NCBI GenBank assembly: GCA_024195585.1
Contig: SWBL01000079.1
Location: 62,001-126,000 of the forward strand
From: Aureobasidium sp. EXF-3400
Lineage: Eukaryota > Ascomycota > Dothideomycetes > Dothideales > Saccotheciaceae
Direction of reading: 5' to 3'
Length of the DNA: 64,000 nt
Part shown: positions 1 to 64,000 of the stretch, one piece after another
Layout: each line of letters begins with the position of its first letter
Position numbering within the stretch: the stretch's first letter is position 1
Translations under genes and position numbers: made by a program
Notes under the pieces: model-generated
Told to the model about the DNA's origin: nothing
What the model saw: only the letters and a program-made list of their open reading frames with translations
The model's database searches: none

Positions 1-798
1 CCTGTCGCTTGGAAATTCGTTGTCCAGCGGAAGCCTGGTGATATCAACCGGAATCTGCTTCGACAATGGTGTGAAATCTTCGAGCTACTGCCGAATCTGG
101 AAAATGTTCACATCGCTTGTAATGGCGACCCCGCCTGGCCTGGCTGTACCGATATCGAGTCTACACTTGTCCTTTTGCGCCTCACTCTCGAACGTGTCAA
201 CCCTGAGCAATTGCATACCGTGTGCTTATCTCCGATTCATGCTATGGGCATCATGCATCTTCGTTGGGCAGGAGCTGGCGCGTATGGAGAAGCCTGTGCT
301 TCAAGCAATCCCGTTTGGTCCAGGCTGAAGGTGCTAAAGCTAGGGATTCTCAGTCCTTATACCGAGGGTCGGTTGACCATATGTCAGAAGCGGCTGTTCG
401 AGAAGATCTTTGTGGACTACTTGCAGAGCTTCAGTCGAACACTGATCCAACTTGAGCTGTCGTGGATCGGCGCCGCAGGCCCAAACCCGTTTGTTGCTGG
501 ATATGGGCATCAAGCAGTGGACTTGAGCAAGATCTGGAGCAGACTTGCAGAGTTGCAGCTCCATAATGTGACCATGAATTGCAGTATCTCGACCATCGGA
601 AAGCTGGCACCTAATCTTCAGAAATCCAGGGTTGTTGTCGATTATCTCAAGGCTAGTGACCAAGAGCGTAAGCATTGGGTCAATTGTCGGGATCAAGAGC
701 ATCAAGAGCACGGAAACGACAACGCAAGTTGGATTGTATTGCAGAACGTACGTGATTCAGCAATACCTGAGCCTCTCTTTAGTCGTCGTCTGGCATGA
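1..798 (+). CDS. LRR/F-box-type hypothetical protein, 5' truncated
   Basis: The frame is open from base 1 to a TGA at 796-798, so the gene begins outside the window and about 265 residues remain. The protein has recurring leucine-spaced segments (for example LLPNLENVHI and LIQLELSWIG), which resemble the C-terminal LRR-like half of fungal F-box proteins, whose usual role would be substrate binding for an SCF ubiquitin ligase. No F-box is visible in the part present. After about residue 210 the composition turns polar and loses the leucine pattern, so the true 3' end may lie in another frame after an unrecognised intron near 625-640. Family assignment is inference from pattern only. Confidence 0.5.
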   Translation, partial: PVAWKFVVQRKPGDINRNLLRQWCEIFELLPNLENVHIACNGDPAWPGCTDIESTLVLLRLTLERVNPEQLHTVCLSPIHAMGIMHLRWAGAGAYGEACASSNPVWSRLKVLKLGILSPYTEGRLTICQKRLFEKIFVDYLQSFSRTLIQLELSWIGAAGPNPFVAGYGHQAVDLSKIWSRLAELQLHNVTMNCSISTIGKLAPNLQKSRVVVDYLKASDQERKHWVNCRDQEHQEHGNDNASWIVLQNVRDSAIPEPLFSRRLA

Positions 799-1441
799 TC
801 TTTGTAGAAGTTGTTCGCAACTCGCATGCTATATTGGATGGTTTGGTTGGTATCTGCATCGTTATATCTTGGATGGAAAACAATCAATCAGTCACACAAT
901 CTCTCCTCAAAGTCGCCTGGCGATGACTTGGGTTTCCAGCGTCATTGACTATTTTCTCATGAACTCTCAACTACCGGATTATGTCTTTCCAAAGCACGCT
1001 TCATATGCTATTAACAGACCGAACGGGTAAGGCGCAAGGTACCTTCGGAGAATTATCAACTCTATCCCCATCAAGTCCGGGATTGGCGTAGAGAGCGCAT
1101 CGGACCGTTCAAAATGATATCAATCGGGTGCTTGCGGTCGATAAACGTTCTTTATGGAAAGATTATTGTTCTATAGTTTAGCACTCTACCCTCTATTTGT
1201 GTCGTCGACGCAACACGTTCGGACATTTCAAACACTCGAGACACCGAGCTCAAGACCACAAAATAGTAAGAATCGCGACAATGTAACACGATCGTCCGGC
1301 AGGTAAGTGGGGTCACTTGTGGAGGAGCCGATCTTTCTTGCCCGCTGGTATTAAAGTCATCACTGCTGCCCTTCTCTACGTGCTCTTCTTATTCGTTTGC
1401 TTTTCCTTCAGAACTTACAATATCCAAGTGTTTAAGACAAT
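799..1441. other. intergenic region, 643 bp
   Basis: No supported gene. It holds the 3' flank of the truncated LRR gene and the presumed promoter of the Ayg1-like gene. Short open frames here show no family resemblance. Confidence 0.6.
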
Positions 1442-2914
1442 ATGGCTGCACCTAACGGAGGATTCTTCATCCAAGATAAGCTCTACAAGAGAGCTCCTCA
1501 TCATGAAAGCTACAAGCAGCTTTGGGAGACCAAGTGGAAGAAGCCTGTAAGCATTGAAGCTGGGTGTATATCGTAAGACTACCAAGCTGACTATGGCACA
1601 TTATAGTGTGAAATGGGCATCTACCCTTTTATGTTCTCTGCAGTCAAAGACTTCGAACCGATAGTCGAGAAGCTTATTGCAGTAAGTTGAACACACGAAC
1701 GTCGATACGACTCTTACTCACAAGGTATCAGGGCGACTATAAAGAGCCATACGATTGGGACGACTATGCCCAGGTCTACTTCCTCAAAGCTGAGGAGCTG
1801 GTTTCCGAGGCACAAAAGGCTGAGCAAGAGGGAAACAAGGACAAGGCTTCTGAGCTTTACTTGTGAGCTTGAGATAAGAAGAAGTAGAGAGAGCAATGCT
1901 GATACAACACAGGCGCGCGAGTGCTGTCTACCGTATCTCGAGATTTCCTGCTCCTCGTTCTGAGAAGCAGCGATACGCATGGCAGGAAGGCAAGAAAGCT
2001 TGCATCAAGGGTTTAGGGTAAGCACACTTACAGCGAGTTTTGAAAGGATATTGCTAACTTTATATTACAGGCTTCGCGAACACCCTGTCCACGAGATCGA
2101 AGTCCCACACACTCACGGCATCGAAGGAGAAGGCAAGAACATCCCCATCTACCATCTCCTTCCATCAGGTGCCAGCGAATCGAACCCCGCCCCTGTTGTC
2201 CTCATCATGACCGGTTTGGATGGTTACCGCACTGAACTCGCCGTCTGGATGGAAGGATGGCGTCAAAACGGCATCGGCAGCATCGTCGTCGAGATTCCCG
2301 GTACTGGTGACTCTCCCGCCCTAGCCTCTGACCCAACCTCTCCCGACCGACAATGGAGCAGTCTCCTGGATTGGATAGATACTCAACCCGCCATTGCAAA
2401 GGACAAAGTCTGCGTCTGGGCTTTCTCAACAGGCGGTTACTATGCCATTCGTCTTGCACACACACATCCTACTCGTCTCGCTGGTGTAGTTGCACTAGGC
2501 GGTGGTGTTCACCACATGTTTGATGAGGAATGGCTCAACAATGTCAACAACCTCGAATACCCCTTCGATCTCGCCACAACGCTCTGCTATAAATACGGCT
2601 ACGGCAACGATTTTGAGAAGTTCAAGAAGGAAGCAAAGAAGTTCTCTCTACTCGAGGATGGTACCTTGGACAAGCCTGAATGTGCAAGGTTACTGCTTGT
2701 CAACGGCACAGAAGATGAAATCTTCCCTATCGATGACTACTACCTTTGTTTGCTGCATGGCGCTCCCAAAGAAGCGAGATTTATCCCTGGTATCAAGCAT
2801 ATGGGTGAACCTGAGAGCTTTTTCGTTATCCTCAAGTGGATCTACAAGCTCTTTGGTATTCAGGCCAACCCGGTGGATCAGATGAAGACTATTCCCTTCA
2901 AGCCAAAGTATTAG
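1442..2914 (+). CDS. ayg1: Ayg1-type heptaketide hydrolase (alpha/beta hydrolase)
   Basis: Exons 1442-1546, 1607-1681, 1732-1862, 1913-2017 and 2071-2914 give 419 residues; all four introns are 50-60 nt GT-AG and the phases agree. The protein has an N-terminal helical lid region and an alpha/beta hydrolase core. The likely triad is Ser258 (in AFSTGG), Asp354 (in NGTEDEIF) and His382 (in GIKHMGEP). These sit within two residues of the Ser257/Asp352/His380 triad I recall for the Exophiala Yg1 enzyme. Ayg1 enzymes shorten a heptaketide naphthopyrone to 1,3,6,8-tetrahydroxynaphthalene, feeding DHN-melanin synthesis in the cytosol or endosomes. No polyketide synthase or other melanin gene is adjacent, so it is unclustered here. 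A paralogue acting on another acyl substrate cannot be excluded. Confidence 0.85.
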
Positions 2915-3295
2915 ACCAAATTATACTGGAGGCTCTCCCTCTATTACTACAAGCTCTCCAGATCACCAAAGTAGCCGAGCATATTCCTGTGTTCTGGGTA
3001 GTGTCGTGTCCAGTCAAGCCATACCAAGCAGACGACTCCTCGCAAAACGAAATCGGCCTGGCAACCTACTCCCAAGACTTGATGATGCCGAGACATTCGA
3101 CCCCGACAACAAAACCGCAGATATTTTCACTGCCTCATGTTGAGACAGATGCGCCTTTGATCCTGTTTCCATCACAATCAACTCATTTGTCTCAGACAAG
3201 ACCATCGGACAAGAACAAACCTCCAAGTATACCACACCACTCTGTGATCGTTCCCTCTCAGGCATCTAACACCTACTACCAGACACCCAAGAACG
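2915..3295. other. intergenic region, 381 bp
   Basis: No supported gene. 3' flank of the Ayg1-like gene and upstream region of the coiled-coil protein. An open frame continues through part of it without recognisable protein features. Confidence 0.55.
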
Positions 3296-4147
3296 ATGTC
3301 AGCACCTCAGCCCACCATCAGAGAGGACATCGCGCATCTCAAGTGGGTGTATGGTGAATTCGGTCGCCGGACTGATGAACGATCCCGACTCCTCGAGCGA
3401 CAAACCCGGGCGCTTGAACAGCAAAACCACGCACTTGAACAACGCGTCCATGATTTGGAAGAAGAAAACCAGGCCCTCAAGGCTGTCCAGAGAAGATCCA
3501 CGATTCCAGAGTCGATGGACTTGGATGCCAGTGATGCAGGTCATCAGATGGTAGAAGACGCCCCTGAAGATCCTTTTTTTGTGTGGGCCATGTCGAACCA
3601 ACCTAGAGAAGGTTCTCCCGTGTTCTCCGAAGAACCCGTCGACTCCTATCTCGAAGAGGAAGTCATCAACGAGTCTCCTGAGTATGTCCCCTCGCCTGCT
3701 CGCCATCAACCCACACCTTCACCCGAGGCTACCACTGAGGGTACCAACTACACCGTCTGGTACGAAAACAACACCCTTCACACCAACGCCCCTGCCCATC
3801 TCCTCACTACCCAACCCTGGCTCGACCTCCTCACAGCCTTCACCGCCACCTCCGCCTTCTTCACCACCCACATCCCTCACTGGCGCTCCCTCACTCACCC
3901 CACCAACTGCATTCGCGGTGTCGTTCACAAGCAAACCACACTCTGGACTGTCACTTCACCAGGTGAATACTGCTGCAAGAGATGTATGAACACACAGAGG
4001 GTGTGTGTGAAGTATAATGCAGAGAGTGAGAGATTGGAGGCGCTGCCTCTGCCTGAAGAGGCTAGAAGTGAGGAGTTTGGGGTGGGTTGGTTTGTTGCTG
4101 AGGAGGCCAATATGGGCAATAAGGATGGGTTTAAGGGGTTGTGGTAG
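3296..4147 (+). CDS. hypothetical coiled-coil protein with C-terminal cysteine cluster
   Basis: Single-exon frame of 283 residues ending TAG at 4145-4147. Residues about 20-65 form a coiled coil (repeated LERQTRALEQQ / LEQRVHDLEEEN pattern). The middle (about 70-150) is acidic, Pro/Ser-rich and probably disordered. A compact C-terminal region contains tryptophans and cysteines, including YCCKRC followed by VCVKY, which could be a small metal-binding or redox site. I do not recognise a family. No transmembrane segment or signal peptide is visible. The start is the ATG directly preceding the coiled coil; no intron is needed. It could be a DNA- or chromatin-associated protein, but nothing here proves that. 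Confidence 0.6.
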   Translation: MSAPQPTIREDIAHLKWVYGEFGRRTDERSRLLERQTRALEQQNHALEQRVHDLEEENQALKAVQRRSTIPESMDLDASDAGHQMVEDAPEDPFFVWAMSNQPREGSPVFSEEPVDSYLEEEVINESPEYVPSPARHQPTPSPEATTEGTNYTVWYENNTLHTNAPAHLLTTQPWLDLLTAFTATSAFFTTHIPHWRSLTHPTNCIRGVVHKQTTLWTVTSPGEYCCKRCMNTQRVCVKYNAESERLEALPLPEEARSEEFGVGWFVAEEANMGNKDGFKGLW

Positions 4148-4977
4148 ATGAAGAGAGATCAAGGACCAATACAAATGAGACAACCATTCACTTCCTCCTG
4201 CAATCACTATATCTCATGCATATCAATGTAATTGTGCTATCTCCCCGTACAAAGGTATGTATTCAAGTAGTTATAAAAATGCACAATAGTCTTGAGAAAC
4301 AGGATAGCATCCACTGAGAAGCATCTTTTTGCTAGCTCTCTCTGGAAACACCTCTGGATCGAAAACCATCATGCCTTTTTATAGCGTTTTGATCACTTAG
4401 AAGCAGAGTGGGAGTCAGACTACACACCTTCAGACCCTCCTCGACCCCGTGTCTATATCTTCTATCCTCCTTCATGATAATCAAGGCTATCAAAAGGCAC
4501 AGTTCTTTCTAAGGTTGTGGATAGTGCCATAGAGAGCCAACGATACCATGACTCTCAGTGGAAACTTTTTGTTTATCCAAGTGATTATGCAATTTGATAG
4601 TTGTGTACTGACATACCTTTGTACACGGAGAGGTATCAAGAGTTGAAGCCGACAAAAAGTTCAACAAAACCAGTGTCACTGTTTGTCAAACCCCGCAGAC
4701 AAATTGCACGCAACAAAATCCTCAAACTCTTCTGTTTACCACGGTACAAGGCATCATCCCTATCAGAACTCAGTCACTTACTCATACTAGAATATAAGCA
4801 AAAAAAACAGCTTCACCTCCGATTCGACCTCCTGCCCCCTTTTTCCGGTCAGAAAAACACTGTTTACTCCTGTATCAAAAAAGACCCGCTTGAGCCCCAC
4901 TTGTAAACAAAAAAACTTCCCTCATCAACATCTGCCCCCTCTATCAGGGCATATGGCAAGACGGGAGCAAAAAGAGA
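4148..4977. other. intergenic region, 830 bp
   Basis: No supported protein gene. It is AT-rich in places, with A- and T-runs and two TGCCCCCT stretches near 4832 and 4932. Its right end contains the Pol III terminator of the minus-strand tRNA gene. Confidence 0.55.
4969..4973 (-). terminator. Pol III T-run terminator of tRNA-iMet
   Basis: Five consecutive T on the minus strand, starting 5 nt beyond the discriminator base of the tRNA. This is the expected RNA polymerase III stop. The D-arm insert contains no run longer than three T, so Pol III could read through the insert to this site. Confidence 0.75.
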
Positions 4978-5105
4978 TAGCTAAGCTCGGTTTCGATCCG
5001 AGGTCCTCCGGGTTATGAGCCCGGCGCGCTGTAAGGAGTTAGTTGAATGTTATGGTGGTGAATTGGGTGGTAAATGTTACGAACCTTCCGCTGCGCCACT
5101 CAGCT
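4978..5105 (-). tRNA. initiator tRNA-Met (CAT) with a D-arm intron
   Basis: On the minus strand, 5105-5085 and 5028-4978 join into a 72-nt tRNA. The acceptor arms AGCTGAG and CTTAGCT pair over 7 bp with one G-T wobble, and the discriminator is A. The D stem is GCGC/GCGC, and the anticodon stem CCGGG/CCCGG closes loop CTCATAA with anticodon CAT. The T stem CTCGG/CCGAG closes loop ATCGAAA. The ATCG T loop in place of TTCG and the terminal A-T pair mark eukaryotic initiator tRNA. Without removal of 5084-5029 the D stem cannot form. A box (TGGCGCAGCGG) and B box (GGATCGAAACC) are both intact. Either it is a functional gene with a highly unusual intron or a copy broken by an insertion. Confidence 0.85.
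5029..5084 (-). other. 56-nt spliceosomal-type intron inside the tRNA D-arm
   Basis: Read on the minus strand, the insert begins GTTCGT, contains a CTAAC branch-point motif (within CAACTAACTCC) and ends TTACAG. The branch A to the 3' AG is about 10 nt. Length and signals match the mRNA introns of this window; the same donor GTTCGT is used by the intron at 57955-58004. It interrupts the 3' strand of the D stem after the 21st nucleotide, not position 37/38, where tRNA endonuclease introns normally lie. Exact excision restores a perfect initiator tRNA. Confidence 0.75.
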
Positions 5106-5639
5106 TTTTGTGGTGCCAAGTTTTTGGTCTGTCAAAATATATACTATCGACAACAAGCACAAGAGACTGTCAATCACTAAACCCTGTCATCCTCGTCAAT
5201 GGTTCCAAGCACAGAAGATTGGCTAGTTTGAAGCAAAGTGACAGGCAGCGACCTTGCTACACGATCTTGACTTGTTTCCTGTTGTCAAAGACCAGCAGGT
5301 TTTGCAAATATCAGGGTAGTACGACGTTGTTCAGCAACACATGGGCGTACAAAGGACAAGAACCGATCTTTTCAGATGCATAATTTTGATTGCTGGGCTT
5401 TCAGCCATATATCTCCAAAATAATCTAACAACAAGAAAACGCCAATCAAATGCTTCTTCATATGAAAACATAGGCATCAGACAGCCAGATTGATCGCAAC
5501 AACCTAATGCATAAGTGCCTGGTGTTGCAACCTATCTGACCGTCTACCAATAGAAGAAAAAGAACTCTCGATTAAAAATCATGTGCTGTGCAATCTTTTG
5601 CAAACCATAGAACCACCGTGCTGGATATTAAAAAGACAT
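5106..5639. other. intergenic region, 534 bp
   Basis: 5' flank of the tRNA gene and 3' flank of skn7. No other gene is supported. Confidence 0.6.
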
Positions 5640-7967
5640 TCAACCCGGTCTCCTATGCATGGGGTTGAGCGGATTTTGTAGTGGTTGGCCCATGGGTACG
5701 CCTGGTCCCATGTGCGGAGGCATATGTTGAGGTCCAGGACCAAACATCTGTTGCCTTTTGACGTCGGGTCCAACGTCACCGGGCCCGCCCGATATGTCGG
5801 ATATTTGGCGTCTGTGAGGGCCATTGGGTTGCGGCCCAAGACCTGGTGCCATACCGCGGGGAGAGCCACTGAAACTGAGTTGTGAGGGCATGCCTGGTGG
5901 AGGCATGCCGGCCTGCATGTGGTAGGGCGCTGATGGGTGACCAGCCACTCCCATACTATATTCGGTCCCTGCGGCGTCGCTTGCTGCTGGCGACATACCT
6001 AGACCGGTCCCAGGCGATGTCCAGTTGCTAATAGTAGCTGGTGATGTGGCAGGTGACTCTTCGGCTTTCAACACGTTCTTGCCGGCAACTTGAACAAGAG
6101 GTGGTGGTGGTCCTGTGGGACCTCCGTCAATCTGTGCGGCCGACTTCTTCAGGTGACCGAGGTGTTTCTCCAGCATGCTTAACAATCCTTCCTTAGTGAA
6201 AGGCTTGGGAAGCACATCGTTCATGCCTGCAGCGAAATTAGCCTGTTGCCCCAAGAGAGAAGTTGCCAATGTACATACCGTGTTGGAAATACATTGCAAT
6301 GTCATCACTGCGGATGTTCGAGGTCATGGCAATGATTGGTGTGTTGTCGAATTGTCTGATCAAATGGCAAGCAGAGACACCATCAAGGTTGGGCATGATG
6401 ATGTCCATCAACACAAGATCGTACTTTGCGCCGGCATTCATCTTGTTGACTGCTTCCAGACCATCAAGCTGGGATAGAATCAGTACGAATGTTGACAATA
6501 CAGAGGTAGTGTCAGACTTACAGCGCTATCAACTGCGCAGTGGAACGCGTACAAGAACTTGCCGCCTATCCTTCTGCAAGTCTTGTCATCTTCAACGAGC
6601 AATACTTGAGGTTGCCGAATCCAGCCAGGATCATATTGCATGCTCTTCTTTCTTCCATCGGCCACGGGAGGTGCGGGAGCAGGTTCGGGAGCCTTTGCCG
6701 GCATTGCGTAAGGAATGTTGTGAATGTGCTCGCTGAACATGGGGTCGATGCCATTTGTCTGACCGACGGGGTAAACAAGGTTGTCGAGTTCTCCGTATGA
6801 CATGGAGGTGGACGAGGCGGCAGAGTGAGGACCGTGGGTACCGCCTCTTGCGACCCTGGCGTTGGTCCGAAGAGACAGATCTGGAGGAGGTGTGGTAAGG
6901 GCCGAGTTCATCCTCAAGGACATCTCGTTCATGTGTTCAAGGTTGCGCGTGTTCAGGATATGGTCGGCGTTGGTCTCGGAGAGGAGTTTTGCGGCATGCT
7001 GCAGCGGCGATGCGGGCTCGTCTTCTGGAATGGGGGCCTGAGGGGGCTGCTTGCCATTAACGGCACCGGGAAGTGGTGGCGCAAAGGGGTTGGCTACACG
7101 ACTTTCTCTTCGTCGTTGACCATCGACCGACTGCAAGAAGTTCATGACATATTGCATGACGTGCTCGTGGTTGACAACCGTCTTCTGCACGCCGATAAGT
7201 TCTTGGAGGAGCATCGAGTGATGCATGCTGAGCTCGTTGTAGCGCTCTTGCAATTGTTGCAGTTGCTGCTGTGTCGCAACAAGTTGTGTGTTGAAGAGAT
7301 CCATCTGCTGGGTGGGCATCATGTCGTCCATCATGGCGTTGGGCTTGCGCGGTGCAGGCGCCTTTCTTCGAATGTTGTCGAGAGCATCCTTGTTATTGGC
7401 CTTGAAGTCAGGGTGTTTGAATTCCCACGCCTATCAATCTGTCAGTCCTGCCGTCCCATTCTGATGCAACGGAAACAAGAGCCACGTACACCAGCGCCGT
7501 AGGGAGACACGCCGCCCTCTTCATTGTTATGCCGAACTTTGTGGAAGTCATATTTGTTGAGTTGGCGCACAAAACTGGCAAAGTTGCTGTGCTTGAAGTG
7601 CTTTGGCAGAATGTGCTTGGTGAACTTCTCGTTCTGCAGGCCGTTTGGTCAGCGAAGCCTAGGCGTGTGGAGATGATGGATATGCGCACCTCAAGAACGA
7701 CAAAACTGTCGCCTTCATTGCCCCATCGTACTACGCTTTCGTCCTGCGGACTCTCCAACATCCTATCACGAGCCAATTAGATGACGCCATTCAGATTTGA
7801 CGCGCCTGCGCGCAGTCCGATGACCTACTTGTACAACTTGCGAACCTGCCAACACGGAAAATCAGACGTTAGCCATTGCAGCCGAGCGATTGCGCCTTCG
7901 CCTCTGGACGAGAGCCTGCTCAACTTACAAAGTCGCTTGATGTGTTTCCACTACCCTGACCGTCCAT
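5640..7967 (-). CDS. skn7: Skn7/Prr1-type response regulator transcription factor
   Basis: Exons (minus) 7967-7929, 7845-7829, 7762-7690, 7633-7490, 7430-6522, 6468-6279 and 6226-5640 give 652 residues. Residues about 12-120 form an HSF-type DNA-binding domain, with FVRKLYKMLE and [20 protein letters not shown] Gln-rich coiled coil follows, then a receiver domain with VEDD and phospho-acceptor Asp about 416 in LVLMDIIMP, plus NDVLPKPF. The Pro/Gly/Met-rich tail is long. Skn7 receives phosphate from hybrid kinases through Ypd1 in the nucleus and drives oxidative, osmotic and cell-wall stress genes. The start MDGQGSG was chosen because the first exon must splice to the 17-nt exon VRKLYK to complete the DNA-binding helix. 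It lies head-to-head with a peroxiredoxin gene, a plausible target. Confidence 0.93.
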
Positions 7968-9212
7968 AGTTGCGACGGGGTGTGCTGGGGACAATGACGT
8001 ATCCTGTGCTGTCTGGCTGGCTCATGCGACGCGCAAAGAATTTGCACGGGTCGAGACGGCGGTCTTTTTTATGCTGTCGACTTTGACGAGATAGAAGCGG
8101 GGTTGGGGAATGCGAGCGATTGGGTAGATGGCGGAGCGGGTGATGTAACAGCTGAGGCTTCGAGACGGGAGTTGCGAGGGAGCGCCCGGCAGTGACGACG
8201 GCGCTGGCTGAATGAAGCTTCTGGCGGTGCGATGGGCGCCAGGTATGCGAAAAAGTGCACCGAAGGATAGTCGACAAGAATCAGTTCGAACTTCAACAAG
8301 ACTGGAAGGAAGAAAGCTCGAAAAGCAGGGTGCAAGTATCGAGGCTAGAAACGGACCCGAGGCTCTGTGCAGTGCAAAAGGACGACGCCCGGGCGTAGCG
8401 TAAAGTGGATCTACCCTCCTTGTCTATCGCTCGAGTCGGAAGGAAAAAAGGAAAGAAATGCGGCCTTGGCTGATGCCGATGGTTGGATTCGATAGCACTG
8501 GATAATAGAGAGAGTCAAGATCGGCGCCATTACTACTGGTACACACTCTTCAGAGTTTCCGTTTTCCCAGCTGTGGAATGCACAAGGCTTCGTCACCACT
8601 ACATTTCCGACGTCTATACCACGCTTTCCCTGTCGGCCGCCGTCTTTGCACGAGCGTCCTTGTTTCCCGTTCAAAACATCCGTAGCATGACGATGGTCCA
8701 CTCCTGCAGGTCACAGGAGAGCCGGCGACTTTTACGGTTAGGGAAAGCTTGGATCTAATAGTCAAAATGGCGTCAAACGGCTCCGCCAATGCAGCCCACC
8801 TCAAGCCATTCGGGTCAAAAGGCTGAACGCATCGTGGATTCGTGGCTCATCATTCCAAAACTGTTCGAGAAATTGAGACTCACAGTAAACGTCTTGCTAC
8901 CGCGTTGGCGATAGTAGGTATTCCACCTTTAGGGAGTACCCGTCTCTGCCGTCGGTCTTCGAGGGTCCAAGTACATGCAATGCGCTCCAATCTTCATAGT
9001 CTGCCAGTTCAGTGGAAGCGTTCGCGTAACCGATCGTATGGTAGAGAAAGCACCAATCAAATGTTGAGAACAAAAGCTTGGTTGTTATCTCCAGCTTAAG
9101 CTCAGAGCCTCGATACTCTGGCCTCTTCCAAATCATCCATCTTCGCGAGCTACCCCTCATCTGCTCTTCGGTAGCTGTCAATTAAAGCAACATCTTTCCC
9201 CAGCTCGCAATC
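7968..9212. promoter_or_regulatory. shared divergent promoter region skn7 / prx5
   Basis: 1245 bp between the start codons of skn7 (minus) and the peroxiredoxin gene (plus). No gene is supported inside; the open frames show no coding character. I did not find a clear heat-shock or Yap1-type element by eye, so any co-regulation is inferred only from the arrangement. Confidence 0.5.
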
Positions 9213-10244
9213 ATGTTCACCGCTCGTGCAAGAACTGCTCTTACCTCAACCCTCCGCTCCACACGCACCCCTCTCGTCAACCGTTCATTCCACGCTTCAT
9301 CTCCCATCATGGTCAAGGTCGGCGACTCTATTCCGGACATCGAGTTGATGGAGGACTCTCCCGGCAACAAGGTCTCCATCCCCAAGGTCCTCAAGGGCAA
9401 GGGTCTCATCATTGGTGTCCCTGCTGCCTTCAGTAAGATTGCTCTCTTTCTCTAGCCCATCTTCTGCTTCACCGTTTCCCCCTGCGCATCGAGCCTAATG
9501 CACATGCATCTTCGATGCCGGCATCAAGCTTAGGGCGTGGTCAATCGTTGATATTCCGCGGCGTCCTCTCCGACAAATGGTCAGCGCACAAGCTACCGCC
9601 AATGCATTCTCGGGTATCAATTTCAGTCGCTCCAGAAATTTCAAGGCTCGAACGGCTCGTGTTGCGTTTTGTTGTTCGAAGAGTGAATTGGACTGCAAAC
9701 ACCCAAAAAGGAAGGTCCGGCTAACATTCCTACTCCTTGCAGGCCCCTCGTGCTCCGAGTCCCACATTCCCGGTTACATCAACTACGAGAAGCTCAAGGA
9801 TGCTGGTGATGTCTTCGTCGTCTCGGTCAACGACGCCTTTGTGTAAGAGCCAGCGATATCGTAGATTTGGACTGGAACGGAATACTAATTTTCATGTAGC
9901 ATGAAGGCATGGGCTCACGACCTTGACGCTGACAAGAAGAGCGGCGTAAGTTGACCTGTAACTTTGCTGCATTCAATTATGCTAAATCGTCATGTTTCAG
10001 ATCCGTTTCCTTGCCGACCCCGACTGCAAGTTCACCAAGGCTCTCGACCTCGACTTCGATGCCACCCCCATCCTCGGCAACCACCGCAGCAAGCGCTACG
10101 CCCTGGTCATCGAGGACGGCAAGGTCAAGGAGGCCCACGTTGAGCCCGACAACACTGGCATGAGTGGTAAGTTTTCGTGGGTGTCAGCAGAAAACACCAG
10201 CTAATCCGTTCACAGTTTCGGTCGTCGACAAGGTCCTCGGTTAG
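9213..10244 (+). CDS. type 5 (atypical 2-Cys / PMP20-like) peroxiredoxin, mitochondrial form likely
   Basis: Exons 9213-9432, 9743-9842, 9900-9945, 10001-10166 and 10216-10244 give 186 residues. The core has GVPAAFSPSCSE with peroxidatic Cys77, and downstream FVVSVNDAFVMKAW and the C-terminal VSVVDKVLG, typical of the Prx5/AhpC-TSA group. It reduces hydrogen peroxide and alkyl hydroperoxides using thioredoxin or glutathione. Residues 1-32 are rich in Arg, Ser and Thr with no acid, as in a mitochondrial presequence. A second in-frame ATG at 9309 (MVKVGDSIPD) would yield a cytosolic form starting where the conserved domain begins. No C-terminal SKL-type peroxisomal signal is seen. The first intron is 310 nt, far longer than its neighbours. 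Confidence 0.92.
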
Positions 10245-10855
10245 ATGCTAAATATTATGCCCTCTACACGATATACCCTACTATACGCAAGAGCCATATA
10301 GTAATGACAAACACTTACACTATACTCAATCCTCTATTTCTACTCATGACGGACTGACGACAGATCATACTTTTGTTCATCTTTTGGAACACGCATCGAA
10401 AAGCGGTACTTTTGCAAAATCTTGTGACTTTTCCAGCATCCAAATGCCCGTATCACACCGTCTCGTAGCGCCGGTCAGGAGAATGAAGCAGTACAGTCGC
10501 CAGAACATCTGCTTACAGAGTTCTGCAAGCTCGCGCATACGGAGACCAATCGATCACTGTAACATCAGCAACATCGTTCAAAGACGGCGGGATTCGATCC
10601 TCTATTTCGCTCTGGCCTTCGTTGTCTCGATGTTCAAGAAGTACCGAGGACCGCCTCCCCACGACCCTCCAATCTCTACTCTTTCGCTCTCCAAAACTTT
10701 ACAATTCACAAGTCTTCTTTATATCCATTGCTCAAGCAGATCTTCGTGACGTCAGATGACGTTCTACAGATATGTACGATGTCTAATAGCACCTCACTTC
10801 GTCCTTTGCACAGGTCGCAGCTAGAAACTTACCAAAAGATTTGTGAATATCAACT
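10245..10855. other. intergenic region, 611 bp
   Basis: 3' flank of the peroxiredoxin and upstream region of the Rid-family gene. No gene is supported. A T-loop-like GGATCGAATCC on the minus strand near 10581 lacks matching stems and was rejected as a tRNA. Confidence 0.55.
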
Positions 10856-11337
10856 ATGCCTTACCAAAGAGACGCCATCTACGCTCCCTCAGCTCCAAAG
10901 CCCAATGGCAATTACTCCCATGTAGTCCGTCAAGGCAACACACTACACGTTGGTAAGTTCTAATACTCACCTCCTCACCTATATCTATCATCCCCATCTC
11001 AAGAACAAATCAAACCCCCTTCAAACCACTAACACCCCCTCTAGCCGGCTGGATGGGCGACGACCCCCTCACCGGCACCATCGTCCCCGGCGGTATAACC
11101 CCCCAAACCCACCGCTCAATCCAAAACATACGCGCCTGTCTTGAAGCCGCAGACTCTAGTCTCGATAAAGTAGTCAGGAGAAGAATTTATATCATGGATA
11201 TGAAGGATTTCAGAGAGGTGGATAGGATATGGGCAGAGTACTTTACAGAACCATTTCCGGTGAGTACGTGTGTGCAGGTTGCTGGATTGGCTAAGGAGGG
11301 GGCGTTGGTGGAGTTGGAGGTTGTTGCTGAGGTTTGA
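10856..11337 (+). CDS. Rid (YjgF/YER057c/UK114) family protein lacking the catalytic Arg
   Basis: Exons 10856-10952 and 11045-11337 give 129 residues, the usual family length. The fold markers are AGWMGDDPLTG, the helix containing QNIRACLEAADSSLDKVV, and the C-terminal VAGLAKEGALVELEVVAEV. True RidA enzymes hydrolyse reactive enamine/imine intermediates and use an Arg in a P-A-R motif. Here the aligned segment reads FPVSTCVQV, so Ser replaces the Arg. This places the protein nearer to the Rid groups of unknown activity. It is likely a trimeric cytosolic protein. Confidence 0.85.
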
Positions 11338-11608
11338 GTGCGGTGAAGAGGATAGAGGAGTAGAGACGAAGGTAAACAAGACGGAACAAGTGTTCATTGG
11401 ACTTCTTTGTAATACCAGTAACGGACCAAGGTTGAGAAAATTCACTGTAGCATATTCTGGCTCGTTTGATTGTTTGATGTTTGGTCTATCTATAGTAGAC
11501 TACTTTTACAACAACTTTGTAAGGAGCGAAGATTGCATTATAACAGGATCATCTGTGTATAACGGCCATGGTTCGAACAGGGAGTGACCCTCGAGTACCA
11601 CATCGAAT

Positions 11609-12603
11609 CTATGCGCAGAACATGTTGGCAGGCATCATGCCGAGGAGGCCAAGGTCACCGTGCTCAATGTTCTCGCACAACCAGTCCTTCTTCTCCTCAT
11701 CATCGACAGTACTAACAGCGAGCGAAAGCTGGCGAGCAAAGATGTGACCTGACCAGTAGGTCATGAGCAACTGAGAGTTTCCAATAGGCATGAGAGGCAC
11801 ATCGTGGTCCACGCACAGACTGCTGCGGACGATGGTCGAGTTGATGCCCTCTTGAAGCTGAGCCTGAGACATGTAGTGGTACTGCTCGCACATGACCCAA
11901 CGCTCGGTAGGAGTAGAGGCACTGAAGCTGTACAGAAGAGCGAAGAGACTGGAGGCCATGTTGTAGATAGAGGGGTCGGCAATGATGAGAACTTCGTGCG
12001 AAGGATCGACCCAAGCGGTAGCGTAAGGACGGTTGGCGCAGAAGGCCTGGCCGATACGTCCAGAGTCAAGGGCTAGGTCATCGTTGATGGCGGTGTAGTT
12101 GAAGTTGTTGCACAGCCACTTGTAGCTGGGCTGAGGGTCATCGCCAAAGACATTGGAGAGTTGAGCAATGAACATGTCGGTGGCAGCGAGCTTGATCTGG
12201 TTGAGCGCAAGAGCAGAGGAGTTGGACACTCTGGCAGTAGCGACACAGAAAGCCTCTATAAACTTTGATCAGTACCATTTGTTAGAAGCGCTGGGCGAAG
12301 AGATTGCTCACGTTCAATGACGGCAGGCTTGAGACCGAGGGTAGCCCAGCGACCGTGACCGAAGGCGGTGATGTTCTGGCAACCCTGAGTGATAGGAGCC
12401 AAACTCTGCAGAGAGCCGGCGATCTGCCAGCCCAATATCGAGGAGGCATTGCCCATGATCTGCAAGTGGGCGCTGGCTACAGATCGTTAGCATCGGACGC
12501 TTGTTGCGAGTTAAGTCAACGTACCAAGGACCTGCTCGCTCAAGGCGGCGCCATGGGTAAGGCCAGCAACAAGGCAGATGATAGCGACAGTGATGAACTT
12601 CAT
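11609..12603 (-). CDS. secreted cysteine-containing protein of unknown function
   Basis: Exons (minus) 12603-12525, 12476-12312 and 12255-11609 give 296 residues. The N-terminus MKFITVAIICLVAGLTHG is a classic signal peptide, so the protein probably enters the secretory pathway. Several N-X-S/T sites (NASS, NITA, NYTA, NSTI) and eight to nine cysteines after the signal suggest a glycosylated, disulfide-bonded extracellular protein. There is no GPI-type hydrophobic tail; it ends MMPANMFCA. I do not recognise a family and see no hydrolase motif. It could be a cell-wall associated protein or a large secreted effector-like protein; either is speculation. Confidence 0.75.
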
Positions 12604-13279
12604 GTTGATCTGTGATTCTTGAGACAAAAGAGTGTGGTGGTTTGACAGAGTGACAGAGAAGAAAGGGAAAAGAGTGCGGTGGTTGGAAGAGAAGAAAGAG
12701 GAAAGAGTGTGTGCGCGTGAGGCTGGAGTCAGCGTGTTTGTTCAGAGGGAGAGTGAAGCAATGTTTGGATGCTAGTCGCGCCTTCCGAAGATGGTTTGTT
12801 GTGAAGCTGACAACTGCGCGACTGATCAATTCCCAGAAGCTTGGCTCACTGCAAGATGAGTTTGTGTATTTCGACAGTAGTATTGGTTTAGATAGATGCT
12901 ACGGAGAGGCCGACTTGTGCACCTGACCACCACTAGGCATGTCCATGGGAACGTCAGTGTGTGTGAGAGCTCGTGGATCCCGAATGCCACTAGGTGCTTG
13001 CAGCATGCCATCGAACATCAGTCGACCGACGCGATATCAAGAGGTGGACCATGGAGATCGAGCAAACAGCCACGGTCCTTTTTCGCTGTCTGCAGATCTT
13101 GGTCGAATGTCAGAGATCAAACGTAGAGAAAGTCGCTCGTGCGTTCTTCATGATCCAAAAAATTGGTTTTTGGAAGGTGTGATGCGTGATTTCAATAGAG
13201 AAAAAAAAGACAGGCTTGACATTACAACGCCTTGAGAGTCAAAATAACGGTAGAAACATACTGTACATTCTAAGAGCAT
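12604..13279. other. intergenic region, 676 bp
   Basis: Upstream region of the secreted-protein gene and 3' flank of the complex I subunit gene. No gene is supported. Confidence 0.55.
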
Positions 13280-14277
13280 CTAGTCGAGAGCACCATCAGT
13301 TCTGAGCTTCTCGTTGCCCCACATCTCGCCCTTCAAGCTGGTCAAGCCATGGGCCGGCTCGCAGGACTTGCGGCCGCTGAGAGGACCAGGGGAAGGGAGC
13401 TTGACACCCTGTGCAGCATAGCCTCTTCCTTGCTCGGAAATTGTGGTGCCGGAACCTCCAGATCCCTCGGCCTTTCCAGCCTCGCCAGCAAGACCGGAAG
13501 CCTGTCCACTTGCGCCAGCCTTCTGTGCAGCTTCCCTAAGGGCCTTGAGCAGCGATTTTGTTGTCTCAGGAGTCAGATCCTCGTAGTAGTCGTCGTTGAT
13601 TTGGACCATAGGAGCGTTGGCGCATGCACCCAGACACTCGACTTCGGTGAAGGTGAAGAGCTTGTCCTCGGTGGTCTCGCCGTGGTGGATCTTGAGCTCA
13701 TCCTCGATAGCCTTCATGATACCGTCGGATCCTCCAAGTTGGCAAGGGGTCTGCTGGGTGTCAGTATCATGAGTCGCCGGAGTTTCAAGACGGCAGACGT
13801 ACAGTGGTGCAGCATTGAACGTGGTAACGACCAACGGGGTCTCTGTTGTACATGGTGTAGAAAGTGGCAACCTCGTAGACACGCATGGGGGGCATTTCCA
13901 GTCTGCGGGCGACCTCGTTCATGACGCTGATGCTGCAGAAACCGTGTTGGCGCTGGCCGAGGTCGAGCAGGGGCATGACGGCAGCCTTCTTGTATTGCGA
14001 AGGGTATCGGCTGAGGACTTCCTCGATGAGCTTCTCATTTTGGGCATTGAAGGTGAAGGGGACGTCGAGGTTGTTCTCTGGTGTGTCGCGGTGCTGGTGA
14101 GAAAAGAATTAGAGGGTGCAAGGTGGTGGTCGGAGAGGCGAATGAACATACGACGAAGAGGGTGTCGCTGCGAGAAACGGAAGAGACGGCGAATGAGCGG
14201 CGGGGTTGTTGTCTGGCAAGGACGCGCAGAGCTCTGCTGCTGCTTCTGAAGGCCATGGGGGCGAGCTTGGATGCCAT
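13280..14277 (-). CDS. NADH:ubiquinone oxidoreductase 24 kDa subunit (NDUFV2/NuoE)
   Basis: Exons (minus) 14277-14152, 14093-13803 and 13750-13280 give 295 residues. An Arg/Ser-rich presequence precedes the thioredoxin-like 2Fe-2S domain. Visible signatures are [23 protein letters not shown], the first Cys pair in HVQCCTTTPCQL, and the second in [11 protein letters not shown]. It holds the N1a-type 2Fe-2S cluster in the matrix arm of respiratory complex I. The C-terminal part carries a Gly/Ala/Ser-rich stretch (about 24 residues) before the conserved [14 protein letters not shown]. Upstream lies the bS18m gene in the same direction, 263 bp away. Confidence 0.95.
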
Positions 14278-14540
14278 TTTAGCGGTAGGAAATTGTGGTA
14301 TGTGGATTGAATCCAGATGCGATCGAGGTCATCGAAGTCGTCAAGACTCAAGAGTTGTCGGTTTCCGGCGTCGCGGATCGGTCAGCATTTTGGCCAATCA
14401 AAAGCTGCCGTTTTACCCTACAAGCAATCACTTTTTAAACCGATACCACAATGCAACAAGCTCAATCGTCATTCAAAACTGGTAGCATCTGCTCTGCTTG
14501 AAAATTTACATGTAATTGTACAAAGGTCTATAGGCAAAAT

Positions 14541-15337
14541 CTATCGGCCCAGGGCACCTCTCGGTTGTAGGATCTCAGGATGCCTGTGCACACTGGGCAT
14601 GAGGCCGAGGCCAATTGCTCTTCGGACAGCCTTGGCTACCTTCCTCTGATTGACTGGTCTCAATCCTGTGTCCTTGGAGTGCTTGATCTTGCCCAGCTCG
14701 GTCATGAATTCCGACATCATGGCAAAGTTCTAGAGAAAGTCAGTGGAAGATGAGGATATGCGGATTCAACAAAGCATACCCAATAGTGGTTCAGAGGGTT
14801 GATCTTCAACATATCAAAGACGTCCTTCTTTGGCCTGCCCTTCGGTTGACCCTTGCTCCACTTGGCCATCTCAACACCGCTCAAGTCGTGAGGTGCATAG
14901 ACATCACCGTCCCTCCACTTGCGCGTCATCTGTCTTTCATATTCAACAGTCTCCTGTGCGGCTGTCATTGTGGCCTCATCCTGTCTGTTCCTCCTGAGAT
15001 CTCTTGCCGTCTGCTCCAAAAGCTTGTGAGGATCGTTCCTGGTCACACCCGAGTCCTGTGAGCCGAATGGCAGCGTTTGTGTGGTTGTTCTTTGGTATGG
15101 GGCAGGTCTTGGGCGGGCTCTGTCGCTCGTGGCTTTGAGTGACTCTAGCAGACCTGGAGCAGGTCAATACATGCAAATAAACCATTGCGTGTCAGGTTTT
15201 GGGTAGATACCTCCGAAAACATCAGATCGCTTGGGCTCATCGGCGCGTCGTGTCGATGAGGCAAAGGTGCGCACATAGGTTGGGTATGAGGAGGCGGTAC
15301 GAGTGGCTACCCGTGAAAAGGGGCGCATGACAGACAT
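14541..15337 (-). CDS. rsm18: mitochondrial small-subunit ribosomal protein bS18m
   Basis: Exons (minus) 15337-15211, 15153-14780 and 14729-14541 give 229 residues. The N-terminus is a basic Ser/Arg/Thr-rich presequence. The bS18 domain lies near the C-terminus: DVFDMLKINPLNHYWNF, then LRPVNQRKVAKAVRRA and IGLGLMPSVHRHPE. The protein should bind the small subunit rRNA of mitochondrial ribosomes. Start ATG at 15337 was taken; a second ATG three codons later is possible. Its start codon is 292 bp from that of the divergent CIA84-like gene. Confidence 0.9.
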
Positions 15338-15629
15338 GGTGGGATGTTGTGGAGAGTCGGATATGGCGTGGTCGACTTGATTGAATGGTTCGGGGGTCTT
15401 GAGTTGGCCGCAGTTGCAGGTCGAACGGGAAAAACCGAAGACTTTCTCCAGGTGGCAGCCGACGTGGAGAGCAGCAGCTATGCCGCGCGACAGATAGTAG
15501 CGACCATTCTAGCACGCCAAATACTCGTCTCTTAATACTTGTTCGCTTCTTGATCTGGACTTTCTTTCTGGTGTTTTCTGTTCTCGCTTCTCTTGACACA
15601 ACCACGCCGCTCAATCCGCGAGTGCCGGC
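15338..15629. promoter_or_regulatory. short divergent promoter rsm18 / CIA84-like gene
   Basis: 292 bp separate two divergent start codons of genes for predicted mitochondrial proteins. No motif stands out by eye; co-expression is inferred from the arrangement alone. Confidence 0.5.
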
Positions 15630-18067
15630 ATGCGCTCTCAGCTCAACCGCGTCGTCTTTCGCAAATTGCTGGCCAGCGAACCTATAGCACACCGCGGCTG
15701 CCTTCGTCCCATCCAATCTATATCGACATGTTCGCCTCACATCCAAGCCCTTCCAAGGGCCCAACGCCGTTCCTTCATGAACATCTTCAAGAAACCCCAG
15801 CGTGTGACTTCGGAACCGAGGATGGCTCCCGGCTTGGAAAAGATGATGGAATACTCAAAAATGGAAAGACTCAGTGCTAGACTGCCACCGCCCGCCGATA
15901 TTCTCAAGGCCGTTACCAATTTTTTTCTCTTCAGGACCGAGGCTCGCGGCAGTCGCGGCAGGAACATTCCTGACTATGAGGCTGAACACCTTCTTCGCTG
16001 TCTAAAATACCTCGATCGAACCATTGGCTTGTCAACCCTTGATCAAGAAGTCTTCCGTCCGTGGTTGTCTTGTTTCGAGCATCGCCTCCATAAGGATTCT
16101 GCCATCCACCGAGAGATCGTCGAACTTTTGTACCGCGCACTCCGTCAGAACAGGCTGCAGATTGATAAATTTTTGGGACCGAAAGATATTCTTGCTTACG
16201 CTAAAGCTATGTGTGCTACAGGAGGCACAATGATAGCTAGAGATGCAATCCTTGAATACGAGCACGCCAATGCTGGCAAAGTACAATTCTACAAGCTCAT
16301 ACTGGTGTGGGACGCTATCATCAAGGGCTTCGCAAGGGAACAAAACGAGCAGGAACTCCTTCGTACTCTCGAACACATAAACAAGTATGCTGCCCAAGGG
16401 TCTAAGCAGACGGCCTTCGAAACAGTGACAAGGTTCTATGCTGTCGAAGGGAACATCGAAAAAGCAACCGAGTGGTACGGTAGACTCAAGAAGCATGTTC
16501 ATGATGTGCAAACTTTCCAACGTCTGCAACGAAAGTTGCTTGAGCTGGGCATGCGCACGTCTAACATGAAGCTTGGGCAGCTCCTCATCCGGGATATGGC
16601 AGCAGGAACTCCGACAAAATACCAATGGGAAATGATCTTAGAATGGGCTACAGCAACAGGTAAGGGAGCTGATGAGATCGATCGTATGATCGGGGTCATG
16701 GAACGAGCGAACCAGTCGCTTCCCCGGGAAGAATGGCGAGTCCCTGACACATCCATGTTGAACAAACTGGTCAAGGTTGCGGTCGATCGCAAAGATCCGT
16801 ATCTTGCCGAGCGTCTCATAGCTGTAGGCAAGGCGAGGAAAATCCAACCGGATGCCCTGACACTCATCTATCAGATGCAGTACCGCCTGGCTGTCAAGGA
16901 TGTGGATGGTGCTTTGAGTGTGTACAAGCATTTGCAGTCTCATGACCTTTCGAAAAACGAAGACATATCTGTTGTCAACGAGCTCATTCAGACCATGTGC
17001 GCATCTGGACGACAGGACTTCGACAGCATCATGAATGTCGCTGCTGATCTCTCGGATCGACAAGCACGCTTCGATCCTGAAACCGTATCGGCATTGTCGG
17101 TGTTGCATCTTTCGCGTGATGAGGTACACGACGTGATCGATCTTCTTAATACTCATGTCTATGGTTTTGATATGGCAGGACGCCTATCTGTGCAGAGCAC
17201 ACTGATCGAGTACTGCCTAAGACCCTCGACTACGACTGCTCAGGCATGGGATACCTACATCATTGTGAAGCAGGTCTTTGATGACACTGCTCGAGAGCAG
17301 CGTGTCAAGATTATGAACGAGTTTTTCAGGCGCCAACGTCCAGATATGGCAGTGCATGTCTTCAACCATATGCGAGCGCATACTCGTCAGGACACCATTC
17401 CCACTGTCGAGACATATGTGGCTTGCCTATCTGGAATTGGTAAGGCAAAGGACGAAGAAAGCCTCGAAGTCGTGTACAACCAGCTCAAACTGGATTTCAA
17501 CGTTGAGCCAAACACGCGTCTCTATAACGCCCTAATGAAAGCATACACAAACTGCGAATCTTCCAGGACAGCACTGGGCTTCTGGGACGATATCGCAACA
17601 AGCCTCGAAGGACCAAACATCAACAGTATTCACCTTGCGATGAGAGCATGCGAGGACGCCCCTTGGGGAGACGAAAAGGCACGCAAGATATGGACAAAGC
17701 TAACGCGCACTGGTATCGAGCTCGACCAAGATCTCTGGGCTAGCTATGCCGCCGCCCTAGTAGGCAACGGAAACGTAGATAGCGCCATTAGTTCGCTAGA
17801 GGAAGCACATGTCGAACAGGGACTCGACATGGATACTCTTGTGTAAGTTCTGTCAATGCAGAGAAATTGAAGGATAAGGACTAATTTGTTGACAGAATTG
17901 GATCGCTGTACAATGCTGCTCCAGGACAGGTCAAAAAGGGCATTGTCGAGACATGGGCCAAGGAGAGATACCCAGAAATCTGGGCAGCGTTGGAAGAGAT
18001 AGGCACACGCGAGTCAGAGCAGACCCAGCTGTCTGAGTTCAAGATCGATAGAGATGTTGAGCCATAG
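15630..18067 (+). CDS. helical-repeat mitochondrial protein, probable complex I assembly factor CIA84
   Basis: Exons 15630-17842 and 17896-18067 give 794 residues. The N-terminus (MRSQLNRVVFRKLLASEP, then RAQRRSFMNIFKKPQRV) looks like a mitochondrial presequence followed by the start I associate with fungal CIA84 proteins. The rest is alpha-helical with repeated units of PPR type, for example TRLYNALMKAYTNCESS and TVETYVACLSGIGKA. CIA84 binds an intermediate of the complex I membrane arm in Neurospora; other PPR proteins act on mitochondrial RNA. The CIA84 call rests on memory of N-terminal and length resemblance, so it is moderate. The complex I 24 kDa subunit gene lies 1.35 kb away. Confidence 0.65.
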
Positions 18068-18739
18068 ATTCAACCTTGCGCATAGCCGCTGTATATATAT
18101 GTATATTTACGAAGAATGATTCTCAAAGGTGTTCAGGAAGCTTAGTGTGTCACATGCAGTGCAGAATGCAAGTCGACGATATGGAGAGAGCGGCAGGGGA
18201 ACAAAGACGTCAGCATGCATCTGACTGGGCGGATGACTGAACGAGCAGGAGCAGGATTTTGAGATGGAGGGGCATGAAAACAGGCTTCGGCTTTGACAGG
18301 CAGAGTCCTGACGATCTCTCTTTGAGCGGGTGATGAGATGAGCTTGTTCCTGTCAAACCTTGAGGTGTTTGGGCAGCAACAAAGTGAGAGCCAAAGAAGG
18401 GACTTGAAAGTTGATGCTGGTTTGCCGATGCACGTGGAAACGCACGTCACCGTTCTCGAGTGAAGGAAGGAGGCAGCGTGCAGCAGGCAGGAGCGACCAG
18501 CCACCACAGTCGGCAGTCTGCAAGTGCATCCGTCTGCGCCTTGTTGCCTGGCTCTGCACAATCTCACCGTTCAGCCTGCTTAGCCTCAGTCACTTCCGCT
18601 GCTGTTTCATTCATTTGCAGTTGCTCGCCGACTTGTTTCCCCACGAACTCTCCACCTCCGCCATTCGCCCACCCGTTTTGTCGTCGGCGGATCCTAACGG
18701 CCAGTACCAAACTGCCGTCACTGGTCCCGCGCCGTCATC
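18068..18739. other. intergenic region, 672 bp
   Basis: 3' flank of the CIA84-like gene and the promoter region of the DUF3824-like gene. Open frames here are not supported. Confidence 0.55.
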
Positions 18740-21601
18740 ATGTCTGTCATCTACAAAGACCGCGACGAACCGCGCACATACACGACCGTCCGCCGCTACC
18801 GAGTACCAGACCGAACATTCGAAGAGGAAGATACCTACGAGAAACAGATCGTCATCAAGCGCGACCGCGAACAACCTCCCCGATATGATCGCGATCTCGA
18901 ATACCGCACCCGTGAGCGCGACGCTCCGAGAGAAGTCATCCGCTACGAGCGAAATGTCGAGCGTGCGCCTTCTCCCCCTGATCGAGTCCGCGAATTTCGC
19001 TTCGAACGAGAAGTAGAGCGTGAACCACCCCGTCACGACCAATGGGATCTGGAGAGATACACTCGCTCCACCGAGTACTACCAACCACAACCCATTGTCA
19101 TACGTCAACAACCACAGCCAATCATCATCAAGGAAGCTCCTCGACAGCCCGTCGTCCTTCAGCGAGAGGAGCCCCAGTACGAGCTTGTCGAGCGTGACGA
19201 TGCGCAAAGAAGGAGGGATGACGATGACTACTACTACGAACGGACCACTCGTGAGGTTGATCGAGGCCCGCGTCGTGGAGGAGGCGGTGGTGAGGAATTC
19301 TATGATGAGCGTGATTATAGACGCCATGTTGACCCCCGGGATTCAGCTTCCAACTACGCCGACGACCGCTACAGCAGCGACGAGGATATCATCATCACTC
19401 GCACAGAACGCAACGGCGGCTCGCGCGACCACTCACCTCATCACCGCCGTCACCTAGCCGAAGGTGCCATAGCCGGCCTTGGAGCCGCCGAGATCCTTCG
19501 CCAGCACCGCCGGAAACAGGGAGAGGAAGGTGGTCACCGTGGTCGTCAACTTCTGGGCGGTGCTGCATTGGGTGCTGTCGGCGCTGAAGCCCTCAGTCGC
19601 GCCAGAAGCCACATGCGAAGTTCTCGCTCGAGGTCAGTCTCCAGTGATCGCTCAAAACGTTCCAGACGCGAAAGACGCCGCCGTCACCGCAGCAAGAGCC
19701 GAAGTAGGAGTCGCTCTCGTGCGCGCACTTTGGCCAAAGTCGGTACAGTCGCTGCCGTCGGTGCTCTTGCAGCATACGCCCTCCGAAACAGAGGTAACAA
19801 GGAAACGGTAATCGTTAACAACGAGCTCCCACCACCACGTCGTAGCAGGTCTAGAAGACGCCGTTCCTCTGTTGGTAGTGCACCCCCTCCGCTGGACGCT
19901 CGAGACCGAAGCAGGAGCGAGAGCAAGCATCGCGACCCCGAGCATCGCAACCGTCGGATCGCTCAGGCTGGTCTCGCAACTGCTGCAGCTGCTGGTATCC
20001 TGGATCGTGTGCGTAGCCGTTCAAGGGGCGGCAAGAAGTCTCGCTCTAAGAGCAGAACTCGTACAGGTGTGCCAATCGCTGCTGCTGGACTGGGTGGTGC
20101 TGCTCTTGCTGGTCTGTATGAGCGAAGTAAGGCTCGCAAAGAAGTTGCCAGAGACGACGCGTCCGATTCCAGACGTCCCAGATCCAGATCCAGATCCAGA
20201 TCCCGCAGCAGATCTGTTCCCTACCCCGATGATGAGCCTCGCTTGCGCAGAGCTTCGAGTGATCCCGCGCTTATAGAATATGGCGACGATCCGATCTACC
20301 CGAACCGACGTTACGAGGAGCCACCAGCAGAATACCGCCGCAGGCGCAGAGGTAGTTCCGCCTCGTTGAGCCCTGACAGACGCAGACACGACAGATCGAG
20401 TCGTTCGAGGTCGAGAAGCCGCAGTCGGACTAGGGGTTTGGCTGAGGGTGCCGCTGCTGCCGGTGTTGCCGCCGTTGCTGCTCACGAACTGGGTAAACAA
20501 GATGAGCGTAGGAGATCAGACCGTGACCGAGATCGACAGCGTAGACGTAAGTTTTCTGATGCACATGTATCTTATGCTTTTCTAACAATTCACTGCAGGC
20601 CGTGAGGAAGAGGATGAAATGTATGCACACGACAGACCATATTCTCCGCCACCAATGGGTGCCAATGCTGCGTATCCTCCAACACCCCAGAGCCACGAAT
20701 TCTATCCTGCCACCAACTCATTCCCACCTCCGCCAACCGACAACTACGGACACCAGGCCGACTATCCATACCAGCCTTACAATCCTGCTGATTATCCTCC
20801 ACCCCCAGCAACAGGTGGTGCACCTCGTGGCCGACATGACGAACGTTATCCTAGTCCCGAGCCCAATCTGGGCTATCCTCCTGCCAACGAAACATTTGCT
20901 GGTGACGCGCGCTACGCCGGCGATGATCGCGGCAAGCCGGGTCGAGAACATGTGAGTTCCAACGCTCCTTCCGGCTCTTACTCTGATCCACACGACTCTT
21001 CTGGTGGGTGGTTCGATTAAGTCACCAGTCTTTTGATCTTGAATCGAAGCTAATGTCACACACAGACGGTGTAAACAAGAAGAGCGTGCAGTTCAATGTA
21101 CCACCCAGCGAGGGCATGAGTTCGCCAGATGCGCAAAGGAAGGCCAACCCTCGACAGGCAGATCAAGATATGGATTACTCGGAAAGCGACGGAAACGACG
21201 ACAGAACCAGAACGAGAAGCGAGTTGGGCAGCGATGGCATTGCAGAAACAGAGCACAAGCGCAGAAGACGCAGACGCCATCGCCACCACGACGAAGACAT
21301 TGACGAACATGAGCGTGACGACAGCCACAATAATACACAGCATCGCCGCCGCAGACGCCACAGATCCCGCGACCCCTCGACACAACGGCGCACAGGCTCA
21401 CCAGACAGTGTCAACTCCAGCGAAACAGTCGAATTACCACCACGCTTTGATCAAGAGGGCCGCAAAGTACCAGAAAGAGGCGAAGACCCTCTGGCCGACA
21501 AGATCGAAGACTTATTCAATGGCAAAGGTCTCGCTGGAGGCATCTTCAAACGACTTACTGGTGATTTGCTCGGCGACGGCGGTGCAAAGAAGAGACGTTG
21601 A
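18740..21601 (+). CDS. DUF3824-like RS-rich protein with repeated Gly/Ala hydrophobic segments
   Basis: Exons 18740-20546, 20599-21003 and 21066-21601 give 915 residues. The first 230 residues are highly charged (Arg/Asp/Glu/Tyr-rich). Then short Gly/Ala helices alternate with Arg-Ser blocks: AIAGLGAAEIL, GGAALGAVGAEAL, VGTVAAVGALAAYAL, LATAAAAGIL, AAGLGGAALAGLY and AAAAGVAAVAAHEL. A Pro/Tyr-rich section follows, and the C-terminus contains LADKIEDLFNGKGLAGG. This organisation resembles fungal proteins annotated with DUF3824; no function is established to my knowledge. The second intron's donor was set at 21004 because only that phase links to the downstream frame; reading on would instead stop at 21018-21020, giving a possible shorter isoform. 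Confidence 0.75.
20179..20203 (+). repeat. hexanucleotide repeat CAGATC, about four copies, coding RS
   Basis: Tandem six-base units inside the DUF3824-like gene encode part of an Arg-Ser dipeptide run. Units this uniform could change copy number without shifting frame. Confidence 0.6.
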
Positions 21602-22705
21602 TATCCCCCTTGCACATTTTCCCCCATTGCTTCCTTATTCCCTTTGCTTGCGCCATTTCCCGTTTTGTTTGCCCACACACACATTCCCCCATTTTGCTCT
21701 TTAATGAGAATCACGAATTGCTTGCTGGTGTCCCCGTTTTGCCCTTTTCTTCCTCTACATAAAGGCGAATTTTCTGCTTTCTTGGGCTGGAGATTTGCTT
21801 TTGTGTCTTCTTGTTGCTTAGCTAGTTCTCGTTTGCTTGATTCAGCAAAGTTACAAACATAATTCTCATCTCTGCCTCCCTTTATCTTGTGTTTGTCTTT
21901 GTTTGAATGTCAGTGTGATGTGTGGTTCTTCTGTTTGTCTTCTCGCGTGCTTGGACTTGCTTCTATGTAGGATGACTACGTAGGACGACATATGAGTAGG
22001 GATGGGTTCGGGTCACTGCATGTAGCTATGCTACAGTGTTGCGATTGATAGCTACAGCATAGCTACAGCACGGAAGTGTCGCCAGAACTGTCCCTACTTA
22101 TGGCAGTGAATGGAGATATACATGAGAAGAACGAAAAGGGATTCGCAATCACACAAAGCAAATTGTTTGATAAGGGGAAGGATCGGAAAAGAGTGTAGCA
22201 TGATAAAGAAACAGATTAGAGATCGTGTGGGTTTGCTCGGAGGCACGCTTGGGAATCTCGCTCACATGGGTTTCCGAGATTTTGAGGCACACCAATGCAA
22301 TCAGCAACTAGAATACACTTATGTGATAAAGAAACGATTGCACAACAGACAAGTGAACATATGATCAAGAAGAGAGAGGCAAAAAGCTCAATTGTCGTTG
22401 AGAAAAACGTCCGTAAATCATAGACAGGGTGACACCGACCTCCAACGGCCTTGGGGGGGAAAAAAGAGTAGAGAAAACAGGTCGCAAGCCAACAAATTTG
22501 GAGATGCGAGGGAAATATAAGGTATCATTTCGAAAAGTAGAATCTCTAGATATACAAGGAAATGAAAAGCAAGAAAGCAAGGCTATTGAAACACCGATCA
22601 TAAAAACACCGCGACCAGAAACGCTGGAAACAAACATTTCTTCCTGTTCGATACACCTATGGAGAAGGAACCACCGCCCCTCCTGGCCCCCCGAATCATG
22701 ATTCA
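21602..22705. other. convergent intergenic region, 1104 bp
   Basis: Lies between the 3' ends of the DUF3824-like gene and the histidine kinase gene. No gene is supported. It is pyrimidine-rich near 21605-21700 and contains the inverted repeat listed separately. Confidence 0.6.
22021..22067. repeat. 12-bp perfect inverted repeat (hairpin)
   Basis: TGTAGCTATGCT at 22021-22032 is the exact reverse complement of AGCATAGCTACA at 22056-22067, with a 23-nt spacer. It could form a hairpin in DNA or RNA from either strand between two converging genes. No coding frame or transposon is evident around it. Confidence 0.6.
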
Positions 22706-25700
22706 CTACTTCATTACCTTGAACGCCGATACGCTCCTTGTCGGAAGAGCGGGCAAAGCGGGATTAACAGTAGTTGGCGTGGGAGTCTCCTGCCCATCTC
22801 TTTCCCCATCAACCTCTTCCCCATCAGCAACGGCAGGAGCCACAGTCGGAGCAGCAGGAGCAGTCGGAGGCGTGGACATAGCCACTCCATCAAGCACCTC
22901 CTGACTCAACAAATTCGCCTGTTGTTGCAAATTTGTTATCGTTTTTGGCACTTGATTCAGATATCCCTCCAGCATTTGCTTCAACACATTTGCTCTCACG
23001 GGTTTGGCCAAGTAATTGTTCATTCCAGCCTCCAAGCACTTTTCCTTGTCGCCGCGGATTGCTGATGCTGTCATGGCGATGACCAAGACTTCGCGAACGA
23101 TAGGGTCGGGGTGTGCGCGGATGGCTCTGGTGGCATTATAGCCGTCTAGCACGGGCATTTGGACGTCCATGAGGACCAGGTGGAAGGGTGTCCCGGCTTT
23201 GCTTGCTGCAGCGAGAGCGTCGACGGCTTGTTGGCCGTCCCCGTAGGCTTCGCACTTGAAGCCTAGCTTCCTTACAAAGCTAATGGCGATCTTTGCATTC
23301 AAAGGGTTATCCTCAGCCACGCAGATGCGGAGCTTGTCGCGCGGAATATGGGCCAGACCGATGTATGAGGATTTCTTCATCTCATCTTCGCTGGGTTTGT
23401 ACATTGCTGCCATGGGATCGGCTGGTGGACCCACTGCTCCGTTCTCGGCTCCAGGTCTTATTTTCTGGAAAGGCAGGGAGAAGGAAACGGTTGTTCCTAC
23501 GCCAATTTCACTCTCGAGCCAAATTCTTCCGTGGAGGACTTTTTCGATGATGGCTTTGCAGATGGAGAGACCGAGGCCGGTGCCGCCGTAGCTGCGTGCT
23601 GTGCTGCTGTCTGCTTGACTGAAAGGTTGGAAGAGCTTCTTTCTCTGTTCTTCTGTGATGCCGATACCTGTGTCCGTGACGCTGCAAGTCACCTGAACGG
23701 TATCCTCGGTTTCGTGCTCGATGAATGCTCTGATAGTAACTGTTCCCTTTGCAGTAAACTTGTACGCATTGCTAAGCAAGTTCATGAAAATCTGATGCAA
23801 GCGTACAGGATCACTCATGACGAGCAAACTCGAGGGCATCTCAAGCTTCTCGACAGTTCGCAATCCTTTTTCCAGATTGGTATAGGAAAGCGCCCTAACA
23901 ACCTCGGAAATTGTTTGAGTCAAAGATAGCTGTACGGAATACACAGCCATCTTTTCAGCCTCGAGTTTGCTGAAGTCCAAAATATCGTTGATGACTGAAA
24001 GCAAAGTGTCGGCGCAAACGCGGATGCTGTCTGCATAGCCTTCTTGTTCGTTGTTGAGATTGGTACCCTTGAGCAGCTCGGACATACCAATGACACCGTT
24101 CAGGGGAGTGCGCAGCTCGTGAGAGACGTTCGCCAAGAACATACTCTTCGCCTTCGCAGCTTCCTCTTTGAGCTTGACCATCTCCATAGCTTTGGCTTCT
24201 GCGACCTTGGCTTTCCGCTCGGCTTCACGTGCCTGCTCGAGTGCCTGCCTCTGCACTTCAAGCATAGAAGAGTTGCTCGCCGAGACCTTCTGAACTTTCT
24301 TGAAAAGTAATGCGTTCGCGATCGAGATCGAGATCTGGTTGACAAGCAGGCGGAGAACGGTGATGTTGCGTTGTGATAGCGAGTTGGGAGGTCCTTCGAT
24401 GTAGATTGAGCCGAGTAGGGTATCGTCACCATGTAAGATGGGCAAGGCAATCACAGCCTTGCCTTCAGGGTACTTCTGTCTCCAAGATGCAGGCATGTTT
24501 GCAAATCGCTCATCGTCGAGTACATTGCGCAGGAAAAGTTCCTCCTTGAACCGCAGGACGTAGAATGTGATCTGCTTTGATAACGGATCGTCGATGTCGC
24601 TGATTGCTTGTCCGACATTGTCTTGGTAAGAAATGTCCGGCCCTCCTACAGCAGCGACGTTCCAACCTATTTCATCATCGTTGACGACAAGACCACACAG
24701 AGCGGCTCCTGTACTGTCCACAATGATGTTGGTCAACTTTGCAAGCAACTTGTCGACCCTGAGCTCCGAGGACAGCAGTTGTGAGGACTCCAGAATACTG
24801 GCAAGATCGATCATATCAAGACCGACAGCAGAGAAACCACCTTGCAGATCATGCTGTGTTTCGTGCTGATATGATGTCGTGTTTGCACTTGGAGTCAACC
24901 ACTCATTCGTTCGATCACCAGACGCTTCGGGAGCTTCGTTCTGCACCATGGTGAACGAAATATTCTCGTTCTCGACCGTCTGAGTACCTGCATCTGCGTT
25001 CCCGAAACTCCTAGAGCCAATCAACAAGAATTCATGCCTCTCCTTGACGTGATCAGCCTTTGCCGTAGCAGAGATACGGCGATATGCAGAGATTGCGTCT
25101 CGGATCATCGCGCGCGCAGGACGAGTAGCTCCTCTTCGAACCAAAAAGTCACCATATAGCTCGTAGCACAAAGCCTCATCTGAGAGGAGACCATGCACCA
25201 CTGTATGATCGACGGCGGCCTCATATGACAACGTGGCTATATCAGATCGGTTCTCGATGTCACCAACCTCAGCGCGAAGAAGGTGTAACCAAACAGCAAA
25301 GTTTGATTCATTGATGCGACTCGCCGTCTCAATCTTGGCCTTGAACTTGTAAATGTTTTTGAGAACATCTTCGCGATCAGCACAATTCGGCTCTTCACGC
25401 AACCTCGCAATCATGGCCATTGAAATGTAGAAGTAGCAGTAGTAGGCATGTCGTATGCACCAAACACTCGAGATGGACTCCAGCACAGAGTCGGCGAGTA
25501 CGAGAGCCTCGCGCCAGTATCCAAACCTATACAAGATAGCAACTCTGTAGCTGTTGTAAAAGAAGAGGGGTCGAACGGCAGCCGTGGAGTGAGACTGGAT
25601 GAAGTCGACGTATTGTTGCGTTTGATGGAAATCGTCATCAAAAATATGCGCCGCTTCACGCCAGTTCGTCCTGCCTTGTAACGCTTGAATCCATTGGCGT

Positions 25701-28700
25701 ACTGAAACAAGGAAGACACCTCCACGCAGATCGGTAGGCCACTCTGGGAAGTCCTCGTTTTGGTACTGGATATATGCACCGACTTCCTCGAAATTGTGAG
25801 AGCTCCACAACTTGTACGCACACATGACACCGACGTTCAGCAGGTGGACTAGCTTGTCTCCAGCGAGGACGGTCGCCTCCATACCGCGTTCCAACATCGG
25901 TACTTGGTCTGCGATATCTGAAACGAAGTGTCCAAGGAAAAGGCTGTGCAGTGTGACACCACGGCCGATCGTATAGGAATCGGTGTCGAAGAGATCGAAG
26001 AGCTTCAGAGCTGTGTTGCCAAGTTCGACGCCCTTCTCAATCATCTCAAAACGACCGATGGCAATAGATGCTAGATGAACAAATCCCACAGCAATCTGTG
26101 GGAAGAGTCCCTTTTCGAGGAACAACCGCATCATTTTCAAGGTCAGATAGTAGAACAATAAAGAATCGGTCCAGAACCCGGCGCTGAGAAGCTCAATCAT
26201 GACAGCTGCCGTTGTGAAGAGATTTTGGTCGATTGGCGCATCCCTTCCTTCGAAGAGTTGTCGATCAGTGATGTCGACAAGACCGATAACCTCGTGAAAT
26301 TCCTTGTCGCACTCTTCGTAAGTCGTGTCGAGGATCTCAATACCAAGATCGGCCAGAGCACGCTTCATGTTCAAAAAAGCGATATGGGCGTTTCCTTTTT
26401 GTGCGTGCATTCGACTTTGAATGATGAATGCCGGGGTCTTGTCGGCAGCAGCTTTGGCATTTGACATGATTTCATGAAGAATGATTTCGGCCTCGTCAAG
26501 AAACCCGAGATACCAATACGATGCGGCTGCTTTGGTCATAAGAGTCAGTGTCTCCTGATAAGAACCCTCTGGCGAATTCCATGGATCGTCGGGGAGTAAC
26601 ATTAGACAGTGCTGAAAAAAGTAGAGCGAGATCGATCTTGCTCCCTGCTCTCGGGCGGTCTCTGCTGCCTGATAAAGCAGGTCCCTGAATGGGCCTTTGC
26701 CAATGTTGGGCCGAGCCTGAATCGCCTCCACTGCGTTGCAGATATGTCTGGCTTGGTCGAACAAAAGTTGAGTAGGTTTCGTAGCGCTGTCGTAAGGATC
26801 GTGGTACATCAATGATGCCGAGATGATGTAGTGCATCTCCTCCTTCCGACAGTCCTTGGCAAGGAGTTCGGCCGCTTGCATGTATCTGTCGTGTGAGAAT
26901 CTGAACTTGTCTTCGTCCTCTGTTGCCACGATGATATAAGAGCTGATAGCATCCTGCAAGCCAGTTACTGGATCTTTCTTTGGCGGTAGGTATTCATCCT
27001 TAGACTGCTTGGAACAGTCGCAACTCATGACTCGCTTCACGAGAGTAAATGAAAACGTGTTTCCTATGAAAGCAGCCCAAGAGAGCACAGATTTACAGTC
27101 GTCCGAGAGATCCTCGAGTCGCTTCACAAGGTAATTGTTCGTTGAGAATTGATTGGCGTCTGGCGAAGCGAATTCGTCGAAGGTTTTGTCAAGGTCGAAT
27201 TCCCATTGTGATGATCGCCACGAGTAGTATATGCAATGCTTCCGGTAGCAAGAATCAAGCATCTCTCGAACAAAGAACGGGTTGCCAAGAGTTGCTTGCT
27301 GAATGACAGCAGCGAGGGGTAGAACATACTCGGGAGAGCGGTGCAGAGTTAGGGCTACGTATTTGGACGTGTCCTCCTCAGTAAAAGGCTTGAGGTCAAT
27401 TTTGGTCGCTTTCTCTAGTAAAGGTCGGAGTTTGGCGGGGAGTGCTTCTTCATCACGGTAAGTAAGAACGAGCACTATAGGTATCTTGACCTGAACGATA
27501 CTCGTTAGAAGCTCAATACTCTCTTCGTCCGCGAACTGTAGATCATCAAGCGTCAAGCAGATGAATTTCTGCAGTGCTAGCAGTCGCAACACGTCAAGGA
27601 AGGTGCGAACAAAACGGTTTGACTTGCTCGAATTACTGCCTCCCGCGCGTAACCAATCAGAAGCTGTATCTCCACTGCTGCCACACTTCTCACGAGGCAG
27701 CCGTAGCGAGGCAGAGTCTGAACTCAAAGAAGATTGGTGAGTAGGAAACTGAGACAGTAGCCAGGGCGGAAGATCGAGGAAACCAGAAAGGAAGCCCCAG
27801 TACGGCTTGATGTATGTACGAATATTGTCGTGGAAAGGGGTTGAAACGTCTCCTTCGGAAAAGATTTGACGGAAAAGAGAGGACATCACGCGCACCACTG
27901 GCTCGAAAGGTGCCCGTTTGACTTGGTCGAATTTGGCTGACGCGTAATAGCCATATTTTCTCGACATGTTCTGCACGTCATGCAATAGAGAACTCTTTCC
28001 AAGTCCTGCAGCGCCGCTGAGACACAGAACCTCGGTGTGGCCAATCTGCTTGAGGCGTTGTGCTGCGCGAAGGGCAGATCCTTCGGATTGACCAGTCATA
28101 GAATTCGAAACACTAGACCTTTGGCTGCTCTCAAGGTTATACACGGAAGGCCTGCTCTCTAAAGACGGCTTGTGCTCCAGTTCGGCACCATTGTAGGCTA
28201 CATTACTGCCTTGCGAGCTGTGTTCATAGTGCAGCTTCGAAAGTTCAGGTCGCTCTGCTGAGAGAGAGGGTTTGGGCTCATGCTCAACATCAGCATTTGA
28301 ATCTGTGCTCTGGGACATGATATCGTCCAAGAGGCCGCTTTCATGCCGATCAGGCCTTGTAGGCGTCGAAACCGAGGCCGAAGAGTGCGAGCTCAGACTA
28401 AGGTTATGCAAGCTTTTCTTGGAGGTCGAGATGGCTTGGGAAACACGCAAAGCAGAGTTTTCAATGACATCGAGGATTACTTTTCGTTGCTCATCGCGCC
28501 CAATCTGCGAGTTAGGCAAGTTGAAGAAGCAAGAGACATCCTTGGAACCCAGTTTGAAAGACTGCAGTGCGTCGACATCACCTTCGGATAACAGCCTCTT
28601 GATCTCGAGTAGATCGTATTTCAATCCGGAGGAGCTCTGGTAGCGGTCTCCCATCTTCTTCTGTGTCATTCTCTGTATGACGTTCGAGATAATTTGGGGC

Positions 28701-29798
28701 ACATCAGTGCGTACGCTATCAACTGCAGGGACACGGCGAGACAACAGGTTCTGCATGATCTCAAGAGGGTTGCCTCCATGATAGGCGGGTACTCCAGTCA
28801 GCATAGTCCAGAACAGGATACCAAGCGAGTATATATCGGTCCTTGTATCGGGTTCAGCAGGCATGCGACCAGTCTGCTCCGGAGCTATAAACTGCAGACG
28901 GTTTTCAACGCCAGCTTCAGAGGTCAACGAGCTCCATCCAGCAGATGTAAGGCCATTTTCGAAGGAGCGAGCACCAGAACCAAAATTGATCAAGCGCACA
29001 GTTCGATTCTCCTTGCTAAAGTGGAAGGCATCACCGCGAAGCTCTCCGTGGACCAACTCTCTGCTGTGGTGAAGGATCTCGCAACATTCAGTAGCTCCGA
29101 TAGCGAAATCGAGAAAGAGGCCGATAGGTAGTACTTCGGGAATGGGTGAATGGTCAGGTTCGGGGTGTGCGAGTGGACTGAGGGGCGTGGTAGGCAGCTG
29201 CTGTGGGCGACGTAGACCTGGACCGAACTCGACCAGCTCTTTCATGTAGTCGCCGCCACTGTCCGGGGCTCGGGCAATGAAAGCGACGAGGGAGACTTCT
29301 CCCGGTTGGCGCGGCGGGAGTCTGCGGAACTCGATAGGGTCTATGAAGTGGAGACAGTCGGGGTCGTCTTCTGCTTTTAGCCTCTTTGCTAGACCAAACT
29401 CGCGCTCAAGGCGAGTCGTGTGGCGGGAGATGCGTGCGACGACATCGTAGCCCTGTTGTGCATCAGATACGCTCCGTTCGCTCTCTTTGTCTCTATTTCT
29501 TTCTATCGTCTCGCGGTCTTTTCGGCGGTCCTTGCTGGTAGATCTACTTGATGGTTTGCTTGATTTGCGATCAACGGGCTGTGAAGCACGGCGGTATCCA
29601 TGGACGTGCCAGTTGTCGTAGGACTGTACTCTATCGTCAGCAAGATGACGTCTCTCTAACAACGCGTTGGCATACCGAATGGAAAGGAGCAATGCTATCA
29701 TCCCAGTCGTAGGCAGGGGCCTCAGTTCGTAGTCGTTCAAACAGGCGGGCGACCAGAAACTGAGTGTCCAGTTCGGCCTTGACTCTGGCCTCCATCAT
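22706..29798 (-). CDS. group X hybrid histidine kinase (kinase-like, AAA-ATPase, GAF, HisKA, HATPase, receiver)
   Basis: Exons (minus) 29798-29676 and 29623-22706 give 2346 residues; the ATG is preceded in frame by a stop. Order of domains: a serine/threonine kinase-like domain (about 50-400), an AAA/TPR-like region with Walker A GAAGLGKSS (about 580) and LTLDDLQFAD, and a GAF domain (about 1650-1800). Then come HisKA with NVSHELRTPLNG (about 1870), HATPase with NLLSNAYKFT and GGTGLGLSI, and a receiver with phospho-Asp in LVLMDVQMP (about 2190). This is the architecture of S. pombe Mak2/Mak3 and Candida Chk1, which sense peroxide and signal through Ypd1 to Skn7- and Ssk1-type regulators. The kinase-like domain has HGELRGD for HRD and INFG for DFG, so it is probably a pseudokinase. 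Confidence 0.93.
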
Positions 29799-30632
29799 GT
29801 TCTAGGGGTCTTATTGGCCTGATTGTGGCCGTCGCAGCTGTCTATGCGCGCATGAGAGAATTCAAGGGTCTTGTCGTAAGTAAGATGTCATGGACCAGAT
29901 CAAGACTTGACTGAGAGAAGCACTCTGTTTCGTGGACAAGACGACCGACAACCAAGTTTGACGATGCGACAAGTTCACCATCTGTCTCCACAAGGCTGGT
30001 CAAAACCGCCCTGTACGTAGCCGCCGCTTGAGCCAACTCATCCAAAGCTTATGCGCATTCCTATCTCGGACTATTCCTGTTTGGTGTTATATGACTGCTA
30101 GTCATATTTCTTGTACCAACACACTTGTGCTCTTCTGCAACTCTAACCAAATGGCCATCCAGTGCGATCATAGCCGTCCAACAATACATGAAGCGTCTGA
30201 AGCTTGAGCCCCGACGGCAGCTTTAGAGCGCATGCCGCCACGGATCGTCACTCTCTGTGCCTTGGCTAAGACCGTGCTCCCACGAACTACTCCGCGTCTT
30301 TTCCCATCCAATACTCTGCCGCGTCGTTCTCGCTATCGATTGCTATGAACTGACCCCTGATCTGCTTCTACTGCAAACCCGTCTTAGCCGCAGAGATTCT
30401 CTGTCAATTCCGAGTTTGACATGCCACTGTTTCCCTCTCCCTGCATACCTATAGGCCTTAGCAACAACAACGAGATATAAAAGTGCCGAGAGTCTATAGA
30501 CATGACGCAACTCACAAAACATCATTGAACAGTGAGCGAAAATGGGACCGAAAGTCAAAAAAATCGAACAGGTTTGTCATTATTAACTACAATCGTACAG
30601 TTGATTACTTGAACATCGTGAATGGAAAAGTT
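29799..30632. other. intergenic region, 834 bp
   Basis: Presumed promoter of the histidine kinase gene (minus) and 3' flank of the App1-domain gene. No gene is supported. Confidence 0.55.
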
Positions 30633-32308
30633 CTAAAGGAACATGAACATGGCAGCTCCAAGTGCTGCGACAAGAGCCAAGGAGCTCTGTGCACCAACAA
30701 CGTCCTTGCTCTTGAACGCAGATGCTCCACTCTTGCCAGTCTTGTTGGCAGAGCCGGTGGCAGAAGCGTTGACAGCAGTGGGACTGTCGCCAAGACCGAG
30801 AGGCAGGCCCTGGTATCCAAAGGTCAGGTTCTGGGCAATCGACGCGTTGTAGCACTGTCCGTTGGCAATGTCGAGATTGCTAAGATCATCAGGGTTCAAG
30901 AAGAACATGTACTTCTCCTGGTTGAGATCCTTGAAACCGCTGGTGTCGTAGGGGAATTTGTCACCAGAGTCAGTGGCAGTGGTGTTGCGCAGGAAGATGC
31001 ACTGCACTTGGTCGGGGTAGGTGGTTGCCATCAGGGGATAATCCTTCATTACATCGCTGTTCGAGGTATCGGCGACAAGGATGAACTTTCTCTCAGGGAA
31101 GGTCTCGAAGATCTTGGTGAGAAGGAACTTGCGGATGGAAAGAGTGGCAGAGACATCGGAGAAGTTGAGAGGACGGGTATCGAACGATCCACCAGGGTAG
31201 TGGGAGTAGGTGAAGTTCATGTACTCTCTGGTGACTTGCTCGGGGGTGGTTGTCAGGTAATGGAAGTGCATGTTGGGCAGACTCTTGCTCCAGTTGGCGT
31301 AGATGTCGGGCATGTTTTCCCATGGAACGTACTCCTTTGCGAAAGAGTTGAGAAGACCCTGAGAAGGCTCGTAGATCTTTGTGATACGGAGAATATCTGT
31401 GGATGGAGTCAGAGAGGTGCAATTGGGAATAGGATGTGAAACTTACCATCGATATCACTGACAACGGTAAGACCGGTAGTGGGTACAAGGTAGGCGGTCG
31501 AGTTGCCAATGGAAGCGCCCTCGACGTGTGTGTTCAGACGCTGGACCTGATCGGTCTCGTTTCCGTTCATGAGACCATTCCCGTTGATGGGGACAAAGAC
31601 ATCAAAGTCACCCTCGACGGTGGTGTTGTAAGGAAGATTGATGGTCTGGTTTCCGCCGCTAGGGGTGACGGCACCACCACCGCCGGGCTCGCCTGAAGAG
31701 CCTTGCGAGGCGGCAGGGTCAAGGTGAATAGGTGCGACGGTCACGTTTCCTTGCTGAATGACGAAGATGGAAGCGGTCACGTTACGGGCTCTGTCAGCCT
31801 GGTCCTGAGGAAGATCTTCGACAGAAGTATCAACGAGGAAGATATTGGCCAGGCGATTAAGGTCAGCGGTAGAGGTGTTGGGCTGCTTGTAGACATTTCC
31901 GTGGAATCTCACGTTCCAGCCAGACTCGGTCCAGTTGGCGTAGGGGTCAAGGTTGAGGACCTGGGTGGGTAGTGCAGCGACCTCTGCATCGTTGAGACCG
32001 AGCGACGAAACAACAGCGTCTCCAGTAGGGAAGCCCTGGAAGAAGTTTGGGATACCGGATGCGACCCATGAAGGAAGGTCTGAGCCAAGTCCACCAAGAA
32101 TTGAGCCAATGTCCGACTTGACGTCGCCAATAAGATCACGACGGAGTGGCCCTGTACGCGAAGGGGAGTTATCGACAGGCGATCCGGTCACCTGAGCTGC
32201 CAGAGGCTCGGCTTGGAAGACGCGACGAGGTGTAGGTGCTGGTGAAGCAGTTGCGACGCTGTATAGCGATGCTTGGAGCAGGGCTCCGTAGGCCAAAGAA
32301 GAACGCAT
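30633..32308 (-). CDS. secreted App1-domain protein (DUF2183, phosphatidate phosphatase-like)
   Basis: Exons (minus) 32308-31447 and 31396-30633 give 541 residues. The protein starts with a signal peptide (MRSSLAYGALLQASLYSVAT). The catalytic-domain start TGLTVVSDIDDILRITKIY (DIDD at about 285-288) matches the App1 DxDxT region. Further domain motifs are PNMHFHYLTTTPEQ, YMNFTYSHYPGGSFD and FPERKFILVADT. Many N-glycosylation sites are present. The tail is Ser/Thr/Gly-rich and ends in a hydrophobic run (LALVAALGAAMFMFL), as in GPI-anchored proteins. Yeast App1 is a cytosolic actin-patch phosphatidate phosphatase; this member looks extracellular. The nucleophile motif has Ile in place of Thr at position five, so activity is uncertain. 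The single intron splits the last Asp codon of DIDD. Confidence 0.85.
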
Positions 32309-33079
32309 GGTTGCCGCGGACGCTAATGAAGCTTAGCCTTGCTTGTGTTCAGGCGGACGCGTCGACGAAAAGACTGTTTGTAGGAGGAGCGACAGTAGGT
32401 GCGTGAATACAAGGAGTTGAAACCGTTCAGACAGACACGCGACAAAGAGCCAGGAGCTGAAGCGACGATCCAAAAAGCTGGAAGTTGGCGTTGTATATCC
32501 TTATAAACAAGCCTAGCCCCCTCAGCCCGCCCCGTAAGATAATCAGGGATTTGCCCCGAGCCGGATGACGTTGAGCAGATTTCGCATCACCATCAACAAA
32601 ATCCCGTGCGTCTCATGCCCGCGGAGAGCGCAACCTGTTTAGCATTGAGAATCTTGAAATGTGGAATCTGAAACTTGATCGCGCGGATATCGGCTACTTT
32701 GGTACTTTCTATCAGACACAGAAGACGTTGTTACCTTTATGCTGACCGTGCAAAACGATACACTGTACGGAGGTACATAATTACACGGAACCCTGCATGC
32801 AGATCTAGACTGCAGAACACGTGCTATAATAAGATTGAACCTCTGCAAACTCCTTCGTGTTCATCGGGCGCACAGTCTCGCTTTCTCAGCAGATAACAAT
32901 TGTGAAGAACTCGCAGAAGCAGAAAACCATTATGCCGTAACGAGACGAGAGCCTCAGGAGGCGGCGCTCAGAACGCCAAGCGAGAATCCTCCCAAAATTT
33001 GCTGCTGCCTCCAGAGTAAAGTGTATACCAAACCCTGCATCTTTCCTGACGATCATCAAATCTTACACAACAAAACAAC
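32309..33079. other. divergent intergenic region, 771 bp
   Basis: Between the start codons of the App1-domain gene (minus) and the acetyltransferase gene (plus). A TATA-like TTATAAA on the plus strand near 32500 could serve either direction. No gene is supported. Confidence 0.5.
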
Positions 33080-33707
33080 ATGGCGCTTCCACCAGTGATC
33101 ATTTTCGAGCCTGGCAAACATGACTATCTCATACCTGCATTTGCTTTTATTCATGAAGACTGTATCGAAACGGACCACACTCTAGCAACCTTCCAACCAC
33201 CATTTCATCACGAGAACCGCGAAACTCCTGATCCTAGAGTTCTCGAATACTGGAAGAATAATGCTGCTAGAGCTGCTGAAGACACAAAGGTCATTTTCAT
33301 GCAGATGGCGGTTTCCGAGAGCGGTCAGGAGGAATTGGCAGGCTACGTCGCGCTCGGGAGCCAGGCTTCTGAGACAGGACCATTCAGAGGCAGTGTCGAG
33401 AAGCTTCTGGTCAGTCCAAGGTACAGGAGGAGAGGAATTGCAAGGCTTCTCATGTCCAAGCTGGAGGAGGTGGCACGGGTGAGAGGAACTACCTTGCTGG
33501 TAAGAAACTGATGAATGCTTTTCAAGAGTCTAGCTAAAACTGACTACACACAAGACTCTCGATACCGAGGCTGGTAGTCCTGCAGAGGGTATCTACCCTC
33601 GACTTGGTTACACCCGGCTTGGTGAAATCCCGAGATATGGTGTGTCTCCCAAGGACGGAAGATTGGTTGATGAGGTCTTCTTTTACAAGGATCTCAGGTC
33701 GACATGA
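33080..33707 (+). CDS. GNAT-family N-acetyltransferase
   Basis: Exons 33080-33499 and 33555-33707 give 190 residues. The acetyl-CoA site is visible as VEKLLVSPRYRRRGIARLLM, matching the GNAT V-x-x-x-x-R/Q-x-x-G-x-A pattern, followed by the C-terminal GIYPRLGYTRLGEIP. It transfers an acetyl group from acetyl-CoA to an amine; the substrate cannot be told from sequence. Length is typical for a stand-alone cytosolic GNAT. The intron 3' site is AAG rather than the usual CAG/TAG; the frame requires it. It ends 111 bp from the convergent AIM24 gene. Confidence 0.88.
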
Positions 33708-33818
33708 TATTCGGTCGGGATTTGAAGGTCGGATGATCCGAATGCTGAAAGGTGAAGAGATATGGTCATGCAAAGAGATAAATGTACAAAGGTTCCCTTG
33801 AAGAAAAGGAGTGGATCA

Positions 33819-35080
33819 TTACGACTTGGTGATGGTGACCTTGCCATCGCCTTCCACTGTCGCATAGCTGAGCTTAGTCGGAGCGACTGGTGTTGAAGGA
33901 GGTGCGTCGGTGATGGCAGGTGTGGCGGGCTTTCCTGCCTGGAGCACACCTGCAGGAGTGTCGGCGGCTTCATTGACATCACGAGCAGTAAAAGCATCGG
34001 TCAACTTTGCGCCTCTGGATTGTACGAGAATGTTGGCAGGTCCCTGGAAACGAAGGAACATCTGTGGTTGTGGTGTCAGAGAGGTGCGATTGGGAATGTA
34101 GGTCATAAAACTTACTCTGTCTCCCCATATTGAGCGGCGGGCCCAGGTACGAATGGTGAACAATGTGTTGGCAACGGCGCGCCAGACGGTTGATTGACGA
34201 ACGACCTTGAAGAACCTGGTGTCGGGAAGGTAGGAGAAGGCGTTGGGAATCTGCAGGCGCAAGTTGGAGGACTTGAAGCGGTAGGCCTGAGGAGCGTGTT
34301 GCATGATACTATAAGCAATGACATTGCTGGGGTGAACAATGTATTCCTCGCCAGACTTGAGAGCGAGCTGATAGATCTGGCCCTTGCCCGACAAGCATAG
34401 AAGTCCACGGCCAGTAACGCGAGAACTTCCCCAATGTGCGAGGCTCAAGGAGGTGTTGATCTGAGGTTTGATGGAAAGAGAGTGACCGGTCCAGGCAAGA
34501 AGAGCATTCCTCTGGGCGATCATCCAATCAAGGCGACCATCAAGGTGGATAACGGAGAAGGTTGTCAGCGGAGACTTGGACGAGATCAAGGCTGTGTAAG
34601 GAGCGGTCGAAGTGACTTTTTGGTAGAGGAAGGGAATGCCAAAGGCGGCACGACCGAAGGGTTCGAGGACGGAGAGCGAGGATACGGTCTAAGATTGACA
34701 ATGAGTTTTTGGTAGACGAGAAGGAGTAGGGCGTGTATCCTTACGCTCTCAGCATTGCCATGGAAGCCAACGAGCGAGCCCTTGCGAGTATAAAGGTTCT
34801 GCGATGCAGAGATGGAGGCCGAGAGAAGGGAAAAAGGGCTGCCCAGAACCTCGAATTGGGCATCTACATGACTGTATTAGAAGAGCGAGAGACCAGTATA
34901 CGCGCAGAGAAGAAAGATACCAGGAGCTGTGCTGTCTGCAGCAGCAGAGGCGACGGTAGGGTTGGTCGACGATGGGGTGGCCGCAATCTGAACGAAGCGT
35001 CGCGGAGGCACGCCCAAGGCACGGTATGGACGACTGCGACCAAGCAGTTCTTGCGCACGGTAGCGCATTGCAGAAGACAT
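33819..35080 (-). CDS. aim24: AIM24-family mitochondrial protein
   Basis: Exons (minus) 35080-34921, 34863-34745, 34688-34116 and 34061-33819 give 364 residues. An Arg-rich N-terminus ([17 protein letters not shown]) serves as presequence. The core has the AIM24 beta-sandwich features: [28 protein letters not shown], and [18 protein letters not shown] followed by [15 protein letters not shown]. In yeast Aim24 sits in the mitochondrial inner membrane and supports MICOS/cristae structure. The C-terminal 60 residues are Ala/Pro/Thr-rich and specific to this protein. It is divergent from atm1, 388 bp away. Confidence 0.9.
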
Positions 35081-35468
35081 TGCGCGACAAGCGGTGTTGA
35101 AAATGACTAGATTCGCCTATAAGCTATCTACAATCTCACGTAGCTGCCAACTCGGCGACGCGCGCGTGCTCTGTTCCCGAAGCCGAAAAGTGACGTGCTT
35201 GCCGTGCTCGGGGAGTGGGATACAGAGTGTGGGCCAAATTGCTTTCCCACCTTCCTCTTCTCTAGCAATCAACTGTCCTTCTTCGCCAACACATCGTAGC
35301 TCTGTTTGCTTGCGTGTGCCTTGTCTCGGCGACCGTGCCTGTTTGTCTTACTGACCCATATCCACATCGCATCGCTCTTTCTTCTTACGAGAAGCTGGCC
35401 ATCATGGTGTTTTGAGCTTTCGAGCATAGCAACCACTCCCAACTCAGTCTCGCACATTGCCTCACATC
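35081..35468. promoter_or_regulatory. divergent promoter aim24 / atm1
   Basis: 388 bp between start codons of two genes for mitochondrial inner-membrane proteins. Pyrimidine-rich near 35245-35300 and 35370-35395. No gene is supported. Confidence 0.5.
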
Positions 35469-37783
35469 ATGTCCACCACATATGCCCCGAGGGGCATCTA
35501 TTCCTGCCATAGAATGGCCCGCCCTTCCCTCGCCTTCTCCCGTATCTCGACCTGCCAGCAAAGCGTCCGCCCCTCTATTCGCGTCTTCACTACCTCACCA
35601 TGGCGCCGCAAGGACGATACTCGTGTGAAGCCTGTTACTCAGGAGACCAAGGTTGCAGCAGCAGAGCCTACCAAGACTCCCACTGTGAAGAAAGAGACGG
35701 TCGATCCGCTCCTAGCAGAGCAGACTGTTTCCAACAAGGAACAGCGCAAGGCCGATTGGGCCATCATCAAGGACATGGCACACTATCTATGGCCAAAAGA
35801 CGACTTTGGTACTCGTTTTAGGGTTGGTCTGTCTGTTGCTCTCCTTGTAGGCGCCAAGGTAAATGACCATCTTCCTTATGTCGCGGGCTGTCATGTTAAT
35901 GGCATCCAAGGTTCTGAACGTCCAAGTTCCATTCTATTTCAAGTCCATTGTAGATTCTATGAACATAGACTTTGCTGCTGTCGGTGGCACTGCTGTCACC
36001 GTTGCTGGTGCCACTATCTTCGCATGTAAGACTTTGCGCCATCTCCAGTTCTCCTATCTTCCTCTAATCTTCCCCTAGACGGTGCTACTAGGATAGGTGC
36101 TGCTGTATTCCAAGAAATCCGTAACGCTGTCTTCGCAAGTGTCGCACAAAAGGCCATCCGCCGGGTTGCAGCCACTGTCTTCGACCACTTGTTAAAGCTG
36201 GATCTGAACTTCCATCTATCGAGACAGACTGGTGGGTTAACCAGAGCTATCGATAGAGGAACAAAGGGTATCAGTTTCCTCTTACAGTCTATGGTCTTCC
36301 ATATTATCCCTACAGCACTCGAGATCTCATTGGTGTGCGGTATTCTTGTAAGCTTGTCCTTTGACCTTATTGGCGTGCGCCTCTCACATTTTCTAGACAT
36401 GGCAGTATGGCTTCAAATTCGCTCTCATTACAGCCGCGACCATGGTTGGCTATTCCGCATTTACCATTTTGACAACATCATGGAGGACCAAATTCCGCAA
36501 GGCTGCCAACGCCGCTGATAACAAGGGAGCAACAGTTGCTGTGGACTCGCTCATCAACTACGAGACTGTCAAGGTTGGTTCAGTCCGAACACTCATCAAG
36601 GTACCTATCTAATCCTCTCTAGTACTTCAACAATGAGCGTTACGAAGTCGGTAGATACGATGCCGCCCTCAAGAACTACCAGGACGCATCCATCAAGGTT
36701 GCCACATCGCTGGCATTCCTCAACAGTGGACAAAACCTGATCTTCTCCAGCGCCTTAACTGCCATGATGTACTATGGCGCCGATGGTGTCGCAACTGGTC
36801 AGTTGACTGTCGGTGATCTTGTCATGATCAACCAGCTTGTCTTCCAGCTCTCGGTGCCTCTCAACTTCCTCGGTTCCGTGTATCGTGAACTAAGACAGAG
36901 TTTGTTGGACATGGAGACATTGTTCAACCTCCAAAAGGTCAACGTGGCTATCAAGGAGCCCGAAAATGCCAAGCCTCTACTGCTAACAGGTGGAGGTATC
37001 AGGTTCGAGAACGTCTCGTTCGGCTACCGCCCTGATAGACCAATTTTGCGCAACCTCAATCTTGAGATTCCTGCTGGTAAGAAGATTGCCATTGTCGGTC
37101 CCAGTGGGTGTGGTAAATCTACCATTCTTCGCCTGCTGTTCCGCTCCTACGATGTCCAAGGCGGCAGAATCTTGATCGACGGACAAGATATTCGCGACGT
37201 CCAGATTGAGAGTCTTCGCAAGGCAATTGGTGTCGTTCCTCAGGATACACCTCTGTTCAACGACACCATTGAGCACAACCTCAAGTACGGTGATCTTGAG
37301 GCTTCTCCCGAGAAGGTTGAAGCTGCTGCCAAGCGTGCAAAGGTTCACGACATCATCCAGAAGTTCCCCGACAAGTACGCCACTATGGTTGGTGAGCGTG
37401 GTATGATGATCTCTGGAGGTGAAAAGCAACGCCTGGCCATTGCGCGTCTGCTTTTGAAAGATCCACCATTCTTGTTCTTCGATGAAGCAACTTCGGCTCT
37501 CGACACACATACAGAACAAGCACTCCTGGGCAATATTAACAGTATTCTCAAGGAGAAAGCACGAACCAGTATCTTCGTCGCTCACAGACTTCGCACTATC
37601 TATGACTCGGACATCATCATCGTCCTGAAGGATGGAGTCGTAGCAGAGCAAGGCACACACGAACGTCTTGTCGATAGTGGAGGTGTATACTCCGAGCTAT
37701 GGAGTGCACAGGAGATGCTTTTCATTGATGAAGAGCAAGAGAAGTCTGAAGAGAAGAAGAAGCAGGATAAGAAGAAGCTGTAG
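35469..37783 (+). CDS. atm1: mitochondrial ABC transporter Atm1 (ABCB7 type)
   Basis: Exons 35469-35858, 35911-36025, 36079-36347, 36397-36573 and 36623-37783 give 703 residues. After a presequence ([16 protein letters not shown]) comes a six-helix half-transporter domain and then a nucleotide-binding domain with Walker [10 protein letters not shown] (about 475), Q-loop [10 protein letters not shown], signature [15 protein letters not shown], Walker [13 protein letters not shown] and the switch His in IFVAHRL. It exports a glutathione-linked sulfur compound from the matrix and is needed for cytosolic iron-sulfur protein assembly. The helix-one FGTRFRV and the NxxQ-type segment [11 protein letters not shown] fit Atm1 rather than other half-transporters. 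The ATG at 35469 is the first in frame. Confidence 0.95.
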
Positions 37784-38095
37784 ATCTACCCATGAGAACA
37801 TACGATACTATACCAATGTAAATATTGTAAAGTAGATGCCTTAAAATGCTTCGTTAATGTGATCTTCAAGGATTGCCTAGTTTTCGATCGGGCGGAATCC
37901 TTCGAATCTCAGCGGAATAAAATTTGTCACCGTCGCTTTCCTGTCGCTGGACTTGTTGTGGACCACTGTGTGACAAACTTTCTGTGCTTGGCGAGGAGGC
38001 GCATGACTTCCATATTGCCGCCATATCCATTCGAGAATCAACATGAAGGGAGGGTTCGTCCCTTTGGACTTGACAAACAAAACTATGCTTCGACC
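37784..38095. other. intergenic region, 312 bp
   Basis: 3' flank of atm1 and upstream region of the F-box/LRR gene. An in-frame ATG at 38003 could extend the next protein by 31 residues but that extension lacks family character. Confidence 0.55.
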
Positions 38096-40549
38096 ATGGA
38101 AGCCAACCCGCCATCTTATGGACAAGCCACTACAGTGAATGCGTGGGACCTTATTGCCGATTATATCCCTTCCTCGGACCTCTGCTCTGCCGCCTTAGTA
38201 TGCCAGCAATGGTACACAACATTCGCACCTCATTTATGGGGCAATCCTGCCTCTCATTTTGGAGATGAGAATGACAGAGTCTATGGTTAGTAGCATACAA
38301 CACCCGCGAGACCGCAGGAACTCGCTGTCTTGCCATTGATCAGTGGACTCACGCGTGTTCATATAGTTGCTCTAACTCGGTTCATTCGTACCCTTCCTTG
38401 GGCCAGACGTGCCATTCGATCTTTGACTCATACGCTTCATCTTCCTCCGGCACATGCTGAAATCTACAATGGTCCACATGCAGACTGGCTGAGAGAGGTG
38501 CTCGAAGGTCTTCCAAACCTGCAGTCGTTGATTGTTCGCGGCTTGCCTTTCTTTGACCATGCAGCTCTGAATGCACTCAAGTATACTCGATTGCCCGGCA
38601 ACCGGAACCAGCTGGCTCCTGCTCAGACTCCATTTGGCCTGCGACTGCTGGATGCGTCCAGATGCAGCAACGTGACTGCGACAGGTCTGCAGCAAGCCCT
38701 CAGACGCTTCGACTCTCTGCTATATCTTGATCTTTCATGGACTTATCCTGCCAAAAGTCCCGAGGTCCTCCGGAGTCTCAGTCAATTTCGTGGCTTGCAG
38801 GTTCTGAAGCTCCGAGGTATATCACTGAAAGACGATGATGTGCTCATACTGGCAAATGCTATCAAGACTCGAGTCCGAAGTTTAGATCTTCGTAACAATC
38901 AACTGACTGATCGGAGTGTGCGTATTCTACTTGAGCAGTGCTTTACTCCGCCACCACGAAGAGACAACAATGGTCGAGTCTTATCTCCATCCCTACTGCC
39001 TTATCTAGGTGCTGAGATGCTCGCCATATACCGAGGTGTCAACTTCGAAGCCTTCCTCAGGAACGAGTTTACAGGCAAGTTCGTCGGTCGTTTGGCTATT
39101 GAGGAAGCTCCGGAGAGTGGCATTACACATCTCTATCTCTCAGATAATCAGCTTACTGTTGAGGGGCTCTCTGGATTGATCAGGTCAGGAAGGTTGCACG
39201 TACTTGACGCTGGGAGTCTCTTGCCTTTGATGGCTTCCCAGGATGGTTCATTCAGGATGAATTTTCCCAGCCTAGCTAAGCTAGCTCCAGTATTGGCAGA
39301 GTCTGCAAGCCATAGCCTGACATATCTGAGGATCGACCACAGTCTGGTGACTGGAGAGTCACCAGTAATGCAAGAGACTACTGATGAGCCGATGTCTAAA
39401 ACATGCGAGCTTGCAGACACCTCTAGCCACCCAATTGGGATTGCTGAACTGGACCACGACAGAGGAATCTATGAGATGATGGGTGATACTTCTTTCCCGA
39501 CCGAGATTTCTGGCGATGCTGCGTCCAGCGTGGTGACACATGCAGCTGTCGAAAAGCCTGTGGTGTACATACAACAAGCACGAAGGAGGAGCCAAGATCT
39601 TCCAATACCTACTCAAACAGAAAGAGCAGATGGAGATGGTCTACATGTCACCGTGCTCGAGCAGGAGAAAGGTGTGTCAAGAAACCTGACACCAAACTCA
39701 ATTTTACCTTCCCATTCTCGTGGTCGCAGCTACTCCTTTATCGTCAAAGAACGCAAGAGTCGGTTACAGGCATATTTGACAGAGGGCAAGGGCTTTCAAC
39801 CTGGTCTCCTTCCTCATCTAACCACTTTGGTCCTGACCGAAGTTCCACCTTCCTCACCATCGCTAGACACGCCGAATAGGCTGATCTCTTTCGTACACGC
39901 GTGCGCCGAAGAAACCAGTCTAGCAAAGTTACAAGCACAATTGGACTGGACGCTTCCGCCCGGACGCAGAACAAGTTCCTCGTACCAGAAAGAGCTCGTA
40001 CGCAAATCCTTCGCTCTCGAACAACTCATCCTCGAAGTCGCACCCTGCAGCCTCGCTGAAAGAAAAGTAGAAGCAGCCAGTGCATGGAGACATCGTGGCA
40101 CCAAATCCGTTACTCAGGACCAAGACAGCGAAGCTCTATGGGCAGCTTCTCAGACCGACTTTTCCTTCTTCGGCGAGGGTGAGACAAACAGTCTAGATAC
40201 CTATCTCGAACCAAACATACCTCTCAACATCATGTCTGGCATGGAAGTTTCTGTCGACCATCAACCATCACTTACCTCGAATCGTCCTCACCAGAACTCC
40301 GTCGATAACACACCCTCTGTACCTCAAGTCGATGTCATAGCCCAATTATCCAGTTTCCGCAAGGCAACTAAAATTGCATATCAACAACGACAAAAACAAG
40401 GAGAGAAGGAGGTAGAAATGCAAGGCTATTGGGCTGGAAACATCAAAGTTGTCAGGGGAGCTAGAGACACAGATCCTAGATTTGAGGACGATGAGGTATG
40501 GGCAGATTACTATGGGAACAGATTTTCGAATGGGTATTTGTATCGTTAA
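38096..40549 (+). CDS. F-box/leucine-rich repeat protein
   Basis: Exons 38096-38285 and 38367-40549 give 790 residues. The N-terminus MEANPPSYGQATTVNAWDLI and SDLCSAALVCQQWYTTFAP form an F-box-like motif, followed by LWGNPASHF. Leucine-rich repeats follow up to about residue 350 (for example LRLLDASRCSNVTATGL, LQVLKLRGISLKDDDVL, VRSLDLRNNQLTDRSV). The C-terminal half is Ser-rich and less ordered. The intron acceptor at 38366 was chosen over the nearer AG at 38342 because it yields VYVALTRF in the frame of the rest of the protein. Such proteins are likely SCF ubiquitin-ligase adaptors; the target is unknown. Confidence 0.82.
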
Positions 40550-40649
40550 GATTGCATATCTGTTGCGAATGTCTTTGCTTGGAAACAACCTACTTCTGGC
40601 CGTCTGCTTCTCTCTGTTTATAGTTTGTACTTTCCTCACGTTGTGCCTT

Positions 40650-40682
40650 GCTTGGAGTGAAGGGCTCGCTTGGAGTGAAGGG
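40650..40682 (+). repeat. short direct duplication
   Basis: The 15-base core GCTTGGAGTGAAGGG occurs at 40650-40664 and again at 40668-40682, separated by CTC. It lies about 100 bp beyond the stop codon of the F-box/LRR gene. No function is evident. Confidence 0.6.
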
Positions 40683-40973
40683 TGAGATGGGGGTTAGTAA
40701 GACTATATAAGTAGCAAAAGCAGCCCAGCCTATCAGATGGGAATGAGCAGAAGAATTCCGTGTTACTTGGTGTAGCGGAATGATTCGCCCCTGAACTTGA
40801 CTGAAAGTAGGTGCCCGCCTTTCCACTAATGAACAAAGGGTGTCGGTTGGGATTAATCGTCGGTCAAGACGGCTCCTTTTTTTTTTCTTTCTTTTTTTAG
40901 CCTTCTAGTTCTCTTATTTCATCTTTTCTCTGCTCTCGGCTGTATATAGTCATTCATTGGAGTTGAAGGGGAG

Positions 40974-41028
40974 TGATAGAGCGCTGGTGTTGTGCTTTTG
41001 ATGAGCATGGGTTCGAGTCCTGCTATCA
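40974..41028 (+). other. tRNA-like remnant with B box and Pol III stop
   Basis: TGATAG (40974-40979) pairs exactly with CTATCA (41023-41028) as a terminal stem. Between them are GTGCT/AGCAT able to close a seven-base loop TTTGATG, and a perfect B box GGTTCGAGTCC at 41010-41020. A TTTTT run follows at 41036-41040. The D-arm and A box are absent and the T stem pairs poorly, so a working nuclear tRNA is unlikely. It may be a decayed tRNA, a tRNA-derived element or a mitochondrial insertion. Confidence 0.35.
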
Positions 41029-41925
41029 AGCATGCCTTTTTACTTTGATGCTACCAGTTAATGAGTAACATACATGAACCCTCTCGAATGTGATCACTCG
41101 TCTAATCTGACGCTCTTCTTTACATCCTCGTCATGCAATTTCATACTCGCGTTCTTTTCTACTGGTGGATGTTGTATGTAGGATGCCAGTGCCAGTGATA
41201 AATGGTCAGTTCTCGATGTGGAATGTAAAGACATACCGATGCTGATCATCAAGTCGCGCACACGCGGTACTCGCGCATGAACAAGGGACGATACTTCGTA
41301 CTTCTGTGTTTAGAGTGGCGGTGGCATCAATCACCGTTCTCAGATCGACCACACGCAGGCATAATCTCCACGTCCCAGTGACGAGGAGAAGAAGTCAAAT
41401 GTCATCACGAGGCAAACACTAATCGATAACGGACAAGTAAAAAGATGAGTTGGTTGTAAAGATCATAGGTCTGGTTGCCGTTTAACACACGTACAAAAAT
41501 GATATTCGTGAAAGAAAAAAACCAGCCCGTGAGAGCCGCAAGGATCGAAGGTCTGCTATCCTGGCAATGAGAGAACGAAAGAAGGATATGAAAAGAAACC
41601 AGCCCCAGCAACTGTGATGCCAAAAGGGAGTACGAAGCATAAGAGAAACAAGAAGGCTGAAGGAAAGACATGAAGAGAAAACGAAGAATGCTCGTGATGC
41701 ATGAAGGAGAAGAAAACAGCCTGAGAAGTATGCATGCAAAGCAAGCAAGCATCGAGAAAGGAAAACAAGAACTCCAACCCACTTTTGAGAGGAACAAGAC
41801 CCAAAGAGAAGACCAATCAAACACCCATACCACCACATGAAACAACAAAGACATGAACGAGAAAGAGTCGTGGGAGAAAGAGCTGCAGGAACACAGTCAA
41901 GAGGGACGAAGAGAGGAAGGAGCAA

Positions 41926-42171
41926 TTACTTGACGCTCCTGCTCATCAACTCCTTGACCTTGATAGCAGTCGATCCACGCTTGGACGAGGTGGTACTGTG
42001 TTGCCATGAGCCAGTGCTGCCTGTAGGGCTACCAGGGGACTCATTGAAGATGTATTCGCCGTCGACGTAGCGGGCGCCGGTTGTGAAGGTTGTGCGTTTG
42101 TCTCTGCGGGCGTAGCGTTGCTCGAGACGGTAAAGTTCGACTTTGGCGCGGATGGAGTCCATGAAGCCCAT
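41926..42171 (-). CDS. small uncharacterised protein, 81 residues
   Basis: Single exon starting ATG at 42171. The N-terminal half is charged and helical (MGFMDSIRAKVELYRLEQRY, then ARRDKRTTF), followed by YVDGEYIFNESPGSP and a Ser/Gly/Thr-rich linker; it ends VKELMSRSVK. The pattern of a short helix and YVDGEY looks like a conserved small fungal protein, but I cannot name a family. No signal peptide or membrane segment. The coding call rests on a compact ATG-to-stop frame with ordered features between two large non-coding stretches. Confidence 0.55.
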   Translation of the reverse strand: MGFMDSIRAKVELYRLEQRYARRDKRTTFTTGARYVDGEYIFNESPGSPTGSTGSWQHSTTSSKRGSTAIKVKELMSRSVK

Positions 42172-43186
42172 GTTTGCTGTGTTGGGGTCTTTTTCTTGGT
42201 GTGTGGGTTGTGGTAGAGGAAGTAGACAGGTAGTTGTGGTTTGATAAGGCTTTTTGGTTCGGTGGTAGAGGCGGTTGCGTGAATCGGACAGAAGGTGATT
42301 TGTGGATCGAGGGCAATTGGTTCGAGGTCGCGTTGTTTATTGCAAGGTGTTTGTCGTGATAGGATCAAGCAGGGCACGTGTGCGAGTAGGATAAGGTTGC
42401 TATGACAGGTTGTTCTTCAGGCCAATGGTGAAACGAGTGAAAGGTAATGCAGCAAGATGCACTGCAGGTGTCGTAGAGTGGCTTGTTCCACTTGTTCCAG
42501 CAGGTCGGATGTAAAAGAGAGTGACGTGGGCGTGTGCAGGAAGGAGAGATTGGAAACAGAAAGCACGGAGGGGAAAGGGCAAAGGACATGCATAAAGGGT
42601 TCACTTTGATCGTCCTGGTCCAGATAGGGCTATGGTTGGTCTCCACCCGCTCAGACCCCCTGATGCACAGAGCGAGCGTTACATCTCGCCAACGACTCAG
42701 GTCAAACGAGGGGTTTCACCCGGCCACGTGTGGGGCATGTGCCTTCTTCCGTCCTTCTCTCGTCCTTCTTTCTGAGTCTAAGATGTTTGACAATTTCGTC
42801 TTCGTTTTCTGACGACATGAATCTCCAAGTCCTTCTTGCGTCCCTCGAACAGAGCTCCAGAGGGCAGCAGTCATCTTGCGGAGTACTCTCATCCAGAACC
42901 TCGACCACAGCCTTGGCAAGCCACCGAAAAAGCACGTTGTTACTAACATCCCAACGGCGCGTGAAACACCCGGGTGTCTTTGTCTGGTGCTGCCCATGAC
43001 CAACTGGTCTACCATTAACAAGGCAAATGACCTTCTTTGGAAGATATTTGGATGTTTGAAAAGGTATGATAATTGCTATGTCTGCGAATTACCTCGCTCA
43101 TGAAAGCCCAGCCCACACATGCCTATAAAGCTCTACCTCTACGCCGAATGCATCAAGGAAAATATTTCGAATCCTTCTTCTACCTT
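42172..43186. other. intergenic region, 1015 bp
   Basis: Upstream region of the 81-residue gene and 3' flank of the trehalose phosphatase gene. No gene is supported. Confidence 0.5.
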
Positions 43187-46076
43187 CTATGCGCCGCGAG
43201 GCTCGGGAACACTTCCTTCTACGACAGAAACGGGTCCAACATTGGGTGCGTCAACAGAGCCATTAAGCATAGCAACAGCTGAGATGACATCCGACGGCTC
43301 GAGCAAGTGCCAGCTAGCCAGAGTCTGCTTTGAGCTTGCGCCCACAGTGACTGAGAAGACGTGCTCCTTGGGCAGTCTTGAGTTGCTCAGGGATCTGAAC
43401 ATGTCTGCAGAAGTCAATGTTAGCTTTCATGTCATACTTCGGTCAGTGTAAGTTATATTCATACCTTCATCAGTGAAGTCATCTCCCAGACACAGGACAA
43501 ACTCGGGTGCCTGGCCCTTCTCGTGACCGTACTCTTCGACCAGACGCTTGGCGATTTCACCCTTGTTGACAAACTTGGGGCGGACCTCCAAGTTGGCCTT
43601 GCCTGGCATGACCTCGACATCAAACTCCTTGGCGACAGTGTTCTCCAACAGCTTGCGGCACTCATTGGCCTGGTGCACACCCCAGTCAGGGTCTGCACGA
43701 CGGTAATGCCAGGTCAATGCAATCTTCTTGCGTTCGATGAAACTGCCTTGAGTACGCTCAGTGTAGTGTTGGAAGGTCTCAATGACCTTCTGTTGCCAAG
43801 ACATATCTTCCTTCTCGGTCAAGTTCTCCCAGTGCTCGCTCTTGGGCTTGCGTAGGAAACTACCGTGCTCGGCACTGAGACCAAGCTCCGAGATGTGTCC
43901 CATCCACTCGTCCAGGAAAGCCTGATCACGGCCACTGATGATCCAGACTGCGTTGCGGGGATCAGAGGCCAGTGTCTTGAGAGTACGAATGACACGATCG
44001 GAGGGAATAGCCGCTTGAGGATCCTTTACGATGGGGGTCAATGTTCCATCGTAGTCGAACATGAACAAGCGCTTCTCCGATGAGCGGTACTGAGTGAGGA
44101 GCTTAGTCTTGTCCAAGGCAGGTGTAGCAATTGCTTGGTTGAACGATGTGAGGTTGGTTAGCAAACGCTTGACATAGTTGTTTGTCCATGTCTGCACAGT
44201 GTTGGTTGTGACGCTTCTGTACAACTTCTTGTGCATCTGGTACTTTTGCCTGGGGTCCATGACCAATGCTTGGTGGATCTCATCTGCGGTACCTCCAAGA
44301 TCCCAGGGGTTGATGTGGGTAGCATTGCCCAAGCTGCCAGCGGTTCCAGAAAACTCGGAGATGATCAGGGGTCCGTGGTTGTCCTTTTGGCAGATGACGT
44401 ATTCGAGAGCAGTAGTGTTCATACCATCACGGACACTCGTGATAAGTCCAACATCGGCAATGCGGAGAAGCGCAAAGTATTCTTCTCTTGACAGGTATTG
44501 AGGGTAGTGCTGAACAGGTGTGAAGCTCAAGGATCCGTAAGTGCCGTTGATCCTTGCAACCAAGTCGGAGATCTTGTTGGCGGTCCTATCCGTGCCTTCT
44601 TCCTTGTCTTCGACACTTGTCGGGCTGGTCACCTGGATCAAGACAACCTTGTCGTGCCATTCAGGGTGGCGCTCCAAGAAGATCTCGTAAGCCTGCAGCT
44701 TCTGAGCAACACCACGAACAGAGTCCAGACGATCACGACCAACGATGATTTTCTTGCCGGCGTATAATTCTCTGATGCCGGCAATCTTTTCGTCAACCGC
44801 AGCATCATCGAATGCCATCTCGTGGGTCTTGGCAGCGTTGATACCAATAGGAAGCACCTCAACGGCAACGTGGGCTCCGTAGGCGTCAACTCCGTTTGCT
44901 GAGGAATCGAATCCAAGGACTCTTGTGCAGCACGAAGAGAAGTGACGAGAGTAACTGAAGGCTTGGAAACCAACCATGTTGGCTCCGAGAACACCTTCAA
45001 GTATGTCCTTTCTTCTGCTCAAGCAGCGGTAAAATTCGCTACTTGGGAACGGCACGTGAAGGTAGAATCCGATGTAGATGTTTGGGATACGTTGACGGAG
45101 GAGACCTGGAAGCAGAAGCAAGTGGTAGTCGTGGATAAGCACAATGTCTCCGGGCTTGTAGGTCGAGAGGATGGTATCAGCGAAAGCCTTGTTCAGACGG
45201 AAGTAATCGGCCCAGGCCTTGCGAATGGAACGACCATCGGTGGGCTCATTCTGCTTGTAGTGGAACAGAGTATATAGCTCGTGCTCAGCATAACGGCGCC
45301 ATCTAGCTTGATCCTTCATGACTGCCACATCACCATCCATCTCATCGGCCAGCCAGACAGGTATGGTTCTACCTTGAGGATCACGGTCGAGAATTCTCTC
45401 CAATTTCTGGCGATCGTCCTTGGTGATTCGCATTCCTTCGGATGAGCCAGGTTCGGGTGCGGGAACATTTGAGTCCACAGGAATGGGCGCGGAGGCCTTG
45501 TTGAGAGGTGCTACGTTCATGGAGGACACATTGTTTTCGTCCATGTAGGCGCCGTTGCGAGTCTTTGGTTGAATTTCTCCAGTCCAGCCCACAAGAGTGT
45601 GGTTCCATGGAGACTCGTTTGATGACAGATGAGCAAATGAGTCGAACAGTGCAGATGTGCCTCTGCGACTTTGGAGGTCCCATTCTGATCCTGCAGCATA
45701 GCCGATCTTGTAGGGCACAGTAAAGAAAGCGCTGATGACTTGGCCACTGAGATTCAAGCTCGGGTGAGCGGCCTTGGGATCGGCATCAGCTTGGTCAGTG
45801 GTTTGCTGATGTCCCTTCAGACTCAGGCGACGAAGCACGTCTTCTCCAGCACCATCATTCTGGCCTTCATTCGAGTCAGTTCAAGTCCAAATAGACACTA
45901 ATTAAGTTTCCGATACCTTCAGGAGTGTCAACCTCAGGAGAAGAAACCTGATGGGTTTGGAAGAAGGAGGTGCGGCCAGTGAGATCCACACCGGGAGTGA
46001 CAGGGATTTCAGTGTTCTTGGGATCAAAGACAGGGTTGATCGAGGCAAGGCGAGGGTTTGGGGGACGGTTGGCCAT
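43187..46076 (-). CDS. tps2: trehalose-6-phosphate phosphatase (Tps2/OrlA type) with GT20 domain
   Basis: Exons (minus) 46076-45917, 45864-43465 and 43404-43187 give 925 residues. After a disordered N-terminus comes a GT20 domain with DIVLIHDYHLLLLPG, FPSSEFYRCL and ALEYVICQK. A HAD-type phosphatase domain follows with LMFDYDGTLTPI (Asp657 and Asp659 as nucleophile and acid), IISGRDQ and CLGDDFTDEDMF. Intact DxDGT argues for an active phosphatase that converts trehalose-6-phosphate to trehalose, usually within the trehalose synthase complex in the cytosol. The last intron falls inside the FTDED motif. Trehalose accumulates in heat and osmotic stress. Confidence 0.95.
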
Positions 46077-47591
46077 TACTTCCTGATGCTAGGAGCTCTA
46101 TAATGACTGGTCAGGGGGTCAGCATTTCGCGTTATAAGTCCCGCGTTGTGAATGTTGAGCATGCGTGTTGCTTCCGACAGTACCACACCATGTGATTGAA
46201 GAGGTGCTCAGCCTGCAGTAGCTGTGCATAGGCTTCGAGTGAGGAGAGTGCAAGTTCCGACTACCAATAGGGGAGTGAAATGGACAAAGGGTGTACATAC
46301 CACTGATGCTATCAGGTGTTGAGACCACACTTCAGGCTGTTTCTATCGTCTGCGCCGGGTTCTTCGAAGGTGCTGTACAGTTGCGGAATATCTCAAAGTC
46401 AAAATTGCAGCGATTGACCCATACTATTGATTTATCGTGTAAAGTGAACAGGTTTTGTCAACACCAGATTAGAAGATTCTACAAGTACCTGGCGCATGTG
46501 ACGTCGAGCCCAACGCGCGAGAGGGCGTGCACCGACGTTTGTCCCGCTCGGATTGGTTGGCTGCTCAACAAACAAGTTGGCAGTCATCCTGTCGTAATAA
46601 AACACTGCTCTCACTATTTGACCAGGCTATTTCAGGTGTGGAGAATAGTTGTTGAGTCTAGCTCTGGCTGCCTTGATATAGAGATCAAGTTTGCTCCGTC
46701 GTATTCGATTAGGCTTGCTATATTACGACAAACACCAGACAATCCACCCATCAAAACACGTCCTTGCATCTTGTACAAGTGCCCAGCACAACGCCATTGG
46801 GTTCCGGCATCGATGAAAGGTAGAGGTATTTGATCTGCGTGTACTTCTCCGGTCGACTTCTCTGTTGGGAGCCTTATAGGGCCACGGTTCGAACACTTTC
46901 TGTACTTGGTAGCTTAAATGGACATCACTCCGTCTCAAAAGGATCAAGCTTGTGCCCCTGTCAATCTATTTCCACTTAGACTGCCCTGGACAGTCGCCGC
47001 GGGTCAAGCATAACCTGCAGGGCATAGCCTTGGTCTGGGAAAAAGACACAGCTGGCATTCGCTTTGTGCTCATCCACTTGCTGTCCCTGGTCAATGTACA
47101 CTTGATTTCGATCACAATGGCCATAAACGCAATAAAGATATATACAGCTGTCGGTTCATATATCAAAACTGGAAACACTGTTTGATACACGGTAGTGAAA
47201 CAGAGCTTCATTGAATGGCCAAGGTCATACTCTCAACAGCGCCGGCCTACAGAGGTGAAAACAGTCAAGGAATGGACACGGTCGCCCTGATAGCATTGGA
47301 AAGCGATAGAGAACTCATGTCTCGGTCTGCTTCACGATCAAGCTGTACTCTACTGCTCTGTGATCCTCCCAAGACACCAAAGACGAGGGGCTCTTGGTTG
47401 CAGTCGGAAGTCATCGTCATAGGTGAAGCAAAGCTCGATGCCCCGCACAAATCGAGGCGCCGAAATTGGTGCGGGCAGCTGGCTGTGCACGACGTGCAAA
47501 CCACCGAAGTCCTTTCTACGACGACGTCAAAACTCTTTCCACACCGCTATACACTCCCCAGATCAGCTTGAATTCAATCTAGATCTTCAAC
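46077..47591. other. divergent intergenic region, 1515 bp
   Basis: Between start codons of tps2 (minus) and the PA2G4-type gene (plus). No gene supported: the longest frames lack family character. On the tps2 side, AGGGG (reverse complement of the CCCCT stress element) occurs at 46113-46117 and 46269-46273. Confidence 0.5.
46113..46273 (-). promoter_or_regulatory. two STRE-like CCCCT motifs upstream of tps2
   Basis: CCCCT on the minus strand at 46117-46113 and 46273-46269, about 40 and 195 bp above the tps2 start codon. In yeast, trehalose genes are controlled by Msn2/4 through such elements. Five-base motifs arise often by chance, so this is only suggestive. Confidence 0.3.
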
Positions 47592-49045
47592 ATGGCATCC
47601 ACCGCACCCCCCGCCGAGATTGGTATGCCCAATTCTACTGTATATCACAAGCCACGAAAACTCAGAAGCTAATTAATTGCCTTTACGAGCAGACTACAGT
47701 CTTAACAACCCCGACACGTGCGGCCCAACCTCGACCTCGCTATGAACCACCCAAGCTGACCTCGAAATTAGCCTTACCAAGTACAAGACCGCCGCTCAGA
47801 TCTCCCAGAAGGTCCTGGAGGCTGTCACAGGTACATGGCGTGATGCAAACCGACAAAGACCAACGACTGACATGTATTCAAGGATGGTGCACTGAGGGCG
47901 CCAAGATTGTCGAGGTCTGCGAGAAGGGCGACAAGCTCCTCGAGGAGGAGATCGCAAAGGTCTACAAGGGCAAGAAGATCGCAAAGGGTGTCGCTCACCC
48001 CACCACCGTCTCGCCCAGCGCTTTCGTCACCCCCTACACCCCCCTCAAGTCCGACGCTGAGGAGGCCGCCGTCGAGCTCAAGGCTGCCGAGTGCGTCAAG
48101 ATCCAGCTCGGTGCTCAGATTGACGGTTTCGGTGCCATTGTCTGCGACTCGATCATTGTTCCCTCTTCCGAGGCCAACGCCAACGGCGAACTCGAGGGCC
48201 GCCAGGCCGACCTTGTTCTCGCCACTTACTACGCCAACGAGCTCCTTTTGAGAACCATGCTGCCTTCCGGTCTTCTCGCCTCCGGCTCCGAGGAGGAGAT
48301 TGCCAAGGCACGTGCACAGAAGCCTTTCAGCCAGGGCAAGATCACCCAGCTCCTTGAGAAGCTCGTCAAGAGCTACGACTGCAACCTCGTCGAGAACACC
48401 ACCTGCTGGCAATTCGAGAGAAACGAGATTGAGGGCAAGAAGAAGATCATCTTGGCTCCCGGCGAGGGTGTCAGAGGTGACGGTCTCCCCGAGGTTGGCG
48501 AGGCCTGGGGTGTTGAGATGGGTGTCAGTTTGGGTACCGGTAAGGTCAAGTCGCTCGGCAACCGTGCCACTCTCCACCGCCGCACCACCACCACCTACGG
48601 CCTGAAGAGACCCAGCTCAAGAGCTACTCTGTCCGAGGTTGTCAAGAAGTTCGGCACTTTCCCCTTCTCCATCCGCCAGCTGGAGGACGAGCGCGCCGGC
48701 AAGGTCGGTGTCGTTGAGTGTGTCCGTGGTGGCGTTCTCCGCCAGTACGAGGTTATTGGTGATAAGGACAACGAGGCTGTCTGCCGTCTGTTCACCACCG
48801 TTGGTAAGTTTGCGTTATATTTATGATAAAGACTGCATTTCCTAACCGTGAGAACAGCCGTCACCAAGAACGGTATCACCCGTCTGAGTGCTCCTCCTAC
48901 TCCTGACCTTACCAAGTTCAAGACCGACAAGAAGATCACCGACGAGGAGATTCTTAAGATCCTTGAGCAGCCTCTTGCCAAGGAGTCGAAGAACAAGAAC
49001 AAGAAGAAGAAGACCGCCACCAAGGCTGAGACCACCGAGGCATAA
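47592..49045 (+). CDS. PA2G4/EBP1-type M24 (metallopeptidase-like) protein
   Basis: Exons 47592-47622, 47693-47717, 47772-47830, 47883-48803 and 48858-49045 give 407 residues. The N-terminal core reads DYSLNNPDTLTKYKTAAQIS, KVLEAVTGWCTEGAKIVEVCEKGD, then KKIAKGVAHPTTVSPSA, typical of the proliferation-associated 2G4 / Cdb4 branch of the pita-bread M24 fold. This branch lacks aminopeptidase activity and binds RNA, ribosomes or curved DNA. The Lys-rich tail (KNKNKKKKTATKAE) fits nucleic-acid or ribosome binding. The first three exons are very small (31, 25 and 59 nt) and were assigned because only this joining restores the conserved N-terminus. Confidence 0.9.
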
Positions 49046-49729
49046 ATTCTCGTCAAGACGCAGAATGACCGAGGACAGAGCTTGTGATGGAAGCTGAGCA
49101 GCCATACTGGAACACGTCCAGTTGTGGAGACGCAGTAGGATGGCATATTACGGCATGAACAGCAGAAGAAGATACGAGTCGGAACTGCTTACGGTGGAAA
49201 GTCAAGGGGGAGAGACACGAAAGGCATGCCAGGCACTAGTCGAAAGCAAATCGTAGTCAAATACGAGAGCCCATACTCAGCTCGAAGCAATATTACGCAT
49301 CACGTCAGACATAAATCAGTAGGCGCGAGAGTAAATAGTCTAAAAGTGAAAGATGATGAGTGACAGTTGAAGGGGCTGATGTTTGGTCACCCTTTCACTT
49401 TCACCCTTGGCGCACGGCGACGAGATTCCTTGAAGCCACACACCTCGACACGTCAAACACTGTTTCCCGGAGCCTCGAAGAGGAGAGAGAGCGCAAGTCG
49501 ACGCGAAGGGCTGGTCCAACAGGAACGAGTGATCTACTGCATCTGGAGAGGGGGATATTACGCGACCAAAAAAAGTCATCAGCGTCAGTCGCGGCTTCAG
49601 CATCCCACGCTTCAGATTCGACGCATCTGCCTCCTTATTCGACACCGCGACTTTGAACAGGCGGCCTCCTGCGCACGCGTATTGCAGACAAGAGGCACTT
49701 GTTGCCTAGAAAGAGTTATCAACTACAAG
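49046..49729. other. intergenic region, 684 bp
   Basis: 3' flank of the PA2G4-type gene and 5' region of the PHD gene. The PHD reading frame remains open upstream to 49367 but the extension is Arg-rich, without conservation features, and lacks a better start. Confidence 0.55.
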
Positions 49730-52700
49730 ATGGATTCGACGCCATCAACGAGGAGTAAGAATCGCAGTCCCCGTATGCCGCCCACAACATCGACCCAAAA
49801 TCGCAGCGTCGCCCAGCCTCCTGCTATCAATGGCTCCACCATGGACTGGATAGAACCGCCGCTCGCATCGCCCATTCCAAGTTTTGAAGATCATGGAGGA
49901 GGTCCCTACGGAGTGCTCGAGGATATGCAGGCCCTGGGCAGTCGGCCCACAGCAAAGGTCAGAGCCAGGGTGAAGCCAGACGCTCCTAAGAAAAGCGCTC
50001 TGGGCAAATCTCTTGCCAACCCCATTGCCACTGCATCCAACCAGGCTACGCCAGAAGCAACCCCTGCACCTATGGACCCTCTACCCGAACAACCCCTGGT
50101 CATTGTTGACGATGAGCGTGATGATGATTACACGCCACGCCCATCCAAGAAGCCCGCCAAACCTCGTCTGTCACGCTCATCTGCCAACCCCGTCAAGTCG
50201 ACTGCTTCACCGAAACCCACTACGCCTTCAGTTGCGGCCTCTGAGACCCCCGTGCCTTCTTCCGTTGCTACCCCTGCCGTCACGGCCACACCGACTGCTG
50301 CCACTAAGGATGCTATCATGGAAGCCCGAGACAAAGATGCCGCTAGACAACTGGAACTGTTTGACCAGGTCATTCCGCTACCATCGTCACCACCACCAGT
50401 ACAACAAAATCTGTTTAATATTGTAAAAGCCGCCGTCAAGAAATCTATCGAGGTTGGAAATAAGTATCTTGGTCTCGCCATTCAGGAGGTTTATCTTGAA
50501 AGTTTCTCCAAACCAAGGTTGGTAGACCTGCTGCAGGGCATTCTCGACCAGACCTCCACACCTCAAGAAATTCTCATTTTCAGAGAGCACATCTCCTTGG
50601 CCAAAAAGAAGATAAGGGCTCAAGAACTCGCTGTGAAAAAGAAGAAAGCCGCAAGTGAAGATAAGAAGGTTTCTTCACTGGCTCCTGAAATGATTCCGCA
50701 CCCTTCTATTGAGACTCAAGCGGTTCCGCGAAAACTGAAGATTTCACTCAAGAACTCAGGCAAGAAAGCAACGCAGAGCGTCACCAAGCCAGCCAAAACG
50801 CCAGCCCCTCGCCAACCCACAAACAAGCCGCGCACATCAAGTGTTTCTAGCTCTTCGTCCTTATCTTCGCTCACCAGCATCGAGGAAGAAATGCCCCTTG
50901 CTGAACCATTACAGTCCTCGGCACTTGCAGCTACTCCTGTTATGCTTGCCGCTCCTGCAGAATCTAACGGCGTCAAGCGCTCTTCAATGGAAGCAGGAAA
51001 CGACGAAAAAGATCAGGAGTTTCAAGCAAAGAAGCAGAAGCTCGACCAAGAAGTCAACCGTGATGCTCCTATAGAAGAGAGCCATATACGGCCAGATCTC
51101 CTGGCCATGTCCAGCGCGCACCAAAATCTGATTGTCCCGCCCGTGCAACTCACTGCCAACGGTGCTCACAGTAGAGACCTCCTAGTTGGTGGAGTGTCAC
51201 CTTTGACTGACATGTCATCGTCGCTCTCGTCTGCATCTCACGACAATACGCCCAAGAGAGCTTCCATGCCTGCCAAGATACTGAAAAAGAAAGCTAAAAC
51301 CAAGCACTCGTAAGTGGCAACCGCTAAGAGAATATGCGCAGTAGACAAATCGGCGTCTCTCTCTCGATGAAGATGAGTATATGATGCTAACTGTTGTTGT
51401 GCACAAAGGCCTGTCAAAAAGCAAGCGCCTGGGCAAAGTCCTGACGAGGACGGAACAAGCCGTAGGGCCAGCCCCAGCGGTCCTGATGTGAACGAAGAGG
51501 TACAGACTCCTTGCTATCATTCCTTCCCAGCAAACTCGAATCCATCGTCTGCTCATGCAAAAGATGCCTTCGCTGGTTGTATTTGATTCACATACATCAT
51601 GCCAGCGCTCTGCGAAAAACTTTTACTGACACCCCCATTCCAGTCTGACAACAACGACTTCTGCACAGCTTGCAACACCAGCGGATTCCTTCTTTGCTGT
51701 GACGGCTGCGACAGTTCGTTCCATCTCCACTGTCTTGATCCTCCTCTAAGTCAAAACGCACCTGAACTGAACGAAGCTTGGTACTGTTTCGGCTGTACCG
51801 CAAAGCGCGCACAGCCTCAGAGACAGTCCCGTGGTCTCTTTTCTGCTTTGCTACTCAACCTTGAGAAGCGTAATCCATCAAACTTTATGCTCCCACAGGA
51901 CATTCGCGAATACTTTGATGGTGTCGCAACCGCTAAAGACGGCAAGTTCGTAGAACAGCTTGCTACAAAAACTCGGTAAGTCGATCGATATACATGCGCA
52001 CTAGAGTTGCACCACCACAAGTGCTTTTCGAGTGAATTTCATGGATCAGCAATGCAACACAGATTACTGACCAGTATGCTTAACAGAAGAGGAGCCGGGT
52101 ACGAAGAGCTGCCTGACCACTTCAAGACAAAGGATGCCAAAGGGCAAGCTATTCTATGCTACAATTGTTCGCTCTCGTCTCTTGGTCGGCGCGAGATTAT
52201 CACCTGCGATCAGTGTAGTGCACATTGGCACCTCGATTGTCTCGACCCGCCACTTGCAAATGCCCCCTACCGTGACCACACTGGCAGAAAGATTCGCGAC
52301 TGGCTCTGCCCTCTTCATGCTGACCATGTGCTTCGCCAGATGGAAGTGCCTCGTTTGGCTGACAGACAGTTCCAAAGAGAGCGAAGAGTAAACATGCGCA
52401 GACCCCGTTCTGCAAAGGTTGTCGACACTGCTCTCAGTCGCGGCTTCATCAACGATGGCGTGATCGAGATAGCCAATGACTCAAGTGAGGACGAGTCCGA
52501 GTTCGAGGAGATCGAAGTCGCTAGTACTGTTTATCGTCTTCCTGAGAAGGGTATCAAACTCGATTTCATTGACAGAGTCAGACGGTGAGTACCTGTATAT
52601 CTTTTTGATACCACCTCCTCTAACAGTCCCGCAGAAGCCGAGCCGCCGAACAGTACTACAACGATCGCCAGACATACTCTCAACCCAGCAAGAAGAGAAA

Positions 52701-53105
52701 GGTCTCGGACCCCAACGAAAAGGACAGCTTCTTCCGCCGCTCATTCGCAGAGCAACGCACTGCTCTCGACCTGGTTGGTCTTGCCAATCAGCAAGCCGAT
52801 CTGGACTTCAATGGAGATCAGGTCAGCAGCCTGCTCACAACTCTTATTGTAAGTCCTACTACCCTCAACCACTTTTCGATGCATGTGACTGATTATATTA
52901 CCAACAGGCCGAAGCGCCAGCCGATGTGGTTGAGCAAATGATCGAAGCGGAGAAGGTTGCCAAAATATCATCTGATACAACGGGTCCACCGTCACCTCCA
53001 GCATCAGACCAACATGCAGAGCAAAGCGTGGCACAGCAACGCAAGAGCTTGGAGCTTCTTCAGACACTTATTGCTCGAAAGCTTGCCACCTTGCCAGATC
53101 AATGA
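49730..53105 (+). CDS. double PHD finger protein, Rco1-like (Rpd3S deacetylase subunit)
   Basis: Exons 49730-51309, 51409-51499, 51644-51975, 52087-52584, 52635-52848 and 52908-53105 give 970 residues. The first 550 residues are Pro/Ser/Lys-rich and disordered. PHD1 (about 562-612) has CTACNTSGFLLCCDGCDSSF and ends WYCFGC; PHD2 (about 690-745) has CYNC, ITCDQCSAHWHLDCLDPPL and WLCPLH. A linker between the fingers contains FMLPQDIREYF. This layout matches yeast Rco1 and fission yeast Cph1, which target the Rpd3S histone deacetylase to transcribed chromatin in the nucleus. ATG at 49730 was chosen as MDSTPSTRSK opens the disordered but compositionally uniform N-terminus. Confidence 0.85.
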
Positions 53106-53790
53106 TCAATTCGCATTCTGAGCCGGACAAGCATCATTTACTTACTGACAGTTTATCTACGCGCATGGATGTTGCTTCCAGAATAGGAGCAAATCGCCCA
53201 TGACTTTGTGCGAGCAGTGGGTTCAAGACAGATATGAGCCATCAAGCTCGTTCTTGGGTGGTACTTTGCTCACAAAGCTCTGGTACCAATCCCGGCGCAG
53301 TGATATCAAGTTTCTCTTTTCTCATTATTGCGGCATGGTTGGTCAGGGGAAAGCGGCAAATCAAAACGATTGTACTATAGCTAGTAATTTTCTCATTGGA
53401 AGGTGCGCAACACAATACATGCGTTCTTCCCCTTGCTACTCCACGATTGTCTATCTCATCTTGTGTCTGATGGAAAGCGCGTCGATGTCTACTGCGATGC
53501 TTGTGATTTCCTTCTAGGGTCTTCCTTTCTGTCTCTGGTTACTATTACCGTGGTCATCATCCTCGCGTCTAGTTGGCTCCACATCACTGTGAACCTTCAT
53601 TATGAGGCCATATAAAGACAGACCCTTCCCAAGGTAGCAATCGTATGTAGTTCGAAGGAGCAAAATTGCGCTCTGACGGTCAACAAATATTGATTTTGCA
53701 TTGCTCTACTCCTACTCTGCTTTGGTTTCAGTCTCTGGAGACACAAGACTCTCAAGTCCACCCTTGCACAACATCCACTCGTCACAAATC
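53106..53790. other. convergent intergenic region, 685 bp
   Basis: Between the stop codons of the PHD gene and the aquaglyceroporin gene. No gene is supported. Confidence 0.6.
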
Positions 53791-55066
53791 TCAATTGTGA
53801 CCCGTCTCCGCCGCCAACGAAAACCCAGTCTCCATTTTGCTTCCAGAATTCAACGTCGACCCATTCGACCCCAAACTAAACACCTTGTGCATATTCGTGG
53901 GGCTCATCGGACTCTGTCTACTAATATTACTCTTCACCAAATGTAAATTCAACCCTTCCTCTCCATCTTCATGGAACGCAGCTCCTTTACCGATTTTCTG
54001 CAGACTGTCACGCATGAGTATCTCATAGTAGCAAGTTGCAAACAGAGTAGCTGGCACGTTAACCAAGATAGAAATCCAAGAGTAGGAGTGGTAGGAGAAG
54101 GCTTCTCGGCCGAAGAAAATGGCGGCCACGATGCGGGTGCCGAGGTCACGAGCGAGGTTTGTGGAGATGGTGATGTCGGCGAAACCCCAGACCATTACTG
54201 AGTAGACCAAGCCGATTGCCCAGGGAGCCACTTGAGGAGAAATAAATGGGTTGGCGGGGTCCAGGCAAGCCCAGAGCACAATACCGATGTAGGAGTCGAC
54301 GAAGAATTCGATGAAGAAGAGGTAGCCGAGGTTTGTTTGCTTGGGTCCTGGGAAGGAGCAGAAGATACTGGCGGGACCGCCGCTGAATACTGTGCCTTTG
54401 CCGGCGGCGATGGTGGTTGCAGAAAACGCGGCGATTTGCTCGTGGTATTGGCCGTAGACGAAAAGACCGGCTATGAAGGCACCGAAGATTTGAGAAAAGA
54501 TGTAGTAGGGCACTTTCTTCCAGGGAAATCCTTGCCAGGTAGCGAAACATATTGTCATGGCGGGATTGAAGTGGCTGTAGACACGTAAGAGGGAGATCTC
54601 TGGTGATGCTTGGACAAATAAACTTACCCTCCGGATGTTGAACCACAAGTGATGATGGCAAAGGCAATGCCAAAGCCGAAAGCAAGACCAACCTCAAGCA
54701 GACTTCCAATCGCAGCATTTTCCGCACCGAGGGTAAAGGAAGCCGTTGCGGCGATACCAGGATACACATAGAAGAAAACACCAGTGCTATAAATCAAGTT
54801 AGCATCAAGACATCCATCTAGTTTGTGGTGATCGTGGTCGCGTACGCTTCAGCCATCATCTCGCGAAGCCATCTTGGTCTTGCTCGCTCAAAGTCGAGCT
54901 TGCGCTGAGAGACAGCCTTGGTGGAAACAACGTGACGCTCGTAATGTTTTTGTATAGCCTTTGGGAGAGGTCAGGATCGATCGAGGTTAAAGTAATAAGC
55001 AAGATATACCTCTGTTGCACCCAACTCAAGGTCGTTCGTGTGTAATCTCTGTATGTGATCTGACAT
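53791..55066 (-). CDS. aquaglyceroporin (MIP family), NPA/NLA type
   Basis: Exons (minus) 55066-55010, 54958-54846, 54786-54628 and 54574-53791 give 370 residues. Six membrane segments are visible, beginning at TGVFFYVYPGIAATASF. The first pore motif is intact in GHFNPAMT. The second is TNLARDLGTR, with Leu replacing Pro. The Asp after NLAR is typical of glycerol facilitators, and yeast Fps1 also has an NLA second motif. It probably passes glycerol or other small polyols through the plasma membrane. The cytosolic C-terminus is Ser/Gly-rich and may be regulatory. A cluster of CreA-type GC boxes lies upstream. Confidence 0.9.
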
Positions 55067-56355
55067 GATTGCTATATGGACTTTTGGAGAGATGCAGAGA
55101 TGCGATGATCTCTACAACGAAGGGATGCATAACCTCATATACCCTGCCCATGCCGAGGTTACCAGTGACCGATAATTGCTTCATCTCGCGGAAAGAAGTG
55201 CTAGGTAAACGCCCTCGAATGATTGAGACATGCCAGACGGATCTGACGGCTGTCTACCTGCCGTATTTGCCTCACCAGGATCAATATACTCCTGCATGTA
55301 CGAGTAACGCGGCTTGCGATGTCCTCTTCCGGGGTCTCCAGATCGACACTGAGCATCTGCCGTTAGGGTTAGATGACACGATACCAGATCCACGGTATAC
55401 ATACACATACAGAAAAGCATGGGTAAAGAGCCACGCTGTCTGAGCATGGCTTGCAGCATCTTGTGTGAACTCTCCTGAGTAGGAAAAGTTTGGACAAGAG
55501 CCGCAAATTAATCAAAGAAACAAGCTCATCAGAGGACATGACAAGCATCAGGCTTGACTGTCAAGCACGCCGACAGGTCTGCATCCGGCTAAGCTCGTCA
55601 CATGGCTTGCGTAGGTGGAAAGAGGGGGACCGGTAGGGCCTGTGGGGATTCGCTGTAACCATTGTCACCGGCATGGAGTCGTTGTAGGATGCCGCGGTTT
55701 GCGGCTCAAGTCATTAAACCATTTAGTACTTGACATGATGTATCGCAAACGGACGGTTCGACGGAATTATTTCCACTCCAGATGATGTGCAATGATTGTC
55801 GTGATGTATGGGGCCCCGCGCGATGCGGGGTACATCGTGGGGTCGCATCTGGTTCCGGCTACGGAGACTCGAAGATCCGGCTCTGTACAACACCAGGTGC
55901 GAGACTTGTAGGTCAGTGCTAGTTAGTCATCAATCAGCCCACTCCGGCTGAGGCTTGACGATAATGTGTTTGGTCAAGTCTGATTGTCGTCTTTCGATGG
56001 CCTCGATATCGACACTCCCATCGGATCGTACCTGCTTACCACTCTTACTTCTACCCCATCCTTGCGGAGTACCTCGGAATACGTTCACTTCAAGCGATTG
56101 GCTTGAGAGCGGTTACAGCGATCATGTAACTCACATCTGAGATACTGACTGACAACATGTAGGGTTCAGGGTAGAAAGAGTATTTTGTTAGCATATGTAT
56201 CTGTTAAGGGGGTGGGTATCTTGTGTAAAGAAGCAACGTCGTAATCATATCATAAGCCATGGGTATTGTTCAGCAAGTCCTGTAATAGTGCGAACAGGCC
56301 AATCATCGTTCTTGCTCGTCGTTCTTGTTGATGTTGGTTGGCGGACAATCCAGAT
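55067..56355. other. intergenic region, 1289 bp
   Basis: Upstream region of the aquaglyceroporin (minus) and 3' flank of the SUB1 gene (minus). No gene is supported. Contains a 15-base palindrome GCTTGACTGTCAAGC at 55552-55566 and the GC-box cluster listed separately. Confidence 0.55.
55642..55842. promoter_or_regulatory. cluster of CreA-type SYGGRG sites
   Basis: GTGGGG at 55642-55647, CCCCGC (reverse GCGGGG) at 55814-55819, GCGGGG at 55825-55830 and GTGGGG at 55837-55842 all fit the fungal CreA/Cre1 consensus. Three fall within 29 bp. They lie 575-775 bp upstream of the aquaglyceroporin start codon. Carbon catabolite control of a glycerol channel would make sense but is inferred. Confidence 0.35.
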
Positions 56356-57059
56356 TTATTCCTCCTCGTCGCTGGTAGCCTCATGGTTCTTCTTCTCGTA
56401 CTTGAACCTGTCAAGCTTGCTCGTAGACGGAGCGGTGTTGGCCTCTGGTTCGGAATCAGCTTGCTCTGGCTCGGTTTCATCTGGCTCCAATTTGAAAGGT
56501 TTGGCTGATGAAGTCTTGGTGACTTCGTCCTCGGCATAGTTTGGACGAGGAAGATTCTGGCCTTGGGACTTCAAAGCTGCTTCAACCTCAGGCAGGATCT
56601 CGAGGAAAGCCGAGAACTGTTCGAGAGAAAGCGAAATGCCCTGAGCAGCTTAGTAGATCACACATGATGGCGAGAATGTGAGTAGCGACCGACCTTCTTT
56701 CCCGGAAGCGACTTGCCATCCTTTTCGTAGTACTCGCGAATGTTGACCTGTAGTTCTCAATGAGAATCCTGAATGCTCCGAACCATGCTGCAGAGACGGG
56801 AACTCACCAGGTGCATTTTCTTGTACTCTGACAAGGTCACGCGACGCTTTCCGGAGAGCTGAACGTTGGTCAGTATCTCATGATACTAAGAGTGGTCCAA
56901 AGGCTTTACCTCCCAATAGGGATTATCATCCTCATCAAGTTGCTTGTCTTTGGAGATTGCGGTTTTGGCACGCTTGGACTGGGGAGCGTCTTCGACGAAA
57001 CCACCATCGGCATCGTAGTCATCAGCCTTGCTGGCACGCTTCTTGGATTTGGGAGGCAT
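56356..57059 (-). CDS. sub1: transcriptional coactivator p15/PC4 (SUB1 homologue)
   Basis: Exons (minus) 57059-56910, 56858-56808, 56747-56694 and 56640-56356 give 179 residues. A basic/acidic N-terminus (MPPKSKKRASKADDYD) precedes the single PC4 domain: KRRVTLSEYKKMHLVNIREYY, then EKDGKSLPGKKGISLSLEQF and AFLEILPEV. PC4/Sub1 binds single-stranded DNA and assists RNA polymerase II initiation and termination in the nucleus. The acidic Glu-rich C-terminus ends SDEEE. Two central exons are only 51 and 54 nt and both are in phase 0. Confidence 0.93.
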
Positions 57060-57623
57060 ATCTGGATGTGATGTTTATGCAATTGGAATCACGCAGTTGG
57101 AAAGACGTGAACGGGGAGACGTGCACAAACGCGTGCATGTCATCAGAGCCAAGACTCGCTTTGGGAGGCAGGAGCACTTCTATCAAGACGTGCGCAACCT
57201 CATTATCAGGATTCTGTTTGCTACTACTAGAGAACTACCTAGTAAGCTCTGAGCTATATATGAACAAGTATGTACTTGGGTTACTGTAGTCATAGTAAAT
57301 AGGCAGTGGTAGATGAAGGCTCAGACACGAGCTTGGCGGACTGAAACAGATTCCGGCGGACTGTGACGTGGGCGGCGGAACCTCCGGCAGTCACATGTTG
57401 AAACAGCATCGAGTCGGAGCCCTAGGCATGCAAGTTGGAAGTCTAGGTTCACGACGTTTCCGAGCACCCGAGACAGCAGACAACAGACGACAACAGCGAG
57501 AGAGTCGGTCGAAGCAGACATCGTTACGCGACGGCAGCATCTGACCAAGCTCGACAAGGAAAGCTGTGGGCGCATTTCGCATCCCGCATCCGACATTGCC
57601 ATGATCCAGCAACTACCGATTGA
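57060..57623. promoter_or_regulatory. divergent promoter sub1 / VPS9-PX gene
   Basis: 564 bp between the start codons of two divergent genes. No gene or clear motif is supported. Confidence 0.5.
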
Positions 57624-60600
57624 ATGCACCCTCTAAACCCCTTCCTGCGGGCCTTCTTCAGAAGCACCCTCCCCTCGCAGTGTCTGCCCGTAAACCACCA
57701 CATCCTCCTGGTTCCGACAACAGAATCGCTATTCCAGGGCCGCGACCGCGAGACGACTGCGCCCTATGCCGACCTTGCCGTCTCTGAAGAATTTCTCTCC
57801 AGCCATGTCATTCGCATACCTGGAGGTGTGCCTCCTGGAAGCACGTCAAAAGATGGAGGAAACATCAGGGAATCCAAAAACAAGGCCAAGCAGTATAACA
57901 CACTCAACGGTAGGACTGTAGTCGTCAAGGATACCTACGTCTACAGTAACAAAGGTTCGTATAGCCACCTACTGTCCGACCACCCTGCTGACAAGACCGC
58001 AAAGGCTTCAAGAGCTTGACCCAGGCTCAACTATTGACCGATGCTCTGTTCTGTCCCGACATGCCCGAAGCCCAACAATGGCTCGTCTACTACATCTCAA
58101 GACCCCTGGTAGGTTCATACGACTCGCTTCGCATCATACCTGCGACTATTAGGACCGCCGCACAACGCGCCGCAGACAAACCGAAGCCTGCTATTCCCTC
58201 GGCCTCGGATGTGAAAAAGAAGGACATTGCTTCATTTACAGAACTCCTGACTGCATTCCCCTTGATCGCTCGCCAGCTGCAGAATGGTCTGGATAGAACT
58301 CTCAAGGAATTTGCCGCTCAGTTTGACGGCCCTGTGCCCAACAAATCGTCGCGAGCGCCCTCAGTGAGCTCGCAAAGATCCGATTACTCTTCCACTTCTC
58401 TGGAGAACTCATTGGCCTCGCTTAGGTCCTCGGTGTCTGGAAGCGACAGCAGTATCCGTCTTTCATCATTGGCCATTGAACCGGAAGAGGACTCTATGCG
58501 CTTTGCGCTTGAAAGTGCGACCACCGCTGCTATAGATCTTTTCCAAGGAGTCGACAGACAGCAACTATCTCTTCTTGGTGCTACGACCGACTTGTCAGGA
58601 CCGGTAGTCGAGCGCATGATCGAACGCCATATTGCTGAGCAACTGCATGAACAAATCCTGTTTCCCCGGATTTGCAACATACGCCGATCAGAAGATCTCG
58701 AGCTCGAACACCGTCTGCGGAAAATGGCCAACATCGATATTGCTCAAGTCGGCATACCCATAGAGGACGGCATGAGAGGAAAGCGAGATATGGCGATCCG
58801 GATCGATAGGGCTGTAGGCGTTTTCAAGAAGATGGGCGTAGCCAGTAGTCCGCAAGAGATGATTGAGATCCTGCTAGAAACAACGAAAACTGTCACCGCG
58901 ACCACATCCAACACCACAGGACAGCCAGGAACGTGGCCGGATGGTACAACCGAGAAACCGAACATCGCCATGACAATTAATGCCGATGTACTGGTCTCTA
59001 TGCTTCTAATCGTTGTTATAAGAAGCTCTGTCCGTTATATGCACGCCAGATTGTCATACATGAGACATTTCGTCTTCATCGATGATGTGGACAGTGGAGA
59101 GATGGGTTATGTGCTAAGCACTTTCGAGGCTGTACTGGTTTACCTATCGCGAGACTCGGATGCCTTACGAATTGCTGCAAGGAAGAACGCACGATTGTGG
59201 AAAGCAACAAGAAATGGAAACACATCAGAATTGCGGACTATGCTTCAACCAGGCGATCCTTGGAATGCAGGCAGTCAAGTTATAGAAGAAGCACCATCAT
59301 TCGACGACAGCTTCAGGGACCCAGATGCTTCCAGCCTTAGTTCAAGGCTGACAAATGTAAACATTGAACGGCAAAATCAGTCAATGCCTGACGGTGATTT
59401 TGCCGCCGTGGGTGGATCTTTGGCTCACGTTTTCCCTTTTCAAAAGCCACCGACACCACCGCCGGAAGTCAGTCAGCCGAAGCGGAAGCGCGTCACTATG
59501 GCCAGCTTCCGCAGTGCATCTGTTTCATCTGGGTATTCATCTCCATCTCGTTCTAGATCCAAGAGCATCGATTCCACAGTGAGTACTGCCTCGGCAGGCG
59601 ATAGCTCCCTCGATAAGATCTCGCAATCACAAGGACTTGGTGGAGACTCGATCTTGATGATGGCCATTGAGAATGGACAGCTTGCATCTCTAGAGTACTT
59701 GCTGACTCTGGATCAATACTTCCCTATCGAATTCATTCTAGAGGACTGTAACAACGAGGGGGTGTCTTTGCTTGTCGCTGCTGTACAGGGCGATGACAAG
59801 AACCTGACAAATTCCTTACTCAATCACATCATCCGAAACGCTCCTTCTGACAATACTTTAAGATCTTATTTTGCTCGTCAAGACAGCAAAGGAAGAACCT
59901 TTGCTCACTATTTGTTCAACCAACCACATCTGATGGAGACGGTTGGAGAGATGTTGCCATGGCAGCTCAAAGACAAGAATGGTCAAACACCATTGTTTGC
60001 TCTATGCAGGTCCTACGATCATCAGGAGTATCGATGGATGGTCGAAACTGCATTGACTCTTGCCACAGATACTCAACCAGACCGAGAGCCACTTCACCTT
60101 GCTGATCACATAGACAACAAGGGGAACACTCTACTACACATCGTCAACGACCCTCATGTAACGTCGTGGCTCCTTCGTCATTGCGATTCGGATGTGAATG
60201 CAGCAAACGACAAACGGTTCACACCGCTGATGATGGCGAGCAAATACGGTAGACTTGACTTGGTTCGAACATTCTTCGGCGACGCTCGAGTGGATCTACA
60301 AATCAAGGACATCAGAGGTCTGACAGCTGTTGAGCTGGCCAAGGACGATGAAGTCAGAAATCGAATCGACGATCTGGTGTTGCTGTCCACACGGCCTGCA
60401 GCGGATGGAAGAATCACTTCTGTCGTTCGGTCATTCTTTGTAGAGGATGCAACTGTTCGGCTAGTCCTGAAATCCGGAGGTCCGAATCCAAATGGAACAA
60501 TCACAGTCACTACCTGTCGTCGCTCTGTCGCTGACTTTGAGCATCTCGCAAAGTGGCTCTCGATTGAGCAACCAGCCTCCTGGATACCGACACACTTCAA

Positions 60601-61501
60601 CTTGACGTCTCCGTTCTTGATACCATCGAAACCATCAAGGGCTGTGCTGCGCGACATACAACTGCGTCTTGATGCGTTCTTGCAATGTCTCTTGACACAC
60701 TCCACTTTCTCTACACATGAGATGGTATGGGAGTTTTTCCTCGTTCCTGATATAGATCCTGCCATGTTGGCCGAGCGAGCGAAACACAAGGCAGAAATTC
60801 GAGTCGAAAATGTTCGGGATGACTACGATCCGATCACGGATACACGTGAGGTCGAGTCTTTCGTATCACATGCCAAAGATCAACTTCGAGGAGTCTCTCA
60901 TGCGGTCAAGTCTCTCATCAGACGTACAAATGCTCAACGTATGCTGAATTCCGACTTGCATGATGCGCGCATGCTCAATAATACTGGCGTCGCAACCCTT
61001 CAATTCCTTCCTCGGAAATACCTTACAGCATTCGACATGTACACGAAAGCTCTGACGCCTTCAGAATCTGATCCTTTGGCAAGCTTTTACTACTCTTTGC
61101 ACTCGATTGCAAATTCTTCAACAGCGGTTCTTGTTGCTCTTGGGCGACCGACAAGCTTGATTGGCAGTATGAACCAAGCCAAGAGGAATATTGAACGAGC
61201 CATTGGTTCTCTGACCAGACAGTCCCGCTGGACACCAAATATAGGTCTATTTGACGAGACAAGGCGGTCCATCGCAGCCGAAGCTGAAGAGAAAGCGACG
61301 AAGGCTCAAGGCGAGCTTGACTCTCTGGGTAGCGAACTACGTTATACACAGCAGACGGTTGCAGCGGAGTTGGCAGGTTGGCAAGAACAGCACGTCAAGT
61401 TCGGCAAGCGTATGTTGAAAGATCTAGCCAAGGGCATGGTTGTGAAAGAAAAGGCCAGGCTCGAGAACATGAAGAGGGCTTTGAGGGAACTTCAACGATG
61501 A
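57624..61501 (+). CDS. VPS9-ankyrin-PX-BAR protein, Vrl1-like Rab5 GEF
   Basis: Exons 57624-57954 and 58005-61501 give 1275 residues. Order: a conserved N-terminal region (about 1-230), a VPS9 domain (about 250-490, with VSMLLIVVIRSSVRYMHARL), a Ser-rich linker, and ankyrin repeats (about 655-880, for example GDSILMMAIENGQLASLEYLL and FTPLMMASKYGRLDLVRTFF). Next is a PX-like domain (about 917-1025, TITVTTCRRSVADFEHLAKWL), and last a helical BAR-like tail ending in a coiled coil. This matches yeast Vrl1, part of the endosomal VINE complex, which activates Vps21/Rab5 and remodels membranes. The intron donor is GTTCGT, the same as in the tRNA insert. No frameshift or truncation is seen. Confidence 0.85.
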
Positions 61502-62089
61502 ACGTAAGGCTTGGGTATATCCACGGTACGTGTGCATTTGGCGTTTTTTCTCAAGGACAAAGGATCGTTTCTACTGTACTTTTAGCAGGAACCTTCGTGC
61601 TTCTCCAGGCGTTAGCAGGCCATGTAGCATTAGCAAGGTCTTGGATGCAAGCATTAACGACGATTTGAACTGTTGATCTATCTCATTACAGACTTGACTC
61701 GATGTTGTAGATTTTGATGCGGATGTGAACGTACTTCTTTCTCGTCCAGCCACGCATATCGTTCTCTAGGGCGATTCGAACACTACAAGCACTTCGAGGA
61801 AGGTACACCTCGTCGCCGAGAGCTACAGTACGGGGTAGCTCTTTCCTCTTTGGGTTGGAAGGTGGTCTTGCTGCGTAAAAGCGTGGACCGCCTCGAAAGA
61901 CTCGGCATCAGCTCCAACACTCTTCTCGCATCAACAACTCCCTTCCTTTCATCCTAAACACTCACCTTCCTCCCAACACGTCCCTTCTACGTGTTTCTTA
62001 CGTGTCTGTCTGTTCTACACGTCTGTTAGCATCTTCCTTTACGTGTTTCAGATCACTGCACCCATTTCCGCACCTCTCACGCACTCATC
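61502..62089. promoter_or_regulatory. promoter region of H2B variant, 588 bp
   Basis: Contains the ACGTGT motif cluster described separately, close to the start codon, and pyrimidine-rich stretches from 61920 on. No gene is supported. Confidence 0.55.
61976..62046. promoter_or_regulatory. five ACGTGT/ACACGT motifs in 71 bp
   Basis: ACACGT at 61976-61981, ACGTGT at 61989-61994, ACGTGT at 62000-62005, ACACGT at 62017-62022 and ACGTGT at 62041-62046. The last is 44 bp above the start codon of the H2B variant. The ACGT core is typical of bZIP and bHLH sites. The density far exceeds chance for a six-base word. The binding protein is unknown. Confidence 0.6.
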
Positions 62090-62958
62090 ATGCCTCCAAA
62101 GATTGCAAAGAAGGGCACTCTGTCTCAGACAAAGCTCGCCATCGCAAATACGCAGGCTGGCTCTCAGCCTGATGCAGAGACCCAGGTCGACGCCAACACT
62201 CAAGTCGATGCCGATATCCCTTCCAGCAGTGCCAACAGCAATGCTGTCGACGACGCCATGGCATCTACCGCTAACGGCGCAGCTGCTTCCACCGCTGACA
62301 CCGCTCACACTTCTGCTGATGAGGCTGAGACCAAACCTGCTGCGAAGAGACCTGCAGGAAAGAGTATCGCTGCTGCCACCGACAAGAAGGATGGTGAGGG
62401 CAAGAAGAAGCGCCGTCGCAAGCCGGATCTCTCGAGCTTCAAACTTTACATCTTGACAGGTTTGTCTACCTGCCTGATCATTGTACTGCCTGTGTTTATT
62501 GAGGCTGACTCGCATATTCTTCAGTCCAACAGCAGGTTCATCCTGACTGCAAGATCTCGAAGAATGCCATGCAGATCATGAATGATTTCATCAAGGGTAA
62601 GTAACATCTGACATCAGTCTCATGTGTTCGAGTGTATGACTAACATGCTACGTAGATCTGTTTGCTCGTATCGCAGAGCTTTCTTGCGATCTATGCAAGA
62701 AGCAGAAGAAGGCTACTCTCCAGGCTCATGAGATCCAGACAGCGTAAGTAACACTCCTTCCTTTGTCTAACTCTCTCATTGCCCTTTGTTCTTTCTCCTA
62801 CTACATCTAGCCACCGTCTCTTCCCACATCCATCATGCTAACTCTCTTTTCATAGTGTCAAGCTCCTTCTGCCAGGCGAGCTTGCAAAACACGCTCAGAG
62901 TGAAGGCTGTAAAGCCCTCAGCAAGTTCAACACCCGCACCAAGCAGGGTCTGCGTTAA
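62090..62958 (+). CDS. divergent histone H2B variant with long N-terminal tail
   Basis: Exons 62090-62459, 62525-62596, 62656-62743 and 62856-62958 give 210 residues. The protein opens MPPK, as fungal H2B does. The histone fold (about 117-210) aligns throughout: [35 protein letters not shown], the loop [17 protein letters not shown], then [15 protein letters not shown]. Differences from canonical H2B are large. The tail is about 115 residues (usual 30-40), Ala/Thr/Asp-rich with a [13 protein letters not shown] patch. Four cysteines are present (DCKIS, SCDLC, GCKAL), where fungal H2B usually has none, two of them as CxxC in helix 2. All introns restore frame, so it is an intact gene. It should pair with H2A in specialised nucleosomes. 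Confidence 0.88.
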
Positions 62959-64000
62959 AGCGTCTGTCTTCAGATCCGACAACACACTGCTCGACAATAC
63001 GCATACGACTGTAACGCAACGAATCCACGATACGAAGAGATGTAATGAATGGCTACGACACGGTCTGTGATGACTACGATGACGGAACATAAGAAACCGC
63101 TTTGCTCGATTACTTTTTACAACGAATAATGACTATGATGGATGGATCGATGAACTTTTCTTTGTTGCTTTTCGCTACGCGAAAGTAGCTATGGATGGAT
63201 GACCTGTTTATATTGCTAGGAGATATACTGATGGTGGATGGAGAAGATATGGTATGGTTACAATTGCTCCTGTTACTCAAAACATACAATCGAAGACATG
63301 CTTTTGCTCGAATGACTTTACAATCCTTTTCATACATTTATGTCTCCTTCTCATTGTCTGTCTCGTTTGAATCGATAAGTCTTTGGTAAATCTTACTCTT
63401 GTTTTCTTTCGACCTATCGACTACATTCTTGAACGGTCGCAAATGATAGGACTATAATACTTGCTATTCAGCCATGTAGGAATGAACCACACAGAACTGT
63501 CCCTTTTCTCTACCATTTATAAAGTTGTATCTGGAAGATATAACTTTGCCATTGCACTCACCACTCGCATTGAATGACTTTCAATAGTCATGTTCGAGGA
63601 AAAGATGGAAAAAGCGTCACACTACCAATCATACCACACACTCCGTACACTACGTCGGATATATTAGCCAACTAACTCATAATCCCTCCGACTCAGAAAA
63701 AGGGATAGAATGGGGATATAGGTTGACATTGTCGAAGTAAGAAGGTAATGGATGATAGGAGCAGGGTTATGCCACTTACAATGCGGACTTGAGCGGAAAT
63801 ACATGTAAGTCAATAACTTGAGATACTCCATTCTCCACCACGTTTTCTGACCTACTATGTATGGGGCTGATTATATACCAAAGATAATCTGTAGCATTAT
63901 CGACCGAGGTTAAAGTGGTACAGCACGTAAACGGATGAGTGAACCACATGATGAAGGATGGAAATTTCCAAATCGACCGAATCTATGGGTTGGGGTCGGT
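62959..64000. other. intergenic region to window end, 1042 bp
   Basis: 3' flank of the H2B variant gene. Several ATGGATGG words occur near 63135-63245. No gene or RNA is supported. Confidence 0.55.

Follow-up and report, generated by a model that had tools for sequence, protein, structure and literature searches.

Initiator tRNA-Met genes with a putative spliceosomal intron in the D stem in Aureobasidium sp. EXF-3400

The window analysed here, the whole stretch of 64,000 nucleotides, contains on its minus strand an initiator tRNA-Met(CAT) gene (iMet) at 5105..4978 whose D stem is broken by a 56-nt GT-AG insert (5084..5029), and this insert is likely a spliceosomal intron in a working tRNA gene that is transcribed by RNA polymerase III (Pol III). 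The combination of Pol III and the spliceosome is the best supported reading because in eight paralogs the splice signals are under constraint and the tRNA parts are undamaged, two further genes have the site empty, a relative of the insert interrupts a GH30 gene, and both U6 genes found in this genome have mRNA-type introns as well. The first-pass annotation had placed three options side by side, namely spliceosomal processing of a Pol III transcript, a tRNA supplied from a Pol II transcript, and an intron-like element that had killed the gene, and the first appears, judging from the sequences, to be the best supported of the three.

Anatomy of the interrupted gene

The gene and its signals are arranged as follows.

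4978..5105, minus strand: interrupted initiator tRNA-Met(CAT) gene (called by ARAGORN in the joined form only; Rfam match to the 3' part, 22.5 bits)
5085..5105, minus strand: 5' tRNA exon, 21 nt (acceptor 5' strand, D stem 5' strand, D loop and first base of the 3' D strand)
5029..5084, minus strand: spliceosomal-type intron, GT...AG, 56 nt (site common to 8 of the 10 iMet genes found)
5079..5084, minus strand: 5' splice site GTTCGT (GTTCGTAA in 8/8)
5038..5042, minus strand: branch motif CTAAC, presumed branch A at 5039 (CTRAC 14 nt from the intron end in 8/8)
5029..5031, minus strand: 3' splice site CAG (AG in 8/8)
4978..5028, minus strand: 3' tRNA exon, 51 nt (anticodon, T arm, acceptor 3' strand)
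5087..5098, minus strand: A box region, tRNA positions 8-19, unbroken (read from the letters; box positions after PMC3978253, in excerpt)
4989..4999, minus strand: B box GGATCGAAACC, unbroken (read from the letters)
4969..4973, minus strand: T5 run, Pol III terminator-like, beginning 5 nt past the gene
5134..5143, minus strand: TATA-like element TATATATTTT, beginning 38 nt upstream

Excision of 5084..5029 results in a 72-nt tRNA-Met(CAT) in which every stem is formed, with a full cloverleaf, a CAT anticodon and a T loop that reads A54-U55-C56, which is a criterion for initiator tRNAs (PMC3978253, in excerpt). ARAGORN called a single tRNA-Met when the exons were joined and no tRNA when the 128 nt were left as they are, and the Rfam tRNA model, with a cut-off of 29 bits, matched just the 3' part of the window gene. 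It had been claimed in the first-pass annotation that the tRNA is complete only without these 56 nt and that the Pol III boxes and the terminator are retained; the letters, when re-read, and the ARAGORN result agree with the former, and the presence of the A box, the B box and the T5 run bears out the latter. The insert starts with GTTCGT, contains CTAAC and ends with TTACAG (CTAACTCCTTACAG). By sequence alone, its boundary can shift across a common AG, giving three equivalent registers, and in the GT-AG register the insert would interrupt the D stem between tRNA positions 22 and 23, directly past the A box. Elsewhere in the window, 22706-29740 on the minus strand encodes a long hybrid histidine kinase with a kinase-like domain (just under the cut-off) and AAA, GAF, HisKA, HATPase and receiver domains.

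Most eukaryotic tRNA introns are located at position 37/38 and are substrates of the tRNA endonuclease. The iMet insert resembles these canonical introns in being an intervening sequence in a nuclear tRNA gene, but it differs from them in its position at 22/23, in its GT-AG and branch signals, and in that no bulge-helix-bulge was seen.

The iMet gene family

A search of the organism's own genome (53.4 Mb in 717 contigs) with the window gene, in which all counts are lower bounds, returned 12 places: eight iMet genes with the insert (L001-L008), two iMet genes without it (L016 and L017), and two insert copies that have no tRNA around them, both at one locus (L018). The suggestion to look for uninterrupted iMet copies was thus answered by two of them in a genome with at least ten iMet genes. 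In the eight interrupted genes, the insert is found at one identical site on eight separate contigs, with upstream flanks that are at most 68% identical, a pattern that, on the letters, is far beyond chance. L016 and L017 read GGAAGCGCG, the exact joined form with an empty junction, and scored 61.8 and 61.9 bits with Rfam; ARAGORN, as run, called both of them tRNA-Met and called none of the eight interrupted genes. Apart from this family, a cluster of seven tRNAs (Val, Ala, Glu, Leu, Met, Met, Thr) was observed at L019 (C432), which we would guess to be on a mitochondrial contig.

The tRNA parts of the eight interrupted copies are the same, except that one T-stem pair differs, with compensation, and that L008 has a 7-nt insert, and the letters of the 5' exon are identical in all eight and in both uninterrupted genes. 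The T-stem pair reads CTCGG/CCGAG in L001-L003 and L016 and CTTGG/CCAAG in L004-L008 and L017; since each type includes both interrupted and uninterrupted genes, one or more additional events (loss, gain or conversion) must have taken place. Gene conversion could partly be behind the identical tRNA exons, yet the introns should then have been homogenised too. With regard to Pol III signals, the A box, the B box and a T run are present, the boxes being read from identical exons. A run of 4-7 T, starting at +3 to +8, is located downstream of all ten iMet genes found, and a loose TATA-like match was detected 32-54 nt upstream of seven of the eight interrupted genes (not L008) and of one of the two uninterrupted genes (not L016).

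The L008 copy (on C17) has both the D-arm intron and, at the canonical 37/38 place in the anticodon loop, its 7-nt insert, which is either a very short endonuclease intron or a sign of decay. This copy may be decaying, and its anticodon-loop insert, its missing TATA-like match and its branch motif, CTGAC, count against the reading of the interrupted genes as working ones. Furthermore, the cell could draw on the two uninterrupted iMet genes, and therefore the interrupted ones need not work and the cell need not depend on splicing. The first-pass annotation had held that the absence of spliced reads together with other intact iMet genes would make the window gene a pseudogene, and of this, the part on intact iMet genes stands. 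It could accordingly be proposed that the interrupted copies are dead or dying, that is, that an intron-like element entered a single iMet gene, that duplication of this gene followed, and that the two high-scoring uninterrupted genes do all the work, and the state of L008 fits this proposal. In contrast, all 72 tRNA positions, bar the compensated pair, were kept in seven copies while the introns became near-random relative to each other, and the donor, the branch spacing, the AG and the G-poor body were all kept as well. The option of a killed gene is thus weak, because the tRNA parts were retained while the introns drifted apart, and we consider dead copies unlikely.

Constraint on the inserts

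The eight iMet inserts are 52-56 nt long, and their bodies are similar to each other only at the level of shuffled sequences in 25 of the 28 pairs (p of 0.05 or more). The three pairs that are more alike than shuffles are L002-L005, L004-L006 and L007-L008, and the divergence of the iMet introns is therefore incomplete. Despite the drift of the bodies, the splice signals were kept: the donor GTTCGTAA, the GT and the AG are found in 8/8, and CTRAC starts exactly 14 nt from the insert end in 8/8, compared with a range of 10-19 nt in 27 mRNA-intron-like sequences of this genome, which are pattern matches rather than proven introns and from which the two U6 introns were left out. The bodies also have an unusual base composition. 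Their G content is 4.2% (9/216), versus 19.4% in the 27 mRNA-intron-like sequences (Fisher p ~5e-9) and 21.9% in the upstream flanks (Fisher p ~3e-12). Three of the 27 mRNA-like introns are equally G-poor (8% or less), and the make-up of the iMet inserts is thus unusual rather than unique. Since neutral drift would have restored G, the occurrence of G-poor bodies in all eight inserts suggests that they are under constraint.

TTTT stops Pol III, and the absence of a T4 run from the window insert, which had been pointed out before, extends to all eight inserts; this absence alone is a weak argument, because TTTT is rare in mRNA-like introns too (4/27). The B-box consensus is GGTTCGANNCC, and a B-box-like reading of GGTTCGTAAC may be a reason for the conservation of GGTTCGTAAC. 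When searched for genome-wide, the pattern GGTTCGTAA..CTAAC..AG had 11 matches, of which 7 belong to iMet genes and 4 to other places, compared with 13 in the reversed control. A D-arm GT..CTAAC insert in other tRNAs was sought with patterns that covered two common A-box types at that place only and that would miss the iMet A box, and the 1 and 0 matches, against 4 and 4 in the reversed controls, are at the level of chance; in the scoring of tRNA candidates, 63 of 1936 were scored. The same arrangement had no match in viral contigs and two in bacterial contigs, which were taken as chance.

The consensus fold of seven copies (L008 not given) is a cloverleaf with the intron off the D arm. In this fold the donor pairs with the branch region (GGTTCGT with ACTAACT), with no covariation, and the single-sequence folds differ among copies. 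In the mechanism that we propose, Pol III would transcribe the gene by means of its unbroken A and B boxes and end at the T run 3-8 nt past the gene, the G-poor intron would protrude from the D arm and let the cloverleaf form, the spliceosome would remove 52-56 nt from the D stem via GTTCGT, CTRAC and AG, and the tRNA, presumably a normal iMet, would be able to fold once the intron is removed.

The fold also bears on the question of whether the insert is instead a non-canonical tRNA intron that is cut out by the tRNA splicing endonuclease. D-arm introns are found in some archaea, nucleomorphs and Cyanidioschyzon (PMC4090602 and PMC3978253, in excerpt), the position 22/23 is on record for archaea (PMC4090602, in excerpt), and the extra insert of L008 is located at 37/38. 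However, the likeness to the introns of archaea, nucleomorphs and Cyanidioschyzon is one of position: according to the same excerpts these are endonuclease substrates or introns whose excision is unknown, whereas the letters conserved in the iMet inserts are splice signals. In addition, the window insert has a relative among mRNA introns, and in the consensus fold of seven of the eight copies the D stem and the donor-branch helix are separated by a long internal loop, and no bulge-helix-bulge is formed. Removal by the endonuclease is barely credible in our estimation.

A related intron in a GH30 gene

Relatives of the window insert were found at one locus in the genome, in two copies. This locus, L018 (C542:19500-21900), is a GH30 glycosidase gene (PF02055), whose frame is broken at QWSI/YMHNAF by 52 nt, GTGAGATTT...CTAACTCCTTACAG, and the window insert is 91% identical to this intron over 54 nt and 93% identical to the inverted partial copy. 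A GH30 paralog on another contig has residues 1-421 in one open frame and, being without the intron, reads through the insertion site at 83% DNA identity. The presence of the intron in one GH30 gene and its absence from the paralog indicate that it is a precise mRNA intron akin to the tRNA insert. The inverted partial GH30 copy at L018 is located ~1.7 kb away, and both copies carry the related intron, with the donors GTGAGA and GTAAAA.

Transfer from the tRNA to the GH30 gene would be the simpler direction, though it is not proved, because there is a paralog without the intron and because the window insert belongs to a tRNA family. The start of the GH30 intron corresponds to a point 4 nt downstream of the tRNA donor, and insertion of the whole 56 nt into the GH30 site could have created a TCGT-TCGT repeat that was collapsible to the observed form. 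The other seven iMet inserts, without their first four bases, matched only themselves in the genome at E up to 1. The first-pass annotation had recommended a search for similar sequences elsewhere, such as introner-like elements; the GH30 locus was found in this way, and a large multi-copy introner-like family was not. The case is comparable to fungal introner-like elements (PMC4457414, in excerpt) in that a closely similar intron is present at two unlinked places, but it differs from them in that, of the eight tRNA introns, only that of the window was matched elsewhere, at a single GH30 locus with its inverted partial copy.

Choice of the donor site

The pattern GTAAGT..CTAAC..CAG has 857 matches genome-wide and 217 in the reversed-pattern control, whereas GTTCGT..CTAAC..CAG has 119 and 378, so that there is no excess in the raw count; the GTAACA donor, with 76 matches against 270, is likewise below its control. 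The rarity of GTTCGT and its raw count stand against our reading of the insert. The reversed controls differ in base make-up from the patterns, and therefore the donors were compared by match lengths. The lengths of the GTTCGT matches peak at intron size, and among the matches listed (92 of 100, with 7 iMet matches and 1 nested duplicate left out) ~38 of the 92 are above the expectation from longer matches, compared with a smaller length-based excess of ~18 of 69 among those listed for GTAACA. Furthermore, GTTCGT fits the U1-complementary consensus at 7 of 11 positions and the alternative GTAACA at 5 of 11. From the match lengths we read GTTCGT as a donor that is rare but probably genuine. The statement that the insert has the host's mRNA-intron signals therefore holds for the branch motif and the AG, and less well for the donor, which is atypical and weakly supported.

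A donor 4 nt downstream, at GTAAC, would leave GTTC in the product, which would then be a tRNA-Met variant of 76 nt whose D loop is enlarged. The start of the related GH30 intron, which is at exactly that point, would fit a tRNA donor at GTAACA and counts against our preferred donor, the conservation of GTTC would be explained if it were exon, and ARAGORN still calls the 76-nt product tRNA-Met, although at 108.5 versus 117.0 for the 72-nt form. Against this, GTTC is absent from the uninterrupted paralogs, the product would have one D-stem pair fewer, position 5 of this donor is C or T, not G, in 8/8, and its length excess is the smaller one. We regard the downstream donor as improbable and retain GTTCGT as the 5' splice site.

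U6 introns and other interrupted non-coding RNAs

The search for U6, in which 47 of 3461 candidates were scored, found two genes above the cut-off, L066 (C230:57241-57342) and L067 (C246:43952-44051), both of which have a GT-AG mRNA-type intron containing CTAAC; no uninterrupted U6 gene was found among the candidates scored. In both, the match is good through GGAUG and then continues with GUGAGUUCG instead of the ACAC of the Rfam model, and ACACATGC resumes after an insert, of 56 nt in L066 and 54 nt in L067, that ends with CAG and has CTAAC ahead of it. These introns contain the B-box-like TTCGATCC or TTCGAACC. The S. pombe U6 intron also has a B-box-like sequence inside, and fungal U6 introns were reportedly the subject of work by Canzler in 2016. 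Among other structured RNAs, L068 (C219:56009-56147) is 5.8S rRNA-like at 35 bits (cut-off 42), and no intact 5.8S gene was found in the assembly.

U6 is an established product of Pol III, as PMC10484740 also states, and its splicing in S. pombe is treated there, with Tani and Ohshima cited (in excerpt). If both U6 genes found here work, splicing must act on a transcript from a Pol III gene, and thus this genome appears, from its U6 sequences, to splice a Pol III RNA already. This also bears on the idea that the tRNA comes from a Pol II transcript whose intron is spliced as usual, for which read-through from a same-strand 222-aa ORF that ends at 5640, 535 nt upstream of the tRNA gene, is possible. 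The A and B boxes, the TATA-like elements and the T-run terminators are preserved across the copies, and both U6 genes combine an intron with Pol III-type signals, which makes a Pol II origin very improbable and transcription by Pol III the preferred reading.

Fungal U6 introns, in S. pombe and others, are mRNA-type introns inside a short structured Pol III RNA, and by sequence anatomy the iMet inserts would be so too; the iMet host differs in being a tRNA whose exons contain both internal promoter boxes. U6 and U3 were described in 2017 as the only small structured RNAs that are often interrupted by spliceosomal introns (PMC5832005, in excerpt). The GT-AG introns of fungal U3 snoRNA are likewise located in a structured non-coding RNA, though U3 is not a tRNA, and the same applies to the spliceosomal introns of ascomycete rRNA genes and of a Rhodotorula U2 gene, known here from titles cited in PMC2586383, which are mRNA-type introns in fungal non-coding RNA genes whose hosts are not tRNA genes. 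Among the literature matches listed, from a collection with few subscription papers, none reported a tRNA gene that is interrupted by a spliceosomal intron, and the available excerpts of three papers about the tRNAs and small RNAs of nucleomorphs (PMC4494063, PMC4035089 and PMC6461891) contain nothing on such introns in tRNA genes.

Implications

If the proposed reading is correct, a spliceosome-dependent tRNA would break the rule that nuclear tRNA introns belong to the tRNA endonuclease, a short Pol III transcript with a 5' exon of 21 nt could be spliced, and translation initiation would be linked to the spliceosome. Such genes may also escape annotation, since ARAGORN missed all eight interrupted copies and the search for non-canonical introns in tRNAscan-SE 2.0 is described for archaea (PMC8450103, in excerpt). 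A bolder proposal, which seems possible to us but is advanced tentatively, is that this organism owes most of its initiator tRNA to the spliceosome, which would tie translation initiation to splicing capacity, and that one tRNA intron entered a protein gene, perhaps through reverse splicing, in which case the tRNA gene was the source of a new mRNA intron. The GH30 case would then be a traceable intron transfer and provide a handle on the origin of new introns.
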